Assembly (NCBI GenBank): GCA_902576815.1
Contig: CACGWQ010000006.1
Span: forward strand, 1 to 64,000
DNA from: an uncultured Pelagibacteraceae bacterium
GTDB taxonomy: Bacteria; Pseudomonadota; Alphaproteobacteria; Pelagibacterales; Pelagibacteraceae
Length of the DNA: 64,000 nucleotides
Direction: 5' to 3'
Shown: positions 1 through 64,000 of the stretch, piece by piece
How the letters are laid out: every line of letters starts with the position of its first letter
How positions within the stretch are numbered: position 1 is the first letter of the stretch
Notes under the pieces: model-generated
What the model saw: only the letters and a program-made list of their open reading frames with translations
Databases searched by the model: none
Told to the model about the DNA's origin: nothing
Program-made: the position numbers and the translations under genes

Positions 1-273
1 TTTCTGTGAAATTTTAATTTTAGGAGATCCTTTTTTATTATTGTATATTTCTATATCATTAAAATTAATATTATTTCTAAATCCTATACCTAATGATTTT
101 ACGAAAGCTTCCTTAGCAGCAAATCTTTTTGCAAAAAAATTTGTTTTGTTTCTATATTTTTTTGATTGAATAATCTCATTTAATGTAAAGAGTCTTTTCT
201 TAAAACCTTTAATTTTTAAGGATTTTTCTATTCTTTTATTATCAATAATATCAACACCGTTACCAATTATCAT
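1..273 (-). CDS. acpS: holo-[acyl-carrier-protein] synthase, partial (C-terminus off the window)
   Basis: AcpS transfers 4'-phosphopantetheine from CoA to apo-acyl carrier protein, switching on fatty acid synthesis in the cytoplasm. The frame is absent from the ORF track because it runs off the window edge. Translating the minus strand gives a 91-residue start with GVDIIDNKRIEKSL (metal-binding Asp region) and the family helix FAAKEAFVKSLGIGF. A full AcpS is about 120-130 residues, so roughly the last quarter lies outside. The ATG shares one base with the pdxJ stop (TAATG), so the two are translationally linked. pdxJ-acpS is a common proteobacterial pair. The motifs make the identification firm; only the 3' end is unseen. 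Confidence 0.9.
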   Translation of the reverse strand, partial: MIIGNGVDIIDNKRIEKSLKIKGFKKRLFTLNEIIQSKKYRNKTNFFAKRFAAKEAFVKSLGIGFRNNINFNDIEIYNNKKGSPKIKISQK

Positions 274-992
274 TAGTTTAATATTTTTCTAAAATTGCTG
301 ATTACCTTTTTCATGCCAAACATGATGGACTCTCCTATTATAAAATGACCAATATTAAATTCCTCTATAGATTTAATCTTTCTCAAAATTTTAGTTGATT
401 TATAATCTAAGCCATGACCTGCATGAACCTCCATTCCTAGTTTTTTCGCTAACACGGCACAATTCTTTATTTTCTTAAACTCGACTAAATAATTTTTTTT
501 GTTCTTAACTCTTAATGCAAATTTTCCTGTATGAAGTTCCACACATTTCGCATTTAATTCTTTTGATGTTAAAACATCTTTAATATTTGGATTGATGAAA
601 AGACTCGTTCTAATTTTTTTTGAATTTAATTTACTAATTACTCTTGAAATTTTTTTTTTATTTTTTTTTAAATTAAGACCACCTTCAGTAGTAACTTCAT
701 TTCTTTTTTCAGGAACTATGCAAACAAAATTAGGTTTATATTTTAATGCAATTCTAAGCATTTCATTGTTAGCAGCCATTTCTAAATTTATTGGTACTCT
801 TTTAATTTTTGAAAATATAGCCACATCTTCATCTCGAATATGTCTACGATCTTCTCTTAAATGAATAGTTATAGAATTAGCTCCAAAATTCATAACTCGT
901 TTTGCATAAGAAATTGGATCAGGATGTCCTTCTCCTCTAGCATTCCTTAATGTTGCTATATGATCAACATTTACACCTAATCTAGATTTCAT
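273..992 (-). CDS. pdxJ: pyridoxine 5'-phosphate synthase PdxJ
   Basis: PdxJ condenses 1-deoxy-xylulose 5-phosphate with 3-amino-2-oxopropyl phosphate to make pyridoxine 5'-phosphate, the last ring-forming step of DXP-dependent vitamin B6 synthesis. The 239-residue protein has the usual length. It opens with RLGVNVDHIATLRNARG and carries HLREDRRHIRDED, both hallmarks of the family's TIM barrel, and AGHGLDY near residue 190. The start overlaps the end of pyrE by four bases (ATGA), and the stop is shared with acpS. The middle is lysine-rich, with long A/T homopolymers (around 650-670), as expected from the base composition. Confidence 0.96.
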   Translation of the reverse strand: MKSRLGVNVDHIATLRNARGEGHPDPISYAKRVMNFGANSITIHLREDRRHIRDEDVAIFSKIKRVPINLEMAANNEMLRIALKYKPNFVCIVPEKRNEVTTEGGLNLKKNKKKISRVISKLNSKKIRTSLFINPNIKDVLTSKELNAKCVELHTGKFALRVKNKKNYLVEFKKIKNCAVLAKKLGMEVHAGHGLDYKSTKILRKIKSIEEFNIGHFIIGESIMFGMKKVISNFRKILN

Positions 993-1579
993 TTTAAATA
1001 TCTACTTCCAGGTTTTGTGATTGGAATCTTTTTCAACTCAATTGGTAAATCATTTTTTTTATAAGTTGGTATTTCTAATTTAATTTGAGAAATTATATTT
1101 TTATTTTTAATTTTTAAATTTGATTTATTTGATCTATCAATCATGCATGCATACCCGATAACTTTTGACTTAAATTTTTTTACTAGTTTTGCACATTCCA
1201 AACTTGATTTGCCTGTTGTAATGACATCTTCTACAATCAAAACTTTAGAATTTTTTTTTATTGAAAAACCTCTTCTTAAAGCAAATTTCCCATTAACTCT
1301 TTCACAAAAAATTGTCTCCTTATTCAATAAATTTCCGACGATATAACCTATTACAATGCCTCCCATAGCAGGTGACAAAATTATATCAATTTTTTTGAAT
1401 TTTTTTTTTATTTTAGTACTTAAAGATTTACAAAATTTTTCTGATTTTTTTGGATAACTTAATAATTTTGCACACTGAACATATTTAGGTGAATGTAAAC
1501 CTGAAGATAGTATAAAGTGTCCCTCTAAAAGCGCCTCAGTTTTTTTTAAAACCGCTAAAGAATCTTTTAAAGAAAGCAT
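989..1579 (-). CDS. pyrE: orotate phosphoribosyltransferase
   Basis: PyrE joins orotate to PRPP to form orotidine 5'-phosphate, the fifth step of pyrimidine synthesis. The 196-residue protein shows LEGHFILSSGLHSPKY near the N-terminus and the PRPP-binding loop VLIVEDVITTGKSS at about residue 114. The start lies 44 bases inside the 3' end of rsh. No later in-frame Met would keep the conserved N-terminal segment, so the overlap seems real. Downstream it overlaps pdxJ by four bases. Other pyrimidine genes (pyrB and a PyrC homologue) are elsewhere in this window, so the pathway is scattered. Confidence 0.95.
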   Translation of the reverse strand: MLSLKDSLAVLKKTEALLEGHFILSSGLHSPKYVQCAKLLSYPKKSEKFCKSLSTKIKKKFKKIDIILSPAMGGIVIGYIVGNLLNKETIFCERVNGKFALRRGFSIKKNSKVLIVEDVITTGKSSLECAKLVKKFKSKVIGYACMIDRSNKSNLKIKNKNIISQIKLEIPTYKKNDLPIELKKIPITKPGSRYLK

Positions 1580-3278
1580 ATTTTTTGTTTTTATGTCTAA
1601 TTATTTTGAAGTTATATTCTTTCTGTTTTAGCTCACTAATAAGTTTTGTAAAGTTTTTCAAATCTTGAATAATTAGGTTGAACCTAAAATTAATGGTTCT
1701 TTTAGTCTTTTCTACCATTTCAACACTTGAAATGTTGACATTATTGGTTCCGATCATTGTTGTGACATCACCTAATATACCGGGTCTATCAGGTAAAGAC
1801 ATCCAAAGGGTAGTATTATATTTTTTTTCTGTAGGCTTACTATCTTCTTTGTATTGCCAGTATCTTCTTATAGCAGCTCTAGCCTTGCCTGTCTTAGCAC
1901 TAGTTAACCAATGCAAAGAAGGTGAGTCTTTTTTTGATGTTAATATTTTAACTACATCTCCATTTCTTAATATCGACTGTAAGGGGCTTTCTTTTCCGTT
2001 TATTTCACAACCGATCGCGGTATCACCTACTTTAGTATGAACAGCATAAGCAAAATCAATTGGGCTTGCCTCTTTTGGTAGTTTTATAACTGAGCCCTTT
2101 GGTGTGAAACAAAAAACATTTTCTTGAAACATTTGAAGTTTTGTGTACTCAAAATAATGTTCAGGATTTTCATTTTTATCTATAATTTCTACAAGATCAG
2201 CAAGCCAGTCATATTCCTTCCATGTCAAAGAATTAAATTTTTCTGACGATTTATATTTCCAATGTGAAGCTATACCTCTTTGTGCAAATTCATGCATTTG
2301 TTGAGTTCTTAGCTGAATTTCGATCGGTCTTTTGTTTGGACCAATGACTGCTGTATGTAGTGATTTATAATTATTTATTTTCGGAGATGAAATGTAATCT
2401 TTAAATCTACCAGGTATACAATTCCATTTATTATGTAAAAATCCCAGTGTTTTATAACAATTTTCAACATTATCTAAAATTATTCTAAAACCAATTATGT
2501 CTGTAATTTGCTCTAGTGAGGTTCTTTTTTTTTGTATTTTTCTCCAAATAGAAAAAGGTGTTTTTTCTCTAGAATAAATTTTAAAATCAATATTATTTTC
2601 ATTTAATAGATTTTCAAATTCATTAAGAACAGAATTATAATTAATCAAATTATTATCTTTAATTGTGTCTAATCGATCTTTTATCATTTTTCGCGCCTCC
2701 GGATTTAAAACATCAAATGATAGATCTTCAAGTTCATCTCTGATTCTATTCATACCCATCCTATCAGCTAAAGGAGCATAAATTTCCATAGTTTCTTTAG
2801 CAATTCTTTTTCTTTTTTCTTCCTTATCAATAGCTTTTAAAGTCCGCATATTGTGCAAACGATCTGCAAGTTTTACAAGAAGGACTCTTATATCTTTAGA
2901 TGTTGCTAAAATCAGTTTTCTAAAATTTTCAGCTTTAGAGTTAGAAATAGCTTGGTTTTCAAAAACTGAAATTTTTGTAACTCCATCGACTAGGTCAGCA
3001 ACTTCTTTTCCAAATTGTTCCTCTATTGTTTTATAAGTTGCATAAGTATCTTCTATTGTATCATGAAGTAAACCAGTTGCTATTGTTGCGCTATCTAACT
3101 TAAGTTCGGTTAAAATATTTGCAACAGCAACAGGATGAATAACGTAAGGATCTCCTGATTGTCGTTTTTGATCTTTATGAACTTTAACTGCAAAATCATA
3201 TGCTTTGCTTAGAGTTTCTGGATTAAGAAACTTATTGTATGATTTAACTTTATTTATTAATTCGTCAGAATTTAACAT
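1536..3278 (-). CDS. rsh: RelA/SpoT-family (p)ppGpp synthetase/hydrolase, short form
   Basis: RSH enzymes make and break the alarmone (p)ppGpp. At 580 residues this one is clearly shorter than the usual 700-750. Domains in order: HD hydrolase with HDTIEDT at residues 72-78; synthetase with SREKTPFSIWRK (236-247), DIIGFRIIL (260-268), NNYKSLHTAV (302-311) and IQLRTQQMHE (321-330); TGS at about 387-449; ACT from about 490 (LWMSLPDRPGILGDV). Hydrolase and synthetase signatures both look intact, so it may be bifunctional. The helical and zinc-finger/conserved-cysteine segment normally between TGS and ACT is cut to about 40 residues. It is probably the only long RSH in the genome, but that cannot be judged from one window. 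The gene overlaps pyrE. Confidence 0.92.
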   Translation of the reverse strand: MLNSDELINKVKSYNKFLNPETLSKAYDFAVKVHKDQKRQSGDPYVIHPVAVANILTELKLDSATIATGLLHDTIEDTYATYKTIEEQFGKEVADLVDGVTKISVFENQAISNSKAENFRKLILATSKDIRVLLVKLADRLHNMRTLKAIDKEEKRKRIAKETMEIYAPLADRMGMNRIRDELEDLSFDVLNPEARKMIKDRLDTIKDNNLINYNSVLNEFENLLNENNIDFKIYSREKTPFSIWRKIQKKRTSLEQITDIIGFRIILDNVENCYKTLGFLHNKWNCIPGRFKDYISSPKINNYKSLHTAVIGPNKRPIEIQLRTQQMHEFAQRGIASHWKYKSSEKFNSLTWKEYDWLADLVEIIDKNENPEHYFEYTKLQMFQENVFCFTPKGSVIKLPKEASPIDFAYAVHTKVGDTAIGCEINGKESPLQSILRNGDVVKILTSKKDSPSLHWLTSAKTGKARAAIRRYWQYKEDSKPTEKKYNTTLWMSLPDRPGILGDVTTMIGTNNVNISSVEMVEKTKRTINFRFNLIIQDLKNFTKLISELKQKEYNFKIIRHKNKKYAFFKRFFSGFKKN

Positions 3279-3298
3279 TAATTTATTATATCATTTAT

Positions 3299-3826
3299 TT
3301 AGATAACTTTAATACTTCTTAAATTTTTTTTTTTTAAATTAGATAAGAGTTTTACTATATTTTTTTTCAATTTTGGGTGAGACCAATTCTTACATACTTC
3401 AAACAACGGCATAAGAACAAAGTTTCTATTATGCATTCTTGGATGTGGGATCTCTAAATTGATTGAGCCTCTATTTAATTTAATAAACTTTCCATTAAAA
3501 TCCAAAATATCAATATCACAATTTCTTGGATGATTTTGTGGTGCTGATTTTCTTCCCAATTTTTTTTCTATAGACTTAATTAATTTAAACAGCTCAAATT
3601 GATTTAATTTTGTCTTTATCAGTAATACAGAATTAATAAATTTTGGAAAACTAGGATCTGGCCATGATTCACTCTCATAATAGCTAGATGTTTTGACAAT
3701 TTTAACATTTTGAGCCTCCAATAAATATTTAGATTTTTCTAAAAAATGTAATCTATTTCCTAAATTAGATCCTATTGATAGATAGACATAATTAACTTGA
3801 GCGTCTGAAATATCTTGCTTTTTCAC
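3299..3826 (-). CDS. folK: 2-amino-4-hydroxy-6-hydroxymethyldihydropteridine pyrophosphokinase
   Basis: HPPK transfers pyrophosphate from ATP to 6-hydroxymethyl-dihydropterin in folate synthesis. Signatures are [12 protein letters not shown] at the N-terminus, [12 protein letters not shown] (metal and ATP residues) and [16 protein letters not shown]. The ORF track begins at a TTG (3886) deep inside smpB. I chose the GTG at 3826, giving 175 residues and a 35-base overlap with smpB. No ATG is available before the conserved VYLSIGSN block and no clear Shine-Dalgarno marks either choice, so the start is the weak point. The function is secure. Confidence 0.88.
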
Positions 3827-4262
3827 GATTCCAATCTTTGGTTTTTTTAGTTTGTCGCTTATCGTATTGTTTTTTACCCTTTGCAACTGCTATTTCAACT
3901 TTAGCTTTACCTTTTTTAAAATACATTTTAGTTGGCACTAAAGTTAAGCCATCCTCATTAATTTTACCAATAAGTTTATTGATTTCCTTTTTATTAAGTA
4001 AAAGTTTTCTCTCAGAATAAGGATTGTGATTTGAATAACTGGCTTGTTTATATATAGGTATATGTGAATTTATTAAAAAAATTTCACCTTCTTTTTCTAT
4101 AGCGTATGATTCTGCAATATTTATTTTTCCGTCTCTTACAGATTTTATCTCAGATCCCTTAAGTACAATTCCGGCCTCAAAAATTTCCTTAAAGAAAAAA
4201 TTGAAAGAAGCTTTTCGATTTATTGTAATGATCTTGATACCAGATGTAAATTTATCACTCAT
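3792..4262 (-). CDS. smpB: SsrA-binding protein SmpB
   Basis: SmpB carries tmRNA to stalled ribosomes for trans-translation. The protein, 156 residues from the ATG at 4262, shows the family's [31 protein letters not shown] and the basic C-terminal tail ([20 protein letters not shown]) that mimics the tRNA decoding end. The track's extra N-terminal Met is a TTG; I prefer the ATG next to it. The start overlaps the dapA stop by eight bases, and the 3' end overlaps folK. The tmRNA gene itself was not seen in this window. Confidence 0.95.
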
Positions 4263-5142
4263 CAATAAGATTTGCTACTTTCAATGCTTTCTCGACTTCC
4301 TTTTTTGTATTTTCAGTTATTTTTACTAAAGGTAATCTTACAGCATCATCACATAGACCAAGTAATTTAGCAGCATACTTAACTGGTGAAGGATTGCTTT
4401 CAATAAATAAATTTTTATGCAACGGCTGCAACATATCATCAAGCGCTTGGGCTTTTTTTAAGTCATTCTCATTTGAAGATTTTGATAATTTTTGAAATTC
4501 AGAACATAATTTGGGAGCGACGTTTGCTGTAACACTAATTGTTCCAACTCCTCCTCGTTTATTAAATTCAAATGCATTATCATCATTTCCAGTAAGTTGA
4601 ATAAAATCATTACCCATTTTTTCTTTTTGTTGATCAACACGATTTAGATCACCCGTTGCATCTTTAACCCCAACTATATTTTTTAGTTCATATAATCTAG
4701 CCATTGTTTCAACACTCATATCAATAACTGAACGGCTAGGAATATTATAAATTATAATTGGAATTCCACAGTTATCATTAATCGATTTATAATGTTGATA
4801 TAATCCTTCTTGAGTAGGTTTATTATAATATGGTGTAACAACTAAAGCGCCATCTGCACCGGCTTTTTCAGCATGTTTGGTTAATGAAACAGCTTCTTCT
4901 GTAGAATTAGATCCCGTACCAGCTATTATAGGAAGTTTTCCACTAGCTTCTTTTATACATAATTCAATTGTTCTCTCATGTTCTTCATGAGATAACGTTG
5001 GTGACTCGCCTGTTGTTCCGACTGGAACTAGCCCGTTTGTTCCATTTTCCAAATGATGATTAATAATTTTTATGTAACTTTCTTCGTCAAGCTTGTTGTC
5101 TTTAAACGGTGTTATTAAAGCTACATTTGATCCTTTAAACAT
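4255..5142 (-). CDS. dapA: 4-hydroxy-tetrahydrodipicolinate synthase
   Basis: DapA condenses pyruvate with aspartate semialdehyde, the committed step to diaminopimelate and lysine. The 295-residue TIM barrel has [15 protein letters not shown] (pyruvate-binding threonines), [10 protein letters not shown] (catalytic Tyr) and GVKDATGD, whose Lys forms the Schiff base. Length is standard. It is first in the minus-strand run dapA-smpB-folK-rsh-pyrE-pdxJ-acpS. Only 35 bases separate it from the divergent transglycosylase gene, so both promoters must sit in or near that gap. A TATAAA lies a few bases upstream on the minus strand, but I see no convincing -35 for it. Confidence 0.97.
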
Positions 5143-5177
5143 AATTATTTATAACATAAGTTGTTTGATTTAATAAA

Positions 5178-7376
5178 ATGTATTTAAAATTATTAACAAC
5201 AATTATCCTTTATTTCTTATCGTTTCAATCTGCTTTTTCAAATGAAGCTATACTTCCTATTAAAAAACCAGATTTAAATGAACAAAATGCAACAAAAAAA
5301 ATAGCTGAAATCATTCCTCTACCGAAACCATCTAAAAAAGATGAAATTGAAAAAGAAATTAAAGTTTCAACAACAGAGATATTTAAAAAAATTGATGGTG
5401 TAATAATTCCAAAAAATAAGCCTCTTGTAGTTAAAGAAAAGTTAAGAAAGATTAAAAAACAGAAGTTTTATAGCGATAGAGATTTGAAGTATGCAAAACA
5501 GGCAATTTCTTTTATGGAAAAGAGCAACTGGAAAGATGCGAAAAAAGCCGCAAGTAAAGCAAGAGCAAAATCTATTTATGATTTTATTCAATGGAGGCAT
5601 CTTCTCACAGTAGGTAACAGGGCTACTTTTACAGAATATAAACAGTTTATCGAAAGAGTAAAAAATTATCCAAGAATAGATAGAGTTCGTTACTTAGGAG
5701 AACACAAAATAAATTCTAAAAATCACACTAAAAATGAAATTATACAGTGGTTTGATAAATACCCTCCTTTAAGTGGATATGGAAAAATGATGCTTGGAGA
5801 TAGTTTGTTATCAAAAAATAAAGAGAAAGCTATAAATTTCATAAAAGAGGGATTTATAACAGCTGATTTAAGTAAAAATGATCTTATTTTTTTCAGAAAG
5901 AAATTTAAAAAATATTTGAACACTAGTGATTATATTAAAAGAGCTGATTATTTAGCTTGGGAGAACAAGTATTGGGACCTTAAAAGAATGTTAAGATATC
6001 TTCCAAAAGATTATCAACTTTTATACACAGCAAGGCAATTGTTAATGAGCAGATCTTATGGAGTTGATAGCGCTATCTCGAATGTGCCTGCAAGTTTAAA
6101 AAAAGATGCAGGTTTAAATTATGATAGACTCAAATGGAGAAGGAAAAGAGGAAGAGTTGATAGTTCTTTAGAAATTTTACTAAGTATCAAAAATAATAAA
6201 GGCTATATGGTTCGCCCAGATAAATGGTGGGTTGAAAGATCAATAATTGCGAGATCACTTATTTATAAGAAAAGATATGAGCAAGCTTATAAAATTACAA
6301 GTAAACATGGCCTATCAGAGGGTGCCGAATTAGCTGAGGCTGAATGGATGAGTGGATGGATTGCTTTAAGTTTCTTAAAAGATCCAATATTAGCAAAAAA
6401 TCATTTTACTAAATTTTATAATAATGTTGGATATCCAATTAGTTTATCAAGAGGTGCTTATTGGCTTGGAAAAGCGAACTTGGCACTAAATAATAAGGAA
6501 GAAGCAGATAAATGGTTTAAAGAAGGTTCAAAATATCTAACAACCTATTACGGTCAATTATCTCATATGAAAATATATCCAAATAAAACTTTTGTACTGA
6601 AGGAAACGACACAAGTTGATAAAAATTACGCAGAGAGTTTTTACAAAAATAAATTAGTCGCAATTGTCCATTTATTAGATGAGGTAAAAAAAGACAAATA
6701 CACAAAGCACATTCTAAGATTTTTAGCTAACGACAATGTCTCTGCAGGGAGTGAAGTATTGGCAGCAAAATTAGCAACTGACATCTCTAGATTTGATTTT
6801 GCTATTCAGATTTCTAAAATAGCATCTTATCAAAAAAGGTTTCATAACAAATATAATTATCCAGTTATAAGTACTCCGAATAAGATTGGATCTCGAAAAA
6901 TCCCAGAGCAGGCTTTAATTTTATCTATTATAAGACAAGAAAGTGAGTTTGATATATCTGCTAGAAGTAGGGTTGGAGCACAAGGCTTAATGCAGTTGAT
7001 GCCTTACACAGCAAAGACAGTCGCAAAGCAAGCGAAGGTTTCTTATTCAAAATCCCGTTTAACAACAAGTCCTGAATATAATATAAATTTAGGATCTTTT
7101 TATATTGCTGGTTTAATTCTTGATTATGATGGGTCCTACCCTTTCGCAGTAGCGGCATATAATGCAGGACCAAAAAGAGTGAAGTATTGGAAAAAAATTA
7201 ATAAAGATCCGCAAAAAAAACAAATCGATTATGTTGATTGGGTTGAACTTATTAAGTTTAAAGAGACCAGAAATTATGTTCAAAGGGTTATGGAAAACTA
7301 TAATGTCTATAGATATATTTTGTCTCAAAAACCGATATTTTTAAAAGATTTTTTTAGAAATAATCCGCTCTATTAA
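5178..7376 (+). CDS. slt: soluble lytic murein transglycosylase, periplasmic
   Basis: Slt-type enzymes cleave peptidoglycan between MurNAc and GlcNAc, leaving 1,6-anhydroMurNAc. The 732-residue protein begins with a signal peptide (hydrophobic stretch up to about residue 21, ending AFS). A long helical region resembling the Slt70 superhelix follows. The C-terminal catalytic domain carries LSIIRQESEFDISARS (catalytic Glu), GAQGLMQLMP and AAYNAGPKRV. Total length fits Slt70 plus a charged N-terminal linker. The stop codon at 7374-7376 is followed at once by the 3' CCA of the opposing tRNA-Ser, so there is no room for a conventional terminator. Confidence 0.93.
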   Translation: MYLKLLTTIILYFLSFQSAFSNEAILPIKKPDLNEQNATKKIAEIIPLPKPSKKDEIEKEIKVSTTEIFKKIDGVIIPKNKPLVVKEKLRKIKKQKFYSDRDLKYAKQAISFMEKSNWKDAKKAASKARAKSIYDFIQWRHLLTVGNRATFTEYKQFIERVKNYPRIDRVRYLGEHKINSKNHTKNEIIQWFDKYPPLSGYGKMMLGDSLLSKNKEKAINFIKEGFITADLSKNDLIFFRKKFKKYLNTSDYIKRADYLAWENKYWDLKRMLRYLPKDYQLLYTARQLLMSRSYGVDSAISNVPASLKKDAGLNYDRLKWRRKRGRVDSSLEILLSIKNNKGYMVRPDKWWVERSIIARSLIYKKRYEQAYKITSKHGLSEGAELAEAEWMSGWIALSFLKDPILAKNHFTKFYNNVGYPISLSRGAYWLGKANLALNNKEEADKWFKEGSKYLTTYYGQLSHMKIYPNKTFVLKETTQVDKNYAESFYKNKLVAIVHLLDEVKKDKYTKHILRFLANDNVSAGSEVLAAKLATDISRFDFAIQISKIASYQKRFHNKYNYPVISTPNKIGSRKIPEQALILSIIRQESEFDISARSRVGAQGLMQLMPYTAKTVAKQAKVSYSKSRLTTSPEYNINLGSFYIAGLILDYDGSYPFAVAAYNAGPKRVKYWKKINKDPQKKQIDYVDWVELIKFKETRNYVQRVMENYNVYRYILSQKPIFLKDFFRNNPLY

Positions 7377-7471
7377 TGGCGGAAGGAGAGGGATTCGAAC
7401 CCTCGGTACACCTTTTCAAGCGTACGGCGGTTTAGCAAACCGCTGGTTTAAACCAGCTCACCCATCCTTCC
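7377..7471 (-). tRNA. tRNA-Ser (anticodon GCU)
   Basis: Read on the minus strand, the acceptor GGAAGGA pairs with TCCTTCC, followed by G and an encoded CCA. The anticodon loop is TTGCTAA (GCU). A long variable arm identifies a class II tRNA, and the T-loop is GTTCGAATC. With the CCA it is 95 bases long. Its 3' end abuts the slt stop codon on the other strand. The GCU anticodon reads AGC/AGU serine codons. Confidence 0.96.
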
Positions 7472-7486
7472 ACGATAATATGTGTA

Positions 7487-7521
7487 ACTTGAAATCATTG
7501 AATATTCAATCATATTCAAGT
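7487..7521. promoter_or_regulatory. nested inverted repeat upstream of soxB
   Basis: A perfect 14-base palindrome, ATTGAATATTCAAT (7497-7510), sits centrally inside outer arms ACTTGAA (7487-7493) and TTCAAGT (7515-7521). It ends 14 bases before the soxB ATG in a 64-base gap. It could be a dimeric regulator's operator or a 5'-leader hairpin. A weak -10-like GATAAT lies at 7474-7479, which would put the repeat at the start of the transcript. No T-run follows, so it is not an intrinsic terminator. Confidence 0.6.
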
Positions 7522-7535
7522 AATTTCTCCAGAAT

Positions 7536-8789
7536 ATGAAAAACAAATATTCAGTATTCTCTCTAATAAAAAATGCTTTATCACAGCATGAGAATTGGCA
7601 ACAAGCTTGGGGAAATCCAGAGCCAAAAAAAGAATACGATGCTATTATTGTGGGTGGTGGCGGACACGGTTTAGCTACTGCTTATTATTTGGCAAAGAAA
7701 CATAATTTAAAAAATATTGCAGTCTTAGAAAAAGGTTGGATTGGTGGTGGAAATACAGGGCGTAACACTACAATCATTAGATCAAATTATTTATGGGATG
7801 CTAGTGCTGGATTATATGATCATGCGCTTAAACTATGGGAAAATTTATCTCAAGAGTTAAATTACAATGTGATGTTCAGTCAAAGAGGTGTAATGAATTT
7901 AGCTCACAATCTTCAAGATGTAAGAGATTTAAAAAGAAGAACACATGCTAATAGACTAAATGGAATTGATGCAGTTTGGTTAAATACTGAGGAAGTTAAA
8001 AAATTTTGTCCAATTATAAATACATCACCTGATATCAGATATCCAGTTTTGGGTGGAACATTACAAAGAAGAGCTGGAACAGCAAGACATGATGCTGTTG
8101 CCTGGGGTTATGCAAGAGGCGCAAGCGATATGGGTGTTGATATAATTCAAAACTGTGAAGTTAAAGGTATAAAAAGAAATGGTGATAAAGTTGAAGGAAT
8201 AGAAACAACTAAAGGATTTATAAAAACTAATAAAATTGGGGTTGTTGCGGCAGGCCACTCAAGTGTGATTGCAAATATGGCTGGATTAAAACTGCCTCTT
8301 GAAAGTAAACCATTACAAGCGTTAGTTTCAGAGCCAGTAAAACCAATTATTGATACTGTTGTAATGTCAAATGCAGTTCATGCTTATGTAAGTCAATCGG
8401 ATAAAGGCGAATTAGTTATAGGCGCGGGAACAGATTCATATGTTTCATATACTCAAAGAGGAAGTCATAATATTGTCGAAGAAACTTTAAAGGCTATTTT
8501 AGAACTCTACCCTATTTTTAGTAGAATGAAGATGTTAAGACAATGGGGAGGAATTGTTGATATATGTCCAGATGCAAGCCCTATTATAAGTAAAACTAAT
8601 ATAAAAGGTTTATATTTTAATTGTGGTTGGGGTACCGGTGGTTTTAAAGCTACCCCAGGATCAGGAGATTTATTTGCTCACACAATCGCAAATGATGAGC
8701 CACATAAATTAAATGCAGCATTTAATTTAAATAGATTTGTAAGCGGTGATCTTGTCGATGAACATGGTGCTGCAGCAGTTGCACATTAA
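7536..8789 (+). CDS. soxB: sarcosine oxidase, beta subunit
   Basis: This is the FAD/FMN subunit of heterotetrameric sarcosine oxidase, which oxidatively demethylates sarcosine to glycine and passes the methyl group to tetrahydrofolate. The 417-residue protein has the dinucleotide-binding fingerprint [17 protein letters not shown] at about residue 37, [16 protein letters not shown], and [16 protein letters not shown] near residue 181-196. The His in that last block (H185) probably corresponds to the residue that binds FMN covalently in characterised enzymes. It is first of soxB-soxD-soxA-soxG, spaced 2, -1 and -8 bases. In SAR11-like marine bacteria this step follows glycine betaine and dimethylglycine breakdown. 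Confidence 0.95.
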
Positions 8790-8791
8790 TA

Positions 8792-9073
8792 ATGTTTTTA
8801 ATTAATTGTCCATTTTGTGGAGATAGAGATCAAAGTGAATTTTCTTCAGGTGGCGAAGCTCATATAGTTAGACCAAAACAACCAACTGAACTTAGCGATG
8901 ATGAATGGGCGGAATATCTATTTATGAGAAAAAATATTAAAGGTATTCAATTTGAAAGATGGAATCATGTTCACGGATGTAGGAAATGGTTCAATGTTGT
9001 TAGAGATACATCTAATGATAAAATACTATCTGTTTATAAAATGGGTGAAAAGCCTCCTGTAAATTATAAGTAA
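8792..9073 (+). CDS. soxD: sarcosine oxidase, delta subunit (zinc-binding)
   Basis: The small 93-residue delta subunit carries structural zinc in heterotetrameric sarcosine oxidase. The ligand set expected from the characterised enzyme is all present and at matching positions: Cys6 and Cys9 in CPFCG, and His59 and Cys63 in NHVHGC. The start is two bases after the soxB stop, and its stop shares a base with the soxA ATG. The strict spacing and gene order leave little doubt. Confidence 0.95.
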   Translation: MFLINCPFCGDRDQSEFSSGGEAHIVRPKQPTELSDDEWAEYLFMRKNIKGIQFERWNHVHGCRKWFNVVRDTSNDKILSVYKMGEKPPVNYK

Positions 9074-12000
9074 TGCCCAATTATAGAATACATAAAACTG
9101 AATATATTGATGAAACTAAAAGAGTTTCATTTAAATATGATGGTAAGACTTATTTTGGATATGAAGGTGATACCTTAGCGTCAGCACTTTTAGCAAATGG
9201 TATTCATTTAGTCGGCAGAAGTTTTAAATATCACAGACCAAGGGGCATAGTTTCTTGTGGAGCAGAAGAACCTAATGCAATTTGTCAAATTGGTAGTAAA
9301 AAAGACTTAACCGAACCAAATGTAAGAGCAACTGAGTTAGAATTGTATGAAGGATTAGAAGCAAGTTCTCAAAATTGCTGGCCTAACGTAAAATTTGATA
9401 TTGGGGGTATTAATAATTTTATATCACCATTAATTCCTGCAGGCTTTTATTATAAAACATTTATGTGGCCTAAGAGTTTTTGGAAAAAAGTATATGAACC
9501 ATTAATACGATTATCTGCAGGCTTGGGAAAATCTCCTACAGAACCAGATCCTGATATCTATGATCACAAACATGTTCATTACGATGTATTAGTTATTGGT
9601 GGTGGAGTTTCAGGTATTATTTCTGCAAAAATGGCTGCAAAAAATAATTTAAAAACTTTATTAATAGATGACAAAAAAATACTAGGTGGTTCTACAATTT
9701 ATCAAAACAATGAGTCTATTAAGATTGATGATAAATTATCAAGTGAATGGTTAAAAAATGAAATTCAAGAAATTAAAAAATTAAGTAATTTAACAATTAA
9801 GACAAGAACAAGTATTGCAGCTTATCATGGATACAATTTTCTTTTAGCTAAAGAAAATTTAACAGATCATTTACCAGAGGAAAAAAAGAAAAATAAGATT
9901 AGACAACGATTATGGAAAATAAGAGCAAAAAAAGTTGTAATTGCAACTGGATCAATTGAAAGACCACTTGTATTCAATAATAATGATAGACCAGGAATAT
10001 TATTATCTAATTCTATAAACAAATATTTAGATTATTACGGCGTTACCTGTGGAGAAAATATAATATTATTTACGAATAATGATAGTGCATACGAAACTTC
10101 AATTTCACTTCATAAAAAAGGTATAAAGAATATAATTGTTGATTTAAGAAAATCTGCTAGCTCTGAATTAATCAAACAAGCAGAAAATCTAGGAATAAAA
10201 ATCTACTTCAATCATGTTGTAACAAATACTTTTGGATACAGAAAAATTAATTCATTAGAAATCATGAAACTATCGGAAGATGGAAATACAACTGTAGGCA
10301 ATAAAATTAGATTAAGTTGTGACTGTTTAGGAATGAGTGGTGGATGGACACCTATGGTGCATATGCATACTCAATCTGGGGGTAAATTAGATTTTAGAGA
10401 TGAAGACCAAGTATTCTTACCAAAAGAAAATAGTGAAGATCAAATTTCTGTTGGTTCATGCAATGGAGATTTTGATTTAGAAAATATTATAGATAAAACA
10501 GTCAATAAAATTAATAAATTCTTAGATATAGATAATCAAGATTACCAGGATACAAATATAATTTGCTCTAAAGAAAATGATAAAAGAAATATATGGCTTT
10601 TACCAAATAAAATACCTTTAGGTAAAACAAAATGCTTTATAGATTTTCAAAATGACTCAACTGCAAAAGATATAAAATTAGCCTTAAAAGAAGGTTTTAG
10701 ATCAATTGAACATGTAAAAAGATATACAACGACTGGTATGGCAACAGATCAGGGAAAGTTATCTAATATGCACGCACTTGGGATTATAGCTGATACAGCT
10801 GGTGTAAAAATGGGTACATTGGGAACAACTACATTTAGGCCTCCATTCACGCCATTAACTTTCGGAACACTAGTTGGGAGAAATGTTGGAAAATTTTTTG
10901 AAGTAGTAAGAAAAACATCCATGCATGAATGGCATGTGGAAAATAATGCAGAATTTGAAAATGTTGGTCAGTGGAAAAGACCCTGGTACTATCCAAAAAA
11001 CAGTGAAAATATGCATGATGCTGTTCAAAGAGAAAGTAAAGCGGCACGTGACAGTGCGGGAATCTTGGATGCATCAACTCTAGGAAAAATTGATATCCAA
11101 GGAACAGATGCATCAGAATTTTTAAATCGAGTTTACACAAATGCTTGGTCAAAACTTGCAATCGGAAAATGTAGATACGGACTTATGTTAAACGAGGATG
11201 GTATGGTTTATGACGACGGTGTTACTACAAGAATATCTGAAAATCATTATCTAATGACAACCACCACTGGGGGGGCCGCAAATGTATTAAGCAAACTTGA
11301 GGATTATTTACAAACGGAGTGGCCAGAGTTAGATGTTTATTTAACATCAGTGACAGATCATTATTCTACAGCAAGTATTTGTGGTCCAAATTCAAAAAAA
11401 ATCCTTAACAAACTTTTTCCAAATTTAGATTTAAGTGATGAAAACTTCCCTCATATGTCATTTAAAGAAGATAAACTTGAAAATATAAATTGTAGAATAA
11501 TGAGAATAAGTTTTACAGGTGAACTAAGCTATGAAATTAACATAGAGTCGAAATATGGACATTCATTATGGAAAATGTGTATAGAATCTGGGAAAGAGTT
11601 TAATTTGACACCTTATGGTACCGAAACAATGCACCTACTCAGAGCTGAAAAAGGTTTCATTATTGTTGGACAAGATACAGACGGCACAATGACTCCTTCA
11701 GACTTACAGATGGATTGGATTGTAAGTAAAAAGAAATATGACTTCATTGGTAAAAGATCTTTATATAGAAGTGATACTATTAGAGAAGATAGAAAGCAAT
11801 TGGTAGGACTACTTACAGATGATCCAAAAGAAATTTTGGAAGAAGGTGCTCAAATTGTTTCAGACGTTAAATCAAAGCCTATAGATATGCTAGGACATGT
11901 AACTTCCAGCTATTTTAGTCCAAACCTAAATAAATCAATTGCCTTAGCTGTAGTTAGGAGTGGAAAAACAATGAAGGGTCAAAAATTAATTATTCCAATG

Positions 12001-12075
12001 GAAAACAAAAATATTAATGTGACCGTTTCTGACACAATTTTTTTAGATAAGGAGAATAAAAGACTAAATGCTTGA
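9073..12075 (+). CDS. soxA: sarcosine oxidase, alpha subunit
   Basis: The large 1000-residue subunit binds NAD and tetrahydrofolate. Domains in order: an N-terminal ferredoxin-like fold (YFGYEGDTLASALLANG, then GRSFKYHRPRGIVSCG); an FAD/NAD-binding fold starting VLVIGGGVSGIISAKMA at about residue 173; a linking helical segment; and, from about residue 600, a GcvT-like aminomethyltransferase domain (RDSAGILDASTLGKIDIQG, RAEKGFIIVGQDTDGT) that would form 5,10-methylene-THF. Length matches the family. It overlaps soxG by eight bases. Together the operon turns sarcosine into glycine plus an activated one-carbon unit. Confidence 0.95.
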   Translation: MPNYRIHKTEYIDETKRVSFKYDGKTYFGYEGDTLASALLANGIHLVGRSFKYHRPRGIVSCGAEEPNAICQIGSKKDLTEPNVRATELELYEGLEASSQNCWPNVKFDIGGINNFISPLIPAGFYYKTFMWPKSFWKKVYEPLIRLSAGLGKSPTEPDPDIYDHKHVHYDVLVIGGGVSGIISAKMAAKNNLKTLLIDDKKILGGSTIYQNNESIKIDDKLSSEWLKNEIQEIKKLSNLTIKTRTSIAAYHGYNFLLAKENLTDHLPEEKKKNKIRQRLWKIRAKKVVIATGSIERPLVFNNNDRPGILLSNSINKYLDYYGVTCGENIILFTNNDSAYETSISLHKKGIKNIIVDLRKSASSELIKQAENLGIKIYFNHVVTNTFGYRKINSLEIMKLSEDGNTTVGNKIRLSCDCLGMSGGWTPMVHMHTQSGGKLDFRDEDQVFLPKENSEDQISVGSCNGDFDLENIIDKTVNKINKFLDIDNQDYQDTNIICSKENDKRNIWLLPNKIPLGKTKCFIDFQNDSTAKDIKLALKEGFRSIEHVKRYTTTGMATDQGKLSNMHALGIIADTAGVKMGTLGTTTFRPPFTPLTFGTLVGRNVGKFFEVVRKTSMHEWHVENNAEFENVGQWKRPWYYPKNSENMHDAVQRESKAARDSAGILDASTLGKIDIQGTDASEFLNRVYTNAWSKLAIGKCRYGLMLNEDGMVYDDGVTTRISENHYLMTTTTGGAANVLSKLEDYLQTEWPELDVYLTSVTDHYSTASICGPNSKKILNKLFPNLDLSDENFPHMSFKEDKLENINCRIMRISFTGELSYEINIESKYGHSLWKMCIESGKEFNLTPYGTETMHLLRAEKGFIIVGQDTDGTMTPSDLQMDWIVSKKKYDFIGKRSLYRSDTIREDRKQLVGLLTDDPKEILEEGAQIVSDVKSKPIDMLGHVTSSYFSPNLNKSIALAVVRSGKTMKGQKLIIPMENKNINVTVSDTIFLDKENKRLNA

Positions 12076-12616
12076 CATTTTACATCCAAATATTTCGAAT
12101 ATTAATAAAAACAATATCGATATTAATTTATCTGAAGAAAAAATTAAAATTAATATCAGGGGAAAAAATAAAGAATTTTTTACCAAAGTGGGTAAAATTC
12201 TATCTATTATTTTACCTTCTGAATCAAATACCAGTTCATCAAATGAAAACTATGATGTTTTGTGGCTAAGTCCGGATGAATGGATGATATATTTTGATGA
12301 AAATAAAAATTCAAATATTTTTGATCAACTTTATAAAGATATTTCGTCTTTAAATTTTGGATCAATTACTGATATCTCTTCACAATTAATTTGCATAAAT
12401 ATAAAAGGAGAAAATATATTTGAATTATTATCATCTGGATCACCTTTTAATTTCGAAAAATTTAAAAATAATATTGGTTCATCAACACAAACAATAGTAA
12501 ATCATATTGATGTAATTCTTCATCACAAATCAAAGAATAATGTTAATTTATTTGTAAGAAGATCGTTTTCAGAACACCTTTATGAATGGTTAGTTGATAG
12601 CTCTAATTTTGCCTAA
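12068..12616 (+). CDS. soxG: sarcosine oxidase, gamma subunit
   Basis: This 182-residue protein resembles the SoxG family, the least conserved subunit, related to the GcvT/YgfZ fold. Recognisable parts are LWLSPDEWMIYF, the Ser/Asp-rich DISSQL segment and a C-terminal RRSFSEHLYEWL that matches the usual S-F-x-x-Y/H-L-x-x-W ending. Position as the fourth gene of soxBDAG supports the call. The shadow ORF at 12072 in another frame is rejected. Its 3' end overlaps that of the opposing MATE gene by 27 bases. Confidence 0.88.
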   Translation: MLDILHPNISNINKNNIDINLSEEKIKINIRGKNKEFFTKVGKILSIILPSESNTSSSNENYDVLWLSPDEWMIYFDENKNSNIFDQLYKDISSLNFGSITDISSQLICINIKGENIFELLSSGSPFNFEKFKNNIGSSTQTIVNHIDVILHHKSKNNVNLFVRRSFSEHLYEWLVDSSNFA

Positions 12617-13939
12617 TTTATAATTCAAATAAAAATAAGTATAACCAAGATACATCATAGAGAAAATCCAATTGAATATTACCCATAACCAAAAAAATTC
12701 AGAAAAGTCAGAATTAAAATAAATTGCAGTATAAAATACGACAAATGGAAAAATTCCATTTCGGCAAATATTAGCAATTAATGCGTTTTCAGCTTTTTTT
12801 AATGCCATAAAAAAACCATTTGATAAAAAAAATATTGGATAAGCTGGTAGCACAAAGGCTGAAATCTCTAAATATAATTTTCCAAATTCAACGACCTCTA
12901 AATCTTTTGAAAATAATTTTGTTATCATTTCAGCACCAAAATAAATAATAAAAGAAGAAATAATCATTATAATGAAAGCATATTTTATAGCTTGGAAGTA
13001 CGTTTCTTTAATTCTTAAAATATTTCGTGCACCAAAATTTTGAGCAATAATTGTGATAATTGCTGTATTTATTCCCAAGATTGGCAATAAAACCACTTGT
13101 TCTATTTTGGTGCCAGCTCCATAACCAGCTGCTGCATATTCTCCTGATAAACCTGCATATTTGAATACAATAGCAGAAGCAATAGAATAACCGCAAATTG
13201 AAATTATTATTGGCATAGATTGAAAAAAAATATTTTTTAAAAAAAAAAATTTAGGAATAAAATAAGAAATAAGTATGCTTTTAATTAATTTACTTTTTAA
13301 AACTTTTTTAAATATGATTAAAAAAGCGACCGTTTGAGCAATTAGAGTTGCTATTGCAATACCTTTCATACCCAAAGCTGGTATGAAATAAAATCCAAAT
13401 ATTAAAATTGGATTTAACAATATGTTTAAAAAAAAAGATAATATTAAAGCATTTCTATAAGTTTTCGTATCACCTTCTGCATGAAGTAATGAATTTAATG
13501 CAACAACTAAAATAAAAATAAACGAACCAAGGAAAATGATATCTGTATATTGTAAGCCAAGATTTATTACCTCATTAGTTGAACCCATTATTGAAAAAAG
13601 GTCTGATGCATAATTTAAACCAATAAAAGTAATCAACAGAATTATCAAAAAAGAAAAGAAAATTAATTGGCAGAAATAAATTGAAGCATTTTTATTATTT
13701 TTTTCTCCAATGCTATTGCCTATCAGTGATGTACCTGCAACTGTGATACCAATAGATGAGGCAATAATAATAAAATAAATTGGAAAAGATTTTGTTAAAG
13801 CTGACAAAGCTTCAGGTGATATTTTTCCTGCAAAATATGTATCAGCAATATTATATAACGTTTGAAAGAGTGTGCCTACAGATGCAGGTATCGCTAATTT
13901 TTTAATTAATTCTTTGATGTCATCACTTAATATATTCAT
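12590..13939 (-). CDS. MATE-family efflux transporter
   Basis: A 449-residue integral membrane protein with about twelve hydrophobic segments in two repeated halves. It shows the MATE-like starts PASVGTLFQTLYNIADTYF and LIGNSIGEKN, with AAGYGAGTKIEQVVLLP in the second half. MATE proteins export cationic drugs or metabolites in exchange for Na+ or H+. The substrate cannot be read from sequence. The gene lies four bases after trhO on the same strand and converges on soxG with a 27-base overlap. It is not obviously linked to sarcosine metabolism because it is on the opposite strand. Confidence 0.88.
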   Translation of the reverse strand: MNILSDDIKELIKKLAIPASVGTLFQTLYNIADTYFAGKISPEALSALTKSFPIYFIIIASSIGITVAGTSLIGNSIGEKNNKNASIYFCQLIFFSFLIILLITFIGLNYASDLFSIMGSTNEVINLGLQYTDIIFLGSFIFILVVALNSLLHAEGDTKTYRNALILSFFLNILLNPILIFGFYFIPALGMKGIAIATLIAQTVAFLIIFKKVLKSKLIKSILISYFIPKFFFLKNIFFQSMPIIISICGYSIASAIVFKYAGLSGEYAAAGYGAGTKIEQVVLLPILGINTAIITIIAQNFGARNILRIKETYFQAIKYAFIIMIISSFIIYFGAEMITKLFSKDLEVVEFGKLYLEISAFVLPAYPIFFLSNGFFMALKKAENALIANICRNGIFPFVVFYTAIYFNSDFSEFFWLWVIFNWIFSMMYLGYTYFYLNYKLGKIRAIN

Positions 13940-13943
13940 GATA

Positions 13944-14816
13944 TTATTTTTTTGAATTTATCATTTGATTGTGCCTCATTGTGAAACGTTTTATTTGATC
14001 ATTTGTCAATTTATCAAAACAATTTGGACATGATAGGCCTACTTTATACTTTTTTGATTTGGTTAGTTTTTTATGCAATGGCATTCTACAACCACCACAA
14101 ACAGTATAATTTCCAATTTCTAAGTTTTTTTTAATAGTAACTCTTTTATCAAAAACAAAACATTCACCATTCCACTTACTTTTTTTTGGATCAGTTTTGT
14201 TAAGATAATTTAAGATACCACCCTTAAGCATATAAACATTTTTAAAACCTTTATTATTAAGATAATTAGACGCTTTTTCACACCTGATGCCTCCGGTGCA
14301 AAACATCCCTATTGATTCATCTTTATTAAATTTTGATAAATAATTTTTAAAATCTCTAAAATTTTTAGTTTCTGGATTAAGAGCATTTTTAAATGTACCA
14401 ATCTTATATTCAAAAGGTTTTCTGGCATCAATCAGTTTAATATTTTTTTTAGATATAAATTCGTCCCATTTTTTAGGTGATAAATATTTCTTATTAAAAA
14501 AATTCTTAAAATTAATTTTTTCATTAATTGGAACTACTTCATCTTTTATTTTAACTTTATTTTTTGAGTATGGTAATATTTTTGAGTTAAATTTATTTTG
14601 AATATCAAATCCATCAATTGATAAGATATTCTTTATTTTTGTAATTGTAAGTTTAATTTTTTTATGACTACCTGATATTGTACCATTAATTCCTTCAGGA
14701 GATAATATTATAAGACCTTTGATATCAAGCTTATTAGTTTCTTTTAAAATATTTTTTTTAATAATTTTTAATTTATTAAGTTTTGATATTTTATAAAAAG
14801 ATAGGATTTCAAACAT
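13944..14816 (-). CDS. trhO: rhodanese-type tRNA uridine 5-oxyacetic-acid hydroxylase TrhO (UPF0176)
   Basis: TrhO (YceA) hydroxylates uridine 34 of certain tRNAs in an O2-dependent step toward cmo5U. The protein has an N-terminal acylphosphatase-like half (GLIILSPEGINGTISG), a rhodanese domain (KLIDARKPFEYKIGTF) with the active-site Cys in FCTGGIRCEKASNYL, and a C-terminal Cys cluster (CGGCR, CPNC) that may bind zinc. The ORF track starts at a TTG. The ATG at 14816, beginning MFEILSFYKIS, matches the usual N-terminus and gives 290 residues. It sits two bases after the methyltransferase stop. Confidence 0.9.
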   Translation of the reverse strand: MFEILSFYKISKLNKLKIIKKNILKETNKLDIKGLIILSPEGINGTISGSHKKIKLTITKIKNILSIDGFDIQNKFNSKILPYSKNKVKIKDEVVPINEKINFKNFFNKKYLSPKKWDEFISKKNIKLIDARKPFEYKIGTFKNALNPETKNFRDFKNYLSKFNKDESIGMFCTGGIRCEKASNYLNNKGFKNVYMLKGGILNYLNKTDPKKSKWNGECFVFDKRVTIKKNLEIGNYTVCGGCRMPLHKKLTKSKKYKVGLSCPNCFDKLTNDQIKRFTMRHNQMINSKK

Positions 14817-14818
14817 AA

Positions 14819-15466
14819 TTACCAACAAACTGTAAAACCATCACCAATTGGTAAAATATACTTATTAATAGGTGATTTTTTTATGTATTTATTAAATTCT
14901 CTTAATTTTATAGTTAATTTGTCTTTTATCTTTGGATTTGCAACATCTCCTTTCCAAAGTGTATTATCAATTAAAATTATACCCTTTTTGCTTTTTAATT
15001 TAAGAGACTGATTAAAATAATTTATATAATTTTCTTTATCTGCATCAATTAATATCACATCATATTTTTCCTTTTTCTTAATAAGATTTTCAAGAGCAAT
15101 TTTTCCATTTTCACAAAGAAGATTTATTTTTTTATCTTGCTTTGCTTCTTTAAAAAACTTAATTGCCTCATTGTTAGTTTTTAAATTTTTATCTATACCA
15201 ATTAATTTGCAATTCTTAGGTAAGGCAAGAGCTGCAGATAAAATGCTGTAACCTGTAAAAGTGCCAATTTCCAAATATGATTTATAGTTATTAATTTTTA
15301 TGATAAATTGTATGAAGTTAGCTTGTAGAATTGAAATTTGTAATTTTTTAATATGACCAAGTTTTTCGTTATATTTTAATAATTTTTTTTGTACTTTGTG
15401 AAGATTATTTGTATGTGAAAAAATATAATTGATCATATTTTGATCAATTATGAAATTTTTATCCAT
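14819..15466 (-). CDS. class I SAM-dependent O-methyltransferase (CCoAOMT-like)
   Basis: A 215-residue Rossmann-fold methyltransferase. Motif I reads [20 protein letters not shown], followed by IGIDKNLK (acidic residue for the SAM ribose), [16 protein letters not shown] (metal-binding Asp region) and [12 protein letters not shown]. These match the caffeoyl-CoA/catechol O-methyltransferase family, which is widespread in bacteria with mostly unknown substrates. Some relatives modify tRNA (TrmR-type), which would suit its place between trhO and gatB, but that is inference. It starts eight bases inside the end of gatB. Confidence 0.86.
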
Positions 15467-16925
15467 TCAACTTTTCTTTTAATATTTTGTTTATTAATTG
15501 AGGATTGCCTTTTCCTTTACTTTCTTTCATGGCTTGACCAACAAAGAAACCAAATAATTTATCTTTACCAGATTTATATTCAGCAACCTTATCTGAATTA
15601 TTTTCAATAACTTTATTTATCAATTCCTCTATCGCTTTTGGATCGCTTTCTTGTTTTAAACCTTTTTCTTTTACTATTATTAATGGATCTTGATCTCCAT
15701 CTATCATTTGTTCAAAAACCGTTTTAGCTATTTTTCCTGATATGGTTCCATCTTTTATAAGGTTTATAAGTTTAGATAGATTTTTAGCACTAACTGGGCT
15801 TTGAGATATTTCTAAATTTTTTTCATTTAAAACTGCAAATAATTCACCTGTAATCCAGTTTGTTGCTAATTTAACATCTGAATTTTTTATAACTTCTTCA
15901 AAGAAATTTGATGTTTCAATATCAGAAACCAAAATTGTTGCTTCATATGGTGAAAGATTAAATTTATCTATAAATCTTTTTTTCTTTTCATCTGGTAATT
16001 CAGGTATATCTGATTTTATTTTTTCAATTAACTCTTGGCTTATTTCAAGCGGTAATAGATCTGGATCAGGAAAATATCTGTAATCATGCGCGTCTTCTTT
16101 TGATCTCATAGATCTTGTCTCATTTCTTTTAGTGTCAAAAAGTCTTGTCTCTTGATCTATTTCTTTCCCCTCCTCTAACAAATCTATTTGTCTATTTGCT
16201 TCGGATATTATTGCCATTTGCATAAATTTTATTGAATTAACATTTTTAATTTCACACCTGGTGCCGAATTCAGTCTCCCCTTTTAATCTTACTGATACAT
16301 TAACATCTGCCCTCAAAGAACCTTCTTGCATATTGCCATCACATGTTCCTAAATATCTCATTATCGATCTTAATTTTTTTATATAAACGTTGACTTCATC
16401 TGGAGATCTTAAATCAGGCTTACTTACAATTTCCATTAAAGCCACTCCAGATCTATTTAAATCAACTAATGTATTATTTGGATCAATATCATGAATACTT
16501 TTACCTGCATCTTGCTCTAAGTGTAATCTTTCAATTCCAATTTCTTTTTGACCATTCGGCATATCCAAAATTACTTTTCCTTCACCAACAATTGGATATT
16601 TGTATTGAGAGATTTGATATCCTTGGGGTAAATCTGCATAAAAATAATTTTTTCTATCAAAGACAGATTTTTTATTTATTTTGGCTTTAAGTCCTATTCC
16701 AGTTTTAATTGCTTGTTCAATACAAAATTCATTTATAACTGGTAACATTCCTGGAAATGCTGCATCTACGAGACTAACTTGTGTGTTTGGTTCTGCACCA
16801 AATTTTGTTGATGATTGAGAGAAAAGTTTTGACTCTGAAGTAACTTGAGCGTGCACTTCTAAACCAATTATCACTTCATATTGTTTATTTTCTCTTTCAA
16901 TAAGATATTCACTATTTTTACTCAC
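15459..16925 (-). CDS. gatB: aspartyl/glutamyl-tRNA amidotransferase subunit B
   Basis: GatB is the kinase and tRNA-binding subunit of GatCAB, which amidates Glu-tRNA(Gln) and/or Asp-tRNA(Asn). The 488-residue protein shows [38 protein letters not shown], the Mg-binding HLEQDAGKS region and DANVSVR-like sequence (RADVNVSVR), plus the C-terminal YqeY-like tail. It is the third gene of gatC-gatA-gatB, overlapping gatA by eight bases. All three subunits are adjacent, as in many alphaproteobacteria that lack GlnRS. Confidence 0.97.
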
Positions 16926-18378
16926 TTAACCACCAGTCTGAAATATCATTTTTAAAATTAATCTTATCTTCTAATGCATAAGAAATATTAAGTATATTTT
17001 GCTCATCAAAAGGTTTTCCAATTACTTGAAGGCCTAAAGGATAATTATTTTTATCTTTACCAGCTGGTATAGAAATACCTGGTAAGCCTGCTAGATTTAT
17101 TGGAACTGTAAATATATCATTTAAATACATTGATACTGGATCATTTGTTTTTTCACCAATTTTAAATGCTGAGCTTGGAGTAGAAGGAGTTAAAATTGCA
17201 TCAACTTTAGAAAAGGCATCATCAAAATCTTTTTTTATTAATTGTCTTACTTTCTGCGCTTTTAGATAATAGGCGTCATAGTAACCAGAAGATAAAACAT
17301 AAGTTCCAATCATAATTCTTCTTTTAACTTCATCACCAAAACCTTCAGATCTAGTTTTTTCGTACATTTCTATTAAATTTTGACCAGAAGATCTAAATCC
17401 ATATTTAACACCATCATATCTTGCTAGATTTGAAGATGCTTCAGCCGGTGCAACAATATAATAAGTTGGTAATGCGTAATTAGTATGTGGAAGCGAAATA
17501 TCGATAATTTCTGCTCCACAATCTTTTGCATATGAGATACCATTTTTCCATAGCTGTTCAATTTCGTCAGGCATATTGTCAACTCTATATTCTTTAGGAA
17601 TACCAATTTTCTTTCCTTTAATATCTTTTGATAATTCTTTTGAATAACAATTTCTTTTGTAATCAATTGAAGTTGAATCTTTTTGATCAAATGAAGAGAT
17701 CACCTCTAAAAGCATAGAACAGTCTCTTACATTTTTCGTCATAGGTCCTGCTTGGTCTAAAGATGAAGCAAATGCTACAATTCCATAACGAGAACAACTT
17801 CCATATGTAGGTTTAAGTCCAACAGTTCCTGTAAATGATGCTGGTTGACGAATAGATCCACCTGTATCTGTTCCAATGGTAACTGGAGTTAAATTTGCAG
17901 CGACAGCTGCAGAAGAACCTCCTGAAGATCCACCAGGGACTAAATTTTCTCCTACCGGATTTTGAACATTTCCAAAAAAACTAGTTTCATTTGAAGAGCC
18001 CATAGCAAATTCATCACAATTAAGTTTACCAAGAAGTATTGCTCCTTGACTCCACAAATTTTGAGTAACTGTAGACTCATATGTGGGAACGAAGTTATTT
18101 AATATTTTGCTACCTGCTGTTGTTCTAACTCCATTTGTACAAAATAAATCTTTAACAGCAATAGGAATACCTGGTAGTTTAAAATCTAAATTCGGATTAG
18201 AGTCAAATTTTTTTGATTGATCTATTGCTTTTTCAAAATTATCTGTAATATAAATATTTAATTTTTTCGATTTTTCAGCGCGGTTTATGTAAGCTTTTGT
18301 AATTTCCTCTGAAGATAGTTTTTTTTCTTTTATATTCGATGTTAATTCGAATAAACTTTGACTTGTTATATCTGACAT
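16918..18378 (-). CDS. gatA: aspartyl/glutamyl-tRNA amidotransferase subunit A
   Basis: GatA is the glutaminase, an amidase-signature enzyme supplying ammonia to GatB. The catalytic Lys-Ser-Ser set is visible: Lys in PIAVKDLFC, the Ser-rich [13 protein letters not shown], and [14 protein letters not shown]. The 486-residue length is typical. It overlaps gatC by one base and gatB by eight, so the three subunits are probably made in step. Confidence 0.97.
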
Positions 18379-18665
18379 TATTCAACAACCTTTGGTACAA
18401 CAAAAAAATCTTTATTTTCTTCAGGTGAGTTTTTTAAAATTTTTTCTCTGATATTTTCTGATTTAATTTCATCTTTTCTAAATCTTAGGGTGGTCTCAGC
18501 AATTGATGTTAAAGCTTGAACATTATCAGTATTTAATTCATTTAATTTTTCTATAAATTCAAATATATTATTTAAGTCGCCCTTTAATTTGTTAGCTTTT
18601 TCATCATCAACAGAAATTCTTGCTAATTTCGAAATGTGCTTTACTGTTTTAAGATCTATACTCAT
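18378..18665 (-). CDS. gatC: aspartyl/glutamyl-tRNA amidotransferase subunit C
   Basis: GatC is the small belt subunit that stabilises the GatA-GatB complex. The track begins at 18722 with a non-conserved leader. The ATG at 18665 gives [17 protein letters not shown] and 95 residues, the normal GatC start and size. The [17 protein letters not shown] and FRKDE segments fit the family. It is first in the operon and is divergent from ruvX, with 49 bases between the two starts. A TTGTAT / TAGTTT pair with 17-base spacing lies in that gap on the minus strand as a possible promoter. Confidence 0.93.
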
Positions 18666-18714
18666 ATGGTAAAAATATTGCCGCAAACTATCACTTAAGT
18701 AAATAATATACAAT

Positions 18715-19170
18715 ATGATCACAATTGAGGAATTTAAAAAGAAACAGCTAAATACATCTAGATTAATTGGTCTTGATTTAGGTTCAAAGAGAATTGGTGT
18801 AGCTATATGTGATGAAAATCAAAAAATTGCCACACCGCTTAAAACAATAAACAAATCCAAATTTGAAGATCTTATCAATGAATTAGAGGATATTATTAAA
18901 GAAAATAATATTAAAGGAATAATTATTGGCAATCCAATTAATATGGATGGTAGCTTAGGTAAATCCTCTCAATCAGTAAATGATGTGTCAAAAGCAATAT
19001 CAAAAGAAATTGATATTCCAATAAGTCTTTGGGATGAAAGATTATCAACAGTTGGAGCGTTTAAATTAACCGAAAATTTAGGTATTAACGTAACTAAAAG
19101 AGAAAAAAATATAGATAAAAATGCTGCTGCATTTATCTTACAGGGTGCCATAGATTTTATTAATAATTAA
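18715..19170 (+). CDS. ruvX: putative Holliday junction resolvase RuvX/YqgF
   Basis: The YqgF family has an RNase H fold and acts in 16S rRNA 5'-end maturation and possibly junction resolution. Visible signatures are LIGLDLGSKRIGVAICDE (catalytic Asp), GIIIGNPINMDGS, the LWDERLST block and a C-terminal DKNAAAFILQG. The 151-residue length is normal. It is transcribed away from gatC, and a separate promoter for pyrB begins immediately after its stop. Confidence 0.92.
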   Translation: MITIEEFKKKQLNTSRLIGLDLGSKRIGVAICDENQKIATPLKTINKSKFEDLINELEDIIKENNIKGIIIGNPINMDGSLGKSSQSVNDVSKAISKEIDIPISLWDERLSTVGAFKLTENLGINVTKREKNIDKNAAAFILQGAIDFINN

Positions 19171-19173
19171 TAC

Positions 19174-19202
19174 TTGCATTAATCAACCTTTGTGGCTATA
19201 GA
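19174..19202 (+). promoter_or_regulatory. sigma70-type promoter for pyrB
   Basis: TTGCAT (19174-19179) and TATAGA (19197-19202) are separated by exactly 17 bases. Transcription would start near 19209, only a few bases before the ATG at 19213. The ORF track's GTG start at 19192 lies inside this promoter, which argues for the ATG. Confidence 0.6.
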
Positions 19203-19212
19203 GTTGGTTTTA

Positions 19213-20151
19213 ATGGCAACTAAAACCAAAGCTATTAAAATTTCTCAAAAACATCTCCTAGGTATTCAAGATTTATCAATAAATGATGTTAATTTAATCT
19301 TAAAAGAAGCTGAAAAATTTATTGAATTAAACAAAAGCAAAAATAAAAAATTAGATTTACTTGAGGGGAAAACTCAAATTAACCTCTTTTTTGAACCATC
19401 AACAAGAACACAAAGCTCATTTGAACTAGCAGGAAAAAGATTAGGTGCAGATGTTATGTCAATGAATATAACAAACTCAGCAATTAAAAAAGGTGAAACG
19501 CTTATAGACACTGCAATGACATTAAATGCAATGCATCCTGATATAATAGTTATTAGACATCAAGATTCAGGAGCTTGTAATCTTTTATCTCAAAAAGTTA
19601 ATTGTGCTGTTTTAAATGCTGGTGATGGAAGGAGAGAGCACCCTACCCAAGCATTACTTGATGCATTAACTATATTGAATAGGAAAAAAAAAATTCAAGG
19701 ATTAAAGGTTGCAATTTGTGGAGATATTCTACATTCAAGAGTAGCAAGATCTAATATTTACTTGCTAAACATGTTGGGTGCCGAAGTTAATATTGTAGCT
19801 CCTTCAAACCTTTTACCAAAAGATATAGAGAAATTTGGGGTTAATATTTTTTCAAATATGAAGAAAGGTGTAAAAGATTGCGACATAGTAATGATGCTTA
19901 GACTTCAAAATGAAAGAATGAGTAGTTCATTCCTGTCATCTAATAGAGAGTATTATGAATACTATGGACTAACACAGGATAAATTAGAATATGCAAAATC
20001 AGATTCAATTATTATGCATCCTGGTCCAATGAACCGCGGTATTGAAATTGATACGAAACTAGCTGATGACACCAATATGAGTGTTGTAAAAGAGCAAGTT
20101 GAATTAGGTGTTGCGATAAGAATGGCTTGTTTAAAAATTTTTTGTGAATGA
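19213..20151 (+). CDS. pyrB: aspartate carbamoyltransferase, catalytic subunit
   Basis: PyrB joins carbamoyl phosphate and aspartate, the first committed pyrimidine step. The 312-residue protein from the ATG has the carbamoyl-phosphate motif [31 protein letters not shown], and the aspartate-loop region [10 protein letters not shown]. The upstream GTG in the track is rejected because it falls in a good promoter. The stop overlaps the pyrC start. In alphaproteobacteria PyrB commonly sits beside a non-catalytic dihydroorotase homologue with which it may assemble; the same layout is seen here. Confidence 0.95.
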
Positions 20152-21437
20152 TGAAAAAAAAATACTTTATTAACGCAAATATAATTGATCCTCATAACAA
20201 CATAAGTGAGATAGGAGGATTAATAATAGGTGAAGATGGAAAAATTGAAGGTGTTGGAAAAAAGGTGAATAAAAACAACATTCCTAGTAGAGAAAAAGTT
20301 ATTGATTTAAAAGAGAATTATATTTTCCCAGGTATAGTTGATATGAGAGTATTTGTGGGTGAACCAGGTTATGAATATAAAGAAAATTTCAGAACTTTGA
20401 GCAATGCTGCATTATCCGGGGGAGTAACCTCAGTTGTAACTATGCCTAATACTGATCCAATAATCGACAATGTTTCAATAGTAGATTTTTTAAAAAGACG
20501 AGGCAGAGATAAATCAAAAATAAATATATTTCCCACAGCATCTTTAACAAAGGGTACTCAAGGTACAAATATGACAGAGTTTGGTCTTCTGCAAAGTAAA
20601 GGGATAATAGCATTTACAGATGGAATTAGAACAATTCAGAATACAAGAGTTATGTCCAGAATAATGAATTCAGCAAAAGATTTGGGATCTTTAATAATGC
20701 AACATGCGGAAGATCAAGAATTAGCTGAAAATGGCATGATAAATGATGGAATAATTTCGACAAAACTTGGTTTGCAAGGCATCCCAGAAATAGCTGAACT
20801 AATAATTATAGAGAGAGATTTAACATTATTAGAAGAATATAATTGTCGTTATCACATTTCTCAGATTTCATCAGGAAAAGCAGTTGAAATTATCAGAGAT
20901 AGAAAAGATAAAGTAAGATTTTCCTGTGGGGTATCAATAAATAATTTATCTTTAAATGAAAATGATATTGGTGACTTTAGAACTTTTTTAAAATTGTCTC
21001 CGCCACTCAGGACTGAAGACGATAGATTAAGTTTAGTGCAAGGATTAAATGATGGTACAATCGATGTAATAGTTTCAGATCACAAACCTGAAGATGAAGA
21101 GCAAAAAAGATTAACATTTGCTCAAGCCGCAACAGGAGCAACTGGTATTGAAACGTTATTATCCTTGTCATTAGAATTATATCACAATGGATCTGTAAAA
21201 CTTGAAAAAATTATTGCTGCATTAACCTCCAATCCAGCAAAAATTTTGAAAATTAATAAAGGTAATTTATCTGTAGGTAATGATGCAGATTTCTGTATTG
21301 TGGATATAAATAAACCTTGGATAGTAAAGCAAGAAAATTTGGTTTCTAAATCAAAAAATACCTCAATTGAAAATAAGAGATTACAAGGAAAAGTAACCAA
21401 TACATTCGTAAAAGGACAAGAGCTTTACAATATTTAA
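20148..21437 (+). CDS. pyrC: dihydroorotase homologue, probably non-catalytic (PyrX-like)
   Basis: A 429-residue amidohydrolase-fold protein of the type I dihydroorotase family, usually annotated PyrC. The metal-binding signature D-x-H-x-H-x-R-E-P-G is altered: here it reads [10 protein letters not shown] (residues 65-74), with Arg67 and Phe69 replacing both histidines and Gly71 replacing the substrate-binding Arg. Later motifs are partly kept ([22 protein letters not shown]). This matches the pseudo-dihydroorotases paired with PyrB in several bacteria, which have a structural role. A true dihydroorotase should then be encoded elsewhere. The gene overlaps pyrB by four bases, indicating coupling. 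Confidence 0.88.
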
Positions 21438-22010
21438 ATGGAAATATTTATTTTATCACTTTTATCATATTTATTAGGTTCCATTCCTTTTGGTTTTTTA
21501 TTAACAAAAATTTTTTTAAAAAAAGACATAAGAGAAACAGGATCGGGTAATATAGGCGCCACCAATGTTTTAAGAACTGGTAATAAATTTTTAGGTTACT
21601 CAACTTTATTACTAGACATTTTAAAAGCGGTTTTGCCAATAATTTATGTTAAATTAAATTATCCAGAATTTATTTACATTTGTTCATTATCTGTTTTTTT
21701 AGGACATGTTTTTCCAATATGGTTAAAATTTAAAGGTGGTAAGGGTGTTGCAACATATGTTGGAATATTGATTATTTTAAATTATTTTTTGGGTATTGTT
21801 TTTGGTATTGTTTGGATAATCACATATTTAATTTCTAAATACTCATCATTAGGATCAATTCTTGGATCATTAAGTGTTTCTATTTTTATATTTATTTATA
21901 GCAATGATAACATTATGTTTTACTTCATAATGTTTATTTTAATTTTTTACACTCACCGAGAAAACGTTAAACGCTTGATAAATAAAGAGGAAACTAAGAC
22001 AAAAATTTAA
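21438..22010 (+). CDS. plsY: acyl-phosphate glycerol-3-phosphate acyltransferase PlsY
   Basis: PlsY acylates glycerol-3-phosphate from acyl-phosphate, starting phospholipid synthesis in the inner membrane. The 190-residue protein has about five membrane segments and three conserved loops: SIPFGFLLTKIF, RETGSGNIGATNVLRTG and GHVFPIWLKFKGGKGVATY. It directly follows pyrC with no gap. In many alphaproteobacteria the next gene is dprA; here topA follows after only 40 bases. Confidence 0.95.
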   Translation: MEIFILSLLSYLLGSIPFGFLLTKIFLKKDIRETGSGNIGATNVLRTGNKFLGYSTLLLDILKAVLPIIYVKLNYPEFIYICSLSVFLGHVFPIWLKFKGGKGVATYVGILIILNYFLGIVFGIVWIITYLISKYSSLGSILGSLSVSIFIFIYSNDNIMFYFIMFILIFYTHRENVKRLINKEETKTKI

Positions 22011-22014
22011 TAAT

Positions 22015-22030
22015 TTGACAGTTTAACTGT
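22015..22030 (+). promoter_or_regulatory. TTGACA plus overlapping palindrome before topA
   Basis: A consensus -35, TTGACA (22015-22020), overlaps a perfect palindrome, ACAGTTTAACTGT (22018-22030, one central base). Sixteen bases downstream of the -35 is a poor -10 (TACGTT). The palindrome could be an operator on the topA promoter or, less likely, a weak plsY terminator since TTTTAAG follows. The evidence is only pattern-level. Confidence 0.35.
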
Positions 22031-22050
22031 TTTAAGTACGTTCTCTAAAT

Positions 22051-24618
22051 ATGAATCTAGTAATTGTAGAAAGTCCAGCAAAAGCAAAAACAATAAATAA
22101 ATATTTAGGATCAGATTATACAGTTCTTGCAAGCTATGGGCATATAAGAGATCTACCTTCAAAAAATGGTTCTGTTGATCCTGAAAATGATTTTAAAATG
22201 ATTTGGGAAGTAGATAGTTTTTCAAAAAAATATTTAAAAGAAATTACAGATAGTGCTAAAGATTCAAAAAAAATTATTCTAGCAACCGACCCTGACAGAG
22301 AAGGTGAAGCAATAGCTTGGCATGTAAAAGAGTTTCTTGAAGAAAAAAAATTATTAAAAGATAAAGAAGTTGAAAGAGTTGTTTTCAACGAAATAACAAA
22401 AAAAGCAGTAACAAATGGAATAGATAATCCAAGAAAAATAGAGCCGCATTTAGTTGATGCTTATATGGCAAGAAGAGCTCTAGATTATCTAGTAGGATTT
22501 AATATCTCCCCCATTCTATGGACAAAATTACCAGGTTCTAAATCTGCTGGTCGAGTTCAGTCTGTAGCTCTAAGACTTTTAACCGAAAGAGAACAGGAAA
22601 TAGAAGTTTTTCAACCAAAAGAATATTGGACTTTAAATATAATTTTTAAAAATAACAAAAATGAAAAAATAAGTACAACTATTTCACAATTAGATGGAAA
22701 TAAGGTTGAAAAATTTTCATTTAAAAACAAACAAGATATTAACGAAGCTTTATCAAAAATAAAAAATAAAAAATATAACATAACAGATATAAGTTCAAAA
22801 ACTTATAACAGAAATCCATCAGGACCTTTTACTACATCAACATTACAACAAACAGCATCGAGTAAACTTGGTTTTGGAGCATCAAGGACAATGCAAATTG
22901 CTCAAAGACTATATCAAGGAATTGATATTGAAGGTGAAACCGTAGGATTAATTACTTACATGAGAACTGATGGAACTAATATTTCAAAAGATGCGATAAC
23001 ATCTTTTAGAGATTTTATAATGCAGAATTATGGTGATAAATATTTACCAGAACAACCTCTAAATTATAGTGGCAAAAAAGCAAAGAATGCTCAAGAAGCT
23101 CACGAAGCTATACGTCCAACAGAAATTATTCGAAAACCAGAAGATATGAAAAAATACTTAAGTGCTGATCAATATAAACTTTATAATTTAATATGGTCTA
23201 GATCTTTATCATCACAAATGCAGTCAGCAAAATTTGATAGAAAAACTATTACCATCAACTCAGATGATAATAAAAATATATTCAAAGCTAGTGGTTCAAC
23301 ATTAAAATTTGATGGCTTCCTTAAACTATATAAGATCGATGAAAATGATGATGACAATGAAAATATTTTGCCAGATGTTGAAAAAGGTGATGTAATGTTT
23401 GAAGATCATATTGATGAACAGCACTATACACAACCACCACCTAGATATTCAGAGGCAAGTCTAGTTAAAAAATTAGAGGAGCTAGGAATTGGAAGACCAT
23501 CTACTTATGCAAGTATTATTTCAGTAATAGCTAATAGAGGTTATGCTGATATAAATAATAAAAGATTTTTCCCAACTGATAGAGGAAAATTACTTTCTGC
23601 GTTTTTAGAAAAATTATTTACCAAATATGTTGATTATGATTTTACTGCAAAATTAGAAGATCAATTAGATGATATAACATCAGGTAAAGAAAATTGGATA
23701 AAAGTTTTAGAGAACTTTTGGAAAGACTTTAATTCTAATGTTGCAGGTGTGAAAGAAAAAAGAACCAGAGAAGTATTAGACCTATTAAATGAAAGTCTTG
23801 GATCACTAATATTTGAGGTCGATAAGGATGGAAATATTGATAGAAAATGCAAGCTTTGTGAAACCGGGCAATTAAGTTTAAAAAATAGTTTTAGAGGTGG
23901 TGCTTTTATTGGTTGTTCAAATTATCCGGACTGCAAATTTACAAGACCACTATCAAAATCTAAAGCAGCACAACAATTGACACTAGCAGAACCTAAATTC
24001 ATTGGAAAAAATGATAAAGGTAAAGATATTTTTCTTAAAAATGGAAGATTTGGTCCATATTTGCAATTTGAAAAGGAAATCATAGAGGAAGATGAAAAAA
24101 CTATAAAGAGAAAAAGAAAATTAAAGAAAGAAGAAAATAATTTAAAAAATGTCTCTATCCCTAAAGGAATTGAGATTGAAAATATTGATTTAGAAAAGGC
24201 AAAATACTTATGCTCATTACCATTAAGTTTAGGTAAAAATCCTGAAAATGAAAAGGATATTACTGTGAATGTTGGAAGATTTGGTCCTTACCTTAAATGT
24301 GAAAATAAATCTGCTAGACTAGAAAATGTGGACGAATTATTCACTATTGGATTAAATAGAGCTGTTACATTAATTGCTGAAGCTAAACCAGGAAGAATTT
24401 CATCATCCATGATAAAAGATTTAGGAGAACATCCTGAAGATAAAAAGCCAGTTAGAGTCATGAAAGGTCAGTATGGTCCTTACATTAAATACAAATCTTT
24501 AAATGCGACTATACCTGAAGAAAAGGATCCTGTTGAATTAACTATGGAAGAAGCATTAATTTTAATTGAGAAAAGAAAAGAATACGATAGAAATAAAAAG
24601 AAAAAGAAAAGCAAATAA
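22051..24618 (+). CDS. topA: DNA topoisomerase I
   Basis: TopA relaxes negative supercoils using a transient 5'-phosphotyrosine link. The 855-residue protein begins with TOPRIM (VIVESPAKAKTINKYLG; ATDPDREGEAIAWHV). The catalytic Tyr is in TYMRTDGTNIS at about residue 305, and EAHEAIRPT is further on. The C-terminal region has one four-Cys zinc ribbon (CKLCETGQLS ... CSNYPDC) followed by repeated GRFGPYL / GQYGPYIKY elements typical of alphaproteobacterial TopA. Its stop shares a base with the RidA ATG. Confidence 0.97.
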   Translation: MNLVIVESPAKAKTINKYLGSDYTVLASYGHIRDLPSKNGSVDPENDFKMIWEVDSFSKKYLKEITDSAKDSKKIILATDPDREGEAIAWHVKEFLEEKKLLKDKEVERVVFNEITKKAVTNGIDNPRKIEPHLVDAYMARRALDYLVGFNISPILWTKLPGSKSAGRVQSVALRLLTEREQEIEVFQPKEYWTLNIIFKNNKNEKISTTISQLDGNKVEKFSFKNKQDINEALSKIKNKKYNITDISSKTYNRNPSGPFTTSTLQQTASSKLGFGASRTMQIAQRLYQGIDIEGETVGLITYMRTDGTNISKDAITSFRDFIMQNYGDKYLPEQPLNYSGKKAKNAQEAHEAIRPTEIIRKPEDMKKYLSADQYKLYNLIWSRSLSSQMQSAKFDRKTITINSDDNKNIFKASGSTLKFDGFLKLYKIDENDDDNENILPDVEKGDVMFEDHIDEQHYTQPPPRYSEASLVKKLEELGIGRPSTYASIISVIANRGYADINNKRFFPTDRGKLLSAFLEKLFTKYVDYDFTAKLEDQLDDITSGKENWIKVLENFWKDFNSNVAGVKEKRTREVLDLLNESLGSLIFEVDKDGNIDRKCKLCETGQLSLKNSFRGGAFIGCSNYPDCKFTRPLSKSKAAQQLTLAEPKFIGKNDKGKDIFLKNGRFGPYLQFEKEIIEEDEKTIKRKRKLKKEENNLKNVSIPKGIEIENIDLEKAKYLCSLPLSLGKNPENEKDITVNVGRFGPYLKCENKSARLENVDELFTIGLNRAVTLIAEAKPGRISSSMIKDLGEHPEDKKPVRVMKGQYGPYIKYKSLNATIPEEKDPVELTMEEALILIEKRKEYDRNKKKKKSK

Positions 24619-25079
24619 TGACGGCAGATAAAAATTTAAAGAATTTAAATATCAAATTACCAAAAGCTAATGATCCTGTTGGATCATATGCTGCTACTAG
24701 AATATCTGGAAATTTACTATACATATCTGGACAAATATCAATTGATGAGAATGGAAATTTAATTAAGGGAAAACTAGGAAAAGATTATAATACTGAACAA
24801 GGTTATGAGGCAGCTAAAAGATGTGCATTAAGTATAATATCTCAAGCAAAGAAAGCATGTGGTGATGATTTATCCAAAATTAAATCATGTTTGAAACTCA
24901 CTGGATATGTTAATTCTACTGATGATTTTACTGAACAACCGAAAGTCATAAATGGAGCCTCAGATTTAATTAAAAATGTATTTGATGAAGCTGGTTCACA
25001 TGCAAGAGCTGCTGTAAGTACTAACAGCCTACCATTGGGCGTTGCGGTTGAAGTTGATGCAATATTTGATCTAAATTAA
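24618..25079 (+). CDS. RidA family protein (YjgF/YER057c/UK114)
   Basis: A 153-residue member of the Rid family, whose RidA branch hydrolyses reactive enamines/imines released by PLP enzymes. Visible features are GSYAATRISGNLLYISGQIS at the N-terminus and the C-terminal HARAAVSTNSLPLGVAVEVDAIF, where the Arg of the family active site lies. It is longer than E. coli RidA (about 128 residues) and fits the long YjgF-like subgroup common in alphaproteobacteria, whose substrate is less certain. It is coupled to topA by TAATG. The stop abuts the stop of ugd on the other strand with no spacer. Confidence 0.88.
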   Translation: MTADKNLKNLNIKLPKANDPVGSYAATRISGNLLYISGQISIDENGNLIKGKLGKDYNTEQGYEAAKRCALSIISQAKKACGDDLSKIKSCLKLTGYVNSTDDFTEQPKVINGASDLIKNVFDEAGSHARAAVSTNSLPLGVAVEVDAIFDLN

Positions 25080-26369
25080 TTATCTACCAATACTAAAATA
25101 ACTTATTTTATTTTTTTTCATTTCTGAAGTTGAATAAAGATTTCTCAAATCATAAACTTTAAAATTTCTTTTTTTAGTAATTTTTTTAAAGTTGAGTTGT
25201 TTGAATTCATTCCATTCTGTATGAATAATTATCAAATCAGCACTTTTACAAGCATCTTTTACATTTTCAAAATAGTTTACATTTTTTGATTTAAATTCCT
25301 TTTTCTTGCCTGTTGGCTCATAATAATTAACACATGCACCTTTTCTTAACAAAGCTGGTATCATTTTTAGTGAAGAAGACTCTCTCATGTCGTCAGTGCC
25401 TGGTTTAAAAGTAACACCTAAAAATGTGATATTTTTATTTTTAATTTTGTTGTTCATTATTTTGCTAATTTTATTTAATAATAAATTAGATCTTTTATCG
25501 TTTGAATTAATTACTGATTTTACAACAGAAAGATTTGTATTAAACATTCGACCAGTTGCAACAAGTGCCCTTGTATCTTTAGGAAAACATGATCCACCAT
25601 AAGCAGGACCGGCACGTAAAAATCTACCTCCAATTCTTTCATCTAAACCCATACCAATTGCAATTTCTTTAACATCAATGTTTGATTTTTCACATAAATT
25701 AGCAATTTCATTAATAAAAGTAATTTTAGTAGCTAAAAAAGCATTTGATGCGTATTTGATTAATTCAGCTGACCTTCTGGAAGTATGAAAATATCTTCCA
25801 CCTTTTTTAATTAACGGTAGATATAATCTTTTCATAATTTTATTTGCTTTTTTACTGCTAGTACCTATGACAACTCTATCTGGAAATTGAAAATCTCTAA
25901 GAGCTTCACCTTCTCTTAAAAATTCAGGATTAGAAACAACGTCAAATTTGTTTTTATTTTTACTTGATTCTAACATATTTTGAATTTTGTCACCTGTAGT
26001 GACAGGAACAGTGGATTTTGTAACAATTATTTTATACCTATTAAGATTAGATTTAATACTTTTAACGACATTAAATACGTATTTTAATTCAGCTTTATTA
26101 TTTTTAGTAGGAGTTCCAACGCAAATAAATATGATATCTGACTTTTTTATTGAGCTAGAAATATCTGTTGAAAAAAAAAGCCTTTTTTTTTTTAAATTTC
26201 TAACAACCAATTCTTGAAGACCTGGTTCATAAATTGGTATTATGCCTCTATTTAATTTTTCTATAATTTCTTTATTAACATCAACACATGTAACCATATT
26301 ACCTAAATCAGAAAAACAAGCTCCACTAACTAAACCAACGTAACCAGATCCTATCATGCAAATTTTCAT
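25080..26369 (-). CDS. ugd: UDP-glucose 6-dehydrogenase
   Basis: Ugd oxidises UDP-glucose to UDP-glucuronate with two NAD+, providing sugar for surface polysaccharides. The 429-residue protein has the N-terminal Rossmann motif IGSGYVGLVSGACFSDLG, FICVGTPT, SNPEFLREGEA, and the catalytic Cys in GGSCFPKDTRALV, then a C-terminal UDP-binding domain (GVTFKPGTDDMRESSS). It overlaps galU by four bases, so one transcript would encode both steps from glucose 1-phosphate to UDP-glucuronate. Confidence 0.95.
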   Translation of the reverse strand: MKICMIGSGYVGLVSGACFSDLGNMVTCVDVNKEIIEKLNRGIIPIYEPGLQELVVRNLKKKRLFFSTDISSSIKKSDIIFICVGTPTKNNKAELKYVFNVVKSIKSNLNRYKIIVTKSTVPVTTGDKIQNMLESSKNKNKFDVVSNPEFLREGEALRDFQFPDRVVIGTSSKKANKIMKRLYLPLIKKGGRYFHTSRRSAELIKYASNAFLATKITFINEIANLCEKSNIDVKEIAIGMGLDERIGGRFLRAGPAYGGSCFPKDTRALVATGRMFNTNLSVVKSVINSNDKRSNLLLNKISKIMNNKIKNKNITFLGVTFKPGTDDMRESSSLKMIPALLRKGACVNYYEPTGKKKEFKSKNVNYFENVKDACKSADLIIIHTEWNEFKQLNFKKITKKRNFKVYDLRNLYSTSEMKKNKISYFSIGR

Positions 26370-27181
26370 AACTTAGAAATTTCAATTCCAGATTTAATAT
26401 AACCTTTCATAGATCCACAATCTAAATAATTACCTCCAAATTTATGTCCAATGAATAAATATTGATCTAATATCATTCGTCTTATTGCATCTGTAATATG
26501 TATTTCACCACCTTTACCTTTTTTTTGATTTTGCAGATAATGAAAAATTTTCTTTGATAAAATGTATCTACCTATCACTGCGTTATTTGAAGGAGCATCT
26601 TTAGTATTAGGTTTTTCAATTACATCTGAAATTTTAAAATTTAATTTGTCAATATTTTTTTTAATTGAATAAATTCCCCAACGATCTACGGTGTTCTTCT
26701 TAACTTTCATACTAGCCATTACAGATCCTTTTAATTTTTTATGAATTTTTATCATATCTTTTGAACAATTTTTTTTCATAATCAAATCATCAGGTAATAA
26801 CATTAAAAAATAATTATTTTTTATAAACTTTTTAGTTTTGAGTACGGCATCACCGGTACCCATGGGTTTATTTTGATAAACAAATTTAATTTTTTTTCTA
26901 AAAAAAAGAATTTTTTTATACTCTTTAATTATTCTGGGATCTTTCTTTTTTTTTATAATTGATTTGTAAAAATTATCATTTTTGAAATATTTCTTTATCA
27001 TCTCTTTTTTTTTAGAAATAATAAAAATTATTTCACTTACACCAGCCTCAATACATTCATCTAAAATATACTCAATTCCTGGTTTTCCATTTATTGGAAG
27101 CAGTTCTTTAGGAAAAATACTTGTCAAAGGTAGCAAACGTGTACCCAAACCAGCAAGAGGAATAATAGCTTGTTTAATCAT
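26366..27181 (-). CDS. galU: UTP-glucose-1-phosphate uridylyltransferase
   Basis: GalU makes UDP-glucose from UTP and glucose 1-phosphate. The 271-residue nucleotidyltransferase has the signature AIIPLAGLGTRLLPLTS, FPKELLPINGKP, NKPMGTGDAVLKTK, LPDDL and a late IGHKFGGNYLDCGS. It is slightly shorter than E. coli GalU (302). First in the galU-ugd pair and divergent from panC across 34 bases. The coding strand has many lysine runs, consistent with the general base bias. Confidence 0.94.
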   Translation of the reverse strand: MIKQAIIPLAGLGTRLLPLTSIFPKELLPINGKPGIEYILDECIEAGVSEIIFIISKKKEMIKKYFKNDNFYKSIIKKKKDPRIIKEYKKILFFRKKIKFVYQNKPMGTGDAVLKTKKFIKNNYFLMLLPDDLIMKKNCSKDMIKIHKKLKGSVMASMKVKKNTVDRWGIYSIKKNIDKLNFKISDVIEKPNTKDAPSNNAVIGRYILSKKIFHYLQNQKKGKGGEIHITDAIRRMILDQYLFIGHKFGGNYLDCGSMKGYIKSGIEISKL

Positions 27182-27195
27182 TAAGATGTTTTACT

Positions 27196-27201
27196 TATAA
27201 T
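27196..27201 (+). promoter_or_regulatory. consensus -10 element for panC
   Basis: A perfect TATAAT lies 15 bases before the panC ATG in the 34-base galU/panC gap. The matching -35 at 17-base spacing (TTTAAT) is poor, so this is only a likely -10. Confidence 0.35.
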
Positions 27202-27215
27202 CATATTTATTAAAA

Positions 27216-28019
27216 ATGAAAATTTTAAAAAATGTTTTTGAACTAAATAAGGCAGTAAAAAATTACAAAAATGTTGGATTTGTACCTACAATGGGGGGAA
27301 TTCATAAAGGCCACATATCTTTAATAAAAATTTCACAAAAAAATAACAAAGAAACAATAGTAAGTATTTTCGTCAATCCAACGCAATTCAATAAAAAACA
27401 AGATTTTAAAAATTATCCTAGGAATACAAGAAAAGATATTTCGATATTAAAAAAACTTAAAGTTAATTATTTATTTTTACCAAAGGTCAATGAAATATAT
27501 AAAAATAAAATGAAAAATTTTAAACTTAATAAATCTGATAAAATTTTATGTGCTAAATATAGAAAAGGTCATTTTGAGGGTGTATTAAACGTGATGAATA
27601 GATTGTTATCTATTATTAAATCTAAGCATGTTTATATGGGTGAAAAAGATTTTCAACAATACATGCTAATAAAAAGAATATTAGGAAAAAAATATAAAAT
27701 AAATATTGTTGGTTGTCCTACTATTCGAGAAAATAATAAAATTGCTTTATCTACAAGAAACAAATTGTTAAATAAGTCATCCATAAAAAAAGCATCAAAA
27801 ATAGCCATCAAATTGGATAAGATTAAAAGACTATCACAAACTAATAAATTTGTAGATTTGACAAAATCTAAATATGAGCTTGAAAATAAATTTAAAATAA
27901 AAATTGATTATCTTGAATTTAGAGATGAGAAAAAAATGAAATTAGATAATTTTAAATCTAAATATAGACTATTTATTGCCTATCATATTAATGGAGTAAG
28001 ATTGATAGATAATTTTTGA
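27216..28019 (+). CDS. panC: pantothenate synthetase
   Basis: PanC ligates pantoate and beta-alanine using ATP to give pantothenate, the precursor of CoA. The 267-residue protein carries the nucleotidyl-transferase motif PTMGGIHKGHISLI, IFVNPTQFN, KAKYRKGHFEGV-like sequence, YMGEKDFQQY and IALSTRNKLL. It is a little shorter than the common 280 residues, with the shortfall in the C-terminal domain. It stands alone, without panB next to it. The stop abuts the mgtE stop with no spacer. Confidence 0.95.
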   Translation: MKILKNVFELNKAVKNYKNVGFVPTMGGIHKGHISLIKISQKNNKETIVSIFVNPTQFNKKQDFKNYPRNTRKDISILKKLKVNYLFLPKVNEIYKNKMKNFKLNKSDKILCAKYRKGHFEGVLNVMNRLLSIIKSKHVYMGEKDFQQYMLIKRILGKKYKINIVGCPTIRENNKIALSTRNKLLNKSSIKKASKIAIKLDKIKRLSQTNKFVDLTKSKYELENKFKIKIDYLEFRDEKKMKLDNFKSKYRLFIAYHINGVRLIDNF

Positions 28020-29393
28020 TTATAAAAAATAAGCTCCAACACCTAAGAAAGATACAAATCCAATTACATCTGTTATTGTTGTAACAAATACGCTAGAAGA
28101 AATTGCAGGGTCAATTTTCATTTTATTTAATGTTACAGGTACTAAAATACCAAAAAGACCAGCAACTATCATAGTTAAAACCATTGAAATTGAAATTATT
28201 AGGGAGAGCTGAATATCATTAAACCATAGTTGAACTATCAAAGAACTTATAATTGCAAAAATAACTCCATTTAAAACTCCAATATTAAATTCTTTTATAA
28301 TGTTATTCGTAAAATTATTTTTTGTTAAATCCTGTGTTGCTAAAGATCTTACTGTGACAGCTAATGTTTGCATGCCCGCGTTACCACCCATTGATGCTAC
28401 GATTGGCATTAAAAAAGCCAATACTACCATTTGCTCTATAGTAGCACCAAATAGACTAATGCAATAAGTTGCTAGAAAAGCAGTAAACAAGTTTAATAAC
28501 AACCAATTAAATCTTCTCTTAGTTTTTGTTATTACTCCATCAGTTATTTCTTCATCACCTACTCCAGCTAATCTAAGTGCGTCCTCTTCAGCTTCCTCTT
28601 TTAATACTGTTAGAACATCATCATAAGCTATCATCCCAACTAATTTGTCAGACTTATCCACTACAGCTGCAGAACTCAAATTATAATTTTCAAATAAATT
28701 ACCAACTTCCTCTCTATCCATATCAACTGGTATTAAAGTTTGAGACTCAGCCATTATAGACATCATTTTTGTGTCTCTTGGAGTTCTTAATACTCTTGAT
28801 GAAGGAACTGTGCCAATGGGTTTGAATTCTTGATCAACAATAAATATTTCTAGAAATTCTTCAGGAAGCTCTTTATTTTCTCTTAGATAGTCTATCGTTT
28901 GTCCTACAGACCAATTACTTGGTATAGCTGTAAATTCACGCTGCATTAATCTAGCAGCAGAGTCCTCTGGATAACTTAAGCTTTCAAGTAATGCAAATCG
29001 ATCTTTTGGAGGTAATGAACTAAGGATTGTATTTTTTTCTTTTTCATCAACATTTTCTAAAATCTTAATTGCATCATCTGACTCTAAATTTTTTAGTATG
29101 TTCACTATTGAATCAGATGATAAATAAGTAATCATCTCAGACTGAATTGATTCATTTAATTCAACAAAAACTTCAGGATCAACTTTGAAACTATTTAATT
29201 TTATTAAATTTTCTCTATCATTTTGACTTAAATGTTCAATTATGTCAGCAGCATCTGCTGGATGCATAGCATTGAACGAATTTGTAATAAATCCGGCATC
29301 ATTTGAGGCAATTTTATCTGTGACAACTTTGATAAATTCTTTGTTAAATTCAAAGTTAACTTTTTTATCTTTTATTTTTTTCACTATAGTCAT
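28020..29393 (-). CDS. mgtE: magnesium transporter MgtE
   Basis: MgtE is a Mg2+-gated Mg2+ channel in the inner membrane. The 457-residue protein has an N-terminal MgtE_N helical domain (HPADAADIIEHL), two CBS domains at about residues 130-260 (PRDTKMMSIMAES; VGMIAYDDVLTVL), and five C-terminal membrane helices with MGGNAGMQTLAVTVRSLA and the pore acid in TTITDVIGFV. All features point to a complete gene. It is transcribed away from lipB. Confidence 0.95.
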   Translation of the reverse strand: MTIVKKIKDKKVNFEFNKEFIKVVTDKIASNDAGFITNSFNAMHPADAADIIEHLSQNDRENLIKLNSFKVDPEVFVELNESIQSEMITYLSSDSIVNILKNLESDDAIKILENVDEKEKNTILSSLPPKDRFALLESLSYPEDSAARLMQREFTAIPSNWSVGQTIDYLRENKELPEEFLEIFIVDQEFKPIGTVPSSRVLRTPRDTKMMSIMAESQTLIPVDMDREEVGNLFENYNLSSAAVVDKSDKLVGMIAYDDVLTVLKEEAEEDALRLAGVGDEEITDGVITKTKRRFNWLLLNLFTAFLATYCISLFGATIEQMVVLAFLMPIVASMGGNAGMQTLAVTVRSLATQDLTKNNFTNNIIKEFNIGVLNGVIFAIISSLIVQLWFNDIQLSLIISISMVLTMIVAGLFGILVPVTLNKMKIDPAISSSVFVTTITDVIGFVSFLGVGAYFL

Positions 29394-29401
29394 AAAATTT
29401 A

Positions 29402-29431
29402 CCTATAATTTAGTTGGCACTATTAATACAA
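29402..29431 (-). promoter_or_regulatory. possible sigma70-type promoter for mgtE
   Basis: On the minus strand, TTGTAT (29426-29431) and TATAGG (29402-29407) are 18 bases apart, with the -10 nine bases upstream of the mgtE start. That would leave an almost leaderless mRNA. A modest match. Confidence 0.35.
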
Positions 29432-29454
29432 AATAAAAATAATACAAATTTATA

Positions 29455-30078
29455 ATGACAATAGAGATCAAAAAGTCAGCAAAACCAATAAAATATAAAT
29501 CAGCGATAGATACACTTGAAGATAGGTTGGAGCAAATCAAAGCAAATAAAAATAAAGAACTTATTTGGATACTTGAACACGAAGAGATTTATACTGGTGG
29601 AACAAGTTTTAGTGATAATGAGATTTTAGATAAATCTATAAACTTTATTAAAACTAATAGAGGTGGAAAAATAACATATCATGGTCCTGGTCAATTAGTT
29701 TTTTATTTTGTTATTGACTTAAACAAAAGAGGTAAGAACATAAAAAAAATTATAACTGCAATCGAAAAGACAATTATAGATACTTTAAAAAATTACAATA
29801 TAAAATGTTTTGCCGATAGAAAAAATATTGGTGTTTGGTATGAACACAAATCTGGTAAAATAGATAAAATTGCAGCAATAGGCATAAAAGTTAAAAAATG
29901 GATTGCTTATCACGGATTTGCATTAAATATCTCTAATGATCTTGATGTATATAGAAAGATAGTTCCTTGTGGAGTTAGAGATAGAGGAGTTTCAAATTTA
30001 AATAAGATAAAAAAACAAAATTATAAAAATATTGAGAATGATTTAATAAAAAATTTTTTATCATATATTAAAAATTAA
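29455..30078 (+). CDS. lipB: octanoyl-[acyl-carrier-protein]:protein octanoyltransferase
   Basis: LipB transfers octanoate from ACP to lipoyl domains of 2-oxoacid dehydrogenases and the glycine cleavage H protein. The 207-residue protein has [18 protein letters not shown], the catalytic Lys in KIAAIGIKV and the catalytic Cys in [13 protein letters not shown]. Size is normal. Its last 11 bases overlap the last bases of the opposing pseudouridine synthase gene. Confidence 0.95.
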
Positions 30079-30976
30079 GTCTTTTAGTTTTTAACATATT
30101 TCTAAAATAATCTGGAGGGGTAGCTCTAAAAGTGTATTTTTTCTCATTAATTTTAAATTTTATTTCATAAGAATGTAACATTAGATTTTTATTATTTATT
30201 TTTGAGCTATTTGTTGAATTATATTTTTTGTCACCAATAATTGAACTTCCTAAATTAAATAATTGTTTTCTCAGCTGGTGTTTTCTTCCTGTAATTGGAT
30301 TTAGCTGAATGAAGGTCGCATTATTATTTTTATCTAAAATTTCATATTTTGTTTCAGCTTTTTCAACAATTTTTTTTTTATTTTCAAATCTTATCAAATC
30401 ATCTTTTATTACACCTTTATCGATTAAAATTAATTCTCCATTACATATTGCTAAATAGGTTTTATAAACCTTTCTTAATCTAAAAAGTGAAGTTAGCAGT
30501 TGAGCTGTTTCCCTATTCTTTGCAATTATAAAAACACCTGAAGTATCCTTATCTAATCTATGAACAGAATAAGGTTTCTCATCTCTAAATAAATTACTTT
30601 TTGCAAATATATCAATTATATTCTTTTTAGATTTTGTGCCACCCTGAACTGAAATTCCTGATTGTTTATTTAGAACAACAAAATTGTCATTATTCTCAAT
30701 AATTAAATCTTCATTTTCTTTTATAATTTCATTACTAGGATTGTATTTTTTTTTGAGTTGCTCAATTTTTTCCTCAAAATTTAAATTATAAATATTAAGT
30801 TTATCACCAGTTTTAACTTTTTGAGAGCTTTTAACTTTTTTTTGATTTAATTTTAATTTTCCATTTCTTAAATTCTTTTCAATTAGTCCTTGAGGAATTT
30901 TTCCTAAATGATTTCGAATAAACCTATCAATACGCATACCATTAAAGGATTTATCTACATTAATTGATTTTTTCAT
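30068..30976 (-). CDS. RluA-family large-subunit pseudouridine synthase
   Basis: The 302-residue protein has an N-terminal S4 RNA-binding domain ([19 protein letters not shown], then [13 protein letters not shown]) and the pseudouridine synthase domain with the catalytic Asp in [16 protein letters not shown], plus [12 protein letters not shown]. Domain order matches RluC and RluD of 23S rRNA. RluC is the likelier reading, but the two are not separable by eye. It lies directly downstream of rplQ on the same strand with a 72-base gap that holds no convincing terminator, so read-through from the ribosomal genes is possible. Confidence 0.88.
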
Positions 30977-31048
30977 TTTTTATTTCATTAATTTAAAATA
31001 TTAGATAATTGTTTTACAACATCAATTAAATAAAGTATGAATTTAAGA

Positions 31049-31492
31049 TTAAGCTGTAGCTTGCTTTTTGTCTTCTACTTTTGGTGTGTCTTTATTAGGA
31101 CTCTTTTTCTTTTTATCAACTCTTTTTGCTTCAACATCCCTATCTACAAACTCAATTACTGCCATTGGTGCATTATCACCATATCTAAATCCAGCTTTGA
31201 TAATTCTTGTATATCCACCTTTTCTATTTTCATATCTTTTAGAAAGAGTTTTTTTAACTTTATTTGTAGATTTAATGTCTTGCAACTTTGAGATTAAAGT
31301 TTTTGTATTAGATAATGTATCTTTCTTACCTAATGTAATTATTTTGTCTGCTTGAGGCTTTAAAACTTTTGCTTTTGGTAATGTAGTTGTAATTTGCTCA
31401 TACTTTATTAATGAATTAAGCATGTTTTTAATTAGTGCTTTTCTATGCTCTGAGGTTCTATTGAGCTTTTTATAGCCCATTTTATGTCTCAT
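31049..31492 (-). CDS. rplQ: 50S ribosomal protein L17
   Basis: L17 sits near the exit-tunnel side of the large subunit. The 147-residue protein starts [20 protein letters not shown], the family hallmark. The conserved part ends near residue 118, after which a Lys-rich acidic/basic tail extends it; such tails are common in alphaproteobacteria. It is the last gene of the alpha operon, sharing a base with the rpoA stop. Confidence 0.98.
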
Positions 31493-32520
31493 TAGATTGC
31501 TTCCTCTAGTTTTTTTGATAGTTCTGCAATATTATCTGGTGGCCAGTTTGGTATTTCCATACCAAGATATAATGACATTCCAGTTAACACTTCTTTAATC
31601 TCATTTAAAGATTTTCTACCAAAATTAGGTGTTCTTAACATTTCTCCTTCAGATTTTTGCACTAAATCTCCTATATAAATAATATTATCATTCTTCAAAC
31701 AATTCATGGATCTAACTGAGAGTTCTAATTCATCTACTTTTCTTAACAAGTTTTTATTAAATTCTGGTTCAGCAGGCTGTTCACGGATTACCACTTCTTG
31801 TGGCTCGTCAAAATTTACAAACATTCCAAGTTGATCTTGAAAAATCCTTGCTGAGTATGCAACTGCATCTTCAGCAGAAATTGAGCCGTTTGTCTCTACT
31901 TCCATTGTTAATTTATCATAATCTAAAGCTTTTCCCTCTCTAGCAGTACTTACTGAATATGATACTTTTTTTACCGGGCTAAATAGTGAATCAATTGGTA
32001 TTAGACCAAGCGGTGGTTCTTCAGGCTTATTTAGATCTGCTGAAACATAACCTTTACCTGTGCCAACTGTCATTTCCATATGAAAATGTGTATTTTCATC
32101 AAGATTGCAAATTACAAGGTCCGGATTTAAAATTTCAATATCACCATCATTTGAAATATTTGAAGCTTTTATTTCACCTGGGCCTTTGGCATCTAATATC
32201 AATTTTTTCTGACCTTCAGAATTACTTTTTAATGCCAATGATTTAATATTCAACACTATATCAGTTACATCTTCTCTTACACCTTTTATAGATGTGAATT
32301 CGTGCAAAACACCATCTATTTGTACAGCAGTTACTGCAGTACCTCTTATTGAGGACAAAAGAATTCTTCTTAATGAATTACCTAATGTAAGGCCATAACC
32401 TTTTTCGAGTGGTTCAGCAATTATTTTAGCGTATGATTTATCATCACTTAATTTCACATCTAATTTAGTCGGTTTAATTAAGGATTTCCAATTTTTTGTG
32501 TTTACTTCGGTTTGCTCCAT
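31492..32520 (-). CDS. rpoA: DNA-directed RNA polymerase subunit alpha
   Basis: The alpha subunit dimerises to start RNA polymerase assembly and contacts UP elements and activators through its C-terminal domain. The 342-residue protein has [17 protein letters not shown] in the N-terminal domain and [12 protein letters not shown] plus [16 protein letters not shown] in the C-terminal domain, where the DNA-contacting Arg is retained. Directly follows rpsK with no gap. Confidence 0.98.
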
Positions 32521-32964
32521 TTAAACTCTCCTTTTTTTTGGTGGTCGCGTTCCATTATGTGGCATTGGCGTAGTATCTTTGATTGATATAATCTTAAAAC
32601 CCCGAGCCTGTAATGCTCTCAAAGCTGTTTCTCTACCTGACCCAGGTCCTTTTACTTCTACAGATAAAACTTTCATACCAGATTCTAAGGCTTTCGCAGC
32701 AGCTGCATCAGCAGCAACTTGTGCAGCATATGGTGTGGATTTTCTTGATCCTTTAAAACCTTTTTGTCCAGCTGAAGCCCAAGAAATTACGTTACCATTT
32801 GTATCTGCGATTGAAACTATAGTATTATTAAATGTAGATTGAACATAAGCAATTCCATTTAAAATATTTTTTTTTCTTCCCTTTTTTTTTGAATAAGAGC
32901 TTTTTTTTGTTTTTGTTTCTTGAGATTTTGTTAAATTTTTACTGTCTGATGTTTCTTTCTTCAT
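32521..32964 (-). CDS. rpsK: 30S ribosomal protein S11
   Basis: S11 forms part of the platform of the small subunit. The 147 residues include the core ([32 protein letters not shown]) and the C-terminal [15 protein letters not shown]. An N-terminal Lys/Ser-rich extension of about 30 residues makes it longer than the usual 129. It lies three bases after rpsM. Confidence 0.98.
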
Positions 32965-32967
32965 AAA

Positions 32968-33351
32968 TTATTTCTTCAGAGGAGTTAATTTTTTTCCAGC
33001 TATTGCAATTGCTTTTCCTTTTCTTGTTCTTGCATTACATCGTGTTCTTTGACCTCTAACAGGTAATTTTTTTCTATGCCTTGAACCTCTATAACTAGCA
33101 AGATCAATTAATCTTTTTATACTTAATGAGTTTTCTCGTCTTAAATCTCCTTCCACAGTAAATTTTTGATCAATAAACTCTCTAATTTTTAATATTTGAT
33201 CATCAGTTAATTCGTTTACTCTTTTTGAATTAGGTATATTGAGAGAGTTACAAATTTCTTTTGAAAATTTGTTTCCGATACCATATATATAGGTTAGTCC
33301 AACATGAACTAATTTGTTTTGTGGAATGTTTACACCTGCAATACGAGCCAT
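32968..33351 (-). CDS. rpsM: 30S ribosomal protein S13
   Basis: S13 is in the head of the small subunit, contacting the P-site tRNA and S19. The 127-residue protein has [20 protein letters not shown] at the start and the basic [16 protein letters not shown] near the end. It is first of rpsM-rpsK-rpoA-rplQ, separated from adk by 54 bases that contain a good promoter-like sequence. Confidence 0.98.
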
Positions 33352-33373
33352 AATTTTGTGATAAATTGTGCCT

Positions 33374-33401
33374 TTTATATAAGAAGATAAATCAAAGTCA
33401 A
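33374..33401 (-). promoter_or_regulatory. promoter-like sequence for the alpha operon (rpsM-rpsK-rpoA-rplQ)
   Basis: On the minus strand TTGACT (33396-33401) is followed after 16 bases by TATAAA (33374-33379). It begins right after the adk stop codon and would start transcription about 15 bases before the rpsM ATG. This lets the alpha operon be made independently of the long upstream chain. Confidence 0.55.
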
Positions 33402-33405
33402 TGTC

Positions 33406-33969
33406 TTAAACATTCAGAAAAGTGTCTATTTTCCTCGTTATTTGGTCAATTTCTAATGTTCCATCAATCTCATAAAAGTTTGAGTTTTTAGAATAGAAAT
33501 CTAGCACAGGTTTTGTTGTCTCCATATAAGTGTCGTATCTCTTCAAAAGAGTATTAAGATCATCATCAGATCTATTTTCTTGAGTTTTTCTTTTTTGTAC
33601 TCTTTTTAGAATTATATTTTTATTTACATTTAAAAAAAAAATCAGATTTATTTTTTGGTTTGTGCTATTTAATAAAGAATCTAAATTATTTGCTTGGGCA
33701 ATTGATCTTGGGTATCCATCGAAGATTAGTTTATTTTTTTTTTGAGGGTCAAAAACTATTTTTTTAATTAATTGATTAACTATATCATCACTTACAAATT
33801 TGCCATCATTCATATTGTTTATAATTTTTTTTCCTATTTCAGATTTTTTTTTTATTTCTTCTCTAAGTATATCGCCAGTAGATACTTGAAATAAATTTAA
33901 TTTTTTTACTAAGTGCTTTGCTTGAGTACCTTTACCGGCGCCCGGAGGACCAAATAAAATAATATTCAC
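33406..33969 (-). CDS. adk: adenylate kinase, short form
   Basis: Adk interconverts ATP+AMP and 2 ADP. The 187-residue protein has the P-loop GPPGAGKGTQAKHL, TGDILREE, FDGYPRSIAQA and RSDDDLNTLLKRY. The LID insertion with its zinc cysteines, found in E. coli-type long Adk (214 residues), is absent, as in other alphaproteobacteria. It sits between secY (no gap) and rpsM, a placement seen widely in bacterial spc-alpha clusters. Confidence 0.97.
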   Translation of the reverse strand: MNIILFGPPGAGKGTQAKHLVKKLNLFQVSTGDILREEIKKKSEIGKKIINNMNDGKFVSDDIVNQLIKKIVFDPQKKNKLIFDGYPRSIAQANNLDSLLNSTNQKINLIFFLNVNKNIILKRVQKRKTQENRSDDDLNTLLKRYDTYMETTKPVLDFYSKNSNFYEIDGTLEIDQITRKIDTFLNV

Positions 33970-35250
33970 TTATCTACCAAATTTTGATTTTTTTATAAGT
34001 TGCTCGTATTGTGAGCTCATCATTCTAGTCTGTACTTGAGTAACAGTATCAATCGCAACAACAACAACAATTAATACTGATGCACCACCTAAATAAAAAG
34101 GAATAGGATAATTTGCAATTAGAAATTCAGGCATCAAACAAACTAGAGTTAAATATAATGCTCCTATAGTTGTTAACCGTGTTAATATAGTATCTATGTA
34201 TGCAGCAGTAGACTCACCTGGTCTAATTCCTGGAATAAAACCTCCATATTTTCTCAAATTGTCAGCAGTTTCTGTTGGATTAAAAGTAATTGAGGTATAG
34301 AAAAAGGTGAAAAAAATAATACCCGAAGCATATAGTAACATATATAAAGGCTGACCTTGAGAAAAATAAGATGAAATATTCAAAAAAGTTTCATTTGAAG
34401 AAATATTAAAATTTGAAAATGTTACTGGAAGTAATAAAAGCGCTGAAGCAAATATAGCTGGTATAACTCCAGCTGAATTTATTTTTAGAGGTAAATGTGA
34501 TGAATCTCCTCCATACATCTTATTTCCCATTTGTCTTTTAGGATAGTTTATTAAAATTTTCCTTAGTGCTCTTTCCATAAATACAATAAACATTATGGTT
34601 AACACTAATAAAACAAATATTCCTATAATCATTACAGTGGAAATTGCTCCTGTTCTTCCTAACTCAAATGTAGTTACTAAAGCTCTAGGAATTTCTGCAA
34701 CTATTCCTGAAAATATTATTAGTGAAATACCATTTCCTATTCCTCTTTGAGTGATTTGTTCTCCAAGCCACATTAAAAATATAGTTCCTGCAACGATTGT
34801 TGTTACTGTTGATATTTTAAAAAAAATTCCTGGATTTAATACTAAATCTGCAGATGACTCGAGGCCAACAGCTAAACCATAACCTTGGACTGTTGCTAAT
34901 AGAACTGTTCCATATCTGGTTATTTGGGTAATTTTCTGTCTACCAATTTCACCTTGTGCTTTTAAATTTTTAAAATAGTCAGAAACTCCAGTTAGTAATT
35001 GCACTATAATAGATGATGAAATATATGGCATTATACCTAATGCAAATATTGCCATTCTACTCACTGCACCTCCTGCAAAAACATTAAACATACCTAAAAG
35101 ACCCTTTTGATTTCCCTGCATCATAATTTGAAGTTGTTCAGGATCTATTCCTGGTAAAGGTATAAATGTACCCAATCGATATATTGAGAGTAATAAAATT
35201 GTAAAGATTATTCTATTTCTTAAATCATTGGTTTGAGACGATGAACTCAT
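33970..35250 (-). CDS. secY: preprotein translocase subunit SecY
   Basis: SecY forms the protein-conducting channel of the inner membrane with SecE (also in this window) and SecG. The 426-residue protein has about ten membrane helices, FIPLPGIDPEQL after helix 1, the cytoplasmic loop QMGNKMYGG, and GFIPGIRPGESTAAYID. Length is a little below the alphaproteobacterial average of about 440. It follows rplO by ten bases. Confidence 0.97.
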   Translation of the reverse strand: MSSSSQTNDLRNRIIFTILLLSIYRLGTFIPLPGIDPEQLQIMMQGNQKGLLGMFNVFAGGAVSRMAIFALGIMPYISSSIIVQLLTGVSDYFKNLKAQGEIGRQKITQITRYGTVLLATVQGYGLAVGLESSADLVLNPGIFFKISTVTTIVAGTIFLMWLGEQITQRGIGNGISLIIFSGIVAEIPRALVTTFELGRTGAISTVMIIGIFVLLVLTIMFIVFMERALRKILINYPKRQMGNKMYGGDSSHLPLKINSAGVIPAIFASALLLLPVTFSNFNISSNETFLNISSYFSQGQPLYMLLYASGIIFFTFFYTSITFNPTETADNLRKYGGFIPGIRPGESTAAYIDTILTRLTTIGALYLTLVCLMPEFLIANYPIPFYLGGASVLIVVVVAIDTVTQVQTRMMSSQYEQLIKKSKFGR

Positions 35251-35260
35251 ATTTAATAAT

Positions 35261-35710
35261 TTATTTATTTAATATTAATTTACCGCCCAACTTCTCTATT
35301 TTAGATTTTGCAGTATTAGATATATAATCAGTGTTCACATCAATTTTTGACTTAAGTTCGCCATTCCCAAGTATTTTGAATTTTTTAATTGAGTTACTAA
35401 TGACTTTAGCTTTTTTTAAAATATTTAGTGTTATTGTTTCATTTATATCTATTTTATCTTTCTCAATAAGTTTTTGGATATTATCTAAATTTATTGTTAC
35501 AATCTTATTTTTTCTTATTGAATTAAAGCCTCTTTTAGGTAAACGCCTAAACAAAGGCATTTGTCCTCCTTCAAAGCTTTTTATAGCAACACCAGATCTG
35601 GATTTTTGTCCTTTTACACCTCTTCCAGATGTTTTTCCTTTTCCTGAACCGATGCCACGACCAACTCTTAATTTTTTCTTTTTAACTGATGAGAGTTTAT
35701 TCAAATTCAT
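35261..35710 (-). CDS. rplO: 50S ribosomal protein L15
   Basis: L15 helps late assembly of the large subunit. From the ATG at 35710 the protein is 149 residues, with [19 protein letters not shown] (glycine-rich RNA-binding start) and [17 protein letters not shown]. The ORF track used an upstream TTG overlapping rpsE. The chosen ATG begins one base after the rpsE stop. The gene for L30 (rpmD), normally between rpsE and rplO, is not there. Confidence 0.97.
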
Positions 35711-35711
35711 T

Positions 35712-36212
35712 TTAACCCCTTTTTTCAATAATTTCTGAAATTTTTTTATTTCTTATGGTTGATATATGTTTTGGAGAATTTTGTTTAGACAAAGCTTTCA
35801 TGCAAGCTCTTATAACATTATGAGGATTTGCCGTTCCAAGTGATTTTGCGACTATGTCTTTAATACCTAGTACTTCACACACAGCTCTCACAGGTCCTCC
35901 CGCAATAATTCCAGTTCCCTTTGGTGCAGCTCTTAATTTGATTTTTCCTGCCCCATCTTTTCCAAATATATCGTGATGTATTGTTCTTCCTTCTCTTAGA
36001 GGAATATGTTTTAAATTTCTTTTTGCTAGTTCATTGGCTTTTTTAATAGCATCAGGTACTTGTTTAGCTTTAGCATGAGCTACTCCAATTTTACCATTTT
36101 GATTTCCAACAACAACTAAAGCCGAAAAACCAAATCTTCTTCCACCTTTTACAACTTTTGTAATTCTATTTATATGAACTAATTTTTCAACAAATTCAGA
36201 GTTTTTATCCAT
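35712..36212 (-). CDS. rpsE: 30S ribosomal protein S5
   Basis: S5 lies at the mRNA entry channel and affects decoding accuracy. The 166-residue protein has the S5 double-stranded-RNA-binding fold start ([17 protein letters not shown]), [14 protein letters not shown] and [19 protein letters not shown]. The stop overlaps nothing, but only one base separates it from rplO. Its ATG shares a base with the rplR stop. Confidence 0.98.
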
Positions 36213-36565
36213 TAAAATTCAAGTCCTTTTTTTCTGAGAGTTTCTGCAAAAATTTTAACTCTCCCATGATATTTGTATACTCCTCTATCAAAATATATTT
36301 TTTTTATATTTTTATCTTGAGCTTTTTTTGCTAATAGCTCAGCCACCATAAGTGACATCTCAGTTTTGTTTTTCTTATCCTGTTTAAATTCTTTACTCAT
36401 TGATGAAGCTGAAACTAAAGTAATATTTTGACTATCATCAATAATTTGGGCACTAATATTTTTCGAAGACCTAGAAACACTAAGTCTATATCTATCCTTA
36501 GGAGAATTTTTTTTTAATTTATTTCTAATTCTATATTTTTTCTTAATTTCTGGATTTAGTTTCAT
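36212..36565 (-). CDS. rplR: 50S ribosomal protein L18
   Basis: L18 binds 5S rRNA with L5 and L25. The 117-residue protein has [18 protein letters not shown] and the conserved ending [21 protein letters not shown], here slightly split. It is fused by single-base overlaps to rplF upstream and rpsE downstream. Confidence 0.97.
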
Positions 36566-37104
36566 TATTTTTTCTTTCCTTCTTTTCTTAAGATGTATTG
36601 TCCTTGCTCCCTGATACCTTTTCCCTTATAAGGCTCTGGTGGTCTCAAACTTTTAATTTGTGCAGCAATCATACCAACCTGTTGCTTATCTGCACCCGAA
36701 ATCTTAATAATAGTCTGTTTTTCAACTAAGATTTTTATTCCTTCTGGGATATCAAAATTAATATCATGACTAAAACCTAATTGTAAATTTAATTGCTTGC
36801 CTTTTATTGAAGATCTAAAACCTACACCAGAAAGTTCTAGGATTTTTTCATATCCTTTACTTGTACCAATTATTGCATTATTTAATAAGCTTCTATTCAT
36901 ACCCCAAAGTCTTTTTGATACTTGGTCAATTTTTTTTGGTTTAATTGACAAATCTTTTCCCTCATTAATTTTTACATCAAACATTTCTAAGTCAAGATTT
37001 ATTGACTTTTTACCTAATGGACCTTCAATATTTATATTGCTTCCTGATAATAAAACTTTAACTTTTTCAGGAATTTGTATGTTAATTTTTCCTATTTTTG
37101 ACAT
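36565..37104 (-). CDS. rplF: 50S ribosomal protein L6
   Basis: L6 sits near the factor-binding site of the large subunit. The 179-residue protein has its two repeated domains, with [14 protein letters not shown] at about residue 90 and the C-terminal signature [17 protein letters not shown]. Single-base overlaps tie it to rpsH and rplR. Confidence 0.98.
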
Positions 37105-37496
37105 TAAAACACCTTACAAATAATTTCCCCACCAACTTTTTGTTTTCTTGCATCTATATCTGTCATAACACCCCTAGGTGTAGATACAATTGCAATACCA
37201 AGACCATTATTAATTTTATTTAAACTCTGGGCGCTAGAAAAAATTCTTCTACCTGGTTTGGATACTCTTTCAATGGTACTTATGACCGGATTCCCTGAAT
37301 TATATTTTAGATCAATTATTAAAGTTGGTTTTGTTTCATTTTCAACTTTGTAACCGATTATGTAACCTTCATTTTTTAAAACTTCAGCAATTTTAGTTTT
37401 AAAACTTGATGAAGGTAACTCTACTTTTTTATGATTTCTCATTTGAGAATTTTTAATTCTTGCTAACATATCTCCAATTGGATCACTTAAACTCAT
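37104..37496 (-). CDS. rpsH: 30S ribosomal protein S8
   Basis: S8 binds the central domain of 16S rRNA and, in E. coli, represses the spc operon by binding its own mRNA near rplE. The 130-residue protein starts SDPIGDMLARIKN and ends VGGEIICKVF, both standard. There is no attempt here to locate an S8 target in rplE. It is ten bases after rpsN. Confidence 0.98.
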   Translation of the reverse strand: MSLSDPIGDMLARIKNSQMRNHKKVELPSSSFKTKIAEVLKNEGYIIGYKVENETKPTLIIDLKYNSGNPVISTIERVSKPGRRIFSSAQSLNKINNGLGIAIVSTPRGVMTDIDARKQKVGGEIICKVF

Positions 37497-37506
37497 ATTT
37501 TCCTTT

Positions 37507-37812
37507 CTACCAACTTGATTTTACCATACCTGGAATTTTTCCTTCAAGACCAAGCTGTCTTAAAGCAATTCTTGAAATTTTTAATTTTCTGTAGACGCCA
37601 TGAGGTCTACCAGTGATTTGACATCTATTCATAATTCGATTTTTTGCTGAATTTCTAGGAAGTTTTGATAATTTTTGTTGTGCCTTAAATCTTTCTTCTA
37701 AAGATAATTTTTTATCCATAACGATTTTTTTTAACTTTTTTCTTTTTTCACTAAATTTTTCTGACATTTTAATTCGTTTATTGTTTTTATTTATTGCACT
37801 TAATTTAGCCAT
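37507..37812 (-). CDS. rpsN: 30S ribosomal protein S14, zinc-independent long form
   Basis: S14 lies in the head of the small subunit. The 101-residue protein has [20 protein letters not shown] and ends [14 protein letters not shown]. Only one Cys is present in the region that holds CxxC pairs in zinc-binding S14, so this is the long, zinc-independent type. It shares a base with rplE. Confidence 0.97.
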
Positions 37813-38366
37813 TAATTGCTCCTTTTTTCTTTAAATGGAAAATTTAATTGTTTTAGTAATTCAAAGCTATGTTCTTTCTTTTGTGATTTTATAGAAATTG
37901 TAATATCAATACCTCTTATTTTATCTACTTTATCAAAGTTCACTTCGGGGAAAACTATATGCTCTTTTATTCCAAAAGAATAATTTCCAAATTTATCAAA
38001 TCCATCAGGGTTGAGACCTCTAAAATCTTTTATTCTAGGTAGAGCAATATTTACTAATCTGTCTATAAATTCATACATCATATTTTTTCTTAAAGTAACT
38101 TTTATTCCAGCGGTTGTATTTTTTCTTGTTTTGAAATTAGCTATAGATTTTTTAAATTTAGTAATTACAGGTTTTTGTCCAGCAATATTAGACATATCAT
38201 CCATACATGATTTGAGGATCTTATCGTTATTTCCATCTAGTCCTAATCCCATATTCAATACAACTTTATAAATATATGGACCCATATATAAATTTTTGTA
38301 TCCAAATTTTTCTTTTAAATTTGGTTGGATTTGATTTTTTATAATATCTTTCAATCTTGGTTGCAT
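37812..38366 (-). CDS. rplE: 50S ribosomal protein L5
   Basis: L5 binds 5S rRNA and contacts the P-site tRNA elbow. The 184-residue protein has [10 protein letters not shown] near the start, [18 protein letters not shown] and a conserved ending with [17 protein letters not shown]. Linked by single-base overlaps to rplX and rpsN. Confidence 0.98.
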
Positions 38367-38602
38367 TATTTTTTAGCCTCTGCTTTTTTTTCAGTTATAT
38401 TTTTAAGATTTGATAAATGTAAAAAGTTTTCTTTTGATATAATTCCACCTTTTTTTTCTTTTGTAGTTTTAACATGTTTTTTTACAAGATTTATGCCTTT
38501 CACTTTTGCTCTATTACCCTTTCTATCTAACTCTATTATTTCACCTTCTTTATTTTTATCTTTTCCAACTAAAACTTTGACTTTTGTACCTTTTTTTATC
38601 AT
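38366..38602 (-). CDS. rplX: 50S ribosomal protein L24, compact
   Basis: L24 is an assembly initiator at the tunnel exit. The KOW motif is clear ([20 protein letters not shown]), followed by [10 protein letters not shown] and GGIISKE. At 78 residues it is shorter than the usual 100-105; the C-terminal section is trimmed to a Lys-rich end. The frame ends cleanly at the rplE start, so this looks like reduction and not a frameshift. Confidence 0.94.
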
Positions 38603-38971
38603 TTATAATACCTCTGGAGCTAATGAAATAATTTTCATTTGTCCTCTTGTTCGTAATTCTCGAGTTACAGGTCCAAATATTCTAGTTCCAATTGGTTCAC
38701 CTTTATCATCTGTTAGTACAGCAGCATTATTATCAAATCTTACTTTTGAACCATCATTTCGGTGTATTCCCTTTTTAACTCTTACAACTACAGCTTTATG
38801 AACTGAACCCTTTTTTACTTTACCTTTTGGAATTGCTTCTTTTACAGCTACTACAATTACATCACCAATACTAGCATATCTTCTTTTTGAGCCACCGAGA
38901 ACTTTTATACATTCAATTTTTTTTGCTCCTGTATTGTCGGCAACAAAAAGTTCTGTTTGTACTTGTATCAT
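38603..38971 (-). CDS. rplN: 50S ribosomal protein L14
   Basis: L14 lies at the subunit interface and pairs with L19. The 122 residues are the family length, starting [20 protein letters not shown] and containing [16 protein letters not shown] and GPVTRELR. It abuts rplX and overlaps rpsQ by four bases. Confidence 0.98.
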
Positions 38972-39204
38972 TTGATATCTCCAATTACTTCAAATTTTTT
39001 AGACTTAGAGTACGGTCTACACTCTTTAATTAAAACTTTATCACCATTTTTATATTTATTTTTTTCATCATGAACACTATATTTTTTTCTTGCTTTGATG
39101 ATTTTTTTTAAAACTGGATGTTGATATTTTCTTTCAACTAAAACAGTAATAGTTTTGTTAGGTTTATCACTTACAACAATTCCATTTAATGTCTTTTTAG
39201 GCAT
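38968..39204 (-). CDS. rpsQ: 30S ribosomal protein S17
   Basis: S17 is an early 16S rRNA-binding protein. The 78-residue OB-fold protein has [30 protein letters not shown] and [18 protein letters not shown], all standard. Overlaps rpmC by eight bases and rplN by four. Confidence 0.97.
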
Positions 39205-39385
39205 TTATTTCTCTCAATTTAGTTTTTAATCTAGCTATGTTTTTTTTAGTTTCATTTATTTGGGCTGTATTCTTAACCTGACCATTTATTTTTTGAAATC
39301 TAAAATTAAATAAATCTTTTTTAAATTTGTCTATATTTTTTAAAAGTTCGTCTTTACTCATTTTCTTTATTTCGTTTTTTTTCAT
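39197..39385 (-). CDS. rpmC: 50S ribosomal protein L29
   Basis: L29 is a small helical hairpin at the tunnel exit that helps dock SRP and trigger factor. The 62-residue protein has MSKDELLKNIDKFKKDLFN and RFQKINGQVKNTAQINETKK, the usual two helices. It lies between rplP (no gap) and rpsQ, the universal order. Confidence 0.95.
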   Translation of the reverse strand: MKKNEIKKMSKDELLKNIDKFKKDLFNFRFQKINGQVKNTAQINETKKNIARLKTKLREINA

Positions 39386-39793
39386 TTAAATCCTTTTAAT
39401 AAATTTACATTTTATTGGAAGTTTTGCTGATGCTTTATATAGAGCTTCTCGTGCTATTTGTTCTGATACACCATCAACTTCAAAAAGAATTCTACCTGGT
39501 TTTACCCTACATGCCCAAAATTCAGGTGAACCTTTTCCTTTACCCATTCTAACTTCAGTTGGTTTTTTTGAAACTGGGATATTGGGAAATACTCTTGTCC
39601 AAACTCTACCTTGTCTCTTCATATGTCTGGTTAATGCAACTCTCGCTGCTTCAATTTGTCTAGATATGACTCTTTCTGGTTGAATTGCTTTTAAACCAAA
39701 AGATCCATAGTTCATGATATTACATCTAGAAGCAGTACCGTGAATTCTACCTTTGTGTGCTTTTCTAAATTTAGTTCTTGTTGGTTGAAGCAT
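39386..39793 (-). CDS. rplP: 50S ribosomal protein L16
   Basis: L16 helps position A-site tRNA. The 135-residue protein starts [19 protein letters not shown] and has the basic [16 protein letters not shown] and [19 protein letters not shown]. All conserved positions that I can judge are intact. Confidence 0.98.
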
Positions 39794-39795
39794 TT

Positions 39796-40455
39796 TTAAG
39801 TTTTATTCCTTTCTTGACTAAATTCTTTTGTAAAAATTTCTCCTTTATATATCCAAACCTTGATACCAATAATCCCGTATGTTGTTAGTGCTTCTGCTTC
39901 TGCATAATCTATGTCTGCTCTTAATGTGTGCGATGGTATACTTCCATCTCTAAGCCATTCTGTTCTTGCTATTTCATTTCCTCCTAATCTACCACTACAA
40001 GAAACCTTTATTCCTTTAGCTCCTAATCTTAAAGCAGATTGCATTGATCTTTTCATAGCTCGTCTATATGATACCCTTTTAACCAATTGTTGTGCTATAT
40101 TTTCAGCAACTAAGTATGAATTAGTTTCAGGCTTTTTAACTTCTTTTATATTTAAAACAACTTCATTAGATGTCAGTCTAGATAGCTTATTTTTTATTTT
40201 TTCAATATCAGAACCTTTTTTTCCAATAACAAACCCTGGTCTTGATGTATATATAGTTACAAAACACTTTTTTGATGTTCTTTCAATCATAACTTTTGAA
40301 ACACCAGAATTAATTACATTTTTCTTTATAAAATCTCTTATCTTATGGTCTTCAATTAAATACCTTCCAAAATCTTTTTTCTTGGCATACCAAACGGAGT
40401 CCCATCCTCTATTTATACCCAATCTTAAACCTACGGGATTAACCTTTTGACCCAT
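39796..40455 (-). CDS. rpsC: 30S ribosomal protein S3
   Basis: S3 lines the mRNA entry tunnel. The 219-residue protein starts [20 protein letters not shown], has the KH-domain GxxG in [16 protein letters not shown] and a C-terminal [14 protein letters not shown]. It overlaps rplV by 17 bases. A long antisense ORF (39911-40450) across this gene is a shadow. Confidence 0.98.
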
Positions 40456-40831
40456 GTTTTGACTCCTCTTTAACTTTTTCTCTTAAAATAATTGTTATAT
40501 TAGAATAAGGTTTCATTATTTCAGCAGCTCTTCCTTTGGCTCTAGCTCTAAACCTTTTCATTGTTATCTGTTTTCCACAAAATGCCTCTTTAACAAATAA
40601 ACTATCGATATCATATTGGTAGTTATTTTCAGCATTAGAGATTGCTGAAGAAATTGTCTTTTTTATATCTTTAGAAATTCTTTTTTCTGAAAAAGATAAA
40701 TCTCTTATTGCAATATCTACCTTTTTTCCAACAATTGATTTAAGTAATGGTTTAAGTTTTCTTACGCTAGATCTAACATTTTTATTAACTGATCTAACTT
40801 GTTTTAAATCAATATCTTTTTTTTTAATCAT
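40439..40831 (-). CDS. rplV: 50S ribosomal protein L22
   Basis: L22 has an extended loop reaching the exit tunnel, the macrolide region. The 130-residue protein includes [25 protein letters not shown] and a conserved ending ITIILREK. It is followed by rpsC in the usual S10-operon order, with a 17-base overlap. Confidence 0.97.
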
Positions 40832-40834
40832 AAT

Positions 40835-41143
40835 TTATTTTTTTACATCTCCTTTTGAGCCACCCTCAACTTTTGCTTTTTTATCAGCTGGGGTATGTCC
40901 AAAAAATTGTCTTGTTGGAGCAAACTCTCCAAATTTATGTCCTACCATATCTTCTGAGATTGTTATTGGAATAAATTTTTTGCCATTATGAATTAGAAAA
41001 CTGATACCAACAAAGTCTGGCAATATAGTAGATTTTCTTGACCAAGTTTTTATTGGTTTTTTATTTGGATCATTTTTTATTTTTTCAACTTTTTTGATCA
41101 AACTTTCTTCAACAAATGGTCCTTTCCAAACAGATCTTGCCAT
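40835..41143 (-). CDS. rpsS: 30S ribosomal protein S19
   Basis: S19 binds 16S rRNA in the head with S13. The 102-residue protein starts [19 protein letters not shown] and has [15 protein letters not shown] and [16 protein letters not shown]. It is about ten residues longer than E. coli S19 at the C-terminus. Confidence 0.98.
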
Positions 41144-41145
41144 AT

Positions 41146-41979
41146 TTATGCTCTCTTTTTCTTCCTTCTTCTAATTATAAATTTATCAGTTCTTTTATTA
41201 TCTCTTGTTTTTAATCCTTTAGCAGATTGACCAGTTGGAGAGACTGGATGTCTTCCACCTGCAGATTTACCTTCACCTCCACCGTGTGGGTGATCTACGG
41301 GATTTTTAACTACTCCTCTAGTATGAGGTCTTCTTCCTAACCATCTAGATCTTCCAGCTTTCCCAATTTTCATATTTTTTTGATCTGGATTAGATAAAAC
41401 TCCAATTGTTGCTAGTGCTCTTGAGTCAATTTTACGAACTTCTCCTGAGCTCATTTTTATAATTGAGTAATTTCCATCTATTCCTGAAATACTTACAGAA
41501 GAACCTGCGGCTCTAGCAATCTTTCCACCTGCTCCAGGCTGTATTTCGACATTATGAATATCTATTCCTACAGGTATATCTTTCAGCGGTAAGCAATTTC
41601 CAATTTTAATTTCTGATGCAGAGCCATTCTGAATTTGGTCGCCTATTTTAATATTTTGTGGTGCTAAATAATAAAACATTTGATTATCCTCGAATTTAAC
41701 CAACATAATATGACATGATCTATTTGGGTCATATTCTATTCTCTCAATTGTAGCTTTCATATCATTCTTTTTTCTATAGAAATCTATATTCCTATATTTG
41801 TGTTTATGGCCACCACCATGATTTCTAGAAGTAATTCTTCCGTAATTATTTCTCCCTTTTGAAGAATAATTTGCACTTGTAAGTGATTTATATGGTTTGC
41901 CTTTCCATAATCCATCTCTACTTGTTAATATAGTTCCTCTAGTTGATTTAGTGTAGGGTTTAAAAGTTTTTAGCGCCAT
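41146..41979 (-). CDS. rplB: 50S ribosomal protein L2
   Basis: L2 is close to the peptidyl transferase centre and essential for subunit joining. The 277-residue protein has [19 protein letters not shown], and its conserved catalytic-region motif [20 protein letters not shown] includes the key His. Confidence 0.98.
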
Positions 41980-41981
41980 AT

Positions 41982-42275
41982 TTAAATACCAGTTGTTAAG
42001 TCTATACTTTGACCTTTTTTAAGAGTTATTATTGCTTTTTTAAAACCTTTCTTTTTTACCTTCTTGCCTCTTGCTGATTTAACAAGAGTTTTTTTATTTA
42101 TTACATTAATTTTTATAACGTTTACTTTAAAAATTTTTTCTATTGAGCCTTTTAATGTTTTTTTATTCGCAGTAGCTGGTACTTTGAAAATTATTTTATT
42201 TTGCTCAGATAAATTTGTTGATTTTTCTGTTACAACAGGAGATAAAATTTTATCAAATAAATTTAATTTATCCAT
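41982..42275 (-). CDS. rplW: 50S ribosomal protein L23
   Basis: L23 at the tunnel exit docks trigger factor and SRP. The 97-residue protein has LSPVVTEKSTNLSEQNKIIF near the start and KIFKVNVIKINVINKKT in the middle, as in the family. It follows rplD with a one-base overlap. Confidence 0.96.
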   Translation of the reverse strand: MDKLNLFDKILSPVVTEKSTNLSEQNKIIFKVPATANKKTLKGSIEKIFKVNVIKINVINKKTLVKSARGKKVKKKGFKKAIITLKKGQSIDLTTGI

Positions 42276-42898
42276 TATTTATACCTTTTTTCTAATTCTT
42301 TTACTGAACTTTCTGTAAAGATTATTTTTTTATATTTGATTATATCAAATGCACTAAAATGATTTGCATCGGTTATTTTTACATTTGGAATATTTTTAAT
42401 CGATCTTAAAATATTATCTTTTGATTTAGTATCAGCTATAATCAGTGAATTATTAGCATCAAATTTATTTAACAATTCAAACATTTCTTTTGTTTTTTTT
42501 ATTTTATTGGCAAAATCTTCAAAAATAATAATATCATTTGATTTATTTTTTTCAGTTATAAGTGATGCAATACTCATTTTTTTTTCACTTTTATTTAATT
42601 TTCTTATTTTGTATTTATCCTCACCTTTTGGTCCATGAGCAATACCACCACCAACAAAGATAGGTGCCTTTTTGCTAGAATGTCTAGCGTTACCTGTTCC
42701 TTTTTGAGAATAAATTTTTGAAGTAGAGCCTGTAATTTCATTTCTTTGTTTAGTCTTTGCTTTTCTTCCTTTGAAATTTGCATTTAGTTTATAAATTACA
42801 CTACTTACTAAATGATTATTAACTTTGGCACTAAAGATTTTGTCAAGAACCTCTATGCTTTGTTTTTTACCATCAACGCTTAATTTATCTATTTTCAT
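42275..42898 (-). CDS. rplD: 50S ribosomal protein L4
   Basis: L4 lines the exit tunnel and, in E. coli, represses the S10 operon. The 207-residue protein has RNEITGSTSKIYSQKGTGNA (tunnel loop, adapted) and GPKGEDKYKIRKLNKSEKK. Regulatory binding to its own leader is not claimed here: rpsJ has only a two-base gap to fusA, so there is no S10-type leader. Confidence 0.96.
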   Translation of the reverse strand: MKIDKLSVDGKKQSIEVLDKIFSAKVNNHLVSSVIYKLNANFKGRKAKTKQRNEITGSTSKIYSQKGTGNARHSSKKAPIFVGGGIAHGPKGEDKYKIRKLNKSEKKMSIASLITEKNKSNDIIIFEDFANKIKKTKEMFELLNKFDANNSLIIADTKSKDNILRSIKNIPNVKITDANHFSAFDIIKYKKIIFTESSVKELEKRYK

Positions 42899-43609
42899 TT
42901 ACTTTTTCTTTTTGTCAGCTGATTTTTTTTGTTTTTCTATTTGCTCTATTTTTTCGTTAATTGTCATTCTATTAATATTTTTTACAGATTTTCTAATTAA
43001 AACTTCTGTATTCTTTGATCCTGGGATTGATCCTTTTAAATACAAAAGATTATTTTCTTTGTCTGTTTTTATAACTTCTATATTTTGAATTGTTCTAATT
43101 TTGTCTCCCATATGTCCCGCCATTTTTTTTCCTTTAAAAACTTTACCTGGATCTTGTCTTTGACCAGTTGAACCATGCGATCTATGAGAAATTGAGACAC
43201 CATGCGTAGCCCTTAGTCCTCCGAAATTATGTCTTTTCATTGAACCTGCAAACCCCTTACCAATTGTTTTAGATTTAACATCTACAAATTTTACATTCTC
43301 AAAGATCTCTAATCCAATTTCATTTCCTTCTTTAAAATTTTCAATATTTTCAAGCCTAAATTCTTTTAATGTTTTCTTTGGTTCTGTATTTTTTTTGGCA
43401 AAATATCCTTTCATTGATTTTGACAATTTTGAATTTTTTATTTTACCAAATCCTATTTGAATAGCATTGTAGCCTCGGTTTTCTTTGTTAATAATGCCAA
43501 CTACTCGTCCTGTTTCCATTTTTAAAACAGTAACAGGCACTGATTGTCCAGTTTTAAAAAACTCTCGCGACATGCCTATTTTCTTTCCTATTAATGCTAA
43601 ATTCGCCAT
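42899..43609 (-). CDS. rplC: 50S ribosomal protein L3
   Basis: L3 reaches toward the peptidyl transferase centre. The 236 residues exceed the common 209-215 because of a Lys-rich C-terminal tail. The core motif [21 protein letters not shown] (shortened here in quotation) and [13 protein letters not shown] are intact. Gln in GSTGQRQ is the site methylated by PrmB in other bacteria. Confidence 0.97.
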
Positions 43610-43917
43610 TATATTTTTATCTCCACATCCACACCAGAAGCTAAATCAAGCTTCATTAAAGCTTCAACAGTTGCTGGGGTAGGTTCAATGATATCAATTA
43701 GTCTTTTATGTGTTCTAGTTTCAAATTGTTCTCTACTTTTCTTATCAATATGAGGTGATCTTAAAACAGTGTATCTCTCTATTTTTGTAGGGAGAGGTAT
43801 TGGCCCTTTGATATTTGCACCTGTTCTTTTAACAGTATTTACTATCTCTTCAGTTGATTGATCTAAAACTTTATTATCATAAGCTCGCAATTTAATTCTA
43901 ATATTCTGTTTATCCAT
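43609..43917 (-). CDS. rpsJ: 30S ribosomal protein S10
   Basis: S10 works in the small subunit head and, as NusE, in transcription antitermination with NusB. The 102-residue protein starts [18 protein letters not shown] and has [19 protein letters not shown]. It follows fusA by two bases; no tuf lies in between, unlike in many bacteria. Confidence 0.98.
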
Positions 43918-43919
43918 AA

Positions 43920-45995
43920 TTATCCTGTTTTCTTGGTTACTTCATCTTGTACATTTTGAGGAACTTTATCATAATGATCAAAGAACATAGAATATTGGGC
44001 TCTACCCTGAGACATAGATCTTAAACTATTAATGTAACCAAACATATTAGCTAATGGAACCATAGCTGTTATTACAGTTGCATTTCCCCTTTGCTCTTGG
44101 GTACTTATTTGTCCTCTTCTGCTGTTTAAATCTCCAATAACATCACCCATATAATCTTCTGGTGTAACAACTTCTACTCTCATAACAGGTTCTAACAGTT
44201 TAAGAGTTCCACGTGCACATGCCTCTTTAAAACATTGTCTTGAAGCAAGTTCAAAAGCTAATACACTTGAGTCAACATCATGATGTAAACCATCTAAGAT
44301 TGTAACTTTATAATCAATAAGAGGGAAACCAGCTAAAATTCCTCCATCAGCTATCGTTTCTACACCTTTTTCTACACCTGGGATAAATTCTTTAGGTATC
44401 GCACCACCTTTAATTTTACTTTCAATTTCCCTACCTTTGCCTGGTTCTAAAGGTTCAACTGATAATTTTACTCTTGCAAACTGTCCAGCACCACCACTTT
44501 GTTTTTTATGAGTATAATCAAATTCAGCTGAATTTAATATAGTTTCTCTGTAAGCAACCTGTGGAGCTCCAACATTAGCTTCAACTTTAAATTCTCTTTT
44601 CATTCTATCTACAATGATATCTAAATGCAGCTCACCCATACCTTTAATTATTGTCTGTCCTGACTCTTCATCTGAAGAAACTCTAAATGATGGATCTTCT
44701 TTTGCCAATCTTCCTAAAGCTTCACCCATTTTCTCTTGATCAGCTTTTGATTTTGGTTCAACTGCGATTTCTATTACTGGATCTGGAAATTCCATTGGTT
44801 CTAATAATACAGGTTGATCTTTATTTGCTAATGTATGTCCTGTAATTGTATTTTTTAATCCTGCAAGTGCTACTATATCACCTGCACTAGCTTCTTTAAT
44901 ATCTTCTCTAGAATTAGCATGCATTAAAAGCATTCTTCCAACTCTTTCTTCTTTATCTGATGAAGTATTGTAAACACCAGTTCCAGACTTAACAGTTCCT
45001 GAATAAATTCTTATAAATGTGAGGCTTCCAACAAATGGATCTGTCGCAACTTTAAACGCTAAAGCTGAAAATGGAGCGCTATCTTCAAATTTCATCTCAA
45101 TTTCTTGATCAGATCCAGGTTTTGTTCCTTTTATTGATCCAAGATCTTCGGGACTTGGTAAATAATCTACAACAGCGTCTAGCAAAGGCTGAACTCCTTT
45201 ATTTTTAAACGCTGAACCGGTTAACACTGGAACAAAATCGAAATTTAAACAACCTTTTCTTACACATTTTATTAAGTCTTCATTCTTTATATCTTCTCCA
45301 CTAAGGTAGGCTTCCATTAATTTTTCATCTTGCTCTACAGCAGTTTCAACTAATTCTTTTCTATATTTTTCGCAGATATCAATAAGATCATCAGGAACAT
45401 CTTTTTCTTCCCATTCAGCTCCAAGATCTTCGTTTTTCCAAACTATAGCTTTCATTTTTACCAAATCTACAACCCCTTGTAATGAAGATTCAATTCCAAT
45501 TGGAATCTGCATTACCAATGGTTTTGCTCCAAGTCTGTCTTTGATCATTTCAACACATCTAAAAAAATCTGCTCCAGTACGATCAAGTTTGTTTACAAAA
45601 CAGATTCTCGGAACTTTATATTTGTCAGCCTGTCTCCATACAGTCTCAGATTGTGGCTCAACTCCAGCAACCCCATCAAACACTGCAACAGCTCCATCTA
45701 AAACTTTTAAAGATCTTTCTACTTCAATCGTAAAATCAACATGTCCTGGAGTATCAATAATATTTATTCTATGGTCATTCCAAAAACAAGTTGTTGCAGC
45801 AGAGGTTATTGTGATACCACGTTCTTGTTCTTGTTCCATCCAATCCATTGTTGCGGCACCATCATGTACTTCTCCGATTTTATGACTTTTTCCAGTGTAA
45901 TATAAAATTCTTTCTGTAGTTGTAGTTTTACCAGCATCAATATGTGCCATGATACCAATATTTCTATATTTATTTAATGGATGAGATTTAGCCAT
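43920..45995 (-). CDS. fusA: elongation factor G
   Basis: EF-G drives translocation and, with RRF, ribosome recycling. The 691-residue GTPase has [18 protein letters not shown] (P-loop), [16 protein letters not shown] (switch II), NKLDR, and domain IV with [15 protein letters not shown]. The track's start at 46007 overlaps the rpsG stop. I prefer the ATG at 45995 ([14 protein letters not shown]), which matches the common EF-G N-terminus; both are in frame and undecided by any clear RBS. Confidence 0.96.
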
Positions 45996-46000
45996 AAGTT

Positions 46001-46471
46001 TTACCATCTGAAATGAGCAAAAGCTTTGTTAGATTCTGCCATTTTATGTGTATCTTCCTTTTTTTTTATTGCTGATCCTTTATTTTGAAAAGCATCAAAT
46101 ATTTCATTAAATAATTTATCAGACATTTTTTTATCTTTTCTTTTTCTTGATGCATCTATTATCCATCTTAACGCCAAAGCCTGAGAACGTTTTGATTTAA
46201 CTTCAACAGGTACTTGGTAAGTAGCACCACCTACTCTTCTAGACCTTACTTCTACAGTTGGTCTAACATTATTAATTGCTTCATTAAATACTGATATTGG
46301 TTCATCTTTAGATTTTGATTTTATTTTATCCAGTGCATCATAAACAATTTTTTCAGCAGTAGTTTTTTTCCCATCAAGCATTATAGAGTTAATTAATTTT
46401 GGTATTATTACTGATTTATATTTTGGATCTACAAGAGGAATTTTCTTGGGAGCTTTTCTTTTTCTAGACAT
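46001..46471 (-). CDS. rpsG: 30S ribosomal protein S7
   Basis: S7 nucleates assembly of the 16S 3' domain and contacts E-site tRNA. The 156-residue protein starts [19 protein letters not shown] and has [19 protein letters not shown] and the end KAFAHFRW. It lies five bases after rpsL; S7 represses str in E. coli through an rpsL-rpsG gap, which is too short here for that mechanism. Confidence 0.98.
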
Positions 46472-46476
46472 TGATA

Positions 46477-46848
46477 TTATTTACCTTTTTTTGTTCCATA
46501 CAAAGATCTTCTTTGTTTTCTGTTAGCAACTCCTTGGGTATCCAAATTTCCTCGGAGTATATGATATCGTACTCCTGGTAAATCTTTTACTCTCCCTCCT
46601 CTTATCATAACTACTGAGTGCTCTTGTAAATTATGACCTTCTCCCGGAATATAAGCAGTTACTTCAAATCCATTTGATAATCTCACTCTTGCAACTTTTC
46701 TAAGAGCAGAGTTGGGTTTTTTTGGTGTCGTGGTATATACTTTAACACAAACACCTCTTTTAAGAGGTTGTTTTTGAAGCGCAGGAACTTTATTCCTACT
46801 TAAAGGTCTGATCCTTTTTTTTCTCAGCAATTGATTAATTGTAGGCAT
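46477..46848 (-). CDS. rpsL: 30S ribosomal protein S12
   Basis: S12 monitors codon-anticodon pairing. The 123-residue protein has [20 protein letters not shown] and [14 protein letters not shown], with lysines at the two classic streptomycin-resistance positions, so the sequence is of the sensitive type. It heads the str group after a 150-base gap from rpoC that contains a promoter-like sequence and a hairpin. Confidence 0.98.
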
Positions 46849-46901
46849 AATTTTAAATTAATTTTTTTAGGAATTGACTGACTTAATTATGTGGCAGCGT
46901 T

Positions 46902-46918
46902 TAGAGATCAAGTCTCTA
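46902..46918. other. inverted repeat in the rpsL leader
   Basis: TAGAGA (46902-46907) and TCTCTA (46913-46918) form a perfect 6-bp stem with a five-base loop, about 55 bases before the rpsL start and after the likely start of transcription. On the minus strand, GGAAT just before it can pair with ATTCC nearer the ATG. That would enclose the hairpin in a larger structure. Its function is unknown. Confidence 0.45.
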
Positions 46919-46941
46919 CATTCCAACCAAAAATTATCGCC

Positions 46942-46969
46942 AAACTACTATAGAAATTGTATTTGTCAA
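46942..46969 (-). promoter_or_regulatory. promoter-like sequence for rpsL-rpsG-fusA
   Basis: A consensus TTGACA (46964-46969, minus strand) is followed after 16 bases by TAGTTT (46942-46947). The -35 is perfect and the -10 moderate. It lies in the rpoC-rpsL gap and would give a leader of about 85 bases. Confidence 0.45.
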
Positions 46970-46977
46970 ATCAAAAT

Positions 46978-46990
46978 GCTTAGAATAAGC
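46978..46990 (-). terminator. weak hairpin after rpoC
   Basis: GCTTA and TAAGC pair around a three-base loop just past the rpoC stop. On the minus strand only ATTTTGATTTG follows, without a proper U-run. A partial terminator at most; it may simply be an RNA processing or stability element. Confidence 0.25.
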
Positions 46991-46998
46991 TTTATTTT

Positions 46999-49900
46999 TT
47001 ATTGATTTACTTGACTTTCTGAAGCCTCAAGCTTTTCTTGTTCTGAGAGGAATTTATTGTCATCATCAACAGCTTTTTTGTTCCACAAGTTTTTAACGGA
47101 ACCAGTGCCAGCAGGTACTAATCTACCTACAATAACATTTTCTTTTAATCCTGATAGTTTATCAACTTTACCTTTAATTGCAGCATCAGTTAGCACTCTT
47201 GTCGTCTCTTGGAAAGAAGCGGCTGAAATAAATGACTCCGTTTGAAGCGAGGCTTTAGTTATTCCCATTAAAACTCTTTCTCCAACAGCAGGATTTTTGC
47301 CATCTTTAACTAATTGCTCGTTAATATTTTCAAATCTTATCCTGTCAATAACTTCTCCAGGAAGTAATGAACTATCACCTTGGGTTTTTACTTCAACTTT
47401 TTTAAGCATTTGTCTTAAGATAACTTCGATGTGCTTATCATTGATGATTACACCTTGTAATCTATAAACATCTTGTACTTGATTTACAAAATATTCTGTT
47501 AATTCTTCTATACCTAAAATTCTAAGAATATCATGAGGTAATGGTTGACCATCCAACAAATATTCCCCTTTTTTAATTTTTTCACCTTGGTTAAAATTAA
47601 TGTGTTTTCCTTTTGGTATTAAATAACTTGAACTGTCACCATTTTCCGACTCTATTGTTACTCTTTGTTTGCCTCTGACTTCTTTACCAAATATAACTTT
47701 ACCATCATTCTCTGCAATAATTGCACTATCTTTTGCTTTTCTTGCTTCAAACAATTCTGCCACTCTTGGTAGACCTCCTGTAATATCTTTAGTCTTCGTA
47801 GTTTCTTTAGGAAGCCTAGCTATTACATCTCCAGCCGAAATTTTTTGACCATCTTTAACAGATAAAATTGAATCTGGTACCAAGTAATATCTTGCTTCAT
47901 TGTCATCAGCTTTTTTTATAACATTGCCTTTTGCATCTCTTAAAGTAATTCTTGGTTTTAAATCCGTATTTTTAGATTGAGTTTTCCAATCAACAACAGC
48001 TTTTGTAGAAATTCCAGTTGCATCATCAGTTGTTTCTGCAATTGATACACCATCTATTAAATCTACATAATTTGCTATTCCATCCTTTTCAGCAATAACT
48101 GGAGTTGTATATGGATCCCATTCGCATATTTTTGATCCTTTTTTAATTTTATCTCCATTCTCAAAGAAAAGTTTCGATCCATATGGCACTTTATATGATG
48201 CTACTTGTAATCCATTATCATCTTCTATTGAAAGCTCAGTATTTCTTCCCATAACAATTAAATTCTTTTTTGAGTCTACTAACAAGTTCGTGTTAACAAT
48301 TTTCAAAGTACCGTCATTATTTGACACTATTTGAGAGTCTTGCTTGACTGATGCAGTTCCTCCAACGTGGAAAGTTCTCATTGTAAGCTGAGTACCTGGT
48401 TCTCCTATTGATTGAGCTGATATCATTCCAATCGCTTCACCAACATGAACCATTTTTCCTCTAGAAAGATCTCTTCCATATGAAGTGGCACAAACACCTT
48501 CCTTCATTCCACATGTCATTACCGAATAAACATTAAGACTCTTCACACCAGCTGAATCTATTTTTTCACATCCTGCTTCATCAATCATTTGATCTTTTTT
48601 GATTAAAACATCTCCAGTTAATGGATTTTTTACATCTTTTGCTACTACTCTTCCAAGAGCTCTTTCGGATAAACTAACCATAATATTTCCACCTTCTAGT
48701 ACTTCCGTTAGTTTTATTGAACCACATTTGGCAGTACACTTAGAAGAAGTTATGGTTAAATCTTGCGCAACATCGCAAAGTCTTCTTGTTAAGTAACCAG
48801 AACTCGCTGTCTTTAATGCAGTATCAGCTAGTCCTTTTCTTGCGCCGTGTGTTGAATTAAAATATTCTAATGCTGTCAAACCTTCTTTAAAATTTGATGT
48901 AATTGGAGACTCAATAATTTCACCAGATGGTTTAGCTATTAAACCTCTCATTCCAGCTAATTGTTTCATTTGAGCTGCAGAACCTCTTGCTCCACTGTCT
49001 GCCATCATAAACACTGAATTAATTTTTAAACCATCTTCAGTCATCTCTGTAGCAGAAATTCTTTTCATCATTTCAGATGCAACTTTATCTGTACATTTTG
49101 ACCACGCATCAATAACTTTATTGTATTTCTCACCTCTAGTAATTAATCCTTCAGCATATTGATTTTCATAATCAGAAATTAGTTTTTTAGTTTCATCAAT
49201 TAATTGTTGTTTGTTATCTGGAATAACTAAATCGTCTTTACCAAATGATATTCCAGCTTTGAAAGCATGTTTAAATCCAAGATCCTTTAATTTATCACAA
49301 AATATTACTGTACTTTTTTGACCAGAAAATCTGAAAACATGGTCGATAACCTCAGATACTATTTTCTTAGGCAATAATCTGTCAACTAAAGAGAATTTAT
49401 TATTTACATTTTTTGGAATTAGGTTTGCTAATAGAAATCTTCCTGCTGTACTAATATGTTTTTCATATTTATTATTACCCTTTTCATCAACTGTCGAAAA
49501 TCTTGATACAATTCTTGAATGAACTTTTATTTGTCCGATTTCTAAGGCGTGCTCAATTTCTGAAGTATTAACAAAATATCCCTCAACTCTATCAGTTTGA
49601 TATGGTGGTTGAGAAAGATAATATATACCTAAAATCATATCCTGACTTGGGACAATTATAGGTTTTCCATTTGATGGGCTTAAAATATTGTTTGTAGACA
49701 TCATCAAAACTCTTGCCTCTAATTGTGCCTCTAAACTTAATGGTACGTGTACTGCCATTTGATCACCATCAAAATCAGCATTAAATGCAGCACAAGTTAG
49801 CGGATGTAACTCTATTGCATTACCCTCAATTAATTTTGGTTCAAATGCCTGAACACCTAGTCTGTGAAGTGTTGGTGCTCTATTTAATATAACTGGATGT

Positions 49901-51165
49901 TCTCTAACAATTAATTCTAAAGCATCCCAAACTTCATTTCTTTCTCTTTCAACAAGTTTTTTAGCCTGTTTAATTGTAGATGCTAATCCCAACTTATTTA
50001 ATCTTGCATATAAAAATGGTTTAAATAATTCTAGTGCCATTTTTTTTGGTAAACCACACTCGTGTAATTTTAAATCTGGACCAACAACAATTACTGATCT
50101 ACCTGAATAATCAACTCTTTTTCCTAACAAATTTTGTCTAAATCTACCCTGCTTACCTTTTAGCATTTCAGCAAGAGATTTTAATGGTCTTTTTCCAGTA
50201 CCTGTAATTACTCTTCCTCTTCTTCCATTGTCAAATAATGCATCAACAGACTCTTGTAACATTCTCTTTTCATTTCTTACAATTATATCAGGAGCTTTGA
50301 GATCCATTAATCTCTTTAATCTATTATTTCTATTAATAACTCTTCTATATAAATCGTTTAAATCAGAAGTCGCAAATCTACCTCCATCTAAAGGAACCAA
50401 TGGTCTTAATTCAGGAGGGATAACTGGTATGGTAGTCAAAATCATCCACTCTGGTTTATTCCCTGTTTCGATAAATGACTCAATTAACTTCAATCTTTTA
50501 ATAGATCTCTCCTCAGAAACTTTTGATTTAGTCTCTTTGATTGATTTAATCAAATTTTCTTTTTCTATTTTCAAATCTATTGATCTTAAAATTTCTAATA
50601 TCGCCTCTGCTCCTATTCCAGCAGTAAAAGATTCTTCTCCAAATTCATCTTGATATTTAATTAGTTCTTCCTCTCCTAGTAGTTGATTTTTCTTAAGTCC
50701 TGTCAATCCAGGCTCTATAACTATAAAGTTTTCAAAATATAAAACCCTCTCTACTTCTTTAAGTTTCATATCAATAGCAAGTGATATTCTGCTAGGTAAA
50801 GACTTTAAAAACCAAATATGAGCCACAGGTGTTGCTAAATTAATATGACCCATCCTCTCTCTTCGAACATTTGATTTGGTTACTTCAACTCCACATTTTT
50901 CGCAAATTATACCTCTAAATTTCATCCTTTTATATTTTCCACACAAACACTCATAATCTTTAATTGGGCCAAATATTCTTGCACAAAATAAACCGTCTTT
51001 CTCTGGTCTAAATGTTCTATAATTTATAGTTTCAGGTTTTTTTATTTCTCCATAAGTCCACGATTTTATCTTCTCAGGACTAGCAAGAGTTATTTTGATA
51101 CTATTAAAATTTTGAGCATCGGAAATTTCTGTTCCTTTAAATAAATCTGATAATTCTTTACTCAT
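46999..51165 (-). CDS. rpoC: DNA-directed RNA polymerase subunit beta'
   Basis: Beta' holds the catalytic Mg2+ of RNA polymerase. The 1388-residue protein has the N-terminal zinc site ([20 protein letters not shown]), the active-site motif [16 protein letters not shown] at about residue 460, the bridge-helix and trigger-loop region ([37 protein letters not shown]) and the second zinc site. Length is normal for alphaproteobacteria. It lies three bases downstream of rpoB. Confidence 0.99.
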
Positions 51166-51168
51166 ATT

Positions 51169-54100
51169 CTAATTTAACTCCACATTTAATGCTAAAGATT
51201 TAATCTCTTTTACTAAAACATTGAAGGACTCTGGTATTCCAGATTCAAAATTTTCCTCACCTTTTACAATTGTTTCATATACTTTAACCCTTCCAGCAAC
51301 ATCATCAGATTTAACAGTTAATATCTCCTGTAAAGTATAAGATGCTCCGTATGCTTCAAGAGCCCAAACTTCCATTTCTCCAAATCTTTGACCACCTAAT
51401 TGAGCTTTTCCACCTAAAGGCTGCTGTGTTACAAGACTGTAAGGGCCTGTCGATCTAGCATGTATTTTATCTTCAACTAAGTGATGAAGTTTAAGCATAT
51501 ATATAGTTCCAACAGTAACTGATCTATCAAACTTTTCGCCAGTTCTTCCATCCCACAATGAAGTTTGACCTGAATTTGGTAAACTTGCTAATTCTAACAT
51601 ATTTGTTACATCTTTTTCTTTAGCTCCATCAAATACTGGGGTGGAAATTGGTACACCTTCTTTAATATTATCACATAGATCTTCAAATTCTGTATTTGAT
51701 AACTTATCTATATTATTATTGAAAACATCGTCTCCATATACTGATTTCAAAAATTTTTTAATCTTATCTGTTTTTTCTACTATCTTCTGGTTGTCATTAA
51801 TTAGATCTTTCAACTTTTCTCCTAATTCTGAACAAGACCATCCAAGGTGAGTTTCTAAAATCTGACCAACATTCATTCGGCTTGGAACTCCCAATGGATT
51901 AAGGACTATATCCACAGGCTTTCCATTTTCTCTATATGGCATATCTTCAATAGGTACTATTTTACTAACTACTCCTTTATTTCCATGTCTACCTGACATT
52001 TTATCTCCAGGTCTAAGTCTTCTCTTTATCGCAACAAAAACTTTAACCATTTTCATAACACTAGGTAGCAAATCATCACCTTGTCTAATTTTTAAAACTT
52101 TATCTTCAAACCTATTTTGAATATCTTCTTTAGCACTATCATATTGATCTTTTAATTTACTTAGAGCATCTGATTTTGTTGGGTCCTTAACGTTGATTTT
52201 AAATATTTCAGATACTAATAATTTATTTATATTATTATTATCGATTTTATCTCCAATTTTTAAATCTTTTGTTTTTTGATTTATTATCTCACCCTCAAGA
52301 ATTGTGAAGGCTCTTTGTTTTATACTTCTCTCTAGGATTTCCTCTTCTACAATTTTGTCTTCTTGAACACTTTCAATTTCTGCTCTTTCTATTGTAATTG
52401 ACCTTTCGTCTTTATCTATACCATGTCTATTAAACACTCTAACATCTACTACTGTTCCACCGCTTCCACTAGGCATTTTTAATGATGTATCCGTAACATC
52501 TATTGCTTTTTCACCGAATATTGACCTAAGTAATTTTTCCTCAGGACCAGAGGCAGTGTCACCTTTTGGCGTAACTTTACCGACTAGAATATCACCTGGC
52601 TTAACTTCAGCACCAATATAAACTATACCAGACTCATCAAGGTTTTTTAGAGCTTCTTCATTAACATTTGGTATATCTCTAGTAATATCTTCTTCACCAA
52701 GTTTCGTATCTCTGGCCATAACTTCATATTCCTCGATATGTATCGAAGTAAATACATCATCAGTTACACATCTCTCTGATATCAAAATTGAGTCTTCAAA
52801 GTTATATCCTTGCCAAGGCATAAAAGCCACCGTAACATTTTTTCCTAAAGCAAGTTCTCCAATTTTAGTTGAAGGACCATCAGCAATTATATCCCCCTCT
52901 TTTACTTTATCTCCAACCCTAACCAATGGTTTTTGATTTATACAAGTATTTTGATTTGATCTTTTAAACTTTTGAAGATTATAAATATCAACTCCAGATT
53001 TTGAATAATCTTTTTCATTTGAAGCCTTAATAACAATTCTTTTACCATCTATCTTGTCTACTACACCATCTCTTCTAGCTACAATAGTAACTCCAGAGTC
53101 TAATGCAACGTCACTTTCAATTCCTGTACCTACCAACGGAGCTTCAGGTTTTAATAAAGGCACAGCTTGTCTCATCATGTTAGATCCCATTAAAGCTCTA
53201 TTAGCATCATCATTTTCTAAAAATGGAATTAATGAAGCTGCAACAGAAACTAATTGTTTAGGTGATACATCAATATAATCTATACTTTCTGGTTTCGCTA
53301 AAATAAAATTTAAATTTTGTCTACAGGAAACAAGTTGTTCTAAAAATTTACCTTCTTTATTAATAAGTGAGTTTGCTTGAGCTATTGTAAATTTCGTTTC
53401 TTCCATAGCAGACAAATACTCTATTTTGTCTTGGACAATTCCATTATCTACTTTTTTATAAGGGCTTTCTATAAAACCATACTTATTAATTTTTGAATAT
53501 GTTGATAAACTGTTAATTAAACCAATATTTGGTCCCTCTGGTGTTTCTATGGGGCATATTCTTCCATAATGTGTCGGATGAACATCTCTAACTTCAAATC
53601 CAGCTCTTTCACGAGTTAAACCACCTGGTCCTAGTGCTGAGACTCTTCTTTTATGAGTAATTTCTGATAATGGATTTGTTTGATCCATAAATTGCGAAAG
53701 TTGTGATGTCGCAAAAAAATCCTTTAGAGAAATAGTTAATGGCTTGGCATTAATTAAATCTTGAGGCATAGCAGACTCAACATCTAAAGTTGTCATTTTT
53801 TCTTTAATTGCTCTTTCCATTCGGTAAACACCAATTCTTGCTTGATTCTCAACTAACTCACCAACAGATCTAACTCTTCGGTTGCCTAAGTGATCAATAT
53901 CGTCAACCTCATCTTTGCCATCTCTTAGATCAAGCATTTTTTGAATTATTGCTAAAATATCATCATTTCTTAAGATTGTTATCTTATCAGAGCAGGTTTG
54001 ATTTAATCTTGAATTCATTTTCACTCGCCCAACATCAGATAAATCATATCTATCGGAACTAAAAAATAAATTATTAAAAATTTGGTTAGCTATTTCTATA

Positions 54101-55251
54101 GTTGGTGGTTCTCCAGGTCTGAGTACTTTATATATCTCTGTAATCGCGTCATTTTTATTATCATTTTTATCATTAAATATACTTAACAATAGATAAGGTC
54201 CTTTATTAATTGAATTGGTTTTAGAAACTTCAATTGATTTAACTCCAGATTCAATAATTTTTTCAATAATTGTGTCGTTTAATTCAGAGCCAATCTTAAA
54301 AATATCTTCATTTATTTTTATCTCTCTGTGCAAAAATTTACCATTAAGGGACTCGTTTGATACAAATATTTCTTTTAATCCTTCTTTTGAAAGTTTCATG
54401 GCAGTAAGAAAATTTATTTTTTCACCTGCTTTCACGACTACTTTATTACTTTTAGCATCTATTACTTCCTCTGAAAAATTTTTTGCTTTATAATTTTCTG
54501 GATCAAATTTTGTTCTCCATTTATTTAAATTTTTATCAAAGCTTAAAGTTTCTTTTTGGTAAAATTCATCAACGATGTCATTTTTAGAATATCCTAATGC
54601 TTGAAGGAGTGTAGAAACTAAAATTTTTTTCTTTCTATCTATTCTGAAATATAAAAGGTCTTTAACATCAAATTCAAAATCTAACCATGAGCCTCTGTTT
54701 GGAATTACTCTACAATTAAATAATAGTTTACCACTTGCGTGAGATTTTCCTTTATCATGATCAAAAAATACGCCTGGGCTTCTATGCATTTGATTAACAA
54801 CAACTCGTTGGACTCCGTTAGTTATAAAGGTACCGCTGTTTGTCATCATGGGAACTTCACCCATGTATACTTCTTGTTCTTTAGCGGAAAGAATATCTTT
54901 AGTATTATTCTCCTGATCTATTTCGTATACGACTAACCTTAAAGTACATTTTAAGGCTGCTGAGTAGGTTAACCCTCTTGTAATGCACTCTTCAACATCA
55001 AATTTTGGCTTTTCTAATTTATATGAAACATATTCAAGTGTTGATTTTTCATTAATATCTTCAATTGGAAATATACTTTTGAAAACTCGGTCAAAACCTT
55101 TTACTAAATGTTGCTCAACATCATGCTTAAATTCAGTTAATTCTTTATAAGAATTTTTTTGAACCTCAATAAGATTTGGTATCGATAAACTTTCCTTAAG
55201 TTTACCAAAGCTTTTTCTAATATTTTTTTTCTCTGTAAAAGATAATTGCAT
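51169..55251 (-). CDS. rpoB: DNA-directed RNA polymerase subunit beta
   Basis: Beta forms the other half of the catalytic cleft. The 1360-residue protein has [21 protein letters not shown], the rifampicin region [19 protein letters not shown] / [13 protein letters not shown] with wild-type residues at the main resistance positions, and the C-terminal [20 protein letters not shown]. The start lies six bases after a 23-base hairpin that separates it from rplL. Confidence 0.99.
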
Positions 55252-55257
55252 CTCAAC

Positions 55258-55280
55258 TACTGATTAAAATTTAACCAGTA
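55258..55280 (-). other. hairpin between rplL and rpoB
   Basis: The 23 bases form a near-perfect ten-pair stem: outer arms TACTG/CAGTA, one G-U pair, then four A-T pairs with a three-base loop. It ends six bases before the rpoB ATG and has no U-run after it. E. coli has an attenuator and RNase III site in the same gap, but sequence homology is not implied. Confidence 0.55.
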
Positions 55281-55295
55281 AAAATCCTATCTAAT

Positions 55296-55667
55296 TTATT
55301 TTAGTTCTACTTTTGCGCCAGCCGCTTCGAGTTTTTGTTTTATCTCTTCAGCCTCTTTTTTATTAACACCAGATTTGACTTCTTTAGGTGCTCCTTCAAC
55401 TAAATCTTTTGCTTCTTTTAGACCTAAAGCTGTAATTGCTCTAACTTCTTTAATTACATTAATTTTTTTATCACCTGCTGCTGTTAGCATTATTGTAAAT
55501 TCATCTTTTTCTTCTGCTGGTGCAGCTCCTCCTGCTGCTACCGGAGCTGCCGCTACAGCCGCAGCTGCAGTTACACCCCATTTTTCTTCAAGTTGTTTTG
55601 AAAGTTCAGCTGCTTCTACAACAGTTAAACTTGATAATTCCTCTATAATTTTATTTAAGTCAGCCAT
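55296..55667 (-). CDS. rplL: 50S ribosomal protein L7/L12
   Basis: L7/L12 forms the stalk that recruits translation GTPases. The 123-residue protein has an N-terminal dimerisation helix ([20 protein letters not shown]), an Ala/Pro-rich hinge at about residues 34-55, and the C-terminal domain [20 protein letters not shown] ... [12 protein letters not shown]. It is present in several copies per ribosome. Its codons are less AT-rich in the hinge because of the alanines. Confidence 0.98.
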
Positions 55668-55685
55668 AGTAAATCTTGTCCCTGG

Positions 55686-56195
55686 TTATTTTTTTGATTT
55701 TTCGAGCGCTAAAATAGCGATTTTTGACGCCGGCGCAAGTAAAATACTTGCTATTTTTTGAGCTGGTGACCTTAATATTCCTACTATTTTAGCTCTAGCT
55801 TCATCTAATGAAGGCAGTGTAGCTACATTTTTGACGCCAGCAACATCTAAAATGTCGGAACCCATGATTCCACCTAGAATCTTAAGATTTTGATTTTCTT
55901 TTGAAAAATTTGTTAAAATCTTAGCAGATGTAATTGCATCCTCTGAAAGAGCTACAGCAGTAGGTCCTGAAAACAGATTTGATAGATCTTTACATCTTGT
56001 TTTTTCTAATGCCAATTTTGTTATTCTGTTATTTGTAATTTTAAATTTTATACCATGCTCTCTCATTTTAGCTCTTAATTCATCAAGTTGGTTCATTGTT
56101 AAACCTTGATAGTGAGTAACAATAACAGCTTCAGAATTTTCAAACTGATTTGTCATATCAGATATGTACTGCTTCTTTTGTTCTTTATTCATCAT
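55686..56195 (-). CDS. rplJ: 50S ribosomal protein L10
   Basis: L10 anchors L7/L12 dimers on the ribosome. The 169-residue protein has AVIVTHYQGLTMNQLDELR, ITNNRITKLALEKT and a C-terminal helix for L12 binding. Two consecutive ATGs open the gene; either may be used. It is 18 bases upstream of rplL and two after rplA. Confidence 0.96.
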   Translation of the reverse strand: MMNKEQKKQYISDMTNQFENSEAVIVTHYQGLTMNQLDELRAKMREHGIKFKITNNRITKLALEKTRCKDLSNLFSGPTAVALSEDAITSAKILTNFSKENQNLKILGGIMGSDILDVAGVKNVATLPSLDEARAKIVGILRSPAQKIASILLAPASKIAILALEKSKK

Positions 56196-56197
56196 AA

Positions 56198-56887
56198 CTA
56201 AATACTCTTACCTAATTTGATTTTATATGAAACGCCCATTGTAGAAGTCATAAAAGCTTGTTTAATTAAATCACCTTTAACCGTATTATTTGATTTTTCT
56301 TTTTCTAAAGCGTCAATTACTGCATTAAAATTCATTATTAGCTTATCATCTGAAAATGATTTATTTCCTATACTTACACCTATGTTTCCATCTTTATCAT
56401 TTCTTATTTCAACTTGACCAGACTTAGCATCCGTTATAGCTTTTTTTACATCATTAGTTACTGATCCTAATTTCGGATTAGGCATTAATCCTTTTGGTCC
56501 AAGAACTTTTCCTAATTTTGAAAGTTTAATCATCATATTTGGGGTGCAAATTAATTTTTCAAATCTTATATTTCCAGACTTTATTTCCTCAATAAGTTCA
56601 TCGCCACCAACAATCTCAGCTCCAGCGTCTTTTGCTTCTTGGGATTTGTTTTCTTCACAAACAACCCCTACTTTTACTTTTTTTGAACTTCCGCCTGGTA
56701 AATTAATAACAGTTCTAATATTTATTTCACTTTTTTTTTGCTTGTTATTAATTTGCAAATTTAGATCTAAAGACTCATCAAATTTTGTTGTGCAATTTTG
56801 CTTTAAAATATGAATTAATTTATCAATAACCTCTGAGTCTAAATCTCTAGTTTTCTCTGGTAAATTTCTATATCTTTTTGATGTCAT
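56198..56887 (-). CDS. rplA: 50S ribosomal protein L1
   Basis: L1 forms the mobile stalk that handles E-site tRNA and in E. coli represses its own operon. The 229-residue protein has GGSSKKVKVGVVCEE, CTPNMMIKLSKLGKVLGPKG and LMPNPKLGSVTNDVKKAI, all conserved. It overlaps rplK by one base. Confidence 0.98.
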   Translation of the reverse strand: MTSKRYRNLPEKTRDLDSEVIDKLIHILKQNCTTKFDESLDLNLQINNKQKKSEINIRTVINLPGGSSKKVKVGVVCEENKSQEAKDAGAEIVGGDELIEEIKSGNIRFEKLICTPNMMIKLSKLGKVLGPKGLMPNPKLGSVTNDVKKAITDAKSGQVEIRNDKDGNIGVSIGNKSFSDDKLIMNFNAVIDALEKEKSNNTVKGDLIKQAFMTSTMGVSYKIKLGKSI

Positions 56888-57315
56888 TATTCAATTACCT
56901 CGATACCCATAGATCTTGCAGATCCTGCTATTATTTTAGCAGCTTCATCCACATCATGTGCATTTAGATCCTTCATTTTTTTTTCTGCTATTTCTTTTAA
57001 TTGTTTTTTTGAAATTTTTGCAACGATGTTTCTCCCTGGCTCTTTAGATCCACTTTTTAGCTTTACTGCTTCCTTGATAAAATGCGATGCAGGTGGTGAT
57101 TTAATTATAAAATCAAATTTTTTGTCTTTATATACAGTAATTATTACTGGAACTGGTTTTCCTGCAAAAGATTTTGTCTTTTCATTAAAAGCCTTGCAAA
57201 ATTCCATTATATTTATTCCTCTTTGTCCTAGTGCAGGGCCGACTGGCGGAGCGGGGTTTGCTTGGCCACCATTAATTTGTAATTTTATATATCCACTTAT
57301 TTCTTTTTTTGCCAT
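56887..57315 (-). CDS. rplK: 50S ribosomal protein L11
   Basis: L11 is part of the GTPase-associated centre and is needed for RelA activation on stalled ribosomes. The 142-residue protein has [20 protein letters not shown] and [10 protein letters not shown] at the end. Single-base overlaps join it to nusG and rplA. Confidence 0.98.
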
Positions 57316-57845
57316 TAGCTAGATTTCTCCACTTGATTATATTCCAGATCTACAGGTGTAGGTCTTCCAAATATTGAAACTGAAACTTTTAATCTTAATT
57401 TTTCTTCATCTATATCCTCTACCATTCCACTAAACGAGGCAAAAGGACCATCTATTACTTGAACTTTTTCTCCGACAGAATATTCAATTCCAGTTTTGGC
57501 TTGAGCAACTCCATCTTTAATGTTGCCAAGGATTTTATCTATTTCTTTTTGTGAAACAGGAACTGGTGAACCTTTTGAACCTAAAAAGCCACTTACTTTT
57601 TTTAGGTTTTTTATTAAATGATATAATTGATTATCCATTTCTGATTTTATAAGTATGTAGCCAGGAAAATACTTTTTTTTTCTTTGAACCCTTTTTCCTC
57701 TCTTAACTTCTGTAATATCGTGAGTTGGTACTATTATATCCTCAATTTTATCCAATATTTTTGATTTCTCTGCCTCTTCTCTAATTTGTGAAGCAACTTT
57801 ATTTTCGAAACTTGAGTGTGATTGAATAATGTACCAATTCTTCAT
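57315..57845 (-). CDS. nusG: transcription termination/antitermination protein NusG
   Basis: NusG binds RNA polymerase and links it to Rho or to S10 on the ribosome. The 176-residue protein has [30 protein letters not shown] and the C-terminal KOW motif [20 protein letters not shown]. Overlaps secE by one base. Confidence 0.97.
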
Positions 57846-58036
57846 TAAAAACTCACTTTTAAAATGATATCTAAAAAAAACTTAAAAAATTGGTCAATTA
57901 ATAGAAAAAAAAGTGCTGCTATAATTGCCATTGCAACTACCATTAAAGAACCTTGAATTACCTCTTTGCTCGAAGGCCAAGTAACTCTAAAAGCCTCTTG
58001 TTTTACATCTTGAATAAATTTTAAAGTTTTTTTCAT
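57845..58036 (-). CDS. secE: preprotein translocase subunit SecE
   Basis: SecE clamps SecY in the inner membrane. From the ATG at 58036 it is 63 residues, with the amphipathic helix FIQDVKQEAFRVTWPSSKEV and a single membrane segment near the C-terminus, the minimal SecE form. The ORF track's longer start runs through tRNA-Trp and is rejected. The ATG is only nine bases after the tRNA's CCA, so after tRNA excision the mRNA would have a very short leader without a Shine-Dalgarno. Confidence 0.95.
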   Translation of the reverse strand: MKKTLKFIQDVKQEAFRVTWPSSKEVIQGSLMVVAMAIIAALFFLLIDQFFKFFLDIILKVSF

Positions 58037-58045
58037 AATAAATAA

Positions 58046-58121
58046 TGGCAGGAGCGGAGGGAATCGAACCCCCAACCTCCGGTTTTGGAGACCGGCGCTC
58101 TACCAATTGAGCTACACTCCT
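58046..58121 (-). tRNA. tRNA-Trp (anticodon CCA)
   Basis: On the minus strand, AGGAGTG pairs with CGCTCCT (one T-G pair), followed by G and encoded CCA. D-arm AGCTCAATTGGTAGAGC, anticodon loop TCTCCAAA and T-loop GTTCGATTC are canonical. It is 76 bases, lying seven bases after tuf and nine before secE in the same transcript. Confidence 0.97.
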
Positions 58122-58128
58122 AAGGAGT

Positions 58129-59319
58129 TTACTCTATAATTTTTGTTACTACTCCAGCTCCTACTGTTCTACCACCTTCTCTAATTGCAAAGTTTAATTT
58201 TTCTGCCATAGCAATTGGTGTAATTAATTTTACTGTAAATTTAGCATCATCACCTGGCATTACCATTTCAGTGCCAGCTGGCAATTCTACTTCACCTGTT
58301 ACATCAGTTGTTCTGAAATAAAATTGTGGTCTGTATTTTGTAAAGAAAGGAGTATGTCTTCCCCCTTCTTCTTTTTTTAATACATAAGCTTGAGCTTCAA
58401 ATTTAGTGTGAGGGGTAATAGAGCCAGGTTTGCATAAAACTTGACCACGCTCAACATCTGTTCTTTCAACACCTCTTAAAAGTGCACCTATATTGTCCCC
58501 AGCTTCACCTGAATCTAGTAACTTCCTAAACATTTCAACACCAGTACAAACAGTTTTTTTTGTTTCTCTAATCCCAACAATTTCAATCTCATCACCAGTT
58601 TTAATTACTCCAGACTCAACTCTTCCTGTTACAACAGTACCTCTTCCAGAAATTGAAAATACATCTTCAACGGGCATTAAAAAATCTTTATCTTTTGGTC
58701 TATCTGGTTGTGGGATAAACTCATCAACAGATTTCATAAGTTCCATGATAGAATTTTTACCAATCTCATCGTCTCTTCCTTCAACAGCAGCTAATGCTGA
58801 GCCTTTGACAATTGGAGTTTTATCTCCTGGAAATTTATATGATGTTAATAAATCTTTTATTTCTTCTTCGACAAGTTCTATCATTTCTTTATCGTCAACC
58901 TGATCAACTTTATTTAAATAAACAACTATAGCTGGCACACCTACCTGTCTAGCTAATAATATATGTTCTCTTGTCTGAGGCATTGGTCCATCTGCAGCAT
59001 TAACAACTAATATTGCTCCGTCCATTTGTGCAGCACCTGTAATCATATTTTTTACATAGTCTGCGTGGCCTGGGCAATCTACATGAGCATAGTGTCTTTT
59101 TTCCGTTTCATATTCTACGTGAGCAGTTGAAATTGTAATACCTCTCTCTTTTTCCTCAGGAGCTTTATCTATTTGATCATAAGCAGTAAATTGTGCACCG
59201 CCAGACTCTGCTAATACTTTTGTGATCGCAGCAGTTAATGTTGTTTTACCATGGTCGACGTGTCCTATAGTACCAATATTACAGTGCGGTTTATTTCTTA
59301 CGAACTTTTCTTTTGACAT
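58129..59319 (-). CDS. tuf: elongation factor Tu
   Basis: EF-Tu brings aminoacyl-tRNA to the ribosome. The 396-residue GTPase has [38 protein letters not shown] and the C-terminal [19 protein letters not shown]. This is the only tuf in the window; the usual second site after fusA is empty. It has one of the few clear Shine-Dalgarno sequences here. It is transcribed after tRNA-Tyr and tRNA-Gly. Confidence 0.99.
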
Positions 59320-59328
59320 TACTTGTTT

Positions 59329-59334
59329 ACCTCT
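59329..59334 (-). promoter_or_regulatory. Shine-Dalgarno sequence of tuf
   Basis: AGAGGT lies nine bases before the tuf ATG on the minus strand. Most genes in the window have poor or no such motif, so its presence at the gene for the most abundant protein is notable. Confidence 0.7.
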
Positions 59335-59359
59335 TTTATTTTTCTTGTTTTAATTTTTT

Positions 59360-59433
59360 TGGAGCGGGTAAAGGGAATCGAACCCTTACATCCAGCTTGG
59401 AAGGCTAGCGTTCTACCATTGAACTACACCCGC
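59360..59433 (-). tRNA. tRNA-Gly (anticodon UCC)
   Basis: On the minus strand, GCGGGTG pairs with TACCCGC, then T and encoded CCA. The anticodon loop is CTTCCAA (UCC) and the T-loop GTTCGATTC. Length is 74 bases. It lies between tRNA-Tyr and tuf, 40 bases before the tuf start. Confidence 0.96.
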
Positions 59434-59474
59434 AACACCCAAGTACACTCCGTGTCATAAAAAAAATTATTGAA

Positions 59475-59560
<86 letters not shown>

Positions 59561-59618
59561 TTAATATAATTCTAGGGGGAAGCACCCCATGTTCAATAAA
59601 GCTTTAAACAACATGCGT

Positions 59619-59646
59619 TTTATATATTTTTATTGTACAAATGCAA
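59619..59646 (-). promoter_or_regulatory. promoter-like sequence for the tRNA-Tyr/tRNA-Gly/tuf chain
   Basis: On the minus strand, TTGCAT (59641-59646) and TATAAA (59619-59624) are 16 bases apart, with a GC-containing ACGC after the -10, as in stringently controlled promoters. The leader to tRNA-Tyr carries a small GGGG/CCCC hairpin at 59575-59588. Confidence 0.5.
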
Positions 59647-59661
59647 TACGTGAAATATAGG
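59633..59661 (+). promoter_or_regulatory. promoter-like sequence for rlmB
   Basis: TTGTAC (59633-59638) and TATAGG (59656-59661) are 17 bases apart on the plus strand, 38 bases before the rlmB ATG. It overlaps the opposing tuf-chain promoter, so the two may compete for RNA polymerase. Confidence 0.45.
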
Positions 59662-59699
59662 AAAATAGCTTAAAAAATAGAGTAAATTCAACATTTATT

Positions 59700-60443
59700 A
59701 TGAACAAATCATCTTTTTTTATAGTTGGAAAACATGCAGTTATAGAGGCATTAAAAAATCCCAAAAGAAAAGTTTTGAAAATTTTTCTTACAGAAGAAAG
59801 TAAAAAAAATATACACAGAGTAAGTTCAAGAAAAAATCTTCTTAAAGATTTAAAAATTTATTACAAAACTCGAAAAGAACTTGATAAATACTGTTCGAAA
59901 GACGGTATTACTCACCAAGGATATGTTGCTGAAATAGAACATTTTGAAAAAAATAACTTAAAACAATTTATTAAAATAAAGAACGATTTAACTTTTGCTT
60001 GCTTGGATGAGGTAACAGATCCTAGAAATATAGGCTCTATAATTAGAAGTGCTGCATCCTTTGATATAGATGGTATAATTATTAAAGAGAGACATTTTCC
60101 GTCAGAAAGCAAACTTATGTACAAATCTGCAAGTGGATGTATGGAGCATATAAATATATTTGAAGTATCAAATATAAATACTACTCTTAAATATTTAAGG
60201 GAAAATAATTTTTGGATTTATGGTTTTGAAGCAAAAAGTGAAAAAAAATTTAATGATATTAAATGGGATGGAAATAACATTTTACTTTTTGGTTCAGAAG
60301 GATTTGGTATGAGAGAACATACAAAAAAATATACTGATTTTTCAGTAAAAATAGATATAAACAAAAATATAGAGAGTTTAAATATATCCAATAGTGCTGC
60401 AATAGTTTTTCATCACATAAATCAATCTAAAAATAAAACTTGA
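59700..60443 (+). CDS. rlmB: SpoU-family rRNA/tRNA 2'-O-methyltransferase, likely RlmB
   Basis: RlmB methylates the ribose of G2251 in 23S rRNA. The 247-residue protein has an N-terminal substrate-binding part (FFIVGKHAVIEALKN) and a trefoil-knot SPOUT domain with ACLDEVTDPRNIGSIIRSAA, LLFGSEGFGMREHT and LNISNSAAIVFHHI, the three SpoU motifs. RlmB is the most likely member by N-terminus and size; related TrmH-type enzymes are the alternative. It lies 33 bases upstream of tRNA-Thr. Confidence 0.88.
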   Translation: MNKSSFFIVGKHAVIEALKNPKRKVLKIFLTEESKKNIHRVSSRKNLLKDLKIYYKTRKELDKYCSKDGITHQGYVAEIEHFEKNNLKQFIKIKNDLTFACLDEVTDPRNIGSIIRSAASFDIDGIIIKERHFPSESKLMYKSASGCMEHINIFEVSNINTTLKYLRENNFWIYGFEAKSEKKFNDIKWDGNNILLFGSEGFGMREHTKKYTDFSVKIDINKNIESLNISNSAAIVFHHINQSKNKT

Positions 60444-60476
60444 TAATATTAAAAATCGTACTACAAAACTCTACGT

Positions 60477-60552
60477 GCCCTTGTAGCTCAGCTGGTAGAG
60501 CAATTGATTTGTAATCAATAGGTCCGCGGTTCGAGTCCGTGCGGGGGCACCA
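60477..60552 (+). tRNA. tRNA-Thr (anticodon UGU)
   Basis: GCCCTTG pairs with CGGGGGC (two T-G pairs), then A and encoded CCA. Anticodon loop is TTTGTAA (UGU), T-loop GTTCGAGTC. Length 76 bases. Its last base is directly followed by the stop codon of nadK on the other strand. Confidence 0.96.
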
Positions 60553-61323
60553 CTACTTAGTATCTTTTCTTAATTGCTCAATTTTAATTTTTTTTTGAAG
60601 ACTTCTATTTTTATCAAATAATAAATTAAATTTAATTTTTTTGTTCGTTTTTATGTGTATAGATTTAGCATTTCTAACTTCTATATTATCAGAGACAGCA
60701 CTGATTGGTCTTTTTATAGGATTTAAATTTTTAATTGTTATTTTAGATTTATCGCTTACTATTTTTCCTTTCCATCTTCTTGGCCTAAAAGCACTTATCG
60801 GACTAATCGATAATTGATTAGAGTCTAAACTAAGAATAGGACCATGCACTGAAAGGTTATAAGCTGTACTTCCAGCGGGTGTTGAGACCAGAACACCATC
60901 AGAAATTAAATGTTTTATAATCTGTTTCTTGCCATTTAAAATACTTAAAGATGCAGTTTGTCTACTTTGTCTTAAAACTGAAATCTCATTAATTGCAATA
61001 GATTTTTTAATAGAGTTTGATTTAGTTTTTACGCTCATCTCTAAAGGTGATATTGAAACTAATCTTGTTTTACCAAAATATTTATTATTTATTTTTTCTG
61101 AAAATTTATTCATTAGAAAACCATAGTTTCCTGAATTTATTCCGTAGAAAGGTTTTTTAAATTTGTTATATTTCTTTAGTGTTTCAAGCATGAAACCATC
61201 CCCACCTATAACAATTATTAAATTAGATTTTGCTAAAGAATGTGACTTTATTTTTTTTAATACTGCATTTTTAATTTTAGATGATCTAGAATTTTTGTCC
61301 GAAACTATAAAAGGAATAAACAT
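60553..61323 (-). CDS. nadK: NAD kinase
   Basis: NadK phosphorylates NAD to NADP. From the ATG at 61323 the protein is 256 residues, with IVIGGDGFMLETLKKY (GGDG motif), GINSGNYGFLMN (GxxGFL-like) and STPAGSTAYNLSVHGPIL. The track's longer start runs through tRNA-Leu and is wrong. The real ATG comes three bases after the tRNA's encoded CCA, so the mRNA is likely almost leaderless after tRNA processing. It converges on tRNA-Thr with no gap. Confidence 0.94.
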   Translation of the reverse strand: MFIPFIVSDKNSRSSKIKNAVLKKIKSHSLAKSNLIIVIGGDGFMLETLKKYNKFKKPFYGINSGNYGFLMNKFSEKINNKYFGKTRLVSISPLEMSVKTKSNSIKKSIAINEISVLRQSRQTASLSILNGKKQIIKHLISDGVLVSTPAGSTAYNLSVHGPILSLDSNQLSISPISAFRPRRWKGKIVSDKSKITIKNLNPIKRPISAVSDNIEVRNAKSIHIKTNKKIKFNLLFDKNRSLQKKIKIEQLRKDTK

Positions 61324-61326
61324 TAG

Positions 61327-61412
61327 TGGTGCCCTCGGCCAGACTCGAACTGGCACTCCCAAAAGGGCAAGGATTTTAAGTCCTTTGTGTCTACCAATTT
61401 CACCACGAGGGC
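61327..61412 (-). tRNA. tRNA-Leu (anticodon UAA)
   Basis: On the minus strand, GCCCTCG pairs with CGAGGGC, then A and encoded CCA. The anticodon loop is CTTAAAA (UAA), and a class II variable arm is present. Length is 86 bases. It is just upstream of nadK and at the edge of the only accessory-looking region. Confidence 0.96.
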
Positions 61413-61479
61413 ATTTGTAAATTTCATGAGTTTTTATGCTAATATTTATAATTCAACAAGTCTAATAAATAAAATTTTT

Positions 61480-61516
61480 TTATTTTATCTCTCTGGTTTC
61501 TAGTTTGTTTCTAGTT
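61480..61516. repeat. 37-bp imperfect direct repeat, copy A
   Basis: By eye 32 of 37 bases match copy B at 63881-63917. Each copy ends with two TTTCTAGTT units at an 11-base period (61497-61505 and 61508-61516 here). Copy A lies between tRNA-Leu and the exported two-gene cassette. Confidence 0.7.
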
Positions 61517-61519
61517 ATC

Positions 61520-61567
61520 CTATAAAGTCCGATAACCCAGTATCACGATCCGAAAAAGTTTTTTCAT
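61520..61567 (-). pseudogene. 15-codon ORF, possible remnant of an exported protein gene
   Basis: The ATG overlaps the preceding gene's stop (ATGA), the normal spacing of a real downstream gene. The peptide MKKLFRIVILGYRTL looks like the start of a signal peptide but stops at once, three bases before repeat A. Shifting one base would read LSDFIG and stop as well. It is either a decayed third gene of the cassette or chance; the evidence is thin. Confidence 0.35.
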
Positions 61568-62697
61568 TTTATACAATTAGCATTAAATCCAATTAGATTG
61601 TCTATGCCATACTTTGGTCTTTTGGCTAAATAAGTAATATCTTTTTCATGTTTTATTCCAGTTACCATTTCCATTAAGGTATCAATAGCTAAAGCCTCTT
61701 GATGTGTGTGCTTTCTAGCATTATGTTTTTTATATTGATTATTTTTTTGCTTACCATCGTATTTTCTTGAGGAGAAACTTTCATAATCAGTGATCCCTAA
61801 ATTTAATACTTCCGCTGCTTTAGTAATTCTATTCATAACTAGGTCTGGAACTTTAGCCCCCCAATTTTTAGCTAAATAGATGTATCCTAAAGCTGAATTT
61901 AAACCATAAGAGTGATACCATAAGGCTCGAAACCCTCTAAAAGAATTATTATTGATATAGCCATCATCATAAAACACTTCCTCTATATTTTTAAATCTAA
62001 AATTGAATTCTTTTGCTGCTAGTTTTTTATTGTTTGTCCAATGAGCATAAGCTAAGTTTGGAATTCCTCCGTTTCCCATCGCATAAAATCCTTTTTCTTT
62101 CTCTAAAAATTCTTCAGGCTTAATAAATTTTTTATGCATTTTTTTAATATACTTGTTAACAATTTTAATTTCTTTATCACTTAAGTAATCTTTAAGATAA
62201 ATTGCTATCAGCAAATAATTTGTAAAAGCATCCCTTGCAAATTCATATGCATGATACCAGCAAGGTGCTTCGGGATTTCCATCTTTCCAACATTTTGGTT
62301 TCTTTTTTAACTCTTCTTTACCGATTGTTTCTAGTAAAACATTTGCTTTAGCAATTTTAATCAATATTCCTTTAGCGGCATCAATGTCAGTTATATCATT
62401 ATCGCCAATTGCATTATGGGTAGCAACAGCAAACATGCTCATTGGACCAGTTAGATTTAAGTGATTTACACTTCTAGAATTTCCCAGCGCCCATTCACTC
62501 ATCCAATCTAAACGTATTAAGCTTTCAATTCTAGCTTTTTTATATTTAGATTTAAAAGTCTCACTACCCACATAAGAGCATGATTTAATCTTATCTGTAT
62601 AAAAATGTTTTGGAAAAGATATATCTTTAGATTTAACTTTTGCTTCAGCAGATAAACATAAAAATATGCTAAATAAAGTTAAAAGAATTTTTTTCAT
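61564..62697 (-). CDS. exported protein with alginate-lyase-like fold, function unknown
   Basis: A 377-residue protein with a signal peptide (hydrophobic to about residue 16, cleavage after AEA likely). The region DDGYINNNSFRGFRALWYHSYG (quoted in part: RGFRALWYHSYG) resembles the alginate-lyase (PF05426) alpha/alpha-barrel, which has RG-x-RAL-x-YH-x-Y there. The catalytic Asn-His of true lyases may be missing, since the aligned stretch reads GNGGIPN. Four or five cysteines would suit a periplasmic protein. It lies three bases after the amidohydrolase gene, so the two are probably co-transcribed. I am fairly sure it is exported and unsure of the enzyme activity. Confidence 0.7.
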   Translation of the reverse strand: MKKILLTLFSIFLCLSAEAKVKSKDISFPKHFYTDKIKSCSYVGSETFKSKYKKARIESLIRLDWMSEWALGNSRSVNHLNLTGPMSMFAVATHNAIGDNDITDIDAAKGILIKIAKANVLLETIGKEELKKKPKCWKDGNPEAPCWYHAYEFARDAFTNYLLIAIYLKDYLSDKEIKIVNKYIKKMHKKFIKPEEFLEKEKGFYAMGNGGIPNLAYAHWTNNKKLAAKEFNFRFKNIEEVFYDDGYINNNSFRGFRALWYHSYGLNSALGYIYLAKNWGAKVPDLVMNRITKAAEVLNLGITDYESFSSRKYDGKQKNNQYKKHNARKHTHQEALAIDTLMEMVTGIKHEKDITYLAKRPKYGIDNLIGFNANCIK

Positions 62698-62700
62698 TTT

Positions 62701-63867
62701 TTATTGTTTGCCAACAATTAAAGGTTGATTAAGATTAATTTTAAAAAGTTTAGCTGCATTTTTATATGCAATCTTTTCTTGTACATCTGGGCTTAAAGAT
62801 CCAATCATCAAACGAACATGCTTCATATAGTGTTCAACAAAAACATCATGTGCTGGGCTTTTACCTAATTTATGATCAGAACCAAAAAAATATCTATCGG
62901 AATATTTTTCCATCGATTTTGCCCAAACCTCATGTAATTTAAATCTATAATCATTTGGGATATGCAAATCCTCAAAGCCCCAAAGAGAAGACCAATGAAA
63001 TGCTATTTTCCAGTCAGTATATGTATTAGGACAATAATCAAAAATTTCTTCAAGGTCTTTTGTTGGCATCATTCCTGTATGAGCTATCACAATTTTTGCG
63101 TTGGGGTATTTTTCACATTTTTTTTTATAAAAATTTTTAAACTCTGTTAATCTATCTATCCCATCTATTTCATGAAAAGGCTCCAGGTGTAAATTAATCG
63201 GCATACGGTGTTCATTGACAAATTTGAACGCCTTATCAATAATTGGGTTTTTAAGATCTAAATCTAATTGGGGTTGATACCCACCATAAGGGGGATTTTT
63301 TTTCTTTTTATTATAGTGAACCAGTCCAGCTTCTCCCAATCCATAACATTGTCCTTTTTTAAATCTTCTAATAGTTTCTTTAAACTCTTTATTAACTTCT
63401 GAGTTCTTATATTTTTTTTTATTTGCTGACATTCCAATAAAATTGGAATGACAATTAGTTAAAACATTCTGATGCTCTGCAGCAAAATCATAATAATAAT
63501 TCCAATTATCTTCTGATTTGTAAGTATTTGGAGTTCCCATAATTACAGACATAAAAACATTTGCCTTATTTGTTAACATTGGCAAATCTTCTATAAAATA
63601 CTCAGTACCTATATCTAAAGCTCTTCCGGTGGATTTTCTAGGATGTGCATGACCATCTATTATAGGTCCTAAATAAGGTTTATTTGTATCTCTTACCTCA
63701 AGATTATTAAGTTTATAACTGTCTAAAAGTTTTTTTGCTTCTTCACGACTTTCAGTTTTTCCAAACATAATTCTTTCATAAGCCCAGTGATCGAATCTAT
63801 AGTGTTCGTCAAAACTGTTGGCAAACGTTGGTAAAATTAAAAAAATAAAAAACAAAATTATTTTCAT
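62701..63867 (-). CDS. exported amidohydrolase-family protein
   Basis: A 388-residue protein with a signal peptide (hydrophobic core to about residue 15, cleavage after ANS likely) and an amidohydrolase-2 type TIM barrel. Metal ligands look complete: HxH in DGHAHPRKS, then LGEAGLVH, INLHLEPFH, IVIAHTGMMP and the Asp in FFGSDHKLG. A periplasmic metal-dependent hydrolase is the best reading; the substrate is unknown. It is first in the two-gene unit, starting 14 bases after repeat copy B on its coding strand. Confidence 0.75.
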   Translation of the reverse strand: MKIILFFIFLILPTFANSFDEHYRFDHWAYERIMFGKTESREEAKKLLDSYKLNNLEVRDTNKPYLGPIIDGHAHPRKSTGRALDIGTEYFIEDLPMLTNKANVFMSVIMGTPNTYKSEDNWNYYYDFAAEHQNVLTNCHSNFIGMSANKKKYKNSEVNKEFKETIRRFKKGQCYGLGEAGLVHYNKKKKNPPYGGYQPQLDLDLKNPIIDKAFKFVNEHRMPINLHLEPFHEIDGIDRLTEFKNFYKKKCEKYPNAKIVIAHTGMMPTKDLEEIFDYCPNTYTDWKIAFHWSSLWGFEDLHIPNDYRFKLHEVWAKSMEKYSDRYFFGSDHKLGKSPAHDVFVEHYMKHVRLMIGSLSPDVQEKIAYKNAAKLFKINLNQPLIVGKQ

Positions 63868-63880
63868 TATTAAAATTATA

Positions 63881-63917
63881 TTATTTCATCTCTTTAGTTT
63901 CTAGTTAATTTCTAGTT
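63881..63917. repeat. 37-bp imperfect direct repeat, copy B
   Basis: Matches copy A at 61480-61516 with about five differences, in the same orientation and 2,401 bases away. The TTTCTAGTT units here are 63898-63906 and 63909-63917. It lies immediately upstream of the amidohydrolase start, so it may also be part of a promoter or operator. The remaining 83 bases of the window show nothing else I can support. Confidence 0.7.
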
Positions 63918-64000
63918 TGGTAGAATTTATAATTCATATTGCAATAAAAATAATTAAAGTTTTTTTAAAATTTAGAATTTAATGGGATTTAAGACTATAT

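Follow-up and report, generated by a model that had tools for sequence, protein, structure and literature searches.

A nested palindrome sits in the short gap before soxB in a 64,000-nucleotide stretch of DNA (hereafter the window) from an uncultured Pelagibacteraceae bacterium. Does it bind a regulator, fold as RNA, or form part of a promoter? The original prediction placed it directly before a sarcosine oxidase operon, which is correct for the soxB start but overlooks a divergent tRNA-Ser(GCU) gene on the other side of the gap (7377-7471, minus strand; identified by ARAGORN and matched by Rfam RF00005 with 56.2 bits at 7380-7471). The two genes start at opposite ends of 64 bp, so both promoters must lie inside the gap or overlap its edges. 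The operon, soxBDAG, is encoded on the plus strand and consists of soxB (7536-8789), soxD (8792-9073), soxA (9073-12075), and a soxG-like gene (12068-12616). The NCBIfam models TIGR01373, TIGR01374, and TIGR01372 matched it above their cut-offs, whereas TIGR01375 matched the soxG-like gene below its cut-off. According to a SAR11 study, operons of the soxBDAG kind come in two paralogous versions, and one of the two possibly encodes N-methylglutamate dehydrogenase and not sarcosine oxidase (PMC3160333); therefore, the substrate of the operon in the window may be other than sarcosine. Elsewhere in the window, Rfam RF01823 (rpsL sRNA, known from Pelagibacter) matched positions 46859-46943 on the minus strand with 64.2 bits.

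Anatomy and conservation of the element

When the coordinates were read again, the predicted 35-base nested palindrome was confirmed at 7487-7521 within the 64-base gap (7472-7535). It has no strand of its own and consists of an inner perfect palindrome of 14 bases, ATTGAATATTCAAT (7497-7510), flanked by a left outer arm, ACTTGAA (7487-7493), and a right outer arm, TTCAAGT (7515-7521). The outer arms are centred on 7504 and the inner palindrome on 7503.5, an offset of half a base, and the midpoint of the gap coincides exactly with the palindrome centre. The prediction had also held that such order was unlikely by chance. This was true of the nested form, which arose in 0.005% of 20,000 dinucleotide shuffles of the gap, but not of the inner palindrome by itself: a perfect palindrome of at least 14 bases arose in 1.3% of the same shuffles, and 15 such palindromes occur in the window, only the one at 7487-7521 being nested. 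A 14-base palindrome alone is thus unremarkable in AT-rich DNA, and we judged the element to be real because it is both nested and conserved.

Conservation was assessed in soxB loci gathered from a genome search and from GTDB contigs. The tRNA-Ser(GCU) gene adjoins soxB in 123 loci, which yielded 79 distinct gaps of 62-71 bp; distinct gaps were taken as the fair counting unit because the two sources overlap in species. The gaps fall into type A, to which the window belongs (n=33, with TGTGTAACTTGAAATCATTGAATATTCAATATTAATCAAGTAATTT), and type B (n=46, with GATTGTATTGAATATTCAATATTTATAAAGTAATTATT plus variants). Among type-A pairs, the inner palindrome and the left outer arm were 100% identical and the right outer arm had a mean pairwise identity of 88.5%, whereas four-fold sites of soxB were 48% identical. 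The conserved type-A block as a whole (7480-7526, no strand) had a mean pairwise identity of 93%, compared with 35% and 54% in the gap flanks, and in the alignment it ends on either side where the predicted -10 boxes described below have their outer edges. These comparisons indicate that the element is under strong purifying selection, and a functional constraint on it is well supported. Relatives that retain soxB beside the tRNA gene retain the element as well, and the idea of a conserved cis-element at the soxB start held when their upstream gaps were compared. A functionless chance palindrome of AT-rich DNA, for which the 15 perfect palindromes in the window might speak, is refuted already by this invariance across the type-A gaps, quite apart from the rarity of the nesting, and we give it practically no credence.

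Copy number and dependence on the gene pair

The prediction saw in the palindrome a possible operator of a regulator of methylated-glycine use, and suggested looking for it before other glycine-betaine and one-carbon genes. A search of the window's own genome and of the genus genomes found no copy upstream of such genes. Of the 151 genus genomes, 109 had a match to the shared-core pattern with at most three mismatches. A single match was present in 108 of these; the remaining genome had two, the second of which carries three mismatches and looks like chance. In the window's genome, the exact sequence TTGAATATTCAA occurs at the element and once within an ORF, and the remaining near-copies are almost all within ORFs. 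The motif is therefore essentially single-copy per genome.

Six genus loci have soxB without an adjacent tRNA-Ser(GCU) gene (L021, L043, L099, L102, L130, and L134), and the palindrome was present at soxB in none of them. In five of these six genomes the tRNA-Ser(GCU) gene was located and also lacks the palindrome; in the genome of L134 (G001), only tRNA-Ser(UGA) was found. The six loci are scattered on the soxB gene tree, within both types. The sister family, where soxB is an operon-internal gene, lacks the element before it. Since the element is lost at both genes once they are separated, it appears from these comparisons to belong to the divergent pair and to neither gene alone. Together with the single copy per genome, its absence from separated loci makes a regulon-wide operator of glycine and one-carbon genes unlikely; what survives of the operator claim is the possibility of one dedicated regulator. 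Where the tRNA gene has been displaced in L043, L099, and L021, the soxB side keeps TTGA and a TA-hexamer 17 nt after the -35 hexamer, and the right half of the palindrome is lost.

Insertions were seen repeatedly at the tRNA-Ser/soxB junction (L102 754-1500, L130, L043/L155, L021/L157, and L099/L159), that of L102 being a methyltransferase-like gene, and genes seem to have been gained there again and again. Two loci that stand apart on the soxB tree, L043 and L099, carry a similar alternative sequence some 45 bp before soxB, ACAATTGAnAAT...AATAAAGTA/TATAAAGTA; this is a hint that a third promoter type has recombined.

Proposed interlocked promoters and rival readings

We propose that the element consists of two interlocked divergent sigma-70 promoters, for tRNA-Ser(GCU) and soxBDAG, whose opposed -35 boxes abut as TTGAAT|ATTCAA; belief and doubt in this reading are about evenly balanced. 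The left half of the palindrome (TTGAAT, 7498-7503, plus strand) would serve as the -35 box of soxBDAG and the right half (TTGAAT, 7504-7509, minus strand) as that of tRNA-Ser(GCU). The predicted -10 box of soxBDAG, TAATTT (7521-7526, plus strand; TAATTA in type B), lies 17 nt after the left half; it is a weak candidate by its score, and its mean pairwise identity is 89% in type A and 97% in type B. The predicted -10 box of tRNA-Ser is TACACA (7481-7486, minus strand), with a 17-nt spacer and 9 nt before the tRNA; TTACAC, shifted by one base, is an alternative, and an earlier version of the model preferred this 16-nt register. Positions 7480-7486 have a mean pairwise identity of 91% in type A. 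So assigned, the geometry in the window is exactly symmetric, each side having a 9-nt leader, a -10 box, and a 17-nt spacer, with the -35 boxes abutting at 7503/7504. The outer arms would sit just upstream of each -10 box, and each -35 box would occupy the first six spacer bases of the opposing promoter. The resulting 12-bp overlap of the core promoters implies that RNA polymerase could bind in only one orientation at a time, and heavy use of one promoter would be expected to depress the other.

Because tRNA genes anchor transcription starts, a two-box promoter model was trained on the upstream regions of 43 other tRNA genes from the window's genome and from a complete relative, G011. Its -35 box resembles TTGAAA and its -10 box TA[T/A]AA, with a spacer of 16-17. 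A model built from 276 protein-gene upstream regions was discarded, as it did not converge to a recognisable motif. With the tRNA-trained model, which supplied the tRNA-Ser boxes in the window, the best tRNA-Ser -35 box fell on the palindrome's right half in 31 of 33 type-A gaps and 24 of 46 type-B gaps, with spacers of 16-18 nt and leaders of 8-13 nt; the earlier version broadly agreed. The score of the tRNA-Ser promoter was 12.3 in some type-B subclades (reached by 0.2% of shuffles) and 4.9 in the window (reached by 31%), so that by this model the position of the tRNA-Ser promoter agrees better than its strength. Many type-B gaps hold another tRNA promoter candidate, TTTATA-16-TACAAT. On the soxB side, TTGAAT-17-TAATT[T/A] from the left half did not score above shuffles, and type A has another, higher-scoring site.

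Under the proposed arrangement, the start sites would precede the tRNA and the soxB ATG by two or three bases, and the soxB mRNA would be nearly leaderless. At divergent genes of G011 (L218-L277), -10-like hexamers 9-16 nt before the ATG are roughly 3-4 times as frequent as at operon-internal genes, and Shine-Dalgarno-like motifs are few. This pattern suggests that mRNAs with no leader or a very short one are widespread in this genome. At dapA, which borders the dapA/slt gap (5143-5177 in the window), TATGTTATAAGTATTTATG is conserved at the start in most relatives, and a conserved TATAAG lies about five bases before the ATG. In view of the G011 hexamers, the scarcity of Shine-Dalgarno-like motifs, and the TATAAG of dapA, a very short soxB leader is plausible.

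The pattern of change within the dyad bears on the leader hairpin that the prediction had offered as a second option. What speaks for an RNA hairpin, in the leader of either soxB or tRNA-Ser, is its folding: positions 7486-7521 on the plus strand fold better than shuffles (z -3.3; about -2.2 for longer stretches). However, none of the seven inner pairs has changed in a compensatory way over the 79 gaps, and the two central pairs alone account for 33 one-sided departures. The left ATTGA is invariant in 79 of 79 gaps, in part by construction as the gaps were anchored on it, though all 79 contained it, whereas the right TCAAT is altered in about nine. One-sided, uncompensated changes argue against a hairpin. 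They count less heavily against a symmetric dimer operator, and they fit two directional elements under unequal constraint. An Rfam search of the element gave no family, and the gap is too short for an upstream promoter of either leader that would not overlap the other gene. The hairpin has thus found no support in the pattern of change, and we regard it as very improbable.

A stronger rival makes the dyad an operator at which a single dedicated homodimeric regulator controls soxBDAG and perhaps tRNA-Ser as well. This is a possibility we take seriously while considering it doubtful. Dyad symmetry, a single site per genome, and the weak soxB core promoter are what such an operator would explain. 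The 100% identity of type A extends to ACTTGAAATCA, spacer bases not read by sigma-70, whereas in the same type-A genomes the tRNA-Thr promoter, used as a control, has a drifting spacer. (The upstream region of tRNA-Tyr, 59475-59560 on the minus strand, was unusable as a second control because a conserved stretch precedes the gene; in type-A genomes, L328-L345, it reads ATATAAAACGCATGTTGTTTAAAGCTTTATTGAACA followed by a GC-rich, hairpin-like sequence.) Moreover, TTGAAA (7489-7494) and a hexamer at 7514-7519 enclose a 19-bp spacer with the type-A dyad at its centre, a MerR-like arrangement. Against this stand the one-sided, never compensated changes and the behaviour of displaced loci: a dedicated operator would be expected to stay with soxB when its neighbour changes, yet the element did so in none of six cases, although an insertion may have replaced the gap. 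Within the window, no regulator gene adjoins the element. The presence of a MerR-family gene was also rejected as an explanation, as it showed no correlation with the palindrome in the few genomes tested; in these drafts, which make this a weak test, no MerR_1 gene turned up in G038 despite its palindrome, whereas G028, without the palindrome, did yield one.

Judging by the sequences, an additional DNA-binding protein at the dyad would nevertheless stay a serious rival to interlocked promoters, because of the invariant spacer bases, the alternative tRNA promoter of type B, and the lack of a like gap in G011. In the divergent gaps of that genome, TTGA-N0-8-TCAA occurs in 2 of 67 where 1.25 are expected, only that of the sox gap is central, and no other central palindrome of this form was found. 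Both arrangements could also be combined, the central dyad of two interlocked promoters being a regulator site that sets the direction of transcription. This would account for the dependence on adjacency as well as for the invariant spacer bases, and activators of E. coli bidirectional promoters commonly favour one direction, thereby repressing the other (PMC12825309). However, the regulator is hypothetical and the combination needs more assumptions than either of its components, and we consider it unlikely. If a direction switch existed, whether by a regulator or by polymerase competition, synthesis of tRNA-Ser(GCU) and of soxBDAG would exclude each other, and serine decoding capacity would be coupled to the catabolism of methylated amines (C1, glycine/serine) in SAR11; we offer this as an improbable speculation.

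Relation to known promoter systems

SAR11 bacteria, which abound in the ocean, possess few transcription factors. Divergent gaps in G011 have a median length of 82 bp, and gaps this short imply that opposed promoters must often overlap. Here a single promoter core appears to serve both a tRNA gene and a catabolic operon, precisely and throughout the genus, and the element offers a testable example of regulation by promoter geometry and not by a regulator. Our literature search found no SAR11 paper on the tRNA-Ser/soxB promoter, and a structured-RNA survey of Pelagibacter does not mention a sarcosine gene or promoter (PMC2704228).

MerR-family activator sites resemble the element in that the type-A dyad is centred in a long spacer between a possible -35 and a possible -10 box. 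In contrast to such sites, the element has no adjacent regulator gene and is missing when the genes are separated, and MerR_1 gene presence did not match it in the few genomes tested.

At the bidirectional promoters of E. coli, the DNA that separates the divergent transcripts is pseudo-symmetric too (Warman et al. 2026, PMC12825309). At these promoters, polymerase binds in either of two orientations, each excluding the other, and competition is seen when one direction is strongly active; the SAR11 element would likewise let one polymerase orientation exclude the other. However, E. coli bidirectional promoters have a common -10 element and starts usually 10, 18, or 23 bp apart (PMC12825309), whereas the SAR11 element has abutting predicted -35 boxes and two distinct predicted -10 boxes, 7481-7486 and 7521-7526. 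These lie 34 bp from each other and the predicted starts about 59 bp, with no -10 box that the two directions would share or flank. By analogy, the element may work like a bidirectional promoter, but it is not a member of that class as defined by Warman et al.

The proposed arrangement also resembles ordinary overlapping divergent sigma-70 promoters, as found in compact genomes, where the gap has no room for two sets of -35 and -10 boxes one after the other. The element differs from these in that its predicted -35 boxes are exact reverse complements that abut at the midpoint, and in that the whole block is conserved across the genus and has no equal among the divergent gaps examined in G011. 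It is therefore best filed under overlapping divergent promoters, as one with an unusually symmetric and conserved core.
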